Numbered from the stretch's first letter, positions 1-34,592 are shown. The stretch is DNA of 34,592 bases from Chthoniobacterales bacterium (GCA_013821455.1 JACDGS010000042.1:1-34592); one strand, 5' to 3'. Notes: generated from the sequence alone by a model not told the origin. Numbers and translations: made by a program.

Positions 1-293
1 GGGGATCTGATTATTTACCTTGCGAGCTGCCGCCAGCGTCGCCCAGAGAAGTATGATCGCGTATCTTCCTTCCTAGCCTAACGAGTAAAGGCCCGAAATA
101 TTAACATTGGACAATCTCTTTCAGAGAGGTCTGTGCGGATTGACATTAATGGCGGCGCCGAGCCTCCTGTTCAGAAGCTAACATGCACAGACCGACCCCT
201 TGTTCCTCCGCGATTCCTTCTTGGCCATGGAGGGTTACGATTAGCGACATAAGGAAACTTACACGGTTCAACGGCGACTCAGCCAATCTGACT
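1..293. other. Intergenic stretch at window edge
   Basis: No open frame that I can support lies here. The only recognisable element is one exact copy of the 15-mer CCTAACGAGTAAAGG at 77-91. The stretch lies downstream of the minus-strand restriction endonuclease gene. I see no clear terminator hairpin with a T-run. Confidence 0.5.
77..91 (+). repeat. Exact copy of 15-mer CCTAACGAGTAAAGG
   Basis: First of seven exact copies of this word in the window (others at 2940, 3945, 5645, 7884, 16992 and 22143). Here it lies in non-coding sequence with no gene close by on its left. Confidence 0.9.
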
Positions 294-1382
294 CTAACTA
301 TCCGAAGAAGCGCCTTGCAGGATTGATAGCCATTTCTGGAAGCTGATCAGTCGTCCGTTTTCGATATGTGCTCTCACGGCTGCTGAACCTTCAGATTGCG
401 CCTCGCGATAGACGACGTTTACCGCAGCTGGGTTGAGATGAACCACATGGGTGAAAAGAGGTGCGTTTTGCCGGCGTCTCTCGCAGGCGGCACGCAGACG
501 CGCAGCGTCGAATTCATTCGTGATGAGCACGTAGGCGAAATCTTGGCCAACTGCTTCGAGGCGTTCGTAGGTTTGGAAGTCGCTCATGAATTGCTCTTCG
601 CGGTCGGCGCGAATACTCCACTTGGCAGTTGCCAAGGTCCGATACTTTTCCTGGATGAGCCCGAGATCAACTTTCTTGATCTTTTCATTCGGAGCGGGCT
701 GGTGGAAGCCAGGTAAGTCGTGAAGCGCAATGCGGGTTTTCACTTCCAGCGGAATGTTGAAATTCAAGCGAAAGAGGATCGCAGCGATGACATCCTCAAA
801 GCCTTCGCCGACGAGATTCTTGCGTTTGTTCTCTTGCGATAGGTGGGTGTGGATGCGTCGGGTAAGACTAGCAATTACCTCAGCAGGCGGTTCTGGGTTG
901 AGCCATCCTCGCAGTGTTTCGCGAATGATCGCAGCTAGCTCGGGGTCTTCTCCTGGTTCTGGAAAGGAGCGACCGGCATAAGGTTCGCGTTGACGCTCGT
1001 AACTCTCGCTCCGGCCAGTTATAAGTCTCGTCGCGAGGTCTTTTACCGCCTGCCGGAAGAGCCAGTCGATCTCGTCGGCTAACTTTGCTGGAACAAGGTC
1101 AAACTCTTGTGAGAGCCAATCGTGAAAGGCTAATGAGCGGGCGTACCACGAGCGCCCCGGTTGGGCTTTATCTGATTCATAGCAATGGGCCAGCGCGGTG
1201 GTTCGATCGATCCACAACAGCAACCGGTAGACATGCTGCCAGGCGTTAGCGGGCGTCACGGGTCCAGCGGTTTCAAAATACCGCGCCAGAAGACGTGCGC
1301 GGTTTCCGGCGCCGAACGCTCGGGCCACCGCTTCTTTCGGCGCTTTGTCAGACGAGCCTAGTGCCTGATCGCTGTCGCTCAT
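294..1382 (-). CDS. Type II restriction endonuclease, CCGG-family (NgoMIV/Cfr10I/BsaWI-like)
   Basis: This 362-residue protein is predicted to cut double-stranded DNA at a specific site as the nuclease of a type II restriction-modification system. Residues 239-261 hold the key signature: Asp239 in KKVDLG, then ATAKWSIRADR with Lys254, Arg258, Asp260 and Arg261. From memory, NgoMIV carries the motif CKWTxRSDR, where the Lys is catalytic, the Arg/Asp/Arg residues read the CCGG core, and a catalytic Glu follows 14 residues after the Lys; here Asp268 is at exactly +14. GEGFED (192-197) may supply the upstream acidic residue. The N-terminal half is helical-looking and unrecognised. The gene starts 7 bp after the methyltransferase stop, on the same strand, so the two are co-transcribed. 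No clear Shine-Dalgarno precedes the ATG; the bases just before it are CTAACGA. The fold assignment is strong, the exact target site is unknown. Confidence 0.8.
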   Translation of the reverse strand: MSDSDQALGSSDKAPKEAVARAFGAGNRARLLARYFETAGPVTPANAWQHVYRLLLWIDRTTALAHCYESDKAQPGRSWYARSLAFHDWLSQEFDLVPAKLADEIDWLFRQAVKDLATRLITGRSESYERQREPYAGRSFPEPGEDPELAAIIRETLRGWLNPEPPAEVIASLTRRIHTHLSQENKRKNLVGEGFEDVIAAILFRLNFNIPLEVKTRIALHDLPGFHQPAPNEKIKKVDLGLIQEKYRTLATAKWSIRADREEQFMSDFQTYERLEAVGQDFAYVLITNEFDAARLRAACERRRQNAPLFTHVVHLNPAAVNVVYREAQSEGSAAVRAHIENGRLISFQKWLSILQGASSDS

Positions 1383-1389
1383 TCGTTAG

Positions 1390-2478
1390 CTAATAGAACA
1401 ACTTTCCGACGGTTTGTGCTACGCGATCCGTGAGGGCGATCTGACAAGTCGGCGAGGATTCGATGAGGATTGCTTTTCGCCCCATATCCGCGGCGACTTC
1501 GCCCGTTGTGCCGCTGCCCGCGAAAGGATCGAGCACGGTATCGCCTTCCCGAGTGGTAGGAAGTAGCATTTGGCGCACAAGGGCCTTGGGCCACATAGCG
1601 ATGTGCCGGTAGGGAGAAGCTTCCGGGTTTACCCGCCAAACCGGGTCCAACTCACTGTCGCCGTCGGAATGGACGTTCCCAGAGGTCTGCCAAACAGAAC
1701 CTGAATTCGCTCGGTCCCCCGCCCGCGTGCTGGCACGAGACGGCACATCGATGGCTGAGCGGTCGAAGTAGTAATTCGGACGCTTGCTGAAGAGGAAGAT
1801 AAACTCGTAGTTTCGCGAAGGACGATCGCGGGTGGGTTCTGGCATGGCGTTGCCTTCTGCCTTTTGGGATTCAATCTTCACCAGAGACTTTGCCCAAATG
1901 ATCGTTCTGCGGCAGATCCATTGCGGTCCGGGCGGCGCGCCGACGAAACGTCGGAAATCAGGATCTGTCATGGCGAGTTGAAATCTTTGAGGGACGCCCA
2001 TCTCCGACTTGTGGGCGATCCCGGTAACGTAATGTTTGAAGAACTCGGGTTGCTTTCGCAGAGCATTCGCGTAGCCCTTTCCACCTGCGGCAAAGCGCCC
2101 GCTCGATCCGTTAGGCGCATTAGTGGTCCCCTTCTTGCCTTGTTTGTTGTTAAACGTATCCGCGAGATTCACCCAGAGGCAGCCATCATCGCGAAGAGTG
2201 CGCGAGACCTCGTCAAAGACATAGAGCAGATGCCTGACGAACTCATTGGGATGCGTTTCGTGCCCAAGCTCGCCGGTCCATCCGTCCGGCCATTTAGTGG
2301 TCGTTCCATAGCGTCGCAGGAGGTAAAACGGCGGTGAGGTAACGCAGGCCTGCACACTGGCTGTGGCAACAGTTTTCAAGCCCTGCAGCGCATCAGCGTG
2401 TAGAATACGGATCGGATTGTCTGAAGTGCCATAGCAATTCGGCTCCTCCTTTACGCGGACGCTCCGTATTTTCCTCAC
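1390..2478 (-). CDS. Site-specific DNA methyltransferase, beta class, probably N4-cytosine
   Basis: This 362-residue enzyme should transfer a methyl group from S-adenosylmethionine to an exocyclic amino group in a specific DNA site, protecting it from the adjacent nuclease. The catalytic motif IV reads TSPPF (48-51) near the N terminus. The SAM-binding motif DPFAGSGTTGE lies near residue 320. This order (catalytic motif first) defines the beta class, and SPP(F/Y) is typical of N4-cytosine methyltransferases such as M.Cfr9I, whereas N6-adenine enzymes usually carry (D/N)PPY. The segment between them (WTGELGHETHPNEFV, then CLWVNLADTF) is also typical of this family. It is the first gene of the pair, which fits the need to methylate before the nuclease appears. 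Since the partner nuclease looks CCGG-specific, the inner or outer C of that core is the expected target. I see no C-protein controller gene. Confidence 0.92.
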   Translation of the reverse strand: MRKIRSVRVKEEPNCYGTSDNPIRILHADALQGLKTVATASVQACVTSPPFYLLRRYGTTTKWPDGWTGELGHETHPNEFVRHLLYVFDEVSRTLRDDGCLWVNLADTFNNKQGKKGTTNAPNGSSGRFAAGGKGYANALRKQPEFFKHYVTGIAHKSEMGVPQRFQLAMTDPDFRRFVGAPPGPQWICRRTIIWAKSLVKIESQKAEGNAMPEPTRDRPSRNYEFIFLFSKRPNYYFDRSAIDVPSRASTRAGDRANSGSVWQTSGNVHSDGDSELDPVWRVNPEASPYRHIAMWPKALVRQMLLPTTREGDTVLDPFAGSGTTGEVAADMGRKAILIESSPTCQIALTDRVAQTVGKLFY

Positions 2479-2696
2479 TGAGTTAGACTATGTAGACACC
2501 GGGGGGTTGGGTCAATGCTTGCCGTCTAAACGGCAAAGCAGGGCGCTGCTGCCGGCATCTACATCCGCCCTTTTCGTGATCTCGACCGAAAGGAAGTGCA
2601 TACCACATCAGTGTAAAGCGCGGGGAGGATGTCGGCCCGGTGACGGTGAAGGATTTGATCGCGACGCTGGCGCGCGACCTGGCGATCTTAGATTGA

Positions 2697-2792
2697 GGAT
2701 TCGTCCTTCCCTGTGGGACTCTTCTTTTCGTCTGACTCTAAGTCCCAGTGCTAAAGCACGGGGCTACGAATCAGGAATCGTCCCACGGGACT
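2697..2792. repeat. REP-like palindromic unit
   Basis: Outer arms TCCCTGTGGGAC (2707-2718) and GTCCCACGGGAC (2780-2791) are largely complementary. Between them is a second small palindrome around CAGTGCTAAAGCACGGG. The composition resembles the short dispersed palindromes of GC-rich soil bacteria. No second copy was found in this window. Confidence 0.4.
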
Positions 2793-2889
2793 TATCATTT
2801 GCCTTCTGCGCGATCTTTTGTGCGCTGGGGATCTAGCACTTCCTTTGAGATCGAACTTGAGGGTGAAACGAAAAGCACTCTCCTGATCC

Positions 2890-2955
2890 CCTGCCCCTTA
2901 CCATGTGATTTCCGATCTCGATGAAAGCCCGGAAGCTACCCTAACGAGTAAAGGA
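2890..2955 (+). repeat. 66-bp dispersed repeat, copy 1 (contains the 15-mer)
   Basis: This segment matches 3894-3960 over its whole length with a few substitutions and one indel. Shared blocks include CCTGCCC, CGATCTCGATGAAA, and the terminal CCCTAACGAGTAAAGGA; the exact 15-mer is at 2940-2954. It shows that at least two copies of the word are carried on a longer repeated unit. Confidence 0.8.
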
Positions 2956-3011
2956 CTCTTGTGCACGAATTGGATTACAACAATCTAACGGGCGGTATAG
3001 GAAGAGTAGTT

Positions 3012-3113
3012 ATGGCAAAAGATATCGGGAAAAATTCAGGCGAGACGCGGTCAAAGGCCGCACGAAATCAACGAAGCCGACGACGTAAAACGCAACCCGG
3101 CGCCCCGGGATAA
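3012..3113 (+). CDS. Small basic peptide of 33 residues
   Basis: An ATG at 3012 opens a 33-residue frame closed by TAA. It is preceded by a good ribosome-binding sequence, AGGAAGAG, 5-6 bases upstream. The product starts MAKDIGKNSG and has a strongly basic C-terminal half (SRRRKTQ) with no hydrophobic core, so it is cytosolic and could bind nucleic acid. I do not recognise a family. It sits alone between repeat sequence and the DUF3597 gene. A 63-codon minus-strand frame covers the same bases (3010-3201), but its product lacks any recognisable feature. The call rests mainly on the ribosome-binding site and the skewed composition. Confidence 0.4.
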   Translation: MAKDIGKNSGETRSKAARNQRSRRRKTQPGAPG

Positions 3114-3277
3114 AGTTTCGTGGGCGGAAATAAATCGAAAAATAAGAAGCCTTAAGGCGGGCATTTTCCTGAATCACCCATTTAACCTCCCCGTCACTCA
3201 CGATTAGTGAGGACAGTGGTGCTGGCCTTCGACGCCACTTTATAACTCAGCTGGAGGCATAGATAGAAAGACAAATT

Positions 3278-3748
3278 ATGGGACTCTTCAATACCTTGAT
3301 GACGAAAATCTTCAGTTTTGCTAGCAGCGGATCGGCGACTACCGCACCGGGATCATCTTCCGGCCAGGGTCAAACGGCGGGGAACGCCGTCGCTTCTCAG
3401 AATCCAACGGCGGCGACTTCAGCACCCGCAGCTGCTAGCACAGGCACAGGTGCAGCGCAGCCTCAGGCCGCTGCCGCCCCCGCTTCGCAAGTGGATGTCG
3501 GAGCCGTGCTGGATGCGCTGGCGAAAAAGAATCCCGAGAAGCTTGATTGGAAAAACTCGATCGTTGATCTAATGAAACTCGTCGGTATGGACAGCAGCCT
3601 TTCGGCGCGCAAAGAACTGGCGCAGGATCTCCATTATACCGGGGACACGAGCGATTCCGCCGCCATGAATGTATGCCTGCATCAGGAAGTCATGTCGAAA
3701 TTGGCGGATAACGGCGCCAAGATTCCCCAAGACCTGTTAAAGAAATAG
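3278..3748 (+). CDS. DUF3597 domain protein
   Basis: The product has 156 residues. The first 12 (MGLFNTLMTKIF) are an amphipathic stretch typical of this family, followed by a low-complexity Ala/Ser/Thr/Gln linker to about residue 70. The conserved domain then runs from VDVGAVLDALAKKNPEKLDWKN to the end, including a KELAQDLHYTGD block and a C-terminal MSKLADNGAKIPQDLLKK. This matches DUF3597 proteins, which are of unknown function and often have this short-head, linker and domain layout. A purine-rich GGAGG lies upstream at about 3252, rather far from the ATG, so the exact start is only moderately supported; the MGLF start is typical of the family. No partner genes are apparent. Confidence 0.85.
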   Translation: MGLFNTLMTKIFSFASSGSATTAPGSSSGQGQTAGNAVASQNPTAATSAPAAASTGTGAAQPQAAAAPASQVDVGAVLDALAKKNPEKLDWKNSIVDLMKLVGMDSSLSARKELAQDLHYTGDTSDSAAMNVCLHQEVMSKLADNGAKIPQDLLKK

Positions 3749-4360
3749 ACTCGGCTGAGGGCGAATTAGGACGCGATCGGCTTATCGCGGGGGCAGCTAC
3801 AATCCACAGCTTCCCTTAGCGCGCGAGAACCTTTGACTGGGTGCCAATTTACAACCTCGGGGATAAGATGGTAATAGGCTCTCCGAAGCCCAGCCTGCCC
3901 TTCCCCATGTCATTTTCGATCTCGATGAAAAGCCCCGAAGTTGCCCTAACGAGTAAAGGATCAGCGCGCCGCTAGCCGTATTCACACGCCAAAATTCTCC
4001 AACTCTCGGATCCCAATCCCTTTCTAGTTCTGACTCGACAGGAATAGTGCACGCGCCGACTTGCAAGACGATAATAGTCGATGAAAGCCGCCTCCAAACC
4101 GTTGCGGGCGAACCAGCCGAGATCTCGTCCGGAATGGCGAAGGTGCACGAGCTGCTGGACGACTCAGTTATTCGTCGACCGGCTCCAAGGCAGCTCGCAA
4201 GGTCGAGACGAGCCCTGAAGTCGGGTCTCAAAGCAAGTTCGCTAGTTTGAAAAAAACAGGGACAAGACTCGGGTTCGCGACGAAGTATCCTGAGGTGCGG
4301 AAAGAAAATAGCATCCTTTTCCTTAGACCGCACGGATCAACAACAAAGAAAGGCCACTTT
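3749..4360. other. Intergenic region with dispersed repeat
   Basis: It holds copy 2 of the 66-bp repeat (3894-3960). Frames of 67 codons (4047-4250, plus) and 178 codons (3797-4333, minus) cross it, but neither product shows a recognisable domain, signal peptide or ribosome-binding site, and they overlap the repeat or each other. I treat it as non-coding, possibly with decayed gene remains. Confidence 0.45.
3894..3960 (+). repeat. 66-bp dispersed repeat, copy 2 (contains the 15-mer)
   Basis: Partner of 2890-2955, in the same orientation and about 1 kb away. The exact 15-mer lies at 3945-3959. The DUF3597 gene lies between the two copies. Confidence 0.8.
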
Positions 4361-5419
4361 ATGAAACTCGCACGCTTGCTCGGATTAACTCTCTTTATTT
4401 CTCTGGAGGCTGGGGCCCAGACTAATAGCTACACAGCGTCACCTATTATCGATAACACGATCGATCAGTATCTCATTAACCCGTGGGGCATGTCGCGTCC
4501 TGTCAGTTCGGCCCTGGGTGAAAACGAATGGTGGCTCTCGGACAATGCTACTGGCGTCACCACTCTCTATTCCGTCAATAAGAGCGGCATCCAAACTTTG
4601 TCGCCGCTGGTGATAAGTATTCCGCCCGCGTCCGGCACAGGCAAAGGAAGTCCCACGGGCACTGTCTATAACGGCACCGGCGGCCCCGGCCCGGGCGTGA
4701 ATAACTTCACCTTTGCTACGCTCGATGGCACTATCTCGAACTGGAACGCCGGGACGAAGCCGGCGCCGGGTGGAACGAGCTGCTACGAATGTCACGTTGC
4801 TTCGGCTACGGTCGAAGTGAACCATTCCAGCACCGGCGCTTCCTACTTTGGTCTAACCGTCGCCACGAACGCCACTACCGGCGCGCCCGCTTATTACGCG
4901 ACTAATTTCGGCAACGGCAAAGTGGAAGCCTATGACGCGGGCACCTTTGGGCCGGTCAGGTTAACGGGAAAGTTTACCGATCGTAACATACCCGCCGGTT
5001 ACAAGCCTTATGGCATTCAAACTATCGGCGCGAATATCTGGGTTACTTTTTTCAATAACACTTCCGGCGGTTATGTTGATGCCTTCGATACCAACGGAAA
5101 AGTCAAGGTGCGTCTCGCCAGCACTAACTTCTCCGAGCCGTGGGGCGTCGCTCTGGCGCCGGCTAACTTCGGGGCTTTTAGTAACATGCTGCTAGTTGGC
5201 AATACGACCAGCGGGATGATTGGCGCTTACAATGCTACTACCGGCGCCTTCCAGGGTTTTCTGCAGGACTCCGCCGGCCATCCCATCCTTATTCCGGGTC
5301 TCTGGGGTATCAGCTTCGGCGACGGGAATAAGAAGTCGGGGCCGATCACTACCCTCTACTTCGCCGCGGGTGGAGATGAATACACCACCGGGGTCTTTGG
5401 CCAGATCACGGCCAACTAG
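4361..5419 (+). CDS. TIGR03118 family secreted protein with a CxxCH motif
   Basis: The product has 352 residues from the ATG at 4361, chosen because it gives a clean signal peptide (MKLARLLGLTLFISLEAGAQ, cleavage about residue 19-20) and follows AAAGAAAGG; the frame is open further upstream to 4247, but those residues look unlike a leader. The mature part begins with the family hallmark INPWGMSRP...WWLSDNATGVTTLY (39-70) and continues with beta-propeller-like blades (ATLDGTISNWN; YATNFGNGKVEAYD; GANIWVTFFN; NMLLVGN). It should be exported. TIGR03118 proteins have no established function. An oddity is CYECH at 141-145, a CxxCH sequence of the kind used to attach haem c; whether haem is bound is unknown. 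There is no obvious operon partner. Confidence 0.85.
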   Translation: MKLARLLGLTLFISLEAGAQTNSYTASPIIDNTIDQYLINPWGMSRPVSSALGENEWWLSDNATGVTTLYSVNKSGIQTLSPLVISIPPASGTGKGSPTGTVYNGTGGPGPGVNNFTFATLDGTISNWNAGTKPAPGGTSCYECHVASATVEVNHSSTGASYFGLTVATNATTGAPAYYATNFGNGKVEAYDAGTFGPVRLTGKFTDRNIPAGYKPYGIQTIGANIWVTFFNNTSGGYVDAFDTNGKVKVRLASTNFSEPWGVALAPANFGAFSNMLLVGNTTSGMIGAYNATTGAFQGFLQDSAGHPILIPGLWGISFGDGNKKSGPITTLYFAAGGDEYTTGVFGQITAN

Positions 5420-5642
5420 AGAGCTGCTCATCTTCCAGCGCGAGGTCCCGCACGTACTGGTGCCGGCACTCCCACACGCGCAGTGCCAGGGCGACGAGCC
5501 TTAGATCGCGGGCAAAACGGCTCTCGGGATCGTCGGCTCGTGGCGCAGCCGCAGCGCGACTGCGCCGCGGGCGAGCGGATCGGTCCTGCAAAGAGATAAG
5601 TCGCTGGTTTTTTTTCGTTCTCACTGGTGCGGAGCAAAACAT
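5406..5642 (-). CDS. Doubtful small protein, 78 residues
   Basis: A 78-codon minus-strand frame whose C-terminal half (DDPESRFARDLRLVALAL, then RVWECRHQYVRDLALEDEQL) looks protein-like: amphipathic, acidic/basic balanced, with no low-complexity runs. The N-terminal 35 residues are a poor Arg/Ala-rich stretch. The ATG is separated by only 2 bases from a reverse copy of the 15-mer, with no Shine-Dalgarno. Its 3' end overlaps the end of the TIGR03118 gene by 14 bases. It may be a real short gene or the remains of a longer one. I do not recognise a family. Confidence 0.25.
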   Translation of the reverse strand: MFCSAPVRTKKNQRLISLQDRSARPRRSRAAAAPRADDPESRFARDLRLVALALRVWECRHQYVRDLALEDEQLSSWP

Positions 5643-5644
5643 TG

Positions 5645-5659
5645 CCTAACGAGTAAAGG
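5645..5659 (+). repeat. Exact copy of 15-mer CCTAACGAGTAAAGG
   Basis: Lies in the convergent gap between the TIGR03118 and YqhA-type genes, about 225 bases past the stop of the former. Confidence 0.9.
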
Positions 5660-5764
5660 ACTTCCGAAGAGAGCGAAGGTCGTTGTCCGGAGACCACGCG
5701 CTTTCGCCCACTGCCGGTTCCTTCATCGCGGCGAAGAGATTTTTTCACCGCGAAACGATTCGCG

Positions 5765-5797
5765 CAAAAAATGAAAGGTAACGTTCTCGTTACTTTT
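5765..5797 (-). terminator. Probable intrinsic terminator of the YqhA-type gene
   Basis: Read on the minus strand, a 10-bp stem with one G-T pair (bases 5788-5797 against 5774-5783, core GTAACG/CGTTAC) closes a 4-base loop and is followed by CATTTTTT. It sits about 65 bases after the stop of the minus-strand gene ending at 5864. The stem is rather AT-rich, so the strength is uncertain. Confidence 0.55.
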
Positions 5798-5863
5798 CCG
5801 CTGGCCACGGGAAACGTGGCGGCCGCGAAGTCAACGGGGCTCGCGGCGACAAGAAAACAGTGA

Positions 5864-6409
5864 TTAATGTTCCACCCGTGCCTGCTGCAGCGCCTTCGCA
5901 CTCGCGGCGGACGCGGTCGCGACTCGGTCCGTCCAGGCTAACATGAAAGCCGAGACCACAAAGGTGAGATGAATCATGACCTGCCAGAAAATCTTGCGGT
6001 CACTCAGGCTGTCGCTCTCAATAAAAGTCTGGAGCAAACGAATCGACGAGATACCGATGAGAGCCGTCGCCAGCTTCACTTTCAACGCTCCCGCATTGAC
6101 GTGCGAGAGCCATTCCGGCTGATCGGGATGATCTTCCAGGTTCAGGCGCGAGACAAAGGTCTCATAACCGCCCACGATGACCATGATAAGCAGGTTGGCG
6201 ATCATCACCACATCGATGAGTCCGAGCACCATGAGCATGATCTGGGGCTCGGTCAGTGCGGCGGCACCCAGGACCAGGTGCCACAACTCGAGAACGAAGC
6301 GATAAACATAAACACCCTGGGCAACGATCAAGCCAAAGTAGAGCGGAGCCTGCAACCAGCGACTGAGAAAGATAAGGCTCCCGAGAGTGCGTGGTGGAGA
6401 CGGTTGCAT
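5864..6409 (-). CDS. yqhA: YqhA/UPF0114 (TIGR00645) family membrane protein
   Basis: The 181-residue product is an inner-membrane protein with four hydrophobic segments: about 26-48 (LYFGLIVAQGVYVYRFVLELW), 58-80 (MLMVLGLIDVVMIANLLIMVIVGGY), 113-128 and 143-160 (VMIHLTFVVSAFMLAW). The family signature is the central block NLLIMVIVGGYETFVSRL followed by HPDQPEWLSHVNAGALKVKLATALIGISSIRLLQTF, which matches the E. coli YqhA family closely. Function is not established for this family. The length is normal for TIGR00645. The gene stands alone; a likely terminator follows it at 5765-5797. The ATG is followed by a short Pro-rich tail, and I see no strong Shine-Dalgarno. Confidence 0.88.
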   Translation of the reverse strand: MQPSPPRTLGSLIFLSRWLQAPLYFGLIVAQGVYVYRFVLELWHLVLGAAALTEPQIMLMVLGLIDVVMIANLLIMVIVGGYETFVSRLNLEDHPDQPEWLSHVNAGALKVKLATALIGISSIRLLQTFIESDSLSDRKIFWQVMIHLTFVVSAFMLAWTDRVATASAASAKALQQARVEH

Positions 6410-6589
6410 AAGTCTAGTAGAGCGGACCTTCAGTCCTACAGCCAGCGCGCTTTTGGGACATTCTCACCTTGGAAATAATTGCTGGTAAGTTGGGGGGAGA
6501 TCGAAGTCATGCCGCCAAGGATTCGATTCCTAGCGAGCTGTGAATTCTAGCTGGCATACCCGGCGTTCAAGTGTTCTGTCTCCAGTTCT

Positions 6590-6847
6590 ATGGACTACAA
6601 CTGGTGCGACTTTCTCGGCTTCCTCGGCGACGGCATCATCATCGTGACCTATGTCATGCTGCAAGCCAGAAAGCTTGCAAGTGAGAATGTCCTCTCTACT
6701 CTTCTGAACGCCGTCGGCGCGAGTTTGATCATTCTTTCCCTGATTTATAAATTCAACTTCGCCGCCTTCATCGTGGAATTTTTTTGGGTCCTGGTGAGCC
6801 TTTACGGCTTGGCCAGATACTTCCTGCGCCGGCAGGAAGCAGGATAG
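6590..6847 (+). CDS. Small three-helix membrane protein (CBU_0592-like)
   Basis: The 85-residue product is almost entirely membrane-embedded, with hydrophobic segments at about 8-24 (FLGFLGDGIIIVTYVML), 35-54 (LSTLLNAVGASLIILSLIY) and 57-77 (NFAAFIVEFFWVLVSLYGLAR). The pattern GxxGxxxxxxxYxxLQ, then NxxGAxLIxxSL, then NxxxFxVExFW matches the small CBU_0592-like membrane proteins found across bacteria, whose role is unknown. It has a short basic C terminus (YFLRRQEAG), which would stay in the cytoplasm. The ATG follows TCCAGTTCT without a clear Shine-Dalgarno. The gene is monocistronic as far as can be seen. Confidence 0.75.
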   Translation: MDYNWCDFLGFLGDGIIIVTYVMLQARKLASENVLSTLLNAVGASLIILSLIYKFNFAAFIVEFFWVLVSLYGLARYFLRRQEAG

Positions 6848-6895
6848 GAGTCTCCTCGCCTCTTCCGGCAGTGTCGGCGCGAAAGAATAGAAATT

Positions 6896-7235
6896 TCAAC
6901 GCATGCTTTCGCTGCGCTCTTTCACGATATTCGCCCTCAGCGCCGTGGAGGAATTTTCGCTCTTCCATGTGATGCCTGACTGAGTCCGGATCGGCTGAGA
7001 CAGCGGGCGGGAGATAACGTTTTCATGAGGAAGCTTTTCTACCTGATCCGGTAAAAGCGCCACACCCAGGCCGGTTCCGACCGCCTCGATGATCATTCTT
7101 TCGAGAGTGACGTCTTCCAGCACCTTCGGGGGGCGAAGCCGGCCTGCTGTGATAACGAAAGCTCGGTTCGCATGCAGAGCTTAATCGCTGCGGCAGTCCG
7201 CGTCTGGGACTTGAAGAGACGATCTCGCCCATCGG
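6896..7235 (-). pseudogene. LysR-type regulator, C-terminal remnant
   Basis: In one frame (about 6896-7180) the minus strand reads AFVITAGRLRPPKVLEDV, TLERMIIEAVGTGLGVALLP and DQVEKLPHENVISRPL, which is the end of the effector-binding domain of a LysR-type transcriptional regulator (the AxGLGVALLPxQ motif is characteristic). Upstream the similarity breaks: a segment reading MGEIVSS lies in another frame, and no helix-turn-helix domain follows before unrelated sequence. Thus about two thirds of the gene is missing and at least one frameshift is present. It is not expected to be functional. Together with the sigma-factor remnant at 7500 it marks a small zone of gene decay. Confidence 0.7.
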
Positions 7236-7361
7236 TCATGTTCACGGCCTAATAGCGGCGCGAACCGTTGTTCAACATCTGCGAGCAGCACGAATCGATC
7301 TGAAATCAGCAAGAGCAATTATTGTTGAGCGTTTTGGAGGAGAAGTGTGCGATAGGAAGAG

Positions 7362-7466
7362 ATGTTCGGTTTCTTTTCTAGTCGCCTCGGCTGCATCGGC
7401 TCTATCGTCGTTTCCATCATCGGCACTCTTGTTCTTCTGGCTCTAACCCGCGGGTGCGCACACTGA
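7362..7466 (+). CDS. Single-pass mini membrane protein, 34 residues
   Basis: An ATG at 7362 with AGGAAGAG placed immediately upstream opens a 34-residue frame ending in TGA. The product starts MFGFFSSRLGC, has one hydrophobic helix (IGSIVVSIIGTLVLLAL, about 12-28) and ends RGCAH. This is the usual layout of tiny one-pass membrane proteins, with basic Arg residues on each side and a C-terminal Cys. Another upstream GTG is closed at once by a stop, so the ATG is the only start. No function can be named. It lies between the two pseudogenes yet looks intact. Confidence 0.55.
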   Translation: MFGFFSSRLGCIGSIVVSIIGTLVLLALTRGCAH

Positions 7467-7499
7467 CCGCCGAGTTATCTAGAACCGGCCGCTAAATAA

Positions 7500-7863
7500 T
7501 GCGGCGGTAAGGACGCACATTTTGCGTAAGCTTTCGCATCCCCAGCTCGAGGCGGGTCTTGATTGTGCCCAACGGTGTTGCGTCACGTGCGCGATCTCGC
7601 GCTGGCTCAGCCCTTCGCAAAAAGCGAGCTCCACGGCCTCACGTTGGAAGGCTGGTAGCCGCCTGATTTGGTGGTTCGAGAAAAATCCAGAGATCGCCGC
7701 GGCAGATATCCGCTTCCACACGGCTACGCATCCATGAGTGCGACTCCCGCGTGAGCGAAACTTCAAATCGATCCTGGGCGCGATCGTAGGCCGAGCCGCG
7801 GCGCACGCGATCGATCGCGCGCCGTTTCGCAATCGTCAGAATCCAAGCTAAGGGGCGGCAATC
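7500..7863 (-). pseudogene. ECF sigma factor remnant with two frameshifts
   Basis: Three blocks on the minus strand, in changing frames, rebuild the C-terminal two thirds of an RNA polymerase ECF sigma factor. Block one (about 7863 to 7700) reads PLAWILTIAKRRAIDRVRRG, which is region 2. Block two (about 7660 to 7585) reads LPAFQREAVELAFCEGLSQR and continues EIAHVT, the start of region 4. Block three (about 7581 to 7500) reads ATPLGTIKTRLELGMRKLTQ, the recognition helix. Blocks one and three share a frame and block two is shifted, so two compensating-type indels are present. The N terminus is missing at the 15-mer next to 7884. The gene is dead as it stands. Confidence 0.82.
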
Positions 7864-7883
7864 AGTGAGCCGCGCGCCGCGGT

Positions 7884-7898
7884 CCTTTACTCGTTAGG
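7884..7898 (-). repeat. Exact 15-mer (minus strand) overlapping a stop codon
   Basis: On the minus strand the word CCTAACGAGTAAAGG begins within the end of the halogenase-like gene: its TAA is the stop codon of that gene (7894-7896). The decayed sigma factor begins right after it. Confidence 0.9.
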
Positions 7899-9615
7899 CA
7901 AGAGGCGCGAGCTCTTCTGGCTTCCGATTGAGCGTGGTGCTGGCGGCTTTTGGAACCTCCACCGGCAAACCAAGGTGCGGGTCCGGCCGATGAGCGCACC
8001 AGCGGAAAAAATTCTCGGAACTCGAGACCAGGTCCCGCGTCAGCGGAGTCGTGAGCGCCCACCGGAAACCGTTGCGCACAAATCTCAAATCCCGATCGGA
8101 AAGCTTATCCCCTTCCTTGATCCAATGCGCGCGCACGAGCGAATCCCGGCGCAACGGAACCGCAAAAGCGTAGCTATCCGCCGAGTCAAAGATCCGCTGC
8201 GCTGCATCTTCCGCGCCTAACGTTCCCGCTTCGACCGCTTCGATCGCTTTGACGGAGTAGTCGAAGAACGCCGCGTAATCCGGATCCTCGAAGCTGGAGA
8301 AAATCGGGTTCTTCGTCGCACCGGTAAGATGGGCCTCGTCACCCGTCCGGGTGTAGTCACTCATGCCATTCATGAGATGGAATTCCGCCAGGAAAGTCCC
8401 GAGCCCAAAGACGCGCAACCACGCGTTCCAAAGATCGAAGTTAGTCCACGAAATGAAGGAGCCGTTAACAAGGTTGTCGTTATAATCGAGCACCCTTTGT
8501 TGTTCCAGATCTACGCCAGCGAAAGCCTCTTCATCGAAGTTATCGGTCGCGAGCGCGTTCAACAAGGGATCGAGCAAGGCGCAGATAACTTCCACCGTGT
8601 TAACCATCCCGCGCGAGAACAGTGGATCGACGAAGCCTGACGCGTGCGACATGAGGCAGTAGCGATGGCCCGTGGTTTTCTTCGAGGAATACTGCAAGCG
8701 GCCAGTAGAGACCCAGGGCCGGATAGCTTTGGCATCCTTGAATTGCTCCGCCACGCTCGGATAGATCTTTGCGAACTCCGCAAACTCCTGCTCCGCCGAT
8801 ATGTCGGGCTTGGGATAGCGACGAGGGTCTATAGTCAGGCCGACACTGACAATCGGGTTAGTAGAGAGTGGGTTGTTATTAAAAGGGATAACCCAAAACC
8901 AGCCGCGCTCGAAGCAATGATGCAGTGTGCCTTTGTGGTAGGAGATAGGCAGAGGGTTATTGGCTTCATCGAAAGGTGGGACGTCCACCATGTGGGTAAA
9001 GAGTGTGCGGGAATGATGCTTCAAACGGGTCGGGGTATCGCGCAGGTTCATCCGATGCGCGAGGATGCTGTTATGACCTGTGCCGTCCACCAGGTAGCGG
9101 GCGTTAATTTCCTCGCCGGTGGAAGTCGTTAGTCTTACTCCACCTTCATCTATCTTTAAGTCCGCGATCCGGGTCTTCTGGCGGGAGACTGCGCCGTAAT
9201 GGACCGCGAGGTTATGGAGATAGGCGTCGATATCCTGGCGGAACCAATGGTTCTCATCCCGCGCGCTGGTGCCGAATTGCAATCCTTCCTTGGGATCGTA
9301 TTTCTCGCCCGGGCGATGATAGACATAGCCGAAGTGACGCTTGATTCCGCAAGTCGCAGAGACATGTTTGGCCAGCGTGTCGGCATGGATGAGATGTTCC
9401 AGTTCCGGCAGATCATACTTCTCTGCCAGGAGTGAGATAAGGAGAGACGTATGTGGGATAGTAGATTCACCAACGGCAAAACGCGGGTGCTGATCGGCAT
9501 CGATTAGCACTACTTTAACTCCTTGTTTTCCCAGAATCGTAGCCAGCATGGAACCGGAAAGTCCGTTGCCCAGAATAGCGACATCAAAATCGTGTTTGGT
9601 TTCGTTTAGGATCAT
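7894..9615 (-). CDS. FAD-dependent halogenase-like oxidoreductase
   Basis: The 573-residue product belongs to the flavin-dependent halogenase/geranylgeranyl-reductase superfamily. Visible motifs are the FAD-binding DVAILGNGLSGS (11-22), HPRFAVGESTIPHTS (43-57), the halogenase hallmark WxWxIP as WFWVIP (239-244), and GFVDPLFSRG in the second half. A Lys in CGIKRHFGYVYHR (Lys92) lies where halogenases place the lysine that handles hypochlorous acid, though this needs an alignment. If a true halogenase, it would use FADH2, oxygen and chloride or bromide to halogenate an electron-rich substrate, possibly bound to the carrier protein encoded nearby. It is the last gene of a tight operon, 18 bp after the first KAS-like gene. 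An alternative is a non-halogenating flavin oxidoreductase of the same fold. Its cytosolic partner, a flavin reductase, is not in the window. Confidence 0.8.
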   Translation of the reverse strand: MILNETKHDFDVAILGNGLSGSMLATILGKQGVKVVLIDADQHPRFAVGESTIPHTSLLISLLAEKYDLPELEHLIHADTLAKHVSATCGIKRHFGYVYHRPGEKYDPKEGLQFGTSARDENHWFRQDIDAYLHNLAVHYGAVSRQKTRIADLKIDEGGVRLTTSTGEEINARYLVDGTGHNSILAHRMNLRDTPTRLKHHSRTLFTHMVDVPPFDEANNPLPISYHKGTLHHCFERGWFWVIPFNNNPLSTNPIVSVGLTIDPRRYPKPDISAEQEFAEFAKIYPSVAEQFKDAKAIRPWVSTGRLQYSSKKTTGHRYCLMSHASGFVDPLFSRGMVNTVEVICALLDPLLNALATDNFDEEAFAGVDLEQQRVLDYNDNLVNGSFISWTNFDLWNAWLRVFGLGTFLAEFHLMNGMSDYTRTGDEAHLTGATKNPIFSSFEDPDYAAFFDYSVKAIEAVEAGTLGAEDAAQRIFDSADSYAFAVPLRRDSLVRAHWIKEGDKLSDRDLRFVRNGFRWALTTPLTRDLVSSSENFFRWCAHRPDPHLGLPVEVPKAASTTLNRKPEELAPLA

Positions 9616-9633
9616 AGTCTTACTCAGTTAGGG

Positions 9634-10653
9634 TTAGTGTTGGACAAGGGAAGCTCCCCAGGAAAAACCAGCGCCATTAGTGGCCAGCATAACAAGGTCG
9701 CCGTCCTTGATGCGGCCGGAGTCGATCGCATCCACATAGCCGACCACCATGTCGGTCTCTTGCAGATGACCGTGATGCAGATTCTCGGTCGAGATTTTCT
9801 CCGGCGGAATGCGGAAGGCTTCACAGAACGCTTTCAAGTCCCAGGCCGAGAAGGTCGGATAGACGAAGAAAGAGACATCCTCCATCTTTTTGCCGACCTG
9901 TTTCAGCACGCCTTGCATGACCTTACGGAACATAAACAGGTTTATTGGGATGAGTTCCTTGTTGAACCTTTGAATGTCTCCGCACACATGAAGCCAGCGC
10001 GGATACTTACCGCCTATGTCTGCCGGGTTACGGTTATGAATGCCGGGAATGACCCACATATCGTGCAGCCGTCCTAGCGTCGCTACTTCGATACCCAGGA
10101 TACGACGTTCAGTCATGCCCTTTCGTAAAATCACCGCGCTGCCACCATCTGAAACCACAGTTATCGGAAAGTAGTTATGATTTAGCTCAGGCGCTTTATC
10201 ACCCGCGATAAGTAGCGCCGTCTTATAGCGGTCGTTCGCCGATAACAACGAACAGGCGACCTTCAACGTAGTCTGATAACTCGCGCAACCGCCGGTATTA
10301 ATAGCGGTAGAAAAAGCACGGGTGGCTCCTATCGCCTTTTGCACCTGCCCCGCGGCTGACCAAGTCGGCGCCACGTAGTCTTCCGGTATGCTGGTAAAGT
10401 CGATGATAAGATCTATCTCTTCGGGATCGACCCCGGATTTCTCCATGGTCCGCTTCGCCGCGTTGATCGCGAGATCGGCCGCCGTTTCCTTTCCCGCGAC
10501 ATGAAGAGCTTTGATTCCGATGTCTCTCTCGAAGTCAACATTGGCGGCAAAAGTTTCGGTGGGCTTTTCTTCATCCTCGAAAATCTGAGATAAGGCCTTT
10601 CTCGTCGGCGGCAGGTAGTAGTTAGCTTCCAGGATACCGATGTTCGCGTTCAT
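9634..10653 (-). CDS. KAS III-like ketosynthase with catalytic Cys
   Basis: The 339-residue protein has the thiolase fold of beta-ketoacyl-ACP synthase III (FabH), ending with the family signature GRIKDGDLVMLATNGAGFSWGASLV. The nucleophile is Cys123 in TGGCASYQ. The FabH His-Asn pair is not conserved: the region matching VPHQAN reads YPTFSAWD, and where FabH has the Asn of GNTSAAS this protein has His296 in HGHLQETD. A Cys-His dyad with altered geometry is therefore likely. It probably condenses or transfers an acyl chain in a specialised pathway rather than housekeeping fatty-acid synthesis. It lies 24 bp after the second KAS-like gene, which lacks the Cys, and 18 bp before the halogenase-like gene. 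Partnering of a Cys-bearing and a Cys-less KAS recalls PqsC/PqsB, although sequence identity to those cannot be judged here. Confidence 0.85.
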   Translation of the reverse strand: MNANIGILEANYYLPPTRKALSQIFEDEEKPTETFAANVDFERDIGIKALHVAGKETAADLAINAAKRTMEKSGVDPEEIDLIIDFTSIPEDYVAPTWSAAGQVQKAIGATRAFSTAINTGGCASYQTTLKVACSLLSANDRYKTALLIAGDKAPELNHNYFPITVVSDGGSAVILRKGMTERRILGIEVATLGRLHDMWVIPGIHNRNPADIGGKYPRWLHVCGDIQRFNKELIPINLFMFRKVMQGVLKQVGKKMEDVSFFVYPTFSAWDLKAFCEAFRIPPEKISTENLHHGHLQETDMVVGYVDAIDSGRIKDGDLVMLATNGAGFSWGASLVQH

Positions 10654-10677
10654 AAGCCGGGTTGATTTAGGGTTAGT

Positions 10678-11679
10678 CTAGAAACGAAGCAAACTCACCG
10701 CGGCGGTCGCGCCCATCCCATGAGAGATCGCCAGCGCATAGTCGCCGTGCTTTACTTCGCCGCTCTCAGCTAACGATAAGTAGTTTAGTGGAAAATCTGT
10801 TCCTTGCAGGTGTCCATGCGAAGTGCGATTCGTCGCGCAAACTGCCGATACCTTGCCGCCAAAAGCTTCTTGTAACATTATCTCGTCTTGCGACGAAATA
10901 TTCGAGCAAAGCACACTGGCTACGTCGGCGAACTTCAACCCGGCGCGCTCGAGGAGTTTGTCAGTCATATCCCGCAACGTTTCCGCTTTGGGAAAAGCAT
11001 CGTAGCGAGTCTTATCCAGTTGCATCCTATATAAGTCGATATCACTCGGATGGACGAGCGACCCCCCCGGGATGTAACACACATCGTGGTTATTACCGTC
11101 GGACCATAACTCGGTGTCGATCACTACTCCTCCGGTCGCGTCGCGTTGCAGCACAACCGCGCTCGCGCCATCACCCATCACGGTCACTGGATCATCCGGG
11201 TTTAAAACGCGGTTACCCGGTATGGTCATGTCACCGGTTACAAGCAGCGCGGTCTTCATTGACTCGTTCTCGGATAACATCGCCGCCGCGGAACTTAGCG
11301 CGACCATGAAGTTACTCGCCCCTCCTCCACTGAAGCCTACGACAAAGGACTTAGTCGCTCCTACTTCGGCCTGGACTTTGTTACTCATATTCCACACCGG
11401 CACGAGATACTCTTGGGGAAGGATGGAATACTCAACCACGACATCTACTTGTAACGGATCTACCTTTGCCCGCTGCAAAGCTTCGCGGCCAGCCGCGACC
11501 GCCATGTTGGAAGCCGTCTCACTCGCCTCACCGTTACAGATAGGAACCTTCTCGATGCCCAGCCGGATCTCTATGTCGGAGTTATAAGTTGCTCCTTCCT
11601 CGCGGAAAAGGTCTGCGACCGCGCGCTTGTGCGCTGGCAAATGACAAGCCGCCGCGAGGATTCCAACTGTGGGTCTCAT
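10678..11679 (-). CDS. KAS III-like protein lacking the catalytic Cys
   Basis: The 333-residue protein has the same fold and layout as its downstream neighbour: N-terminal VGILAAACHLP, the central GDMTIPGN and MGDGASAVVLQ, and the C-terminal GEVKHGDYALAISHGMGATAAVSLL. At the position of the nucleophilic Cys it reads SGGGASNF (Gly120), so it cannot form an acyl-enzyme in the usual way. The C-terminal motif HGHLQGTD (His290) is shared with the partner (HGHLQETD), so the two arose from a common ancestor and probably form a heterodimer in which this subunit is structural or substrate-binding, as PqsB is to PqsC. It is the first gene of the operon; the acyl carrier protein gene is divergent, starting 140 bp away. 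It starts with ATG; no strong Shine-Dalgarno is visible. Confidence 0.82.
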   Translation of the reverse strand: MRPTVGILAAACHLPAHKRAVADLFREEGATYNSDIEIRLGIEKVPICNGEASETASNMAVAAGREALQRAKVDPLQVDVVVEYSILPQEYLVPVWNMSNKVQAEVGATKSFVVGFSGGGASNFMVALSSAAAMLSENESMKTALLVTGDMTIPGNRVLNPDDPVTVMGDGASAVVLQRDATGGVVIDTELWSDGNNHDVCYIPGGSLVHPSDIDLYRMQLDKTRYDAFPKAETLRDMTDKLLERAGLKFADVASVLCSNISSQDEIMLQEAFGGKVSAVCATNRTSHGHLQGTDFPLNYLSLAESGEVKHGDYALAISHGMGATAAVSLLRF

Positions 11680-11819
11680 AAAGTATCGCTCAGAAGTGTC
11701 CGGGGGTAGTGTCGCGATTATTCAAATTCGGAAAACCCTTGTCAATCCCCGAAAGCAAAAACTGTTTCGTCACGGAAAATTTACTGGACATGTTTTGTCG
11801 CTCCGGGCACGATGCAAAG

Positions 11820-12152
11820 ATGATAGCGAATAAATCAGAGAATTCCGTGGCCGACGTCAAAGGATCGCTGCGCACATTTATCCTGGAATACGCGGCCGGG
11901 CATGGCGTGACCGAGGTGAAGGATGATGAGCCGTTGTTGAAGAACAACATCATCGACTCTCTCGGTGTCTTTCGGCTGATCGACTTCCTCGAAGAGACTT
12001 TCCCCCTTACGGTGGAGGATACCGATATGGTGCCGGAAGGTTTCGATAACCTGAATGCCATCGAGGCCTTCGTCTATGCCAAGACTGGTACGAGTAAGAG
12101 TCCGCCACAGCCGGAGCCGGTGCCGGAAGAGCAGCTTGTGGCAGTAGCTTAA
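11820..12152 (+). CDS. Acyl carrier protein
   Basis: A small acidic helical protein with the phosphopantetheine attachment motif NNIIDSLGVFRLIDFLEE (Ser in DSLG). The carrier domain runs from VADVKGSLRTFILEYAAG to LNAIEAFVYAKTG, followed by a Pro/Glu-rich tail. From the ATG at 11820 it has 110 residues, close to carrier-protein size; the frame is open upstream to 11709, but those residues (MSRLFKFGKPL and on) do not look like part of the domain. No good Shine-Dalgarno supports either start, so the start is uncertain. It is divergent from the two KAS-like genes and convergent with the acyltransferase gene. It probably carries the acyl intermediate for these enzymes rather than serving general fatty-acid synthesis. 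Confidence 0.82.
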   Translation: MIANKSENSVADVKGSLRTFILEYAAGHGVTEVKDDEPLLKNNIIDSLGVFRLIDFLEETFPLTVEDTDMVPEGFDNLNAIEAFVYAKTGTSKSPPQPEPVPEEQLVAVA

Positions 12153-12196
12153 GTAAGTCTCGGGGAGAGGTGGATTGCACATCTGTGCACCGAGTT

Positions 12197-12365
12197 GTCA
12201 TCCCGAGCGAAGCGCAGCGAAGTCGAGGGATCCCGTGGAGTACCTTAAAGTGTGACTGCCAGGAACCCCGTCGCCCCACGTAAAGTCACTCGCCCGATCT
12301 CGTAGTTATCCTATAGGGCAGTTCCACGGGATCCCTCGACTTCGCTGCGCTTCGCTCGGGATGAC
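12197..12365. repeat. Long perfect inverted repeat, 43-bp arms
   Basis: The arms 12197-12239 and 12323-12365 are perfect reverse complements, separated by 83 bases. The ends read GTCATCCCGAGCG. The element lies between the convergent acyl carrier protein and acyltransferase genes. It has no coding capacity, so it is a non-autonomous repeat or hairpin rather than an insertion sequence. Related, less perfect copies are at 17056, 29641 and 33099. Confidence 0.92.
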
Positions 12366-12399
12366 GACACGACGTGGGTCCAGAATCGCAACGCCTAAG

Positions 12400-13368
12400 T
12401 CACCTCTCCGCGGCGGCCGGTTGCAACCCAGCCGTGTCATTTTCCGGCAGCGGCCACATCGCGCGCAGCATTCTCATCTTCCCCTGCTCAGGATAGCAAG
12501 TCACTACTTTGGAAAACTCCTCTAACAAGTGCGCCCCGATCGCCTGCATGTCGAGCGACTTACCTAGTTGTTCTCGCGGAACGGGCTTGCCAAAGTGAAT
12601 GACAAACTTCCAAGTCGATTCCTCCGCGATCATGCACGGCACCAAGTCGGCGCCTGTCATTTGCGCGAGCCGGATCGCACCTGTCGCCATGCGAAACAGG
12701 CGATCTTCGAAAGGCACATCCACCTGCAACCCACGCGCGGGATCGATCATGACCAGCAATCGCCGACCCGGCCCCAGGATTTTGCGGATATGGGAAAAGC
12801 GCGGCATGGGAGTGAGATCTTCCGCCATGATAAAGACCGGCACGTCGGAAGGCGGACTGAGGGCGTATTGGTAGTCAGTAAGACTCTTCAGCGCGTCCGG
12901 AGGACTGGCACGCACACTCGTAGTGACAATGCCATAAGCGCGCAACCAGTAAGGCAGAATCTCGAACGGCCCGAAATGGAGCGAAGCCAAAACTGTCCCG
13001 CGATCTCCTTCTCGTGATCCGACTAAGTCACTTCCACCTTCCAGGCGGCATCGGCTTAGCCAGCGTGGAGAAGAGAGGCGATCCGGCCACATATAGAAGA
13101 GTTGCGAGTGATAGAGACCCAGACTTTGTCGCAGGAGAAAGCGCCAGCGCTTTGGTCGCCATGACTTAGGGAAACGTCCGTAGTGACTTAGCGGCTTCCT
13201 TTCGCGAAGCTGGATCAAATCCCACGCCGCCGCGAGTGGCCAAAGCAACAGACTGAACAGCCACGTCGGGAGCGCGCTTTCGCACCAGCGCACAAAATAA
13301 AAAGCGCCCCAGCCGACCGCGAGCCGAAAGCGGACGACTAACCCTTTCTTCTTCGAGGCTTCCGCCAC
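12400..13368 (-). CDS. HtrB/LpxL-type (LPLAT) acyltransferase
   Basis: The product resembles the lysophospholipid acyltransferase superfamily related to lipid A late acyltransferases. The hallmark is HFGPFE (an HX4E motif) within TVLASLHFGPFEILPYW, followed by a basic and hydrophobic region and MIDPARGLQVDVPFEDRLFRMATGAIRLAQMTGADLVPCMI, which fits the (F/R)xG and positive-substrate pocket blocks of LpxL-like enzymes. The N terminus is basic with an aromatic membrane-associating stretch (WGAFYFVRW, TWLFSLLLWPLAAAW). It would move an acyl chain from an acyl carrier protein to a hydroxyl or amino acceptor at the inner membrane. I chose the GTG at 13368 because the ATG at 13422 would overlap the upstream propeller gene by 47 bases; the start is not settled. 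Acyltransferases of this type recur in aryl-polyene and resorcinol-like clusters, so a role with the KAS/ACP genes is plausible. Confidence 0.72.
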   Translation of the reverse strand: MAEASKKKGLVVRFRLAVGWGAFYFVRWCESALPTWLFSLLLWPLAAAWDLIQLRERKPLSHYGRFPKSWRPKRWRFLLRQSLGLYHSQLFYMWPDRLSSPRWLSRCRLEGGSDLVGSREGDRGTVLASLHFGPFEILPYWLRAYGIVTTSVRASPPDALKSLTDYQYALSPPSDVPVFIMAEDLTPMPRFSHIRKILGPGRRLLVMIDPARGLQVDVPFEDRLFRMATGAIRLAQMTGADLVPCMIAEESTWKFVIHFGKPVPREQLGKSLDMQAIGAHLLEEFSKVVTCYPEQGKMRMLRAMWPLPENDTAGLQPAAAER

Positions 13369-13375
13369 GAGAGTG

Positions 13376-14563
13376 TTACTTTCGAATCGTAGCGAGACCC
13401 AGCGGCATCCCAGTGCCCACACCGGTAAGTGTCACCGGATCGAGCGTCTCATTCAGCATGCCCGAGCCGTCGATGTTAAAGATACGAAGAGTGGGTCCGC
13501 AGATCGCATAGAAGAAAGCTTCTGTAGGTTCGAGCGCGATATTGGTAATCGGCCCCGCCGTATTCGCCGGCGCGATATGTTGGAGTAACACTGGATTCAG
13601 GGAGTCACTCAGGTCATAAACAGAGATGGTGCGACTTAGTGACTCTGAAGTATAAAGTCGTGTCCCGGCCGCGTTGGTTTTCAACCAACAAATGTCCGAA
13701 CCCGGATTCGGCACCGTGCGAATAAAAGTAAGATTGCCCGCGACATCGTAAGTATAAACAGCGACCTCGGCGCGGTTCAGCACCCCCGCATACAAAATTC
13801 TTTTCTTGGGATGCAAAATCTCCCCGAGAAACTCCCCACCGCTCGTTGGAGGAGGACCAACAAAGCTCAGCTCCGTCATCAAACCCTGCTTGTTAAAGCT
13901 GTAGGTCGCGATGCGCGAAGTCTTGAACTCTAGCCCAAAGACGACACTTCCTTTGGGCCACATCAACACTTGAGCTGGCGAGCTGTCGACCGCTAACTCA
14001 ATCGTGGCACTACTATTCAGAGTGAGGCTGCCGTTAGACTTCACGCGGAAGGTTGAGTAGTTAGGATTATCGGCGGTCGTATCCTGATTAGGATCCTCAT
14101 TCTTATTCGCCACCACCATGAAACTGCCGGACAACCCTATGCTAACCGGGTCCTGTCCGCCCGAGGGAAACGGGGAACCTCGCAAAGTAGTCAAAGTCCC
14201 ATCGGCGTTGATCGTAAACGCGGAGATAGTATTGGAGTGACCATTCACGGCGTAGAGCAGAGTGCCCGTCGGATTGGTGATTACCTCCTGGTCGGCATTA
14301 AACTCCGAACCACTCGAGGCAAAAATGCCGCTCCCTCCCGTAAGATAAGGCGAGCCGGGCAACGCAGTCAGATTGCCCGTGCCATCGATACTGAAACCGA
14401 AAACAGAATTCTTATTCTGAGGATTCCCGATGTCGCTCTCAACATAGAGATAACTCGTCTGCGCGAGCGCGGAACCGACAAGCATAACTATCCCTGCAAG
14501 ACTGAGCAAACCGCGGAAAAGCTTCTTGAACCTCATCCGCTGACTTAGGTGATTTATTCTCAT
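13376..14563 (-). CDS. Secreted lactonase-type seven-bladed beta-propeller protein
   Basis: The 395-residue product carries a signal peptide (FRGLLSLAGIVMLVGSALAQ, cleavage near residue 35) and then repeated blades of the 6-phosphogluconolactonase/YVTN type, with recurring units such as GTGNLTALPGSPYLTGG, NPTGTLLYAVNGHSNTISAF, NADGTLTTLRGSPFPSGG and TNAAGTRLYTSESLSRTISVYD. Such proteins act in the periplasm or outside the cell; most are uncharacterised, and lactonase activity is not implied. The ATG at 14563 follows AAGGAGAC by a few bases, a good Shine-Dalgarno. The stop is 7 bp before the preferred start of the acyltransferase gene, so the two are probably co-transcribed. A link of the propeller to the biosynthetic genes is not evident. 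Confidence 0.82.
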   Translation of the reverse strand: MRINHLSQRMRFKKLFRGLLSLAGIVMLVGSALAQTSYLYVESDIGNPQNKNSVFGFSIDGTGNLTALPGSPYLTGGSGIFASSGSEFNADQEVITNPTGTLLYAVNGHSNTISAFTINADGTLTTLRGSPFPSGGQDPVSIGLSGSFMVVANKNEDPNQDTTADNPNYSTFRVKSNGSLTLNSSATIELAVDSSPAQVLMWPKGSVVFGLEFKTSRIATYSFNKQGLMTELSFVGPPPTSGGEFLGEILHPKKRILYAGVLNRAEVAVYTYDVAGNLTFIRTVPNPGSDICWLKTNAAGTRLYTSESLSRTISVYDLSDSLNPVLLQHIAPANTAGPITNIALEPTEAFFYAICGPTLRIFNIDGSGMLNETLDPVTLTGVGTGMPLGLATIRK

Positions 14564-14771
14564 GGTGTCTCCTTTTTCGAAGTTATTCCTATCGTGGTCT
14601 TCCTCCGTTTTAAGGGTTAGCTCTGAATGGTCAAGCCTAAATCAATGAAAAAAGCTGCGGCCGATAAAGGTGCACTAAATTGCCCTTCTCTGCCCTCGTT
14701 GCTTATCACAGCGAGAGTATGTCGCGAGGCTGACCTTGCCAGTCGCTATCTTTTAGCGAAGAGGTAAGACT

Positions 14772-16229
14772 GTGACTCCGACGCTAGAAAAAATCCGCAA
14801 CTTCATCGACGGCCAATTTGTCGGGCCGACGGGCGATCGATTTCTCGATAATATCGAGCCGGCCACAGGAATGCCATACTCGCTCGTGCCAGATAGCGAT
14901 GGCCGCGATGTCGAACTAGCCGTGGTCGCGGCGGAGAAGGCCTTCGCCGATTGGTCAAAGACAACCGTTGCGGAACGTTCTCGAATCATCCTCAGCATCG
15001 CCGAGCTGATCGATCGCGATCTGGAAAAATTCGCGCGGGCGGAATCAATCGATACCGGCAAGCCACTAGCACTCGCGCGCAAGCTCGACATCCCGCGAGC
15101 CTCGAGCAATTTCCGTTTTTTCGCCACCGCGATTCTGCACACTGAGAACGAAGCGCACGTCATGGATGACGTGGCTTTTAACTACACGCTCCGCCAACCG
15201 CGCGGCGTGGTAGGATTGATCTCACCCTGGAATCTGCCGCTCTACTTACTGAGTTGGAAAATCGCGCCCGCGCTCGCGGTCGGTAATACCGCCATCGCCA
15301 AGCCGAGTGAACTAACTCCTATGACGGCCTATCTCCTGTGCGAGATTTGTCAGGAAGCCGGCTTGCCTAACGGCGTTCTCAACATTGTCCACGGGACCGG
15401 GTCTAACGTTGGCTCCGCTATTACCGCGCATAACAAAGTAGGAACTATTTCCTTCACCGGCGGCACAGTGACCGGCCGCAAAGTAGCGGAAGCCGGCGCA
15501 CCGCTCTTCAAGAAAGTCTCCCTGGAACTAGGCGGCAAAAATCCGAACATTATTTTTGCCGACGCCGACCTCGACGCCGCGATCGCAGGGAGCGTTGGTT
15601 CTTCTTTTGCCAATCAGGGACAGATCTGTCTTTGTGGCTCGCGCATCTTTGTCGAACGACCGGTGTATGCAGACTTTGTCGCGCGCTTTGTGGAAAAGAC
15701 TGCGCAACTTAAGTTAGGCGATCCGCTCGAGACTGGCAGCGACCAGGGCGCGATTGTATCGCAGACGCAGTTAGACAAAGTGAAATTCTATGTCAATCTC
15801 GCGCAAAAAGAAGGCGGCACAATCGCATCCGGCGGTAAAGCCCCACCTGCGCCTAACGAGCGTTGCAAGGACGGTTACTTCTTTCCGCCGACCGTTATCA
15901 CTAACTTACCCGTAGGTTGCCGGGTTAACCGCGAGGAGATCTTCGGGCCTGTCGTTACCATCACACCGTTCGATACCGAAGATGAAGTGATCGCTTACGC
16001 TAATGATAGCGAATACGGCCTGGCTTCCAGCGTCTGGACGCAGAATCTCACTCGCGCCCATCGAGTCGCGGAACGCGTGCACACCGGAACCGTCTGGGTC
16101 AATTGCTGGCTCGTGCGCGACTTGCGTGTGCCTTTCGGTGGAATGAAACAGAGCGGCGTCGGCCGCGAAGGCGGCAACGAAGCCTTGCATTTTTTCACCG
16201 AGCCTAAAAATATCTGTATCGCCAAGTAA
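14772..16229 (+). CDS. 2-aminomuconate/2-hydroxymuconate semialdehyde dehydrogenase
   Basis: The 485-residue enzyme is an NAD-dependent aldehyde dehydrogenase. The catalytic Cys lies in FANQGQICLCGSRIFVE, the general base Glu in LELGGKNPN, and the NAD-site block is SPWNLPLYLLSWKIAPALAVGNTAIAKPSE. The GQICLCGSR sequence is typical of the branch that contains ALDH8A1 and bacterial aminomuconate- and hydroxymuconate-semialdehyde dehydrogenases. Next to a RidA-type aminomuconate deaminase and the kynurenine genes, oxidation of 2-aminomuconate 6-semialdehyde to 2-aminomuconate is the best assignment. It begins with GTG after GAGGTAAG. It leads an operon with DUF2277 (30 bp later) and the RidA gene. 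Hydroxymuconate semialdehyde as the main substrate remains possible. Confidence 0.9.
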   Translation: MTPTLEKIRNFIDGQFVGPTGDRFLDNIEPATGMPYSLVPDSDGRDVELAVVAAEKAFADWSKTTVAERSRIILSIAELIDRDLEKFARAESIDTGKPLALARKLDIPRASSNFRFFATAILHTENEAHVMDDVAFNYTLRQPRGVVGLISPWNLPLYLLSWKIAPALAVGNTAIAKPSELTPMTAYLLCEICQEAGLPNGVLNIVHGTGSNVGSAITAHNKVGTISFTGGTVTGRKVAEAGAPLFKKVSLELGGKNPNIIFADADLDAAIAGSVGSSFANQGQICLCGSRIFVERPVYADFVARFVEKTAQLKLGDPLETGSDQGAIVSQTQLDKVKFYVNLAQKEGGTIASGGKAPPAPNERCKDGYFFPPTVITNLPVGCRVNREEIFGPVVTITPFDTEDEVIAYANDSEYGLASSVWTQNLTRAHRVAERVHTGTVWVNCWLVRDLRVPFGGMKQSGVGREGGNEALHFFTEPKNICIAK

Positions 16230-16259
16230 GTACGATAACCCGAAGAACCTAACGAATAT

Positions 16260-16553
16260 ATGTGTCGTAACATCAAAACTCTGCATAATTTCTCGCCGCC
16301 CGCGACCGCGGAGGAGATCAAAGCTTCCTCCCTCCAGTTTGTGCGCAAACTAAGTGGCTTCAGCAAACCATCCAAAGTCAATGAAGAGGCTTTCGAGTGC
16401 GCGGTCGAAAAGGTGTCTCAGGTCGTACTGGAGCTACTCGCTTCCCTGGACACGCAGACACCGCCGCGCGATCGCGCAGTAGAAGCGGCCAAGGCGCGTG
16501 CCCGCTCAGCGAAGCGCTTCCCGCCGGTTGTGCTAAATCCCGTTAGGAGCTGA
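16260..16553 (+). CDS. DUF2277 protein
   Basis: The 97-residue product matches DUF2277 almost from its first residue: MCRNIKTLHNFSPPATAEEI, then the ASSLQFVRKLSGFSKPS block, then NEEAFECAVEKVSQVVLELL. The family is small, helical and of unknown function; the conserved N-terminal MCRNI contains its only frequently conserved Cys. A basic Ala/Lys/Arg tail follows. It lies between the semialdehyde dehydrogenase and the deaminase gene and overlaps the latter by one base (TGATG), so it is translated in the same operon. The ATG is preceded by the word CCTAACGAA 11 bases upstream, not by a normal Shine-Dalgarno. The operon position suggests an accessory role, which is only inference. Confidence 0.88.
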   Translation: MCRNIKTLHNFSPPATAEEIKASSLQFVRKLSGFSKPSKVNEEAFECAVEKVSQVVLELLASLDTQTPPRDRAVEAAKARARSAKRFPPVVLNPVRS

Positions 16554-16978
16554 TGGATCAATCCTTTGAGAGCAAGCGCGCGGCCGAACCAGTCGGAGCG
16601 TTTCCTCACGCCAAGCGAGTTGGCAATCTGCTCTTCCTGTCAGGCATCGGGCCACGCGTGCGAGGAAGTAAGGAGATTCCGGGGGTAATACTTGGCGAAG
16701 GCGGCCGCGTCATTAGTCATGACATAGAAGCTCAATGTCACGCGGTCTTTGAAAACGTCCGCCTCGTCCTGGAAGACGCCGGCGCGTCCTGGAACGACAT
16801 CGTGGACGTGACTGTGTTTCTTACCGACATGAAGAACGACTTTGCCGTCTTCAATCGTATTTACCCGGAATACTTTGCGGGACCGGAGAAGCCGAATCCT
16901 ACCAGGACTACCGTCGAAGTCGGCGCTCTACCTACCCCGATCGCCATCGAATTAAAGGTCATTGCGGCGATCAAATAA
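16553..16978 (+). CDS. RidA/YjgF family, probable 2-aminomuconate deaminase
   Basis: The 141-residue protein belongs to the RidA (YjgF/YER057c) family of enamine/imine deaminases, which act as trimers in the cytosol. Visible features are GAFPHAKRVGNLLFLSGIGP near the N terminus, the block DIEAQCHAVFENVRLVLEDAGASWNDIVDVTVFLTDM, and RTTVEVGALPTPIAIELKVIAAI at the end. The residue pattern around RTTVEVGALP places the family Arg that binds the substrate carboxylate. Its length and its position two genes after the semialdehyde dehydrogenase match the bacterial 2-aminomuconate deaminases of the NbaF/AmnD type, which release ammonia from 2-aminomuconate. AGGAG lies 6 bases before the ATG. A general RidA detoxifying role is the alternative. 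Confidence 0.85.
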   Translation: MDQSFESKRAAEPVGAFPHAKRVGNLLFLSGIGPRVRGSKEIPGVILGEGGRVISHDIEAQCHAVFENVRLVLEDAGASWNDIVDVTVFLTDMKNDFAVFNRIYPEYFAGPEKPNPTRTTVEVGALPTPIAIELKVIAAIK

Positions 16979-16991
16979 AGTCCCGGTCGTG

Positions 16992-17006
16992 CCTAACGAG
17001 TAAAGG
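16992..17006 (+). repeat. Exact copy of 15-mer CCTAACGAGTAAAGG
   Basis: Lies 13 bases after the stop of the RidA-type gene and about 50 bases before the hairpin repeat at 17056. Confidence 0.9.
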
Positions 17007-17055
17007 CTGCACATCTTCCTCGTGACTCCCCGAACGTTATTCGACCAGACCTCAT

Positions 17056-17158
17056 GTCATCCCGAGAGGAGCGAGGGATCCCGCAAGCTACGCAGGAAAA
17101 TCACTATCAAACGTGGCTTGCGGGGTCCCTCACTGCGCTGCGCTCCGTTCGGGATGCC
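17056..17158. repeat. Hairpin repeat, GTCATCCCGAG family
   Basis: Left arm 17056-17092 and right arm about 17117-17158 are imperfect inverted copies that share GTCATCCCGAG, GAGGGATCCCGCAAGC and its reverse. It lies between the convergent RidA-type and methyltransferase genes. Confidence 0.8.
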
Positions 17159-17191
17159 AACGCGCATGGCTCCCGCGACGCTCATCGCCGC

Positions 17192-18043
17192 CTAAGTAAT
17201 AATATTGAATGCCCCATGCTGCCCGCGGACCTTGCTGCGCACCGCATCCAGCTCAGCTTCCTTCTCGAACTCGACGAAGAGATGCCGATCGATCAGCAAA
17301 CGAACATTACTATTAAGTCCCATCAACTCGCGGTAAAGCGCCTCATAAGGCGAGCCCGGGATGCTATGATCCCGGCGCACTCGATTGCGATAAGTCCAGA
17401 AATTTGTCAGTAGAATGAAAGGGTAAGCAAAAGGCAGAAGGATAGCCGAGGTGCTCGAAGTTTTGGTGAAGATAAATTGCTTGATCCGAAATCCTGAAAG
17501 CTTCGCCAACAGGCGTAATTTCTGCACGCCCAGCAGAAAGAGATGTCCAAAGTAAATCTCTTTCGCCTGGGCATCATCCGCCATCCAGACAGAGTCAATC
17601 TCGTTAGGCGGCATTGTCTTTAAGTGATACTCGGTCTCGAAAAGAAAGTAACTTAGCTTCGACTGGAGATTAGAGTAGTTAGGGGTCGTGATGAAGAGCG
17701 AGCCCCCGGCCTTGAGCACGCGATTAAACTCCTGGAACACGCGATATTGATCGCTGAAATGTTCTATCCCTTCCTGGCAAAAGACGAGATCAGCGAACCC
17801 ATCCGACACCGGCAAACCGGCCATGAGATTCGCCCGCTCACAAGTCATGCCCTTGGTCGTGAAGTATTCGGGAAAGAGATCGTAGGCATGCACCTCCGCG
17901 CCCGTGTCGCGCAAGGCTTTCGAAGTCGTGCCAGACCCAGCCGGAGTATCTATCGCTACCTTGCCCGCAAACTCTTTCCGATGCTGCTGGATGTAGCGTT
18001 TGACGTAATACTTGATGCTAACCGGATTATCTTCGTAGAGCAT
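17192..18043 (-). CDS. Class I SAM-dependent methyltransferase
   Basis: The 283-residue protein has the SAM-binding Rossmann motif VAIDTPAGSGTTSKALRDTG (about 29-48), then the acidic residue in VHAYDLFPE, a motif IV-like DLVFCQEGIEHFSDQ and LKAGGSLFITTPNYSNLQSK. These fit the Methyltransf_11/23 type that often act on lipids, sugars or small molecules. The C-terminal 130 residues contain a hydrophobic stretch (ILLPFAYPFILLTNFW), which suggests membrane association. It lies on the minus strand, convergent with the aminomuconate operon and divergent from kynureninase (114 bp). I cannot name the substrate. No regulatory site is obvious in the divergent gap. Confidence 0.8.
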   Translation of the reverse strand: MLYEDNPVSIKYYVKRYIQQHRKEFAGKVAIDTPAGSGTTSKALRDTGAEVHAYDLFPEYFTTKGMTCERANLMAGLPVSDGFADLVFCQEGIEHFSDQYRVFQEFNRVLKAGGSLFITTPNYSNLQSKLSYFLFETEYHLKTMPPNEIDSVWMADDAQAKEIYFGHLFLLGVQKLRLLAKLSGFRIKQFIFTKTSSTSAILLPFAYPFILLTNFWTYRNRVRRDHSIPGSPYEALYRELMGLNSNVRLLIDRHLFVEFEKEAELDAVRSKVRGQHGAFNIIT

Positions 18044-18157
18044 GAGTCGGCGCGAAACCTAGGGGGCGCTGTCGCAAGCGTAAAGCGAAAAGCGGACAGC
18101 CTTCTTGCCAGCCCGCAATTTTCAGCGTAGGCGGGTCAGCGTTGACTGCGAAATACC

Positions 18158-19429
18158 ATGACCTTTTCCGCTGACGAAGAGTTTGCCCGGCAACTGGACC
18201 GCGAAGATGCGCTCGCCGGCTTTCGCGATCGCTTCCATATACCAACAGGCGCGAACGGTAAGCCGCTCATTTACTTCGTCGGTAATTCACTTGGGCTTAT
18301 GCCAAAGGCGACGCGCCAGGCGGTCGATCAGGAATTAGATGACTGGTCGCGGCTGGCAGTGGACGCGCATTTCGACGCCGCGACGCCTTGGTATTCTTAT
18401 CATGAAACCTTGCGTGAGCCAGCGGCGCGGCTGGTCGGAGCTTTGCCTAACGAAGTCGTCTGCATGAATAGCCTGACGGTGAACCTGCACCTTCTCATGG
18501 TGACTTTTTATCGTCCGACGAAAGGGCGCGCCAAGATTCTGATGGAAGAGCCGGCTTTCCCTTCAGACACCTACGCGATCAAATCACAGATTGCGCATCA
18601 TGGTTACGACCCGGAAGAATCTCTTATCCTGGCCAAGCCACGATCCGGAGAGTTAGCTCTGCACCAGGAAGACATTGAAGGCATCATCGAGAAACAGGGC
18701 GATGAGATAGCGCTAGTCTTATTTGCCGGAGTCAACTTCTTTACCGGTCAGTTATTCGATATCTCTCGCCTAACGTCACTCGCACAGAAGCAAGGTTGCA
18801 TGGTAGGAATCGATCTCGCACACGCGGCGGGCAACGTGCCGCTCGCCTTGCATGATTGGAATGTGGATTTCGCCGTCTGGTGTTCCTACAAGTATCTTAA
18901 CTCCGGTCCGGGCGCGGCCGCGGGCGCCTTCGTGCACGAGCGACATGCGCGGAACCGGGAGCTACCGCGGTTCGCCGGCTGGTGGGGGAACGATCCAGCG
19001 ACACGGTTCCGGATGCAGCTTGAACCAGACTTTGTGCCGGTGCCTTCGGCCGATGCCTGGCAACTAAGTAACCCTTCGATTCTGGCGATGGCGCCGCTGC
19101 GAAGTTCGCTCGCTATTTTTGATGAAGCAGGCGGTATGTCGGCTTTGCGCGCCAAGTCATTAAGACTAACTGGATACTTCCAGTTTCTCCTCCAGCAAGC
19201 TTCATCAGAAGTCTTCACCGTCATTACACCTCCCGAACCTAACGAGCATGGGTGTCAGCTTTCCATTCTGGTCCACGAACGCGGGAAAGAACTCTTCGAG
19301 CGACTCGAAGCCGCGGGCGTAAAGTGTGACTTCCGGGAGCCGAATGTCATCCGGGTTGCGCCCACTCCCCTCTATAACACTTTCCACGAGGTCTGGCGCT
19401 GCGCGCAGATTCTCGCGCGACATCGTTAG
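18158..19429 (+). CDS. kynU: Kynureninase
   Basis: This PLP enzyme hydrolyses kynurenine or 3-hydroxykynurenine to anthranilate or 3-hydroxyanthranilate and alanine. The 423-residue length is typical. Recognisable blocks are YFVGNSLGLMPKATRQAVDQ (31-50 region), PWYSYHETLREPAARLVGA, the central GIDLAHAAGNVPLALHDWNVDFAVWCSYKYLNSGPGA with the PLP lysine Lys245, and the C-terminal CDFREPNVIRVAPTPLYNTF. In this setting, with the monooxygenase, 3-hydroxykynurenine is the expected substrate. The upstream gene is the divergent methyltransferase, and a response regulator lies convergent downstream with a duplicated end sequence between. The start codon ATG at 18158 gives the normal N terminus. Confidence 0.96.
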   Translation: MTFSADEEFARQLDREDALAGFRDRFHIPTGANGKPLIYFVGNSLGLMPKATRQAVDQELDDWSRLAVDAHFDAATPWYSYHETLREPAARLVGALPNEVVCMNSLTVNLHLLMVTFYRPTKGRAKILMEEPAFPSDTYAIKSQIAHHGYDPEESLILAKPRSGELALHQEDIEGIIEKQGDEIALVLFAGVNFFTGQLFDISRLTSLAQKQGCMVGIDLAHAAGNVPLALHDWNVDFAVWCSYKYLNSGPGAAAGAFVHERHARNRELPRFAGWWGNDPATRFRMQLEPDFVPVPSADAWQLSNPSILAMAPLRSSLAIFDEAGGMSALRAKSLRLTGYFQFLLQQASSEVFTVITPPEPNEHGCQLSILVHERGKELFERLEAAGVKCDFREPNVIRVAPTPLYNTFHEVWRCAQILARHR

Positions 19430-19588
19430 GCAGACTTAGCCAGGTAACTCGCGCAGGCGTAACATAGGCTTCCAGCCTGTCAGGTCGCACGGGCTTCCAG
19501 CCCGGCGTTTACAGTCTGCGGCAGGATGGCTGCGTCCCCACTTTTCCGACAGCGATCAGGCAGACTTAGCCGAGTAACTCGCGCAGGC
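19428..19588. repeat. Element flanked by 31-bp direct repeat
   Basis: Bases 19428-19458 and 19558-19588 are copies of each other with two mismatches. The second copy includes the last codons and the stop of the response regulator gene. Between them are 99 bases with two palindromes (GGCTTCCAGCCTG and GGGCTTCCAGCCC), the kind of short REP unit found in many soil-bacterial genomes. It lies between convergent kynU and the regulator. Confidence 0.8.
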
Positions 19589-19991
19589 AACTAATCAGAC
19601 CTGGAATAGGAAAAGGTTTAACCAGAAATTTCACTTCCTGCTCGATGAGAAAATGTCTTACTGCCGGGTCGGTCGCATAACCGGTAATAAAGATGAAACG
19701 ATCCTCCAACGGTGGCCGAATTTCTTTTGCCTTGAGATAGAACTCGTCGCCGCGCAGTTGTGGCATCTTTAAATCGCAAATGACCGCGTCGTAATCGTGC
19801 GCTTTGACCTTGAGCAAAGCTTCGTCGCCGTCATAAGCCACATCGACCAGATAGTTTTCATCCGCCAAAATCCATTGCAACGCCGAAGCCAGTTGCTGGT
19901 CGTCGTCCACGACTAGAATCGCTTTGAGAGCGTAGGTCTTGCCCTCCTTAGGGCTAACTGGTTCGGGATCGGGTTTCATTCCGGCGGTCAA
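19566..19991 (-). CDS. Single-domain (CheY-like) response regulator
   Basis: The 141-residue product is a lone receiver domain with an N-terminal tail of about 20 residues. The acidic pocket is VVDDDQ (28-32), the phosphorylation site is Asp73 in CDLKMP, Thr lies in FITGYATD, and the invariant Lys is in FLVKPFP. No output domain follows, so it must act by protein contact or as a phosphate relay. It lies between kynureninase and the monooxygenase on the opposite strand, with no kinase nearby. The 3' end is duplicated next to kynU (see repeat). The start codon is ATG; an internal Met5 is possible. Confidence 0.9.
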   Translation of the reverse strand: MTAGMKPDPEPVSPKEGKTYALKAILVVDDDQQLASALQWILADENYLVDVAYDGDEALLKVKAHDYDAVICDLKMPQLRGDEFYLKAKEIRPPLEDRFIFITGYATDPAVRHFLIEQEVKFLVKPFPIPGLISCLRELLG

Positions 19992-20090
19992 CCTTAGTTA
20001 GCAGTCGCAGTGCCAATCGGCGCGCGCTTCCGAGAGCGCGGTCCAGGTCGGGGCTTGGCAAATCGCCGGAAGCGGCCACGGTAGAGCGGC

Positions 20091-21419
20091 ATGGCAGAAA
20101 AATTTCTTCTCGTTGGTAGCGGCCTGGCCGGCGGATTGCTCGCGGGTTTCCTCGGCCGCCGTGGCTATGAGGTAGACCTTTTCGAGCGCCGCTCCGACCC
20201 GCGAGCCGGGAACACCGTCGGCGGACGCTCGATCAATCTCGCGCTTTCCACCCGCGGAATTCACGCCTTGCAACAGCTTGGTCTCGCCGACGAAGTTTTG
20301 CGCCAGGCCATTCCGATGCGTGGCCGGATGATTCACGATAAAGATGGCGCGCTTCACTTTTCCTCCTACGATCGCGATCCAGCGAAATGTATCAACTCAG
20401 TCGGACGCGACGTCCTTAATACGGTCGTAATCGAAGCGGCGCAACGCTACCCGAATGTTCGAGTGCTGTTCAATCAGCGCTGTCATAAGGTCGATCTCGA
20501 GACACCGGCGGCGCACTTTGTCGAGACTGAGACTAACTCTGTCAGCACGGCGACAGCAGATGCGATCATAGGAGTTGACGGCGCTTTCTCCACGGTGCGG
20601 GGCGCGATGCAGCGGCTAAGTCGTTTCGAGTACAGTCAGACTTATCTCCCGCATGGCTATAAGGAACTCACCATCCCGCCTGGGGCCGATGGTTCATGGC
20701 AGATGGAAAAGAATGCGCTGCATATCTGGCCGCGCCGCAGTTTTATGATGATTGCGCTTCCTAACCCGGATGGGTCTTTTACCTGCACGCTCTTCTGGGA
20801 ATTTGACGGTCAGCGCAGCTTCGCGACGACTAAGACCGACGATGAAGTGCGTCGCTTCTTTGCCGAAGAATTTCCCGATGCGGTCCCACTGATGCCGACC
20901 TTACTCGAGGATTACAGGACTAACCCCACTGGGTCGTTAGTTACTATTCGCTGTGCGCCTTGGACCTATGAGGATAAGGTCGCGCTCCTCGGGGATGCTT
21001 CCCATGCCGTAGTGCCATTCTACGGTCAGGGGATGAACGCCGCTTTCGAAGATTGCGTCGTCTTCGATGAATGCCTGGCCGAGTTCCCTAACGAACGTAA
21101 GAGAGCTTTTACTGAATATTTCACGCGCAGAAAGAAGAACGCCGACGCCCTCGCTGATCTCGCGGTGCATAACTTCGTCGAGATGCGCGATAAGACCGCC
21201 TCACCATCCTTCCGCGCGAAGAAGAAACTCGATCATGCGCTCGAAGGCTTGTTACCAAGACTCTACCTGCCGCTCTACACCATGGTTTCCTTTACCCGCA
21301 TCCCTTACGCCGATGCGGCACGGCGAGCGCGCGTGCAGGATACCATCGTCTTTTCCATTCTAGGCGTGCTGGTGCTAAGTCTCATCGTGCTTCTCCTTCT
21401 AGCCGGTCGAGTCCTTTAA
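20091..21419 (+). CDS. kmo: Kynurenine 3-monooxygenase with C-terminal membrane anchor
   Basis: The 442-residue FAD enzyme hydroxylates kynurenine to 3-hydroxykynurenine using NADPH and oxygen. Motifs are the FAD dinucleotide-binding LVGSGLAGGLLAGFLGRRGY (Gly9, Gly11, Gly14), NTVGGRSINLALSTRGIHAL, which is diagnostic of kynurenine monooxygenase, DAIIGVDGAFSTVR, and the FAD-ribose motif LLGDASHAVVPFYGQGMNAAFED. The last 25 residues (IVFSILGVLVLSLIVLLLLAG) form a hydrophobic helix, so the enzyme is likely tail-anchored to the inner membrane, as in mitochondrial enzymes. The next gene starts 15 bp later, so it is probably the first gene of an operon with a methyltransferase. The upstream gap of about 100 bp is divergent from the response regulator. 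Confidence 0.95.
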   Translation: MAEKFLLVGSGLAGGLLAGFLGRRGYEVDLFERRSDPRAGNTVGGRSINLALSTRGIHALQQLGLADEVLRQAIPMRGRMIHDKDGALHFSSYDRDPAKCINSVGRDVLNTVVIEAAQRYPNVRVLFNQRCHKVDLETPAAHFVETETNSVSTATADAIIGVDGAFSTVRGAMQRLSRFEYSQTYLPHGYKELTIPPGADGSWQMEKNALHIWPRRSFMMIALPNPDGSFTCTLFWEFDGQRSFATTKTDDEVRRFFAEEFPDAVPLMPTLLEDYRTNPTGSLVTIRCAPWTYEDKVALLGDASHAVVPFYGQGMNAAFEDCVVFDECLAEFPNERKRAFTEYFTRRKKNADALADLAVHNFVEMRDKTASPSFRAKKKLDHALEGLLPRLYLPLYTMVSFTRIPYADAARRARVQDTIVFSILGVLVLSLIVLLLLAGRVL

Positions 21420-21434
21420 GCACGATTTCTATTT

Positions 21435-22142
21435 ATGCAGCTTTCGCACAAGCTTAAGAAGTTACTCAATCCGGAAGTGCTGCGTAGCGCGCGGCAACAT
21501 ATCGGAGTGGTTATCCTGACCAAGCGCTTCGTCTTTGCGCTCGATAAGGCGATTTTCCAAGCGATTGACCGCGAGAAGTTTCAGGCCATCTACGATCGTC
21601 ACGCAATCGAAGACCCGGGCGATACTTGGCCAAAGTATCTCGATCTCCGGCGCTGGATTCGGACTAACCTGCAGCGTATCCGAGCCCTCGATCTCGACTG
21701 GGGACGACGCAAACGGGTCCTCGATATCGGATCGGGCGCCGGTTATTTTTTGTTTATCTGCAAATGGCTCGGTCATGAGCCTCTGGGGTTGGATATCGAT
21801 GAGTTACCGATGTACGGCGAGATGACTCAAATGCTGGGAATACCTCGAGTCATCTGGCGAGTGAAAGCCTTCGAGCCCCTGCCCCACTTCGAGCACCGGT
21901 TCGATCTCATAACTGCCTTTATGATTTGTTTCCACGGGCATAAGAGTCAGGCGCTGTGGGGACCAAAGGAATGGGAGTTTTTCCTCGATGACTTAGAGAC
22001 GCGGCTCAAGCCCGGCGGACGGATTGCACTCGGTTTCAATCGCGAGAATGACGGCGCGTTCTATCCCGAAGCCGTTCGGCAGTATTTCCTGCAAAGAGAT
22101 GGCGAAATCGACGAACAACGAGTGACGTTTACCCCGCGCTGA
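21435..22142 (+). CDS. Class I SAM-dependent methyltransferase
   Basis: The 235-residue protein contains the SAM motif KRVLDIGSGAGYFLFICKWLG (about 94-114), the acidic LGLDIDELP and a post-motif LETRLKPGGRIALGFNRE. The N-terminal 90 residues are helical and basic (ARQHIGVVILTKRFVFALDKA). A distinctive run ITAFMICFHGHKSQALWGPKEWEFFLDDL follows the SAM core. It begins 15 bp after kmo and so is likely translated from the same transcript. The substrate is unknown; a connection to tryptophan metabolism is suggested only by position. The gene ends immediately before a reverse 15-mer. Confidence 0.8.
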   Translation: MQLSHKLKKLLNPEVLRSARQHIGVVILTKRFVFALDKAIFQAIDREKFQAIYDRHAIEDPGDTWPKYLDLRRWIRTNLQRIRALDLDWGRRKRVLDIGSGAGYFLFICKWLGHEPLGLDIDELPMYGEMTQMLGIPRVIWRVKAFEPLPHFEHRFDLITAFMICFHGHKSQALWGPKEWEFFLDDLETRLKPGGRIALGFNRENDGAFYPEAVRQYFLQRDGEIDEQRVTFTPR

Positions 22143-22157
22143 CCTTTACTCGTTAGG
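22143..22157 (-). repeat. Exact 15-mer on the minus strand
   Basis: Begins directly after the methyltransferase stop codon (22140-22142) and lies about 170 bases before gcdH. The remaining gap to 22324 shows no gene. Confidence 0.9.
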
Positions 22158-22324
22158 GCTTTTCTGGAAGCTGAGTAATCGATGTTCAACTCACTTGCTT
22201 CGTCGATCGTCGCCTTCGTGCCATGACTGCCGGAATGGTGGGCAGGAAACCTTTTGTCAACGAAATCATCATCGAGGGAAGGCGTATGGAGTTTCCGCGC
22301 CGTCTCTGCTAACTTCCACGAAAC

Positions 22325-23536
22325 ATGAGTAACTCATCAGGCAGCTTTGTGGCGGTCGATTTCTATCAACTCGACGACTTACTTACGGCCGAGGAGCGGA
22401 GCATGCGGAAGAGCGTTCGCCAATGGGTGCAGGAGCGTTTCCTGCCGGTCGTAGTGCGACATTACCGCGATGGGACTTTTCCGCTCGAGCTGGTGCCGGA
22501 GATGGCGGCGCTCGGTCTCTTTGGCCTAACGATTAAAGGTCATGGCTGCGCGGGACTCGGCGGCGTGGCGGCGGGTCTCGCGATGCAAGAGCTGGAACGG
22601 GGCGACAGCGGCCTGCGCACTTTTGCCTCCGTCCAAGGCTCGCTCGCGATGACTGCGATCGACCTTTTCGGTTCGACGGAGCAGAAGGGGCGCTGGCTGC
22701 CGGCGATGGCGCAGGGAAAGAGGCTGGCATGTTTCGCGCTGACCGAGCCGGAGTTCGGTTCGAATCCCGCGGGCTTGCAGTGCCGCGCGATAAAATCGGG
22801 GGATAGTTATCTGCTCAGTGGAACGAAGAAATGGATTGGCAACGGCACGATTGCAGATGTCGCCGTGGTCTGGGCGAGGGTGGAAGGCGAAACAGATATT
22901 GACCCGAAGAGCACAAAAGCTATCCGCGGATTTCTGGTGGAGAAAGGCACGCGCGGTTTCGGGAGCAAGTTAATCGAAGGCAAACTTTCACTCAGAGCGG
23001 CGCTAACAGCCGAGTTACAGTTTGAAAATTGTGAGTTACCAGCGAACGCACTTCTTCCAGAAAGCCGCGGCCTGCGCTCACCTTTGGCTTGTCTTAACCA
23101 CGCGCGCTACGGAATCGCCTGGGGAGCATTAGGGGCGGCGATGGCGTGTTACGACGAAGCGCGCAGCTACGCCCTGCGGCGTCAACAATTCGGCCGGCCG
23201 CTCGCGAGCTTCCAACTCGTGCAGGCGAAACTCGCGCGCATGCTGACGGAGATTACGAAAGGACAGTTGCTCGCTTATCGACTGGCGCAATTGAAAGACG
23301 CGGGCACCGTGCAACCCGCACAAATTTCGATGGCGAAGATGAACAATGTCGAGATAGCCATTGAGGTCGCGCGAACCGCGCGCGACATCCTCGGCGGTGT
23401 AGGGATCCTCGATGAGAACGAATGCTTCCGGCACATGTGTAACCTTGAAAGCGTGAAGACCTATGAAGGCACGCAGGACATCCACCTCCTTATCCTGGGA
23501 CAACACATAACTGGAATCCCCGCGTTCCAGACCTAG
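22325..23536 (+). CDS. gcdH: Glutaryl-CoA dehydrogenase
   Basis: The 403-residue enzyme is a flavin acyl-CoA dehydrogenase of the glutaryl-CoA branch, which oxidises and decarboxylates glutaryl-CoA to crotonyl-CoA. Matching blocks are CFALTEPEFGSNPAGLQCRA, SGTKKWIGNGTIADVAVVWAR, IRGFLVEKGTRGF with the following GKLSLRAALTAEL, CLNHARYGIAWGALGAAM and ARDILGGVGILDE. The catalytic base is Glu381 in KTYEGTQDIH. The RYGIAWG and IRGFLVEKG pieces distinguish it from other acyl-CoA dehydrogenases. It completes the tryptophan/lysine degradation route suggested by the upstream genes and feeds electrons to an electron-transfer flavoprotein not seen here. A 14/15 copy of the window's 15-mer lies inside the coding sequence at 22525-22539. 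Confidence 0.93.
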   Translation: MSNSSGSFVAVDFYQLDDLLTAEERSMRKSVRQWVQERFLPVVVRHYRDGTFPLELVPEMAALGLFGLTIKGHGCAGLGGVAAGLAMQELERGDSGLRTFASVQGSLAMTAIDLFGSTEQKGRWLPAMAQGKRLACFALTEPEFGSNPAGLQCRAIKSGDSYLLSGTKKWIGNGTIADVAVVWARVEGETDIDPKSTKAIRGFLVEKGTRGFGSKLIEGKLSLRAALTAELQFENCELPANALLPESRGLRSPLACLNHARYGIAWGALGAAMACYDEARSYALRRQQFGRPLASFQLVQAKLARMLTEITKGQLLAYRLAQLKDAGTVQPAQISMAKMNNVEIAIEVARTARDILGGVGILDENECFRHMCNLESVKTYEGTQDIHLLILGQHITGIPAFQT

Positions 23537-23788
23537 TGCGCGCCATAACTCGGAACATGAGTCCAGACTTCAAATGCGCCGAAGCGTTAGACATCTTCCT
23601 ATCCGAAGGCGGCGCTGGAATCTCGGCTGGTTAAAGTAGTCAAGTTAGCAATGTGCCAGGGAAAGGCATGGCTCGGGTTAAACGGCGCAAAGCGCGAGCG
23701 GCCAGCACGTCTCGGAAATAATGGCTCATTTAAATAGCACTACTTCAAATTAGTTGACCGTTGTTATCTGCAAAAAATCGCCTGCCTG

Positions 23789-24454
23789 ATGACACCATTT
23801 CCTTTTGACGTAGTCGTCTTTGACTTGGATGGAACATTGGCTGACACCGCTCCCGACTTAACTGACGCCCTGAACTGGATGCTGGTGCGGCTGGGAAGGC
23901 GCGCGCTACCTCTGGAAAAAGTCCTAACGATGATTGGACGCGGCGTTCGGGTCTTAGTCGAACAAGGTCTGGCCGCGACCGGACCGTTAACTCCAGGCCT
24001 TGTCGAAACCGCGGTGCCTCTCTTCTTCGAGCACTATGAATTACACCTGGCGGATCGCAGCCTTCCCTACGAAGGCGTGGAGATGTCGCTCGATCAGTTA
24101 CTAACTCGCGGCGTCAGACTCGCCATCTGCACGAATAAGCCAGAGCGCTTCGCTCGCAAACTGGTGGACGCTTTTGGCTGGAGTAAAAGGTTCGCGAGCA
24201 TTGTGGGCGGTGATACTCTCCCCTTCCGCAAGCCCGACGCGCGGCCATTGCTCGAAGCGATCAAGCGTTGCGGTGGCGGAAAGGCGCTGTTCGTGGGCGA
24301 CTCGATCGTCGATATCGAAACCGCGCGGGCGGCAAGCCTTCCTTGTCTCGCGGTGACGTTCGGCTTTCGCGATCGACCGGCGGCAGCTCTCGGCGCGACG
24401 CAGCTGATCGATCGTTTCGATCAGCTCGTGCCGACGCTGGAAAAGATGATCTGA
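23789..24454 (+). CDS. gph: HAD-family phosphatase, phosphoglycolate phosphatase-like
   Basis: The 221-residue enzyme is a haloacid-dehalogenase superfamily phosphatase. Motif I is VVVFDLDGTLADTAPDL (nucleophile Asp in DLDGT), motif II is the Thr of LAICTNKP, the lysine of motif III is in FRKPDARPLLEAI, and motif IV is ALFVGDSIVDIETARAA. The cap domain between motifs I and II is helical, as in Gph. It removes phosphate from 2-phosphoglycolate or a similar small phosphate in the cytosol. It stands alone after a 250-bp gap. Other HAD phosphatases of the same subclass cannot be excluded on sequence alone. Confidence 0.82.
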   Translation: MTPFPFDVVVFDLDGTLADTAPDLTDALNWMLVRLGRRALPLEKVLTMIGRGVRVLVEQGLAATGPLTPGLVETAVPLFFEHYELHLADRSLPYEGVEMSLDQLLTRGVRLAICTNKPERFARKLVDAFGWSKRFASIVGGDTLPFRKPDARPLLEAIKRCGGGKALFVGDSIVDIETARAASLPCLAVTFGFRDRPAAALGATQLIDRFDQLVPTLEKMI

Positions 24455-24535
24455 TAATAACGACAGCCCCACGCAGTGAGGATGTCACGCCGCGCAGAGT
24501 TACCGACACTAACTGTCAGGATCGTCCTGCGTCGA

Positions 24536-25099
24536 TCACTTCCCCGGCCCCGGCCTTGTTGGGCGGTTCGCTTCCGCGTTGCGGGCTTCAGCGCTATCGG
24601 CTGGCACCCACCTTCCGGGAAGCCACCCACCCCGTTCGGGCGGAATAAAGACAAGTTCGCGGCCATTTTCCATTTTGGTTTTTAACCCGTTGGCGTTCTT
24701 GGCCGGAGCCGCAGCCGCAGCAGTCTTGATCGCACCTGCTGGTGCGAGTTGCCCGGTTACACTCATCGGCCCCGCGAGCGTGATCTTCATCGCCAGACCG
24801 CCTTTACCGAACTTTCCCGCCGGCAAAGAGTCAGCACCGTTCTCTTCTTTTCCCGCCCGGACCTGCAAAGCGTAGGGGCCACCTTTAATGTTGCCATTGA
24901 ATTGGACGACGTAAGTGCCCGGGGTCAGCTGGCCGGTGGCGAAGTTTCCACTGGAATCAGTTTTCCCAGTGAAAACGGCTTTGCCCGCTGCGTTCGAGAC
25001 CTTCACATCCAAGGCCGGCATGGACGCGGCGCAAACCAGCGAGACAAGCCCGAGAAAAACAAGGAGTGACAACAAGAAGGAGTGGCGAATGGTTTTCAT
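24536..25099 (-). CDS. Secreted protein with an SpaA/carboxypeptidase-regulatory-like domain
   Basis: The 187-residue product starts with a signal peptide (HSFLLSLLVFLGLVSLVCAA, cleavage near 25). Residues about 30-65 (VKVSNAAGKAVFTGKTDSSG, then GQLTPGTYVVQFNG) form a transthyretin-like beta-sandwich of the CnaB/carboxypeptidase-regulatory type. A second weaker strand-rich part follows (GGLAMKITLAGPMSVTGQLAPAG), then an Ala-rich linker and a C-terminal tail with GGWLPGRWVPADSAEA. No catalytic motif is present. It is probably a periplasmic or surface protein. It is convergent with the HAD gene (81 bp) and divergent from the lipoprotein gene. I recognise the fold, not the function. Confidence 0.75.
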   Translation of the reverse strand: MKTIRHSFLLSLLVFLGLVSLVCAASMPALDVKVSNAAGKAVFTGKTDSSGNFATGQLTPGTYVVQFNGNIKGGPYALQVRAGKEENGADSLPAGKFGKGGLAMKITLAGPMSVTGQLAPAGAIKTAAAAAPAKNANGLKTKMENGRELVFIPPERGGWLPGRWVPADSAEARNAEANRPTRPGPGK

Positions 25100-25273
25100 C
25101 GTGGGATAACTTTAATTGACAGTTGGAGGAGTCGCAAGCGCAAGAATAATGGATTCGCGTTGTTACTTAAAACAATTTGCTTTCTGCGGCACTAAACCGA
25201 AATTTCGGGCACATCCTGACCTTCGGGGTATTCCCATCGGCAGGTTGCCTAACAAGAAGGAAAAGGGCAGATT

Positions 25274-25471
25274 ATGAAAAGACTATTCTTTGTCGGGATT
25301 CTGGTCCTTGCCGGATGCGCTAATAACAATCCGCGCCTCACCGACCAGCCAAAGTATAACGCGGACGGGAGCCGGAGCTACAGCCAGGAGACTCAACAGA
25401 AGACTGGTGAGCAAACTCCGGCCGAAGCTTTGGCCAAAGAGGACGCGTCTGTATCTGTTTCGCACCACTAG
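25274..25471 (+). CDS. Small lipoprotein, 65 residues
   Basis: The product has a lipoprotein signal: MKRLFFVGILVLAGC with the lipobox LAGC, Cys15 being the lipidated residue. The mature part is short, hydrophilic and rich in Asn, Gln, Ser and Thr (NNNPRLTDQPKYNADGSRSY and on), with no known domain. The ATG is preceded by AAGGAAAAGGG, a good Shine-Dalgarno. It would be anchored in the inner or outer membrane; the residues after Cys15 are Ala-Asn, with no Asp at +2, so outer-membrane sorting would be expected if the E. coli rule holds. It stands upstream of the Ku gene, and a functional link is not apparent. Confidence 0.8.
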   Translation: MKRLFFVGILVLAGCANNNPRLTDQPKYNADGSRSYSQETQQKTGEQTPAEALAKEDASVSVSHH

Positions 25472-25614
25472 TCGTTCGGGATAGCAGTGGGGATTAGAGG
25501 ACGCCCCCGGGGGTTGCGGTGTTATATCGCGAATCTCTGTGGTGTGTCCTGCACAAGCGACCTGCTGTTCGACAGCCACGCACTCGTCATACGAGCTGCG
25601 AATTCCCATATACA

Positions 25615-26442
25615 ATGCGCGCTATCTGGAAAGGCAGTATCAGCTTTGGCCTGGTCAATATTCCAATCGCGCTGTATCCGGCGACGCGCCGCGAGGAGTT
25701 AAAGTTCAGACTCCTGCGCCAGTCCGATCATAGCCCTGTTAACTACAAGCGTGTCGCCGAGAAAGACGGCAAAGAGGTCGCCTGGGACCAGATCGTAAAA
25801 GGCTATGAGTACGAGAAGGGAAAATTCGTCGTCCTGAGCGAGAAGGATTTTCAGCGCGTTGACCTCGAAGCGACCCAGACCGTCGATATCCAGGACTTCG
25901 TCGATGTGGAAGAGATCGATCCGATGTACTTCTACAAACCCTACTTCCTCGAACCGCAAAAAGGTGGCGATAAAGCGTATGTCCTACTCCGCGACGTCCT
26001 GGCTAAGACCGGGAAAGTAGGAATCGCCAAGGTCATCATTAAGACCCGCCAATACCTGGCGGGAGTCAAAGCGCTCAACCATGCGCTCGTGCTCGAGTTA
26101 ATGCATTTCGAACAGGAGTTATCGGACGCGGAGAAACTCAACGTCCCTAAGAAAATGGAGCCGGGAAAGCGTGAGATCGATATGGCCGAGGCCCTGGTCA
26201 AAAGCATGAGCTCGAAATGGAACCCGGCCAAGTACAAGGATGATTACCGCGACGCTTTACTCGAAGTGATCGAGGAGAAAGTGGAAGCCGGCGGCAAGGA
26301 GATCGACTCCAAGCCAAAAGAAAAGAAGACACCGTCGAAGGTAATCGATCTGGTCGCTATCTTGCAGGAAAGTCTCGCCCACTCCGGGAGTGGAAGGAAA
26401 AAGAAAACCACCCGTAAAGCAAGCAGCCGCGAAGCTGCGTAG
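25615..26442 (+). CDS. ku: Ku protein (non-homologous end joining)
   Basis: The 275-residue protein matches bacterial Ku, which forms a ring around DNA ends and recruits LigD. The N terminus is diagnostic: MRAIWKGSISFGLVNIPIAL. The core includes RQSDHSPVNYKRVAEKDGKE, FVDVEEIDPMYFYKPYFLEP and ALNHALVLELMHF, and the C terminus is a basic tail (RKKKTTRKASSREAA) that could bind DNA. The start was set at 25615 because upstream codons (to 25519) are not Ku-like and MRAIWKG is the usual family start. No Shine-Dalgarno is clear. LigD is not in the window. Confidence 0.95.
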   Translation: MRAIWKGSISFGLVNIPIALYPATRREELKFRLLRQSDHSPVNYKRVAEKDGKEVAWDQIVKGYEYEKGKFVVLSEKDFQRVDLEATQTVDIQDFVDVEEIDPMYFYKPYFLEPQKGGDKAYVLLRDVLAKTGKVGIAKVIIKTRQYLAGVKALNHALVLELMHFEQELSDAEKLNVPKKMEPGKREIDMAEALVKSMSSKWNPAKYKDDYRDALLEVIEEKVEAGGKEIDSKPKEKKTPSKVIDLVAILQESLAHSGSGRKKKTTRKASSREAA

Positions 26443-26498
26443 CATTAGCACGAGCGGATTACTTGTGGATTTCTCCGCCAAGTCGAGAACTATACTCG

Positions 26499-27077
26499 TC
26501 AGGCAATCTCGTCCCAAGCCACCGCCACTGCCGCGGGCAATTTTCTCGGACCATCCCCGCCGAGCTGCGCATCGACCGCTTCCAGCCGGCGAATCAAGTC
26601 CAGCACCTCACGGCGCGCCATCGGCCCACCAGCCGCCGCGCAAAAATGCGTCCGACAGCCGAAGGGACGATCGGCGTAAATGAGGCAACGTTGTGAAGCG
26701 TGATCGAGCAACGGACACGCGTCCTTAGTCTCGTTAGGCACCTTCTTTCGCCCCGTCGCGCGCAAGGCTCGCGCCGCGACGACCGCCTCGCCTTTCGTTA
26801 GGTAAGGTGTCAGCCCGGTGAGCTTGAACTGACAACACTCCCCGCGGCGCAGACAGTCGCGCTGCACCGGCCGTGCCGCCAAGTCGGCATAGATCTGTCC
26901 TACCTCTGCGACGGAGCCATTAAAGAGCCGGGTATTCGAAGTGTCGGGACGCTTCATGAGTATCTTAGCCGCCGCCAAGGTGTCCTGCCTTAACGACAAC
27001 CGCAAACTACACTTTTGTTCTCGCTCGATTCGTCGCGAAATTGGGACGACTAAATCCCGAAATCGCTCCAATGACAT
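26499..27077 (-). CDS. YkgJ family cysteine-cluster protein
   Basis: The 192-residue product contains the Zn/Fe-binding cysteine cluster of the YkgJ (CxxCxxxxCC-like) family: Cys75, Cys81 and Cys82 in CLRRGECCQF, then Cys122 in DACPLLD, Cys132 in RCLIY, and Cys142/Cys147 in RPFGCRTHFC. Family members probably bind a metal or iron-sulfur cluster, but their role is not established. The N terminus and C-terminal helical region (REVLDLIRRLEAVDAQL) are not conserved. It is convergent with Ku (56 bp) and divergent from the M13 peptidase. The ATG follows a stretch without a strong Shine-Dalgarno. Confidence 0.88.
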   Translation of the reverse strand: MSLERFRDLVVPISRRIEREQKCSLRLSLRQDTLAAAKILMKRPDTSNTRLFNGSVAEVGQIYADLAARPVQRDCLRRGECCQFKLTGLTPYLTKGEAVVAARALRATGRKKVPNETKDACPLLDHASQRCLIYADRPFGCRTHFCAAAGGPMARREVLDLIRRLEAVDAQLGGDGPRKLPAAVAVAWDEIA

Positions 27078-27147
27078 GCCCTTGCTTAACGATAATTAGA
27101 CCTACACACACCTTTCTTCCCTCTAAGGTCGGACATTAGCGGGACAG

Positions 27148-27163
27148 TGGCACAAGGCTTGCA
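27148..27163 (+). promoter_or_regulatory. Candidate sigma-54 (-24/-12) promoter
   Basis: The sequence TGGCACAAGGCTTGCA has the sigma-54 consensus TGGCAC-N5-TTGC: the GG at 27149-27150 and the GC at 27161-27162 are 10 bases apart, exactly the invariant spacing. It lies 140 bases before the ATG of the M13 peptidase, so the leader would be about 130 bases. No enhancer-binding activator gene is in the window. Confidence 0.7.
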
Positions 27164-27302
27164 TAGCTCTCATCGGCTTTAGGTTCCGTATCGCCCGCTC
27201 TCGCGCGATTCGACTCCCACTTCTACGCCACCACAACCTCAACTCACATCGCGACGAGCTTGCTATCTCGTGTCGCCAAGCCTATTGCTCCATCCTAATC
27301 CT

Positions 27303-29501
27303 ATGACCAAAAAACTCCTACTCGCAGCTCTCAGCCTGCTTTGCGCCACCTCGTTACGCGCGCAATCCGAGCCGGCTAAATCGCCTGCGGCCGATGCCTC
27401 CAAGCCACCGACCGTCCACGACGCCGCGCCTCCGCCGACCGCGCAAATCCCGCCGGCGATCGCTCCCGCGACGAAGACCGCGGACACCGGCGCGAAGCTA
27501 AACCTCGATAAGAACCCGCCGCCGATCGATCCTAAAAACATGGATACCTCCGTCAATCCGGGCGACGACTTCTACCAATATGCCAATGGCATGTGGCTCA
27601 AGAACAATCCCGTCCCGCCGGAGTATTCACGCTGGGGTAGCTTCAATGAGTTAGTCGAAAAGAATAACGACGCGCTGCACGAGATCGCTGAGAAAGCCGC
27701 CGGCCTCGCGCCGAAAGAAAGAGCCGAATCAAAGATCGAGAAAGCCGCGACCGGCGACGTGCAAAAAGTAGGCGACTTCTACGCCAGCGGCATGAACGAA
27801 GAGAAGATCAACGCGCAAGGAGCGAAACCTTTGCAGGATGAGATGAAGCGAATCGAGGCCGTGACCGACCTGGATAGCCTAACGAAAGAAATCGCTCACC
27901 TGCACGACACGGGAGTGACCGCACTCTTCGGTTTCACCTCGGGGCAGGATGATAAAAACAGCACCATGGTTATCGCCCAAGCCTATCAAGGCGGGCTAGG
28001 CCTGCCCGATCGCGATTACTACACGAAGGACGACGACGCTTCGAAGAAGCTCCGCGAAGCCTATATCGCGCACCTGACGAAAGTCTTCGGTTTGCTCGGC
28101 GACTCGCAAGGCGATGCCGCCGCTCATGCGAAGACCGTCATGGATGTAGAAACCTCGCTCGCCAAACCGGCGCGCACGCGTGTCGAGTTGCGCGACCCGC
28201 AAAAGAACTACAACAAGATGACCGCGGCCGAGCTGCAAAAACTCATGCCCGACTTCAAGTGGGACGAATACTTCAAGGAACTCGAACTCACTCCCCCGAC
28301 TGCCATCAACGTCGGTCAGCCGGACTTCTTCAAAGCCGCAAACGACGTCTTTAAGACCGTCTCACTCAATGACTGGAAGACTTACCTGCGCTGGCACGTG
28401 ATTCATGACGCTGCGCCTGCTCTATCTACCGCGTTTGTGGACGCGAACTTTGACTTCTATCTCAAGACGCTGACCGGCGCGCAGAAGCTCAAGCCCCGCT
28501 GGAAAAGAGTAGTGGGCAAGGTGGATGAAGAGATAGGCGAAGCTCTCGGTAAACTCTATGTCGCGGACCACTTCCCGCCGGACGCGAAAAAGCGCGCGCT
28601 CGAAATGGTAAATAACCTGAAGGAAGCCTTGGCCGATCGCATCAATAGCTCTGATTGGATGGACGACCAGACCAAGAAGGAAGCGCTCAAGAAACTCGCC
28701 GCCTTCACTGTGAAGATAGGATATCCCGATAAGTGGCGCGATTACTCCCTCTTGAAAATCGATCGTGGTCCTTACGTCTTGAATGTCGCGCGCGGCGCCC
28801 GTTTCGAGACCGATCGCGAACTCAAGAAGATCGACAAACCGGTCGATCGCAGTGAGTGGGGTATGACTCCGCCCACGGTCAATGCCTACTATAACCCGAA
28901 CATGAACGAAATCGTGTTCCCGGCCGGTATTCTACAACCGCCCTTCTTTAATCCGGACGCGGACGATGCGGTTAACTATGGCGGCATTGGAGCAGTTATC
29001 GGCCATGAGATGACTCATGGCTTCGACGACCAGGGCCGGCAATACGACCCAGTGGGTAACCTGCGTGATTGGTGGACCCCTAAGTCAGCTACTGCTTACA
29101 CGGAGCGTTCGAAAGCCATCGTCGCACAATACGGCGCCTATGAGCCTCTCACTGGATTGCACATTAACGGCGAGCTAACTCAGGGTGAGAACATTGCCGA
29201 CAACGGTGGCCTGAAAATATCCTATGCCGCCTTCCAAAAAGCTCTGGCAAAACATCCGGAAGAAGCGAGCAAAAAGATCGACGACTTCACGCCCGATCAG
29301 CGCTTCTTCATCGCCTGGGCGCAGATCTGGCGCAATAACCAGCGCGACGAAGACCTGAAACTGCGGCTCAATACCGACCCGCATTCACCCGGGCACTTCC
29401 GTTGCAACGGACCGCTCTCGAACATGCCGGAATTCCAGAAGGCCTTCAACCTGCCGGGCGACAGCAAAATGGTGCGCAAAGACCGCACCGCTATCTGGTA
29501 G
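27303..29501 (+). CDS. pepO: M13 (neprilysin) family metallopeptidase, secreted
   Basis: The product, 732 residues from the ATG at 27303, is a zinc oligopeptidase of the neprilysin family. A signal peptide (MTKKLLLAALSLLCATSLRA, cleavage about residue 20) is followed by a Pro/Ala-rich linker and then DTSVNPGDDFYQYANGMWLKN, the conserved M13 N-terminal block. NAYYNPNMNEIVFPAGILQPPFF precedes the zinc site, VIGHEMTHGFDDQGRQYD (HEMTH, first His568), and GENIADNGGLKISY gives the third zinc ligand and the adjacent Asp. The end, TAIW, replaces the usual C-terminal C-x-x-W. The start was moved from a GTG at 27270 because it leaves an unconvincing leader. The candidate sigma-54 promoter lies upstream and an intrinsic terminator downstream. 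It acts outside the cytoplasm on peptides. Confidence 0.93.
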   Translation: MTKKLLLAALSLLCATSLRAQSEPAKSPAADASKPPTVHDAAPPPTAQIPPAIAPATKTADTGAKLNLDKNPPPIDPKNMDTSVNPGDDFYQYANGMWLKNNPVPPEYSRWGSFNELVEKNNDALHEIAEKAAGLAPKERAESKIEKAATGDVQKVGDFYASGMNEEKINAQGAKPLQDEMKRIEAVTDLDSLTKEIAHLHDTGVTALFGFTSGQDDKNSTMVIAQAYQGGLGLPDRDYYTKDDDASKKLREAYIAHLTKVFGLLGDSQGDAAAHAKTVMDVETSLAKPARTRVELRDPQKNYNKMTAAELQKLMPDFKWDEYFKELELTPPTAINVGQPDFFKAANDVFKTVSLNDWKTYLRWHVIHDAAPALSTAFVDANFDFYLKTLTGAQKLKPRWKRVVGKVDEEIGEALGKLYVADHFPPDAKKRALEMVNNLKEALADRINSSDWMDDQTKKEALKKLAAFTVKIGYPDKWRDYSLLKIDRGPYVLNVARGARFETDRELKKIDKPVDRSEWGMTPPTVNAYYNPNMNEIVFPAGILQPPFFNPDADDAVNYGGIGAVIGHEMTHGFDDQGRQYDPVGNLRDWWTPKSATAYTERSKAIVAQYGAYEPLTGLHINGELTQGENIADNGGLKISYAAFQKALAKHPEEASKKIDDFTPDQRFFIAWAQIWRNNQRDEDLKLRLNTDPHSPGHFRCNGPLSNMPEFQKAFNLPGDSKMVRKDRTAIW

Positions 29502-29526
29502 GCCAGACTTATACTCGTTAGTTATA

Positions 29527-29567
29527 AAGCCGCCGTCTTGCCGGACCACCGGGAGGCGGCGGTTTTT
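29527..29567 (+). terminator. Intrinsic terminator of the M13 peptidase gene
   Basis: A GC-rich stem (AGCCGCCG at about 29528-29535 against CGGCGGTT near 29557-29563) is followed by TTTTT. It begins about 25 bases past the stop codon. It lies immediately beside a partial 15-mer (ACTCGTTAG, about 29513). Confidence 0.88.
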
Positions 29568-29640
29568 CTTGCTATGTAAGGCTCCCTCATTGCCCCTAAG
29601 ACCCGCAAAGAAGCACTGGCTATCGAATACCACGAAAACC

Positions 29641-29725
29641 GTTGTCATCCCGAGAGGAGCGAGGGACCCCGCAAGCAATGCCAAGAGTAGCTTGTGGGGT
29701 TCTTCGCTCCGCTCAGAATGACAAC
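29641..29725. repeat. Hairpin repeat, GTCATCCCGAG family
   Basis: Left arm 29641-29676 and right arm about 29690-29725 are inverted copies with some mismatches. Ends read GTTGTCATCCCGAG and its reverse. It lies between the convergent M13 peptidase and LytTR regulator genes. Confidence 0.85.
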
Positions 29726-29753
29726 ATCGGCGCGTTTCAGACGATCCAACAAC

Positions 29754-30521
29754 TCAGCGCGGATACCCAACCTTGGTGAAGAAGTTTTCTCGATAACTCC
29801 TGCCTAACCTTACGCTTTGTTTGTTAGAGAGATGAAGCACATACTCGCCGTGAAAGGTCGGCTCAATCTCCGTTAGCCTTTCGAGATTAACCATGGCCGA
29901 GCGGTGAATCCGCAGAAAATGCTTCGGGTCCAGTTTTCCTTCCAGACCGGAGAGCGTTTCGCGCGTGAGATACGAACCTGCGCCGGTGTGGAGCCGGACA
30001 TAATTCTCCTCCGCCTCGATCCAATCTATCTCCTGCACCTTGAGAAGAAGAATACGGCCGCGATGTTTCACCGCGATACGGTCGGTAAAGCGCGCATTCT
30101 TCGCAGCGAGGAAGACACTTAAACGCCCGTTCTTTTCACCTCTGCGTTGCGCGTGAATCTCGCGTTTCGCCCGCTGAAACACTTTAAGAAATCGTTCCCG
30201 ATCAAAAGGCTTAAGCAGATAATCGAGCGCATGCACTTCGAAGGCTTTGATGGCGTACTGTTCAAACGCGGTGACAAAGATAATCGCGGGTAAGTCCCAA
30301 CCTTGTAACTCCCGCAGGACGGCGAAACCATCCTTCTCCGGCATCTGCACATCGAGGAAGGCGAGATCCGGACAACTCTTCTTGATCGCCGCGACTGCTT
30401 CGTAACCATCCGCACACTCACCCGCAATCTCCGTCTCCTTATCTCCGCTCAGCATTTTGCGAATAAGACCGCGCGCGCGGACTTCGTCATCTACGATCAG
30501 AACTTTAAGCGTCTCACTCAC
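29754..30521 (-). CDS. LytTR-type response regulator
   Basis: The 255-residue protein has a receiver domain (residues 1-120) with DDE at 11-13, phospho-acceptor Asp57 in LAFLDVQMP, and the conserved Lys in YLLKPFDRERF, followed by a LytTR DNA-binding domain (about 150-255): KVQEIDWIEAEENYVRLHTG, HFLRIHRSAMVNLERLTEIE and SNKQSVRLGRSYRENFF. LytTR proteins bind promoter DNA through loops rather than a helix-turn-helix. The gene overlaps its upstream sensor kinase by 4 bases (ATGA), a standard two-component pair of the LytS/LytR (AgrA-like) type. Targets are unknown; the M13 gene is a neighbour but on the opposite strand. Confidence 0.93.
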   Translation of the reverse strand: MSETLKVLIVDDEVRARGLIRKMLSGDKETEIAGECADGYEAVAAIKKSCPDLAFLDVQMPEKDGFAVLRELQGWDLPAIIFVTAFEQYAIKAFEVHALDYLLKPFDRERFLKVFQRAKREIHAQRRGEKNGRLSVFLAAKNARFTDRIAVKHRGRILLLKVQEIDWIEAEENYVRLHTGAGSYLTRETLSGLEGKLDPKHFLRIHRSAMVNLERLTEIEPTFHGEYVLHLSNKQSVRLGRSYRENFFTKVGYPR

Positions 30522-31672
30522 GCTATGACTCCATTCTCAGGCGGAGCGGATAGGCCGACATCGAAAGGAAAGAGAAGAGTAACTCTAGTTCCTTCCGGCG
30601 CCTCACTCCTGAGCTGTAGGGACTGCCTGTCGCCGTAGAGGTGGCGCAGACGACTCCGTGTGTTACTCAGGCCTACGCCGGACTGTCGCCCCTCTCCATT
30701 TCCATTCGTTAGGCCAGCCCCGTTATCGGTGATAGTTATCTCCAGTTTCTCATTATAGCGGCGTGCGGAAATAAGAAGTCGCCCGCGACCACGGCGAGCA
30801 GATAGGCCATGCCGGATTGCGTTCTCCACCAGTGGTTGCAGGATCAAGTTTGGAACCTGGGCGCGCCGCGTCTCCGGGGCGATCTCCAGCGCGACTTCGA
30901 GGCGATCCTGAAAGCGCACTTTTTCTATCTCGAGATAGGAATGCACAAACTCCAGCTCCTCCTCGAGTGAGATGATAGCCCGAGACGGACCTTCGATCGT
31001 GTGCCGCAGGAAGTCTCCCAGCCGAGCGATCATTTTCGTCGCGGCCTCCGGATCCTCCAGAACGAGATCAGTGAGGGAGTGCAAGGTGTTAAACAGAAAG
31101 TGCGGCTGTAACTGCATCTTGAGCGCGCTGAGCTGCGCCTGAGCCAGCTCGCTTTCCAAGTGCGCGTTTCGCAATCTCTCTTGTTGGTAGTGGCGATAAG
31201 AGTCGATCCCGTAAACCGCAAAGAGAACAATCCAATAGACTAACACTCCGAGAGCGAATGTTTCACCCATACCCTGTGCGCGCGCGACGAGCGATGGCAC
31301 GAGCCGGCGAGCTTCCGGGGCGGCCGTGCTCCAATAAATAGTCAGGTTCAAACTGGCATGGATGAGAGACCACACCACCGAAGCGAGAAAGTGCAACGGC
31401 GCTAACTTCAGCCAGGTAGTCCTATCCAACCGGTAGCGATGAGCGAGATGGATAACTAAGGGAGATAGGAACGCCCAAAGGTAGAAGCGCGTGCCATTCC
31501 AAAGAAAAATCTTCGCGGGATCGGAATGTTGGCCACCTATCGCCAGGTCGATGAACGAAACCGCGGCGAAGAAGAGAGTAAGGATCGTATAGATGGCAAA
31601 GAGCGCCAGCCACGACCCGGCCCGACTTTCCCAGAATGCCCGGCGCGAAGAGTTACCCGGTCCCTTATTCAT
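30518..31672 (-). CDS. LytS-type sensor histidine kinase
   Basis: The 384-residue protein has hydrophobic segments at the N terminus at about 18-46 (GSWLALFAIYTILTLFFAAVSF), 60-80, 92-116 and 138-160 (VLVYWIVLFAVYGI), giving a membrane sensor of about four helices. The cytosolic part starts with a coiled-coil linker (HYQQERLRNAHLESELAQAQ), then the phospho-acceptor block LKMQLQPHFLFNTLHSLTDL, and the ATP-binding domain with NLILQPLVENAIRHGL and DNGAGL. This is the His_kinase (PF06580) plus HATPase_c layout of LytS/YehU kinases. It is transcribed with its regulator. The signal is not known; there is no periplasmic sensor domain of any size. AACTTTATG-like features are not seen before the start. 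Confidence 0.92.
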   Translation of the reverse strand: MNKGPGNSSRRAFWESRAGSWLALFAIYTILTLFFAAVSFIDLAIGGQHSDPAKIFLWNGTRFYLWAFLSPLVIHLAHRYRLDRTTWLKLAPLHFLASVVWSLIHASLNLTIYWSTAAPEARRLVPSLVARAQGMGETFALGVLVYWIVLFAVYGIDSYRHYQQERLRNAHLESELAQAQLSALKMQLQPHFLFNTLHSLTDLVLEDPEAATKMIARLGDFLRHTIEGPSRAIISLEEELEFVHSYLEIEKVRFQDRLEVALEIAPETRRAQVPNLILQPLVENAIRHGLSARRGRGRLLISARRYNEKLEITITDNGAGLTNGNGEGRQSGVGLSNTRSRLRHLYGDRQSLQLRSEAPEGTRVTLLFPFDVGLSAPPENGVIA

Positions 31673-31890
31673 GCTCGGGATTATAGTAGCAGCGGGGGCG
31701 GCGTGTTAGCGAAATCTGTTCGGCTCTAGTTCGCGCGCGGCGAAAACGTCATTCATCCCATGTTAGAAGCGCTTCGTCACCGCAAGCCGGAGTTAGTCAC
31801 AAAGAAATATTCAGCTAACTCCGCTGACTTAGACTGATGCCAGATACAGATGCATTCAAACGTGAACCTAAGATAGCTACCAACCGCCAT

Positions 31891-33069
31891 ATGAAAAAAC
31901 TACTCCAAGTGCTCGCTCTTCTGGGCAATCTTCTCCTGCTCACTCATCCTCTGCGCGCCGACGTCGGCGATATCTATGTCGCCAACTTCGCCGCGGGTAA
32001 CGTTTATCGCGTAACTCCCGATGGAACAAAGACGGTTTTCGTCTCTGGCCTAACGAGCCCTTCCGGCGTTGCTTTTGACGCCAAAGGCAACCTCTTTGTC
32101 GCCGACTTTGCCGCCAATACTATCTCGATGGTTACACCGCAGGCGGTGAAGACCACCTTTCTCTCCGGACTAAGTAAACCCTACGGTCTGGCTTTTGATT
32201 CCGCGGGTAATCTTTATTCCGCCGACATCGGGAGTGGGAAAATCTTCAAGACGACACCGGGAGGTGTTAAGAGCACTTTTGCCAGTGGTCTTAACTCGCC
32301 GGCCGGTCTGGCCTTTGATCACGTTGGCAACCTTTTCGAAACGGATTTCGGGAGCGGCCAGGTCTTCAAGTTCACTCCCGCGGGCGCGAAAAGCACCTTT
32401 GCCACTGGCCTGACGTCGCCGGGCGGTATTACCCTGGACGTAGCTGGTAACATCTATGTGGCCGATGCTACGGGTACGGTTTTTAAGTTTACGCCGGCAG
32501 GTGCAAAAAGCGCCTCTGTGACCGGCTTATCTCAGCCGACTGGCCTTGTCTTTGATCGCGTGGGAAACCTATATGTCGCAGATAATGCTACGGGACTTAT
32601 CTCCAAGGTTATCCCTGCCGGAACTCGGACAACCCTTGTCAGTGGCCTTTCTAACCCTCAATACCTGGCGATTCAGCCTCCCACACGGCAGTTACTAAAT
32701 ATCAGCACGCGAGCAAAGGTAGAAGGTGGGGACAATGTTATGATCGCAGGATTTATTGTTGGGCCGGCCGATTCCGGTGATAACACCGTCGTGGTACGAG
32801 TTCTGGGGCCTTCCCTGGCGCAGGCCGGTGTGAGCGGCCCCCTAAGTGATCCCAGCTTAGAGTTATTCAAAGGCCAGACGCTCCTGAAAGCGAACAACGA
32901 TTGGAAGGATACGCAGGAACAAGCCATCACGGCCACGGGCCTCGCACCGACTGACGATCATGAGTCTGCCATTCTCATAACTCTCGCACCCGGCACTTAT
33001 ACGGCGGTAGTGAGTAGCGCCAACAGTTCCACGGGCGTCGCCCTGGTAGAAGTGTATAAGCTGCAATAA
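31891..33069 (+). CDS. Secreted NHL-repeat propeller protein with C-terminal Ig-like domain
   Basis: The 392-residue product has a signal peptide (MKKLLQVLALLGNLLLLTHP, cut near 22) and six to seven tandem repeats of about 40 residues from residue 25 to 280, each of the form FDxxGNLYVADxxxGxIxKxTPxGxKxTFxSGLxxP. This is the NHL/SMP-30 beta-propeller pattern, here very regular. The last 125 residues (RQLLNISTRAKVEGGDNVMI, VVVRVLGPSLAQAG, LAPGTYTAVVSSANSSTGVA) form a separate beta domain, often found at the C terminus of secreted proteins in Verrucomicrobiota and Acidobacteriota. No catalytic residues are recognised. The start at 31891 gives a clean signal peptide; an in-frame start at 31837 adds 18 unlikely residues. 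Confidence 0.85.
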   Translation: MKKLLQVLALLGNLLLLTHPLRADVGDIYVANFAAGNVYRVTPDGTKTVFVSGLTSPSGVAFDAKGNLFVADFAANTISMVTPQAVKTTFLSGLSKPYGLAFDSAGNLYSADIGSGKIFKTTPGGVKSTFASGLNSPAGLAFDHVGNLFETDFGSGQVFKFTPAGAKSTFATGLTSPGGITLDVAGNIYVADATGTVFKFTPAGAKSASVTGLSQPTGLVFDRVGNLYVADNATGLISKVIPAGTRTTLVSGLSNPQYLAIQPPTRQLLNISTRAKVEGGDNVMIAGFIVGPADSGDNTVVVRVLGPSLAQAGVSGPLSDPSLELFKGQTLLKANNDWKDTQEQAITATGLAPTDDHESAILITLAPGTYTAVVSSANSSTGVALVEVYKLQ

Positions 33070-33098
33070 CATTGGACGCTATATCATTGATCGGAGGT

Positions 33099-33214
33099 GT
33101 CATCCTGAGCCGCGCCGCGCGGCGAAAGACCTCGTAATCGTCCGACGACGGTCCGACTTGCGAGCATGGCGTCGAAAGACGCTTGCGGGGTCCCTCGCTC
33201 CGCTCGGGATGACA
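33099..33214. repeat. Hairpin repeat, GTCATCC family, diverged
   Basis: The left end (33099, GTCATCCTGAG) and the right arm (33181-33214, GCTTGCGGGGTCCCTCGCTC and on to GATGACAA) match other copies; the interior contains an unrelated stretch. It lies between the convergent NHL and autotransporter-like genes. Confidence 0.75.
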
Positions 33215-33296
33215 AGCCTCCTTTACTTGTGAGACGGCTTCTTAGTCAGCGGCGTTCGTGCCGCGACTAACTTCTTCGTTTAACGACCGACGCGCA

Positions 33297-34436
33297 CTAC
33301 AGGACAGTTATCGTTAGGTCGTTTCCATCGCCGCCTTCGTAGCTAGCCCGAAATTTCGTCGCGCCGGAGCGGAAGACTCCGTTGTCACGCAGGTTACCAA
33401 ATCTGCCAACGATCGCGCTCGAGGAAGTGTTATTGATTACCGTGAAGACGGTACCAGTAGTCAATGTGCCTGTCCGGATCGAGTTAAAGACGAACATGGC
33501 TCCGGCGTCGATGGTCACTCCAGCCGCGTTCACTTGATCGGCTTGCGCCGTGTCTAGCTGCACTTCATATCTCAAGAATGAGTTAGTCGAGAAAGTTAAC
33601 ATCTTAGTCAGTGTGAGAGTTCCGACACCCTGATTGCCCGGGGCAAGGACCGCTCCCTGACCCATCCCTGGCCCGACTGTGACCAGACCGCTAATAGTGC
33701 CCGTGCCGCCAAGGACGCCGCGAATCACGGTCACACTGCCCGTGCCCGTTCCAGAACCGCGAATGTTGCTGACTAGAAGCGTTCCAGCTCTGATGATGGT
33801 CCCGCCGGTGTAACTATTCGGGGCGGAAAGATTGGTCGTCGAAACTCCCTCCTTCACGAGCGAGCCGCCCGCACCTCCCGCCTGACCACCGTCCTGGATC
33901 ACTCCGGTAACTAACGTCCCCAAACCGTTGCTCCCAACAGTTAGCGCCTTACTGCCGAGGAAGAAATTACCGTTGCCTTCAATTGATCCTATCTCCATTC
34001 CGGTGGTAGTAAGACCGCTGATATCTATGTTGCCATTCCCGCGCGCAATGCCGCGGGCGAGTGCGCCGGTAGAGTTATCCACGAACATGGTGGAGCTGCC
34101 TAAGCCTCCACCAAAGCCGCCGTTATTCGTCAGCACAGAGTTAGCCGCCGTGGCGTTGCCGGAGAAGATAGTTACGGCGCCGAAACCGCCGCTGATGTTA
34201 CTGCCGTTATTGGTGATGTTTGCCTGGTCCGCTGTGGAAGAGTCATAGAACTGAGTCGCGGCGGGACTGCCTCCGGCGATAGTGCTGCCATTATTCACGA
34301 TGGTAGCCGACGCAGCGCTCGCGGTGTCGGTGAAGCTCGTTAGGCCAGCAGTTTGCCCGGCCGAGTTAGCGCCGTTATTCGTGAAAGAAGTAAGAGTGCC
34401 GGCCGTAGCATTGTTTCCGAAGGTAATCGACGTCAT
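33297..34436 (-). pseudogene. Autotransporter-like beta-strand repeat protein, 5'-truncated
   Basis: The 379-codon frame encodes a repeat-rich extracellular protein. Residues 1-150 carry units of NNGxxxxGxxAxxTxFxxxxTAxxA, a beta-helix pattern. Residues about 190-260 contain LVKEGVSTTNLSAPNSYTGG and TIIRAGTLLVSNIRG, the autotransporter-associated (PATR) repeat. The end (FNSIRTGTLTTGTVFTVINN, then YEGGDGNDLTITVL) matches the usual end of such proteins before an anchor. No signal peptide precedes it: an in-frame TAG lies 10 codons upstream of the apparent ATG, and the residues between (TFTTGSSATG) continue the repeat pattern, so the true N terminus is missing. I read it as a remnant or a gene broken by a nonsense codon; a short sequencing error would give the same view. 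Confidence 0.6.
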
Positions 34437-34592
34437 ACCCGTGGCCGAGCTGCCGGTGGTGAACGTCTAGATGACATGATGGGAGTTGCCGGGTGCGGGT
34501 ATGGAACCTACACCCGACATTATGAATAAGTGCTTACACACTGAATTGTCCTCAGTTGAGGAAACCCGCGCCCAGTTTAATGGGAGCAAAGA

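Follow-up and report, generated by a model that had tools for sequence, protein, structure and literature searches.

What can a pair of KASIII-like proteins do when only one of them carries a nucleophilic cysteine, and when both are encoded beside a halogenase, an acyl carrier protein and an acyltransferase? This question is raised by the window, that is, the whole stretch of DNA analyzed (34,592 nucleotides), which is the complete contig C75 of genome G000; the relatives of this genome are soil metagenome-assembled genomes (MAGs) of Chthoniobacterales (Verrucomicrobiota). The five open reading frames of the cluster proposed in an earlier note (7894–13422) were all confirmed and are intact. 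Three of them lie in a row on the minus strand: a halogenase of the CtcP/PltM type (7894–9615, 573 aa; Pfam Trp_halogenase, PDB matches), KASA, a putative KSIII-like acyltransferase (9634–10653; Pfam ACP_syn_III and ACP_syn_III_C, active-site alignment), and KASB, its paralogous KSIII-like partner without a nucleophilic Cys (10678–11679; Pfam, alignment, clade). The gaps between them are 19 and 25 bp, so KASB-KASA-halogenase is an operon-like unit, as the tight spacing had suggested before. The carrier protein gene lies on the plus strand (11820–12152, in a frame open from 11709); its start is probably at 11820 (MIANKSEN...), matching where the orthologs of relatives start, and the divergent intergenic stretch is then about 140 bp long. 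The protein was assigned from NCBIfam carrier-protein matches, all of them under cut-off, and from its orthologs, and its phosphopantetheine site is Ser47 in IIDSLGV (codon 11958–11960), the DSLG site being common to relatives. A link through this carrier to ornithine-lipid OlsH/OlsI or cispentacin AmcB was rejected, as these matches are sub-cut-off and the partner genes were not seen. Adjoining the carrier gene in convergent orientation is the gene for an LpxL/HtrB-type acyltransferase (12400–13422, minus strand), with a Pfam Lip_A_acyltrans match of 25.6 bits against a cut-off of 22.3 and an HX4E motif at residues 149–154; a divergent carrier and an HtrB-type acyltransferase beside the KAS genes had both been described correctly. 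The start of the acyltransferase gene is overlapped by the gene for a lactonase-type beta-propeller protein (13376–14563, minus strand; Pfam Lactonase), a possible accessory; a 41% homolog precedes the NRPS that adjoins the set in locus L054, and the gene is absent beside the remaining copies of the set. The GC content of the five-gene set (54.9%) equals that of the surrounding DNA. A link to the kynurenine pathway genes at 14772–21419, which could have suggested anthranilate-derived quinolones, was rejected because none of those genes adjoins the set in G003 or G009.

KASA, KASB and the halogenase occur together in eight genomes from two phyla, namely six Chthoniobacterales (the KAS pair is present in 6 of 83 family genomes) and two Terriglobia MAGs, whose copies show 81% and 66% identity. 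At the thresholds used, neither KASA nor KASB was found in the other genomes of the phylum sample, and the viral contigs searched contained no relative of the set; since all compared genomes are metagenome-assembled, such absences are weak. KASA adjoins KASB in all eight genomes, and the order KASB-KASA-halogenase is constant. The entire five-gene arrangement is identical in the window, G463 and G473. The acyltransferase ortholog is paired with a carrier gene in these two relatives as well as in G003 and G009, where the carrier–acyltransferase pair is shifted relative to the operon, and G483 has KASA, KASB and the halogenase with no neighboring carrier or acyltransferase genes, the only carrier found there being the proline-side one. 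L054 has an NRPS of 1376 residues with the domains C-A-T-TE in place of the acyltransferase, which suggests that the last transfer step can be exchanged. The A-domain code of this NRPS (DILQLGMIWK, read by eye) matches glycine codes, which serves as a lead only.

In PDB searches, the window halogenase matches CtcP with 457 bits and PltM with 326 bits, the next best being PltA with 87, and the match extends to residue 475, reaching the C-terminal region. The predicted catalytic residue, Lys92 in CGIK (codon 9340–9342), aligns with the Lys of CtcP; in the literature, this residue is Lys98 of CtcP and Lys87 of PltM (PMC12400496; PMC6424973). The halogenase-like flavoprotein with a WxWxIP motif seen in the earlier note has this motif as WFWVIP at residues 239–244, together with a Trp_halogenase domain. 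The catalytic Lys, the WxWxIP motif and similarity beyond the FAD domain, which characterize the CtcP/PltM type, are all present, and the enzyme is probably a functional halogenase of the phenol-acting type. It has the Lys in common with CtcP, a tetracycline 7-halogenase, and PltM, a phloroglucinol halogenase, but unlike these it adjoins a KSIII pair. It has been reported that the substrates of PltM are phenols and anilines (PMC6424973), which may point to a phenolic substrate for the window enzyme too and counts against the pyrrole origin of the acyl group considered below.

The surroundings of the set in relatives bear on what is being acylated and halogenated. On contig C104 of G473, the five genes are found in window order, and the halogenase is followed by an adenylating enzyme, which is cut by the contig end. 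The same contig carries aminosugar and glycosyltransferase genes (an epimerase/dehydratase, a DegT-type aminotransferase and a GT4 glycosyltransferase), two CmlS-like halogenases, an acyl-CoA-dehydrogenase-like enzyme, ETF genes and an alkaline-phosphatase-like protein recognized by eye, which has no NCBIfam match. The adenylating enzyme matches PltF, an L-proline carrier ligase, with 259 bits; the dehydrogenase matches AnaB, a prolyl-ACP dehydrogenase, with 438 bits (next 325), as well as PigA with 425 and RedW with 376 bits, both under NCBIfam cut-offs. The extra halogenases match CmlS, ChlB4, PltA and two PDB entries, probably CndH and Bmp2, with similar scores. The combination of PltF-like, AnaB/PigA-like and CmlS/PltA-like genes is the one known for making and halogenating pyrrole-2-carboxyl carriers. 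In G009, two contigs carry the parts of the cluster between them, and their ends are compatible with the order seen in G473; in both Terriglobia the adenylating enzyme, dehydrogenase, halogenase and a second carrier are at a separate locus. This second carrier adjoins the adenylating enzyme in G009, G003, G483 and G484; two carriers are present in G009, G003 and G484, and the stretches examined in the window genome contain only the KAS-side carrier.

The window genome itself has orthologs of the adenylating enzyme on contig C67, of the dehydrogenase and ETFs on C37 and of the halogenase on C79, so that a prolyl-adenylating enzyme and a prolyl-carrier dehydrogenase are found in one genome, as in a CloN-type pathway. 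The earlier statement that no adenylation domain is present thus holds within the window, but it fails for the pathway, as an adenylating enzyme adjoins the set in relatives. Similarly, the compact pathway to an acylated, possibly halogenated product proposed at that time stands as regards a conserved non-housekeeping KASIII pair, a carrier, an acyltransferase and a probable halogenase, but not as a pathway complete without adenylation. Among family genomes, close adenylating-enzyme orthologs are present in 5 of 6 with the KAS pair versus 6 of 77 without it (Fisher 9e-5); for the dehydrogenase, the counts are 5 of 6 versus 10 of 77 (Fisher 5.5e-4), both values ignoring shared ancestry. Pyrrole genes without the KAS set occur in several genomes, including G467 and G472, and the set is therefore an add-on. 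By analogy with G473, G009 and G463, the window set may be tied to the pyrrole genes on other contigs, and a pyrrole-derived acyl group is slightly favored. Several observations count against this link: the parts lie on different contigs in the window genome, pyrrole genes occur without the KAS pair as just described, no carrier was found beside KASB in G483, and G462 (86% complete) has the KAS pair with no close adenylating enzyme or dehydrogenase.

Alternatively, the module might acylate and halogenate a small aromatic molecule, such as a phenol, independently of the pyrrole genes; KASA/KASB would acylate a free aromatic acceptor, the CtcP/PltM-type enzyme would halogenate a phenol, and the pyrrole genes would be mere neighbors in some genomes. 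This would agree with the grouping of the halogenase with the phenol-acting CtcP and PltM (PMC6424973), with KASA-KASB-halogenase being the tightest unit, which stands alone in G483, with the gene content of G462, and with the KSIII-like pairs XclB/XclC and NonJ/NonK, which are ester-forming precedents (PMC4425429). However, the pyrrole genes share a contig with the set in G473, and the order of contig ends implies the same for G009; they co-occur with the KAS pair in most of its family genomes and in both Terriglobia, and no phenolic-precursor gene was recognized in the set, so this alternative is considered unlikely.

Whether the pair transfers or condenses acyl groups can be judged from its active sites. 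The KASA triad is Cys123-His296-Asp301 (codons 10285–10287, 9766–9768 and 9751–9753), and all three residues are kept in 7 of 7 intact KASA proteins aligned. At the positions of FabH His244 and Asn274, the alignment places Thr267 and His296 in KASA and Asn and His in KASB, so the first condensing His is lost from both; KASB keeps His290 and Asp295, and at the position of the Cys it carries an alanine (Ala121), for which some relatives have Ser. The earlier reading of these sites, with both FabH positions altered and a His taking the place of Asn, was right, as was the loss of Cys from KASB, although the residue named there, Gly120, was off by one. The HGHLQxTD motif was likewise verified, and it represents the second half of the Cys-His-Asp triad. 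In comparison, Cys-His-Asn is kept in the genome's own FabH (contig C105) and in every relative's FabH compared. Two findings had been named as grounds for giving up the cluster, a neighborhood unconserved in relatives and KAS proteins within housekeeping FabH clades; neither was obtained. The KAS pair and halogenase are conserved as described above, and in the tree, in which long branches are flagged, KASA and KASB form well-supported sister clades outside FabH. The pair shares neither the triad nor the clade of housekeeping FabH.

Structural comparison is less selective. The KASA model matches ChlB3, DpsC, PqsC and FabH alike at Z 34, and all KASIII hits lie within about 1 Z of one another, so that acyltransferases are not separated from condensing enzymes (the mean pLDDT of the KAS models is 76 and 78, with a low flap region). 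A PDB profile search with the KAS alignment placed FabH and DpsC on top and did not discriminate between enzyme types. NCBIfam PRK06840 was rejected as the family of KASA, as it is unspecific and housekeeping FabH outscores KASA. Among characterized enzymes, the acyltransferase ChlB3 has the triad Cys113-His296-Asp301, and the His-Asp pair is also found in CerJ (PMC9573744); the first condensing His is Val in CerJ and Asn in Pau29, which is consistent with lost condensation (PMC4425429). As judged from the published residue numbers and the DpsC alignment, KASA shares the KSIII fold and the Cys-His-Asp triad with ChlB3 and CerJ. The DpsC priming ketosynthases, the second-best PDB family for KASA, share GHLxxxD with it, but they are condensing enzymes that keep both His (aligned LPH and GHLxxxD) and have Ser, whereas KASA has Thr267 at the first His. 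The arrangement in KASA, with no first His but with His296 and Asp301, therefore suggests acyl transfer in spite of the PqsBC-like Cys-less partner, and KASA is probably an acyltransferase. For ChlB3 and CerJ, which have their own nucleophile, no Cys-less partner is described in PMC9573744 and PMC4425429, whereas the window has KASB, and KASA and KASB rather likely form a heterodimer.

PqsB/PqsC had been named as the nearest precedent for such a pair. It has been reported that PqsC has Cys129-His269 with Val299 in place of the FabH Asn, while PqsB lacks all three residues (PMC4807248). KASA and KASB could accordingly be imagined as a condensing heterodimer of this kind, joining an acyl group by a C–C bond to a beta-keto compound, either free or bound to a carrier, to give a halogenated aryl or alkyl ketone. 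In both systems there are two KASIII paralogs, of which one subunit only has the Cys (PMC4807248), and PqsC scores level with the other top structural matches of each model. The precedent thus stands for the Cys-less partner but not for the chemistry: PqsC, a condensing enzyme, retains His where FabH does and lacks one at the Asn site, whereas KASA is reversed, with Thr267 followed by the His296-Asp301 of acyltransferases. In addition, no PqsA/PqsD-type partner adjoins the set, which leaves condensation improbable and acyl transfer the preferred chemistry.

The set is also maintained and mobile. KASA of the window genome is 80.5% identical to its counterpart in G483, a member of the Acidobacteriota, while FabH of these two genomes is 43.5% identical; between G483 and G484, FabH is 93.4% identical and KASA only 74.1%; these contrasts clearly indicate that the set moved horizontally between phyla. 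The dN/dS is about 0.03–0.2 where computable, a rough value because dS is near saturation, and the set is under purifying selection. Together with the co-occurrence in eight genomes, this means that the gene set is not due to chance. It is very improbable that the genes are degenerating leftovers that no longer serve a function: a stop in the G009 KASA, a TAA in the G009 halogenase and halogenase fragments near the set in G003 and G009 might suggest so, but the five window frames are intact, the dN/dS is low and the catalytic residues are invariant across two phyla.

It is about as likely as not that this gene set supplies the acyl shuttling, halogenation and final transfer steps of a dispersed pathway whose acyl group is a pyrrole or another aromatic. 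In the pyrrole version, the PltF-like enzyme would load L-proline onto a first carrier, and the PigA/AnaB-like dehydrogenase with ETFs would oxidize the prolyl group to a pyrrole-2-carboxyl-carrier. Halogenation of the carrier-bound group, or else of the acceptor, would fall to the CmlS/PltA-like halogenases, perhaps joined by the window's own CtcP/PltM-like enzyme. KASA would take the acyl group on Cys123, assisted by His296-Asp301, and hand it to the carrier encoded beside KASB, which is the presumed direction of transfer between carriers; KASB would complete the dimer but would not itself become acylated. The LpxL-type enzyme is the likely catalyst of the final transfer from carrier to acceptor, probably an aminosugar-containing glycoconjugate or lipid, and in one relative the C-A-T-TE NRPS would take over this step; the aminosugar in the acceptor is itself a tentative assignment.

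A comparable sequence of steps is known from clorobiocin, where CloN4 loads proline on CloN5, CloN3 oxidizes it, CloN2 passes the resulting pyrrolyl group from CloN5 on to CloN1, a second carrier, and its attachment to the sugar is the task of CloN7 (PMC11218499). The roles of adenylating enzyme, prolyl dehydrogenase, acyl shuttle and final acyltransferase, and of two carriers in relatives such as G009, G003 and G484, would match those in clorobiocin and coumermycin, but here there are two KSIII paralogs, one of them Cys-less, an LpxL-type final enzyme and added halogenases, the genes are dispersed in the window genome, and the hosts are Verrucomicrobiota and Acidobacteriota. In chlorothricin biosynthesis (ChlB3 with ChlB2, ChlB4 and ChlB6), a carrier and a flavin halogenase likewise serve the same aromatic acyl group (PMC9573744), but ChlB4 is CmlS/PltA-like and the window halogenase is of the other type.

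The larger pathway is mostly undescribed and probably puts a halogenated aromatic group, likely a pyrrole, on a product that includes a sugar or an amino acid; the open-access literature searched contained no such compound from Verrucomicrobiota or Acidobacteriota. In its most specific form, which is possible but doubtful, the proposal is that a heterodimeric KSIII-like acyltransferase, whose Cys-less subunit is obligatory, moves an aromatic acyl group bearing halogen from one carrier to another in a horizontally mobile module, with an exchangeable last step (LpxL-type or NRPS). The set offers testable enzymes, namely two carriers, one shuttle, one halogenase and one final transferase, and the window halogenase represents a new branch of the CtcP/PltM group that would be of use for biocatalysis. 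If the proposal is true, KSIII-like acyl shuttles can function as heterodimers, a mobile halogenation-acylation module is common to soil Verrucomicrobiota and Acidobacteriota, and the products would form a new family of halogenated glycoconjugates or lipopeptide-like compounds from uncultured soil members of these two phyla.

Kynurenine-type degradation genes neighbor the halogenase–KAS set in the window, at 14772–21419, and encode an aldehyde dehydrogenase of the 2-hydroxymuconic semialdehyde type, a RidA-like protein, a kynureninase that matches TIGR01814 at 462 bits, and, lastly, an FAD monooxygenase; these genes are absent beside the set in the Chthoniobacterales relatives G003 and G009. 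The set is also adjoined by a lactonase-type beta-propeller protein (13376–14563), a 41% homolog of which (975–2243) adjoins the NRPS in L054, the relative's locus where a C-A-T-TE NRPS replaces the acyltransferase, and beyond the window and L054 this protein is not near other copies of the set. On the downstream side of the halogenase, two short frames at 6896–7123 and 7479–7832, with a likeness by eye to a LysR effector domain and sigma-factor region 4, look like gene remnants. Close to the contig end lies a DNA methylase (N6_N4_Mtase; 1390–2478).

A second halogenase copy occurs as broken fragments near the set in G003 (L032 6628–7166, i.e., G003:C66:21628–22166) and G009 (L033 6796–6960, on G009:C66), and in G009 the set's own KASA and halogenase genes are both interrupted. 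KASIII proteins with 30% identity to KASA were observed in the Acidobacteriota (L065 and L066; G815 and G807); their key positions are Ser, His, His, and Asp, resembling DpsC, a condensing priming ketosynthase.

In the window genome, alkaline-phosphatase-like proteins and a GT4 glycosyltransferase (L087–L088, G000:C67:98000–127512) lie about 15–20 kb from the PltF-like prolyl-adenylating gene, a layout matched by G003:C128. Loci L120 (G467), L121 (G472), and L122 (G447) carry genes for a prolyl-adenylating enzyme and a prolyl dehydrogenase, together with ETF and halogenase genes, without the KAS set, accompanied in one of the three by aminosugar genes; these loci represent a broader family of putative halogenated-pyrrole clusters within the window genome's family.
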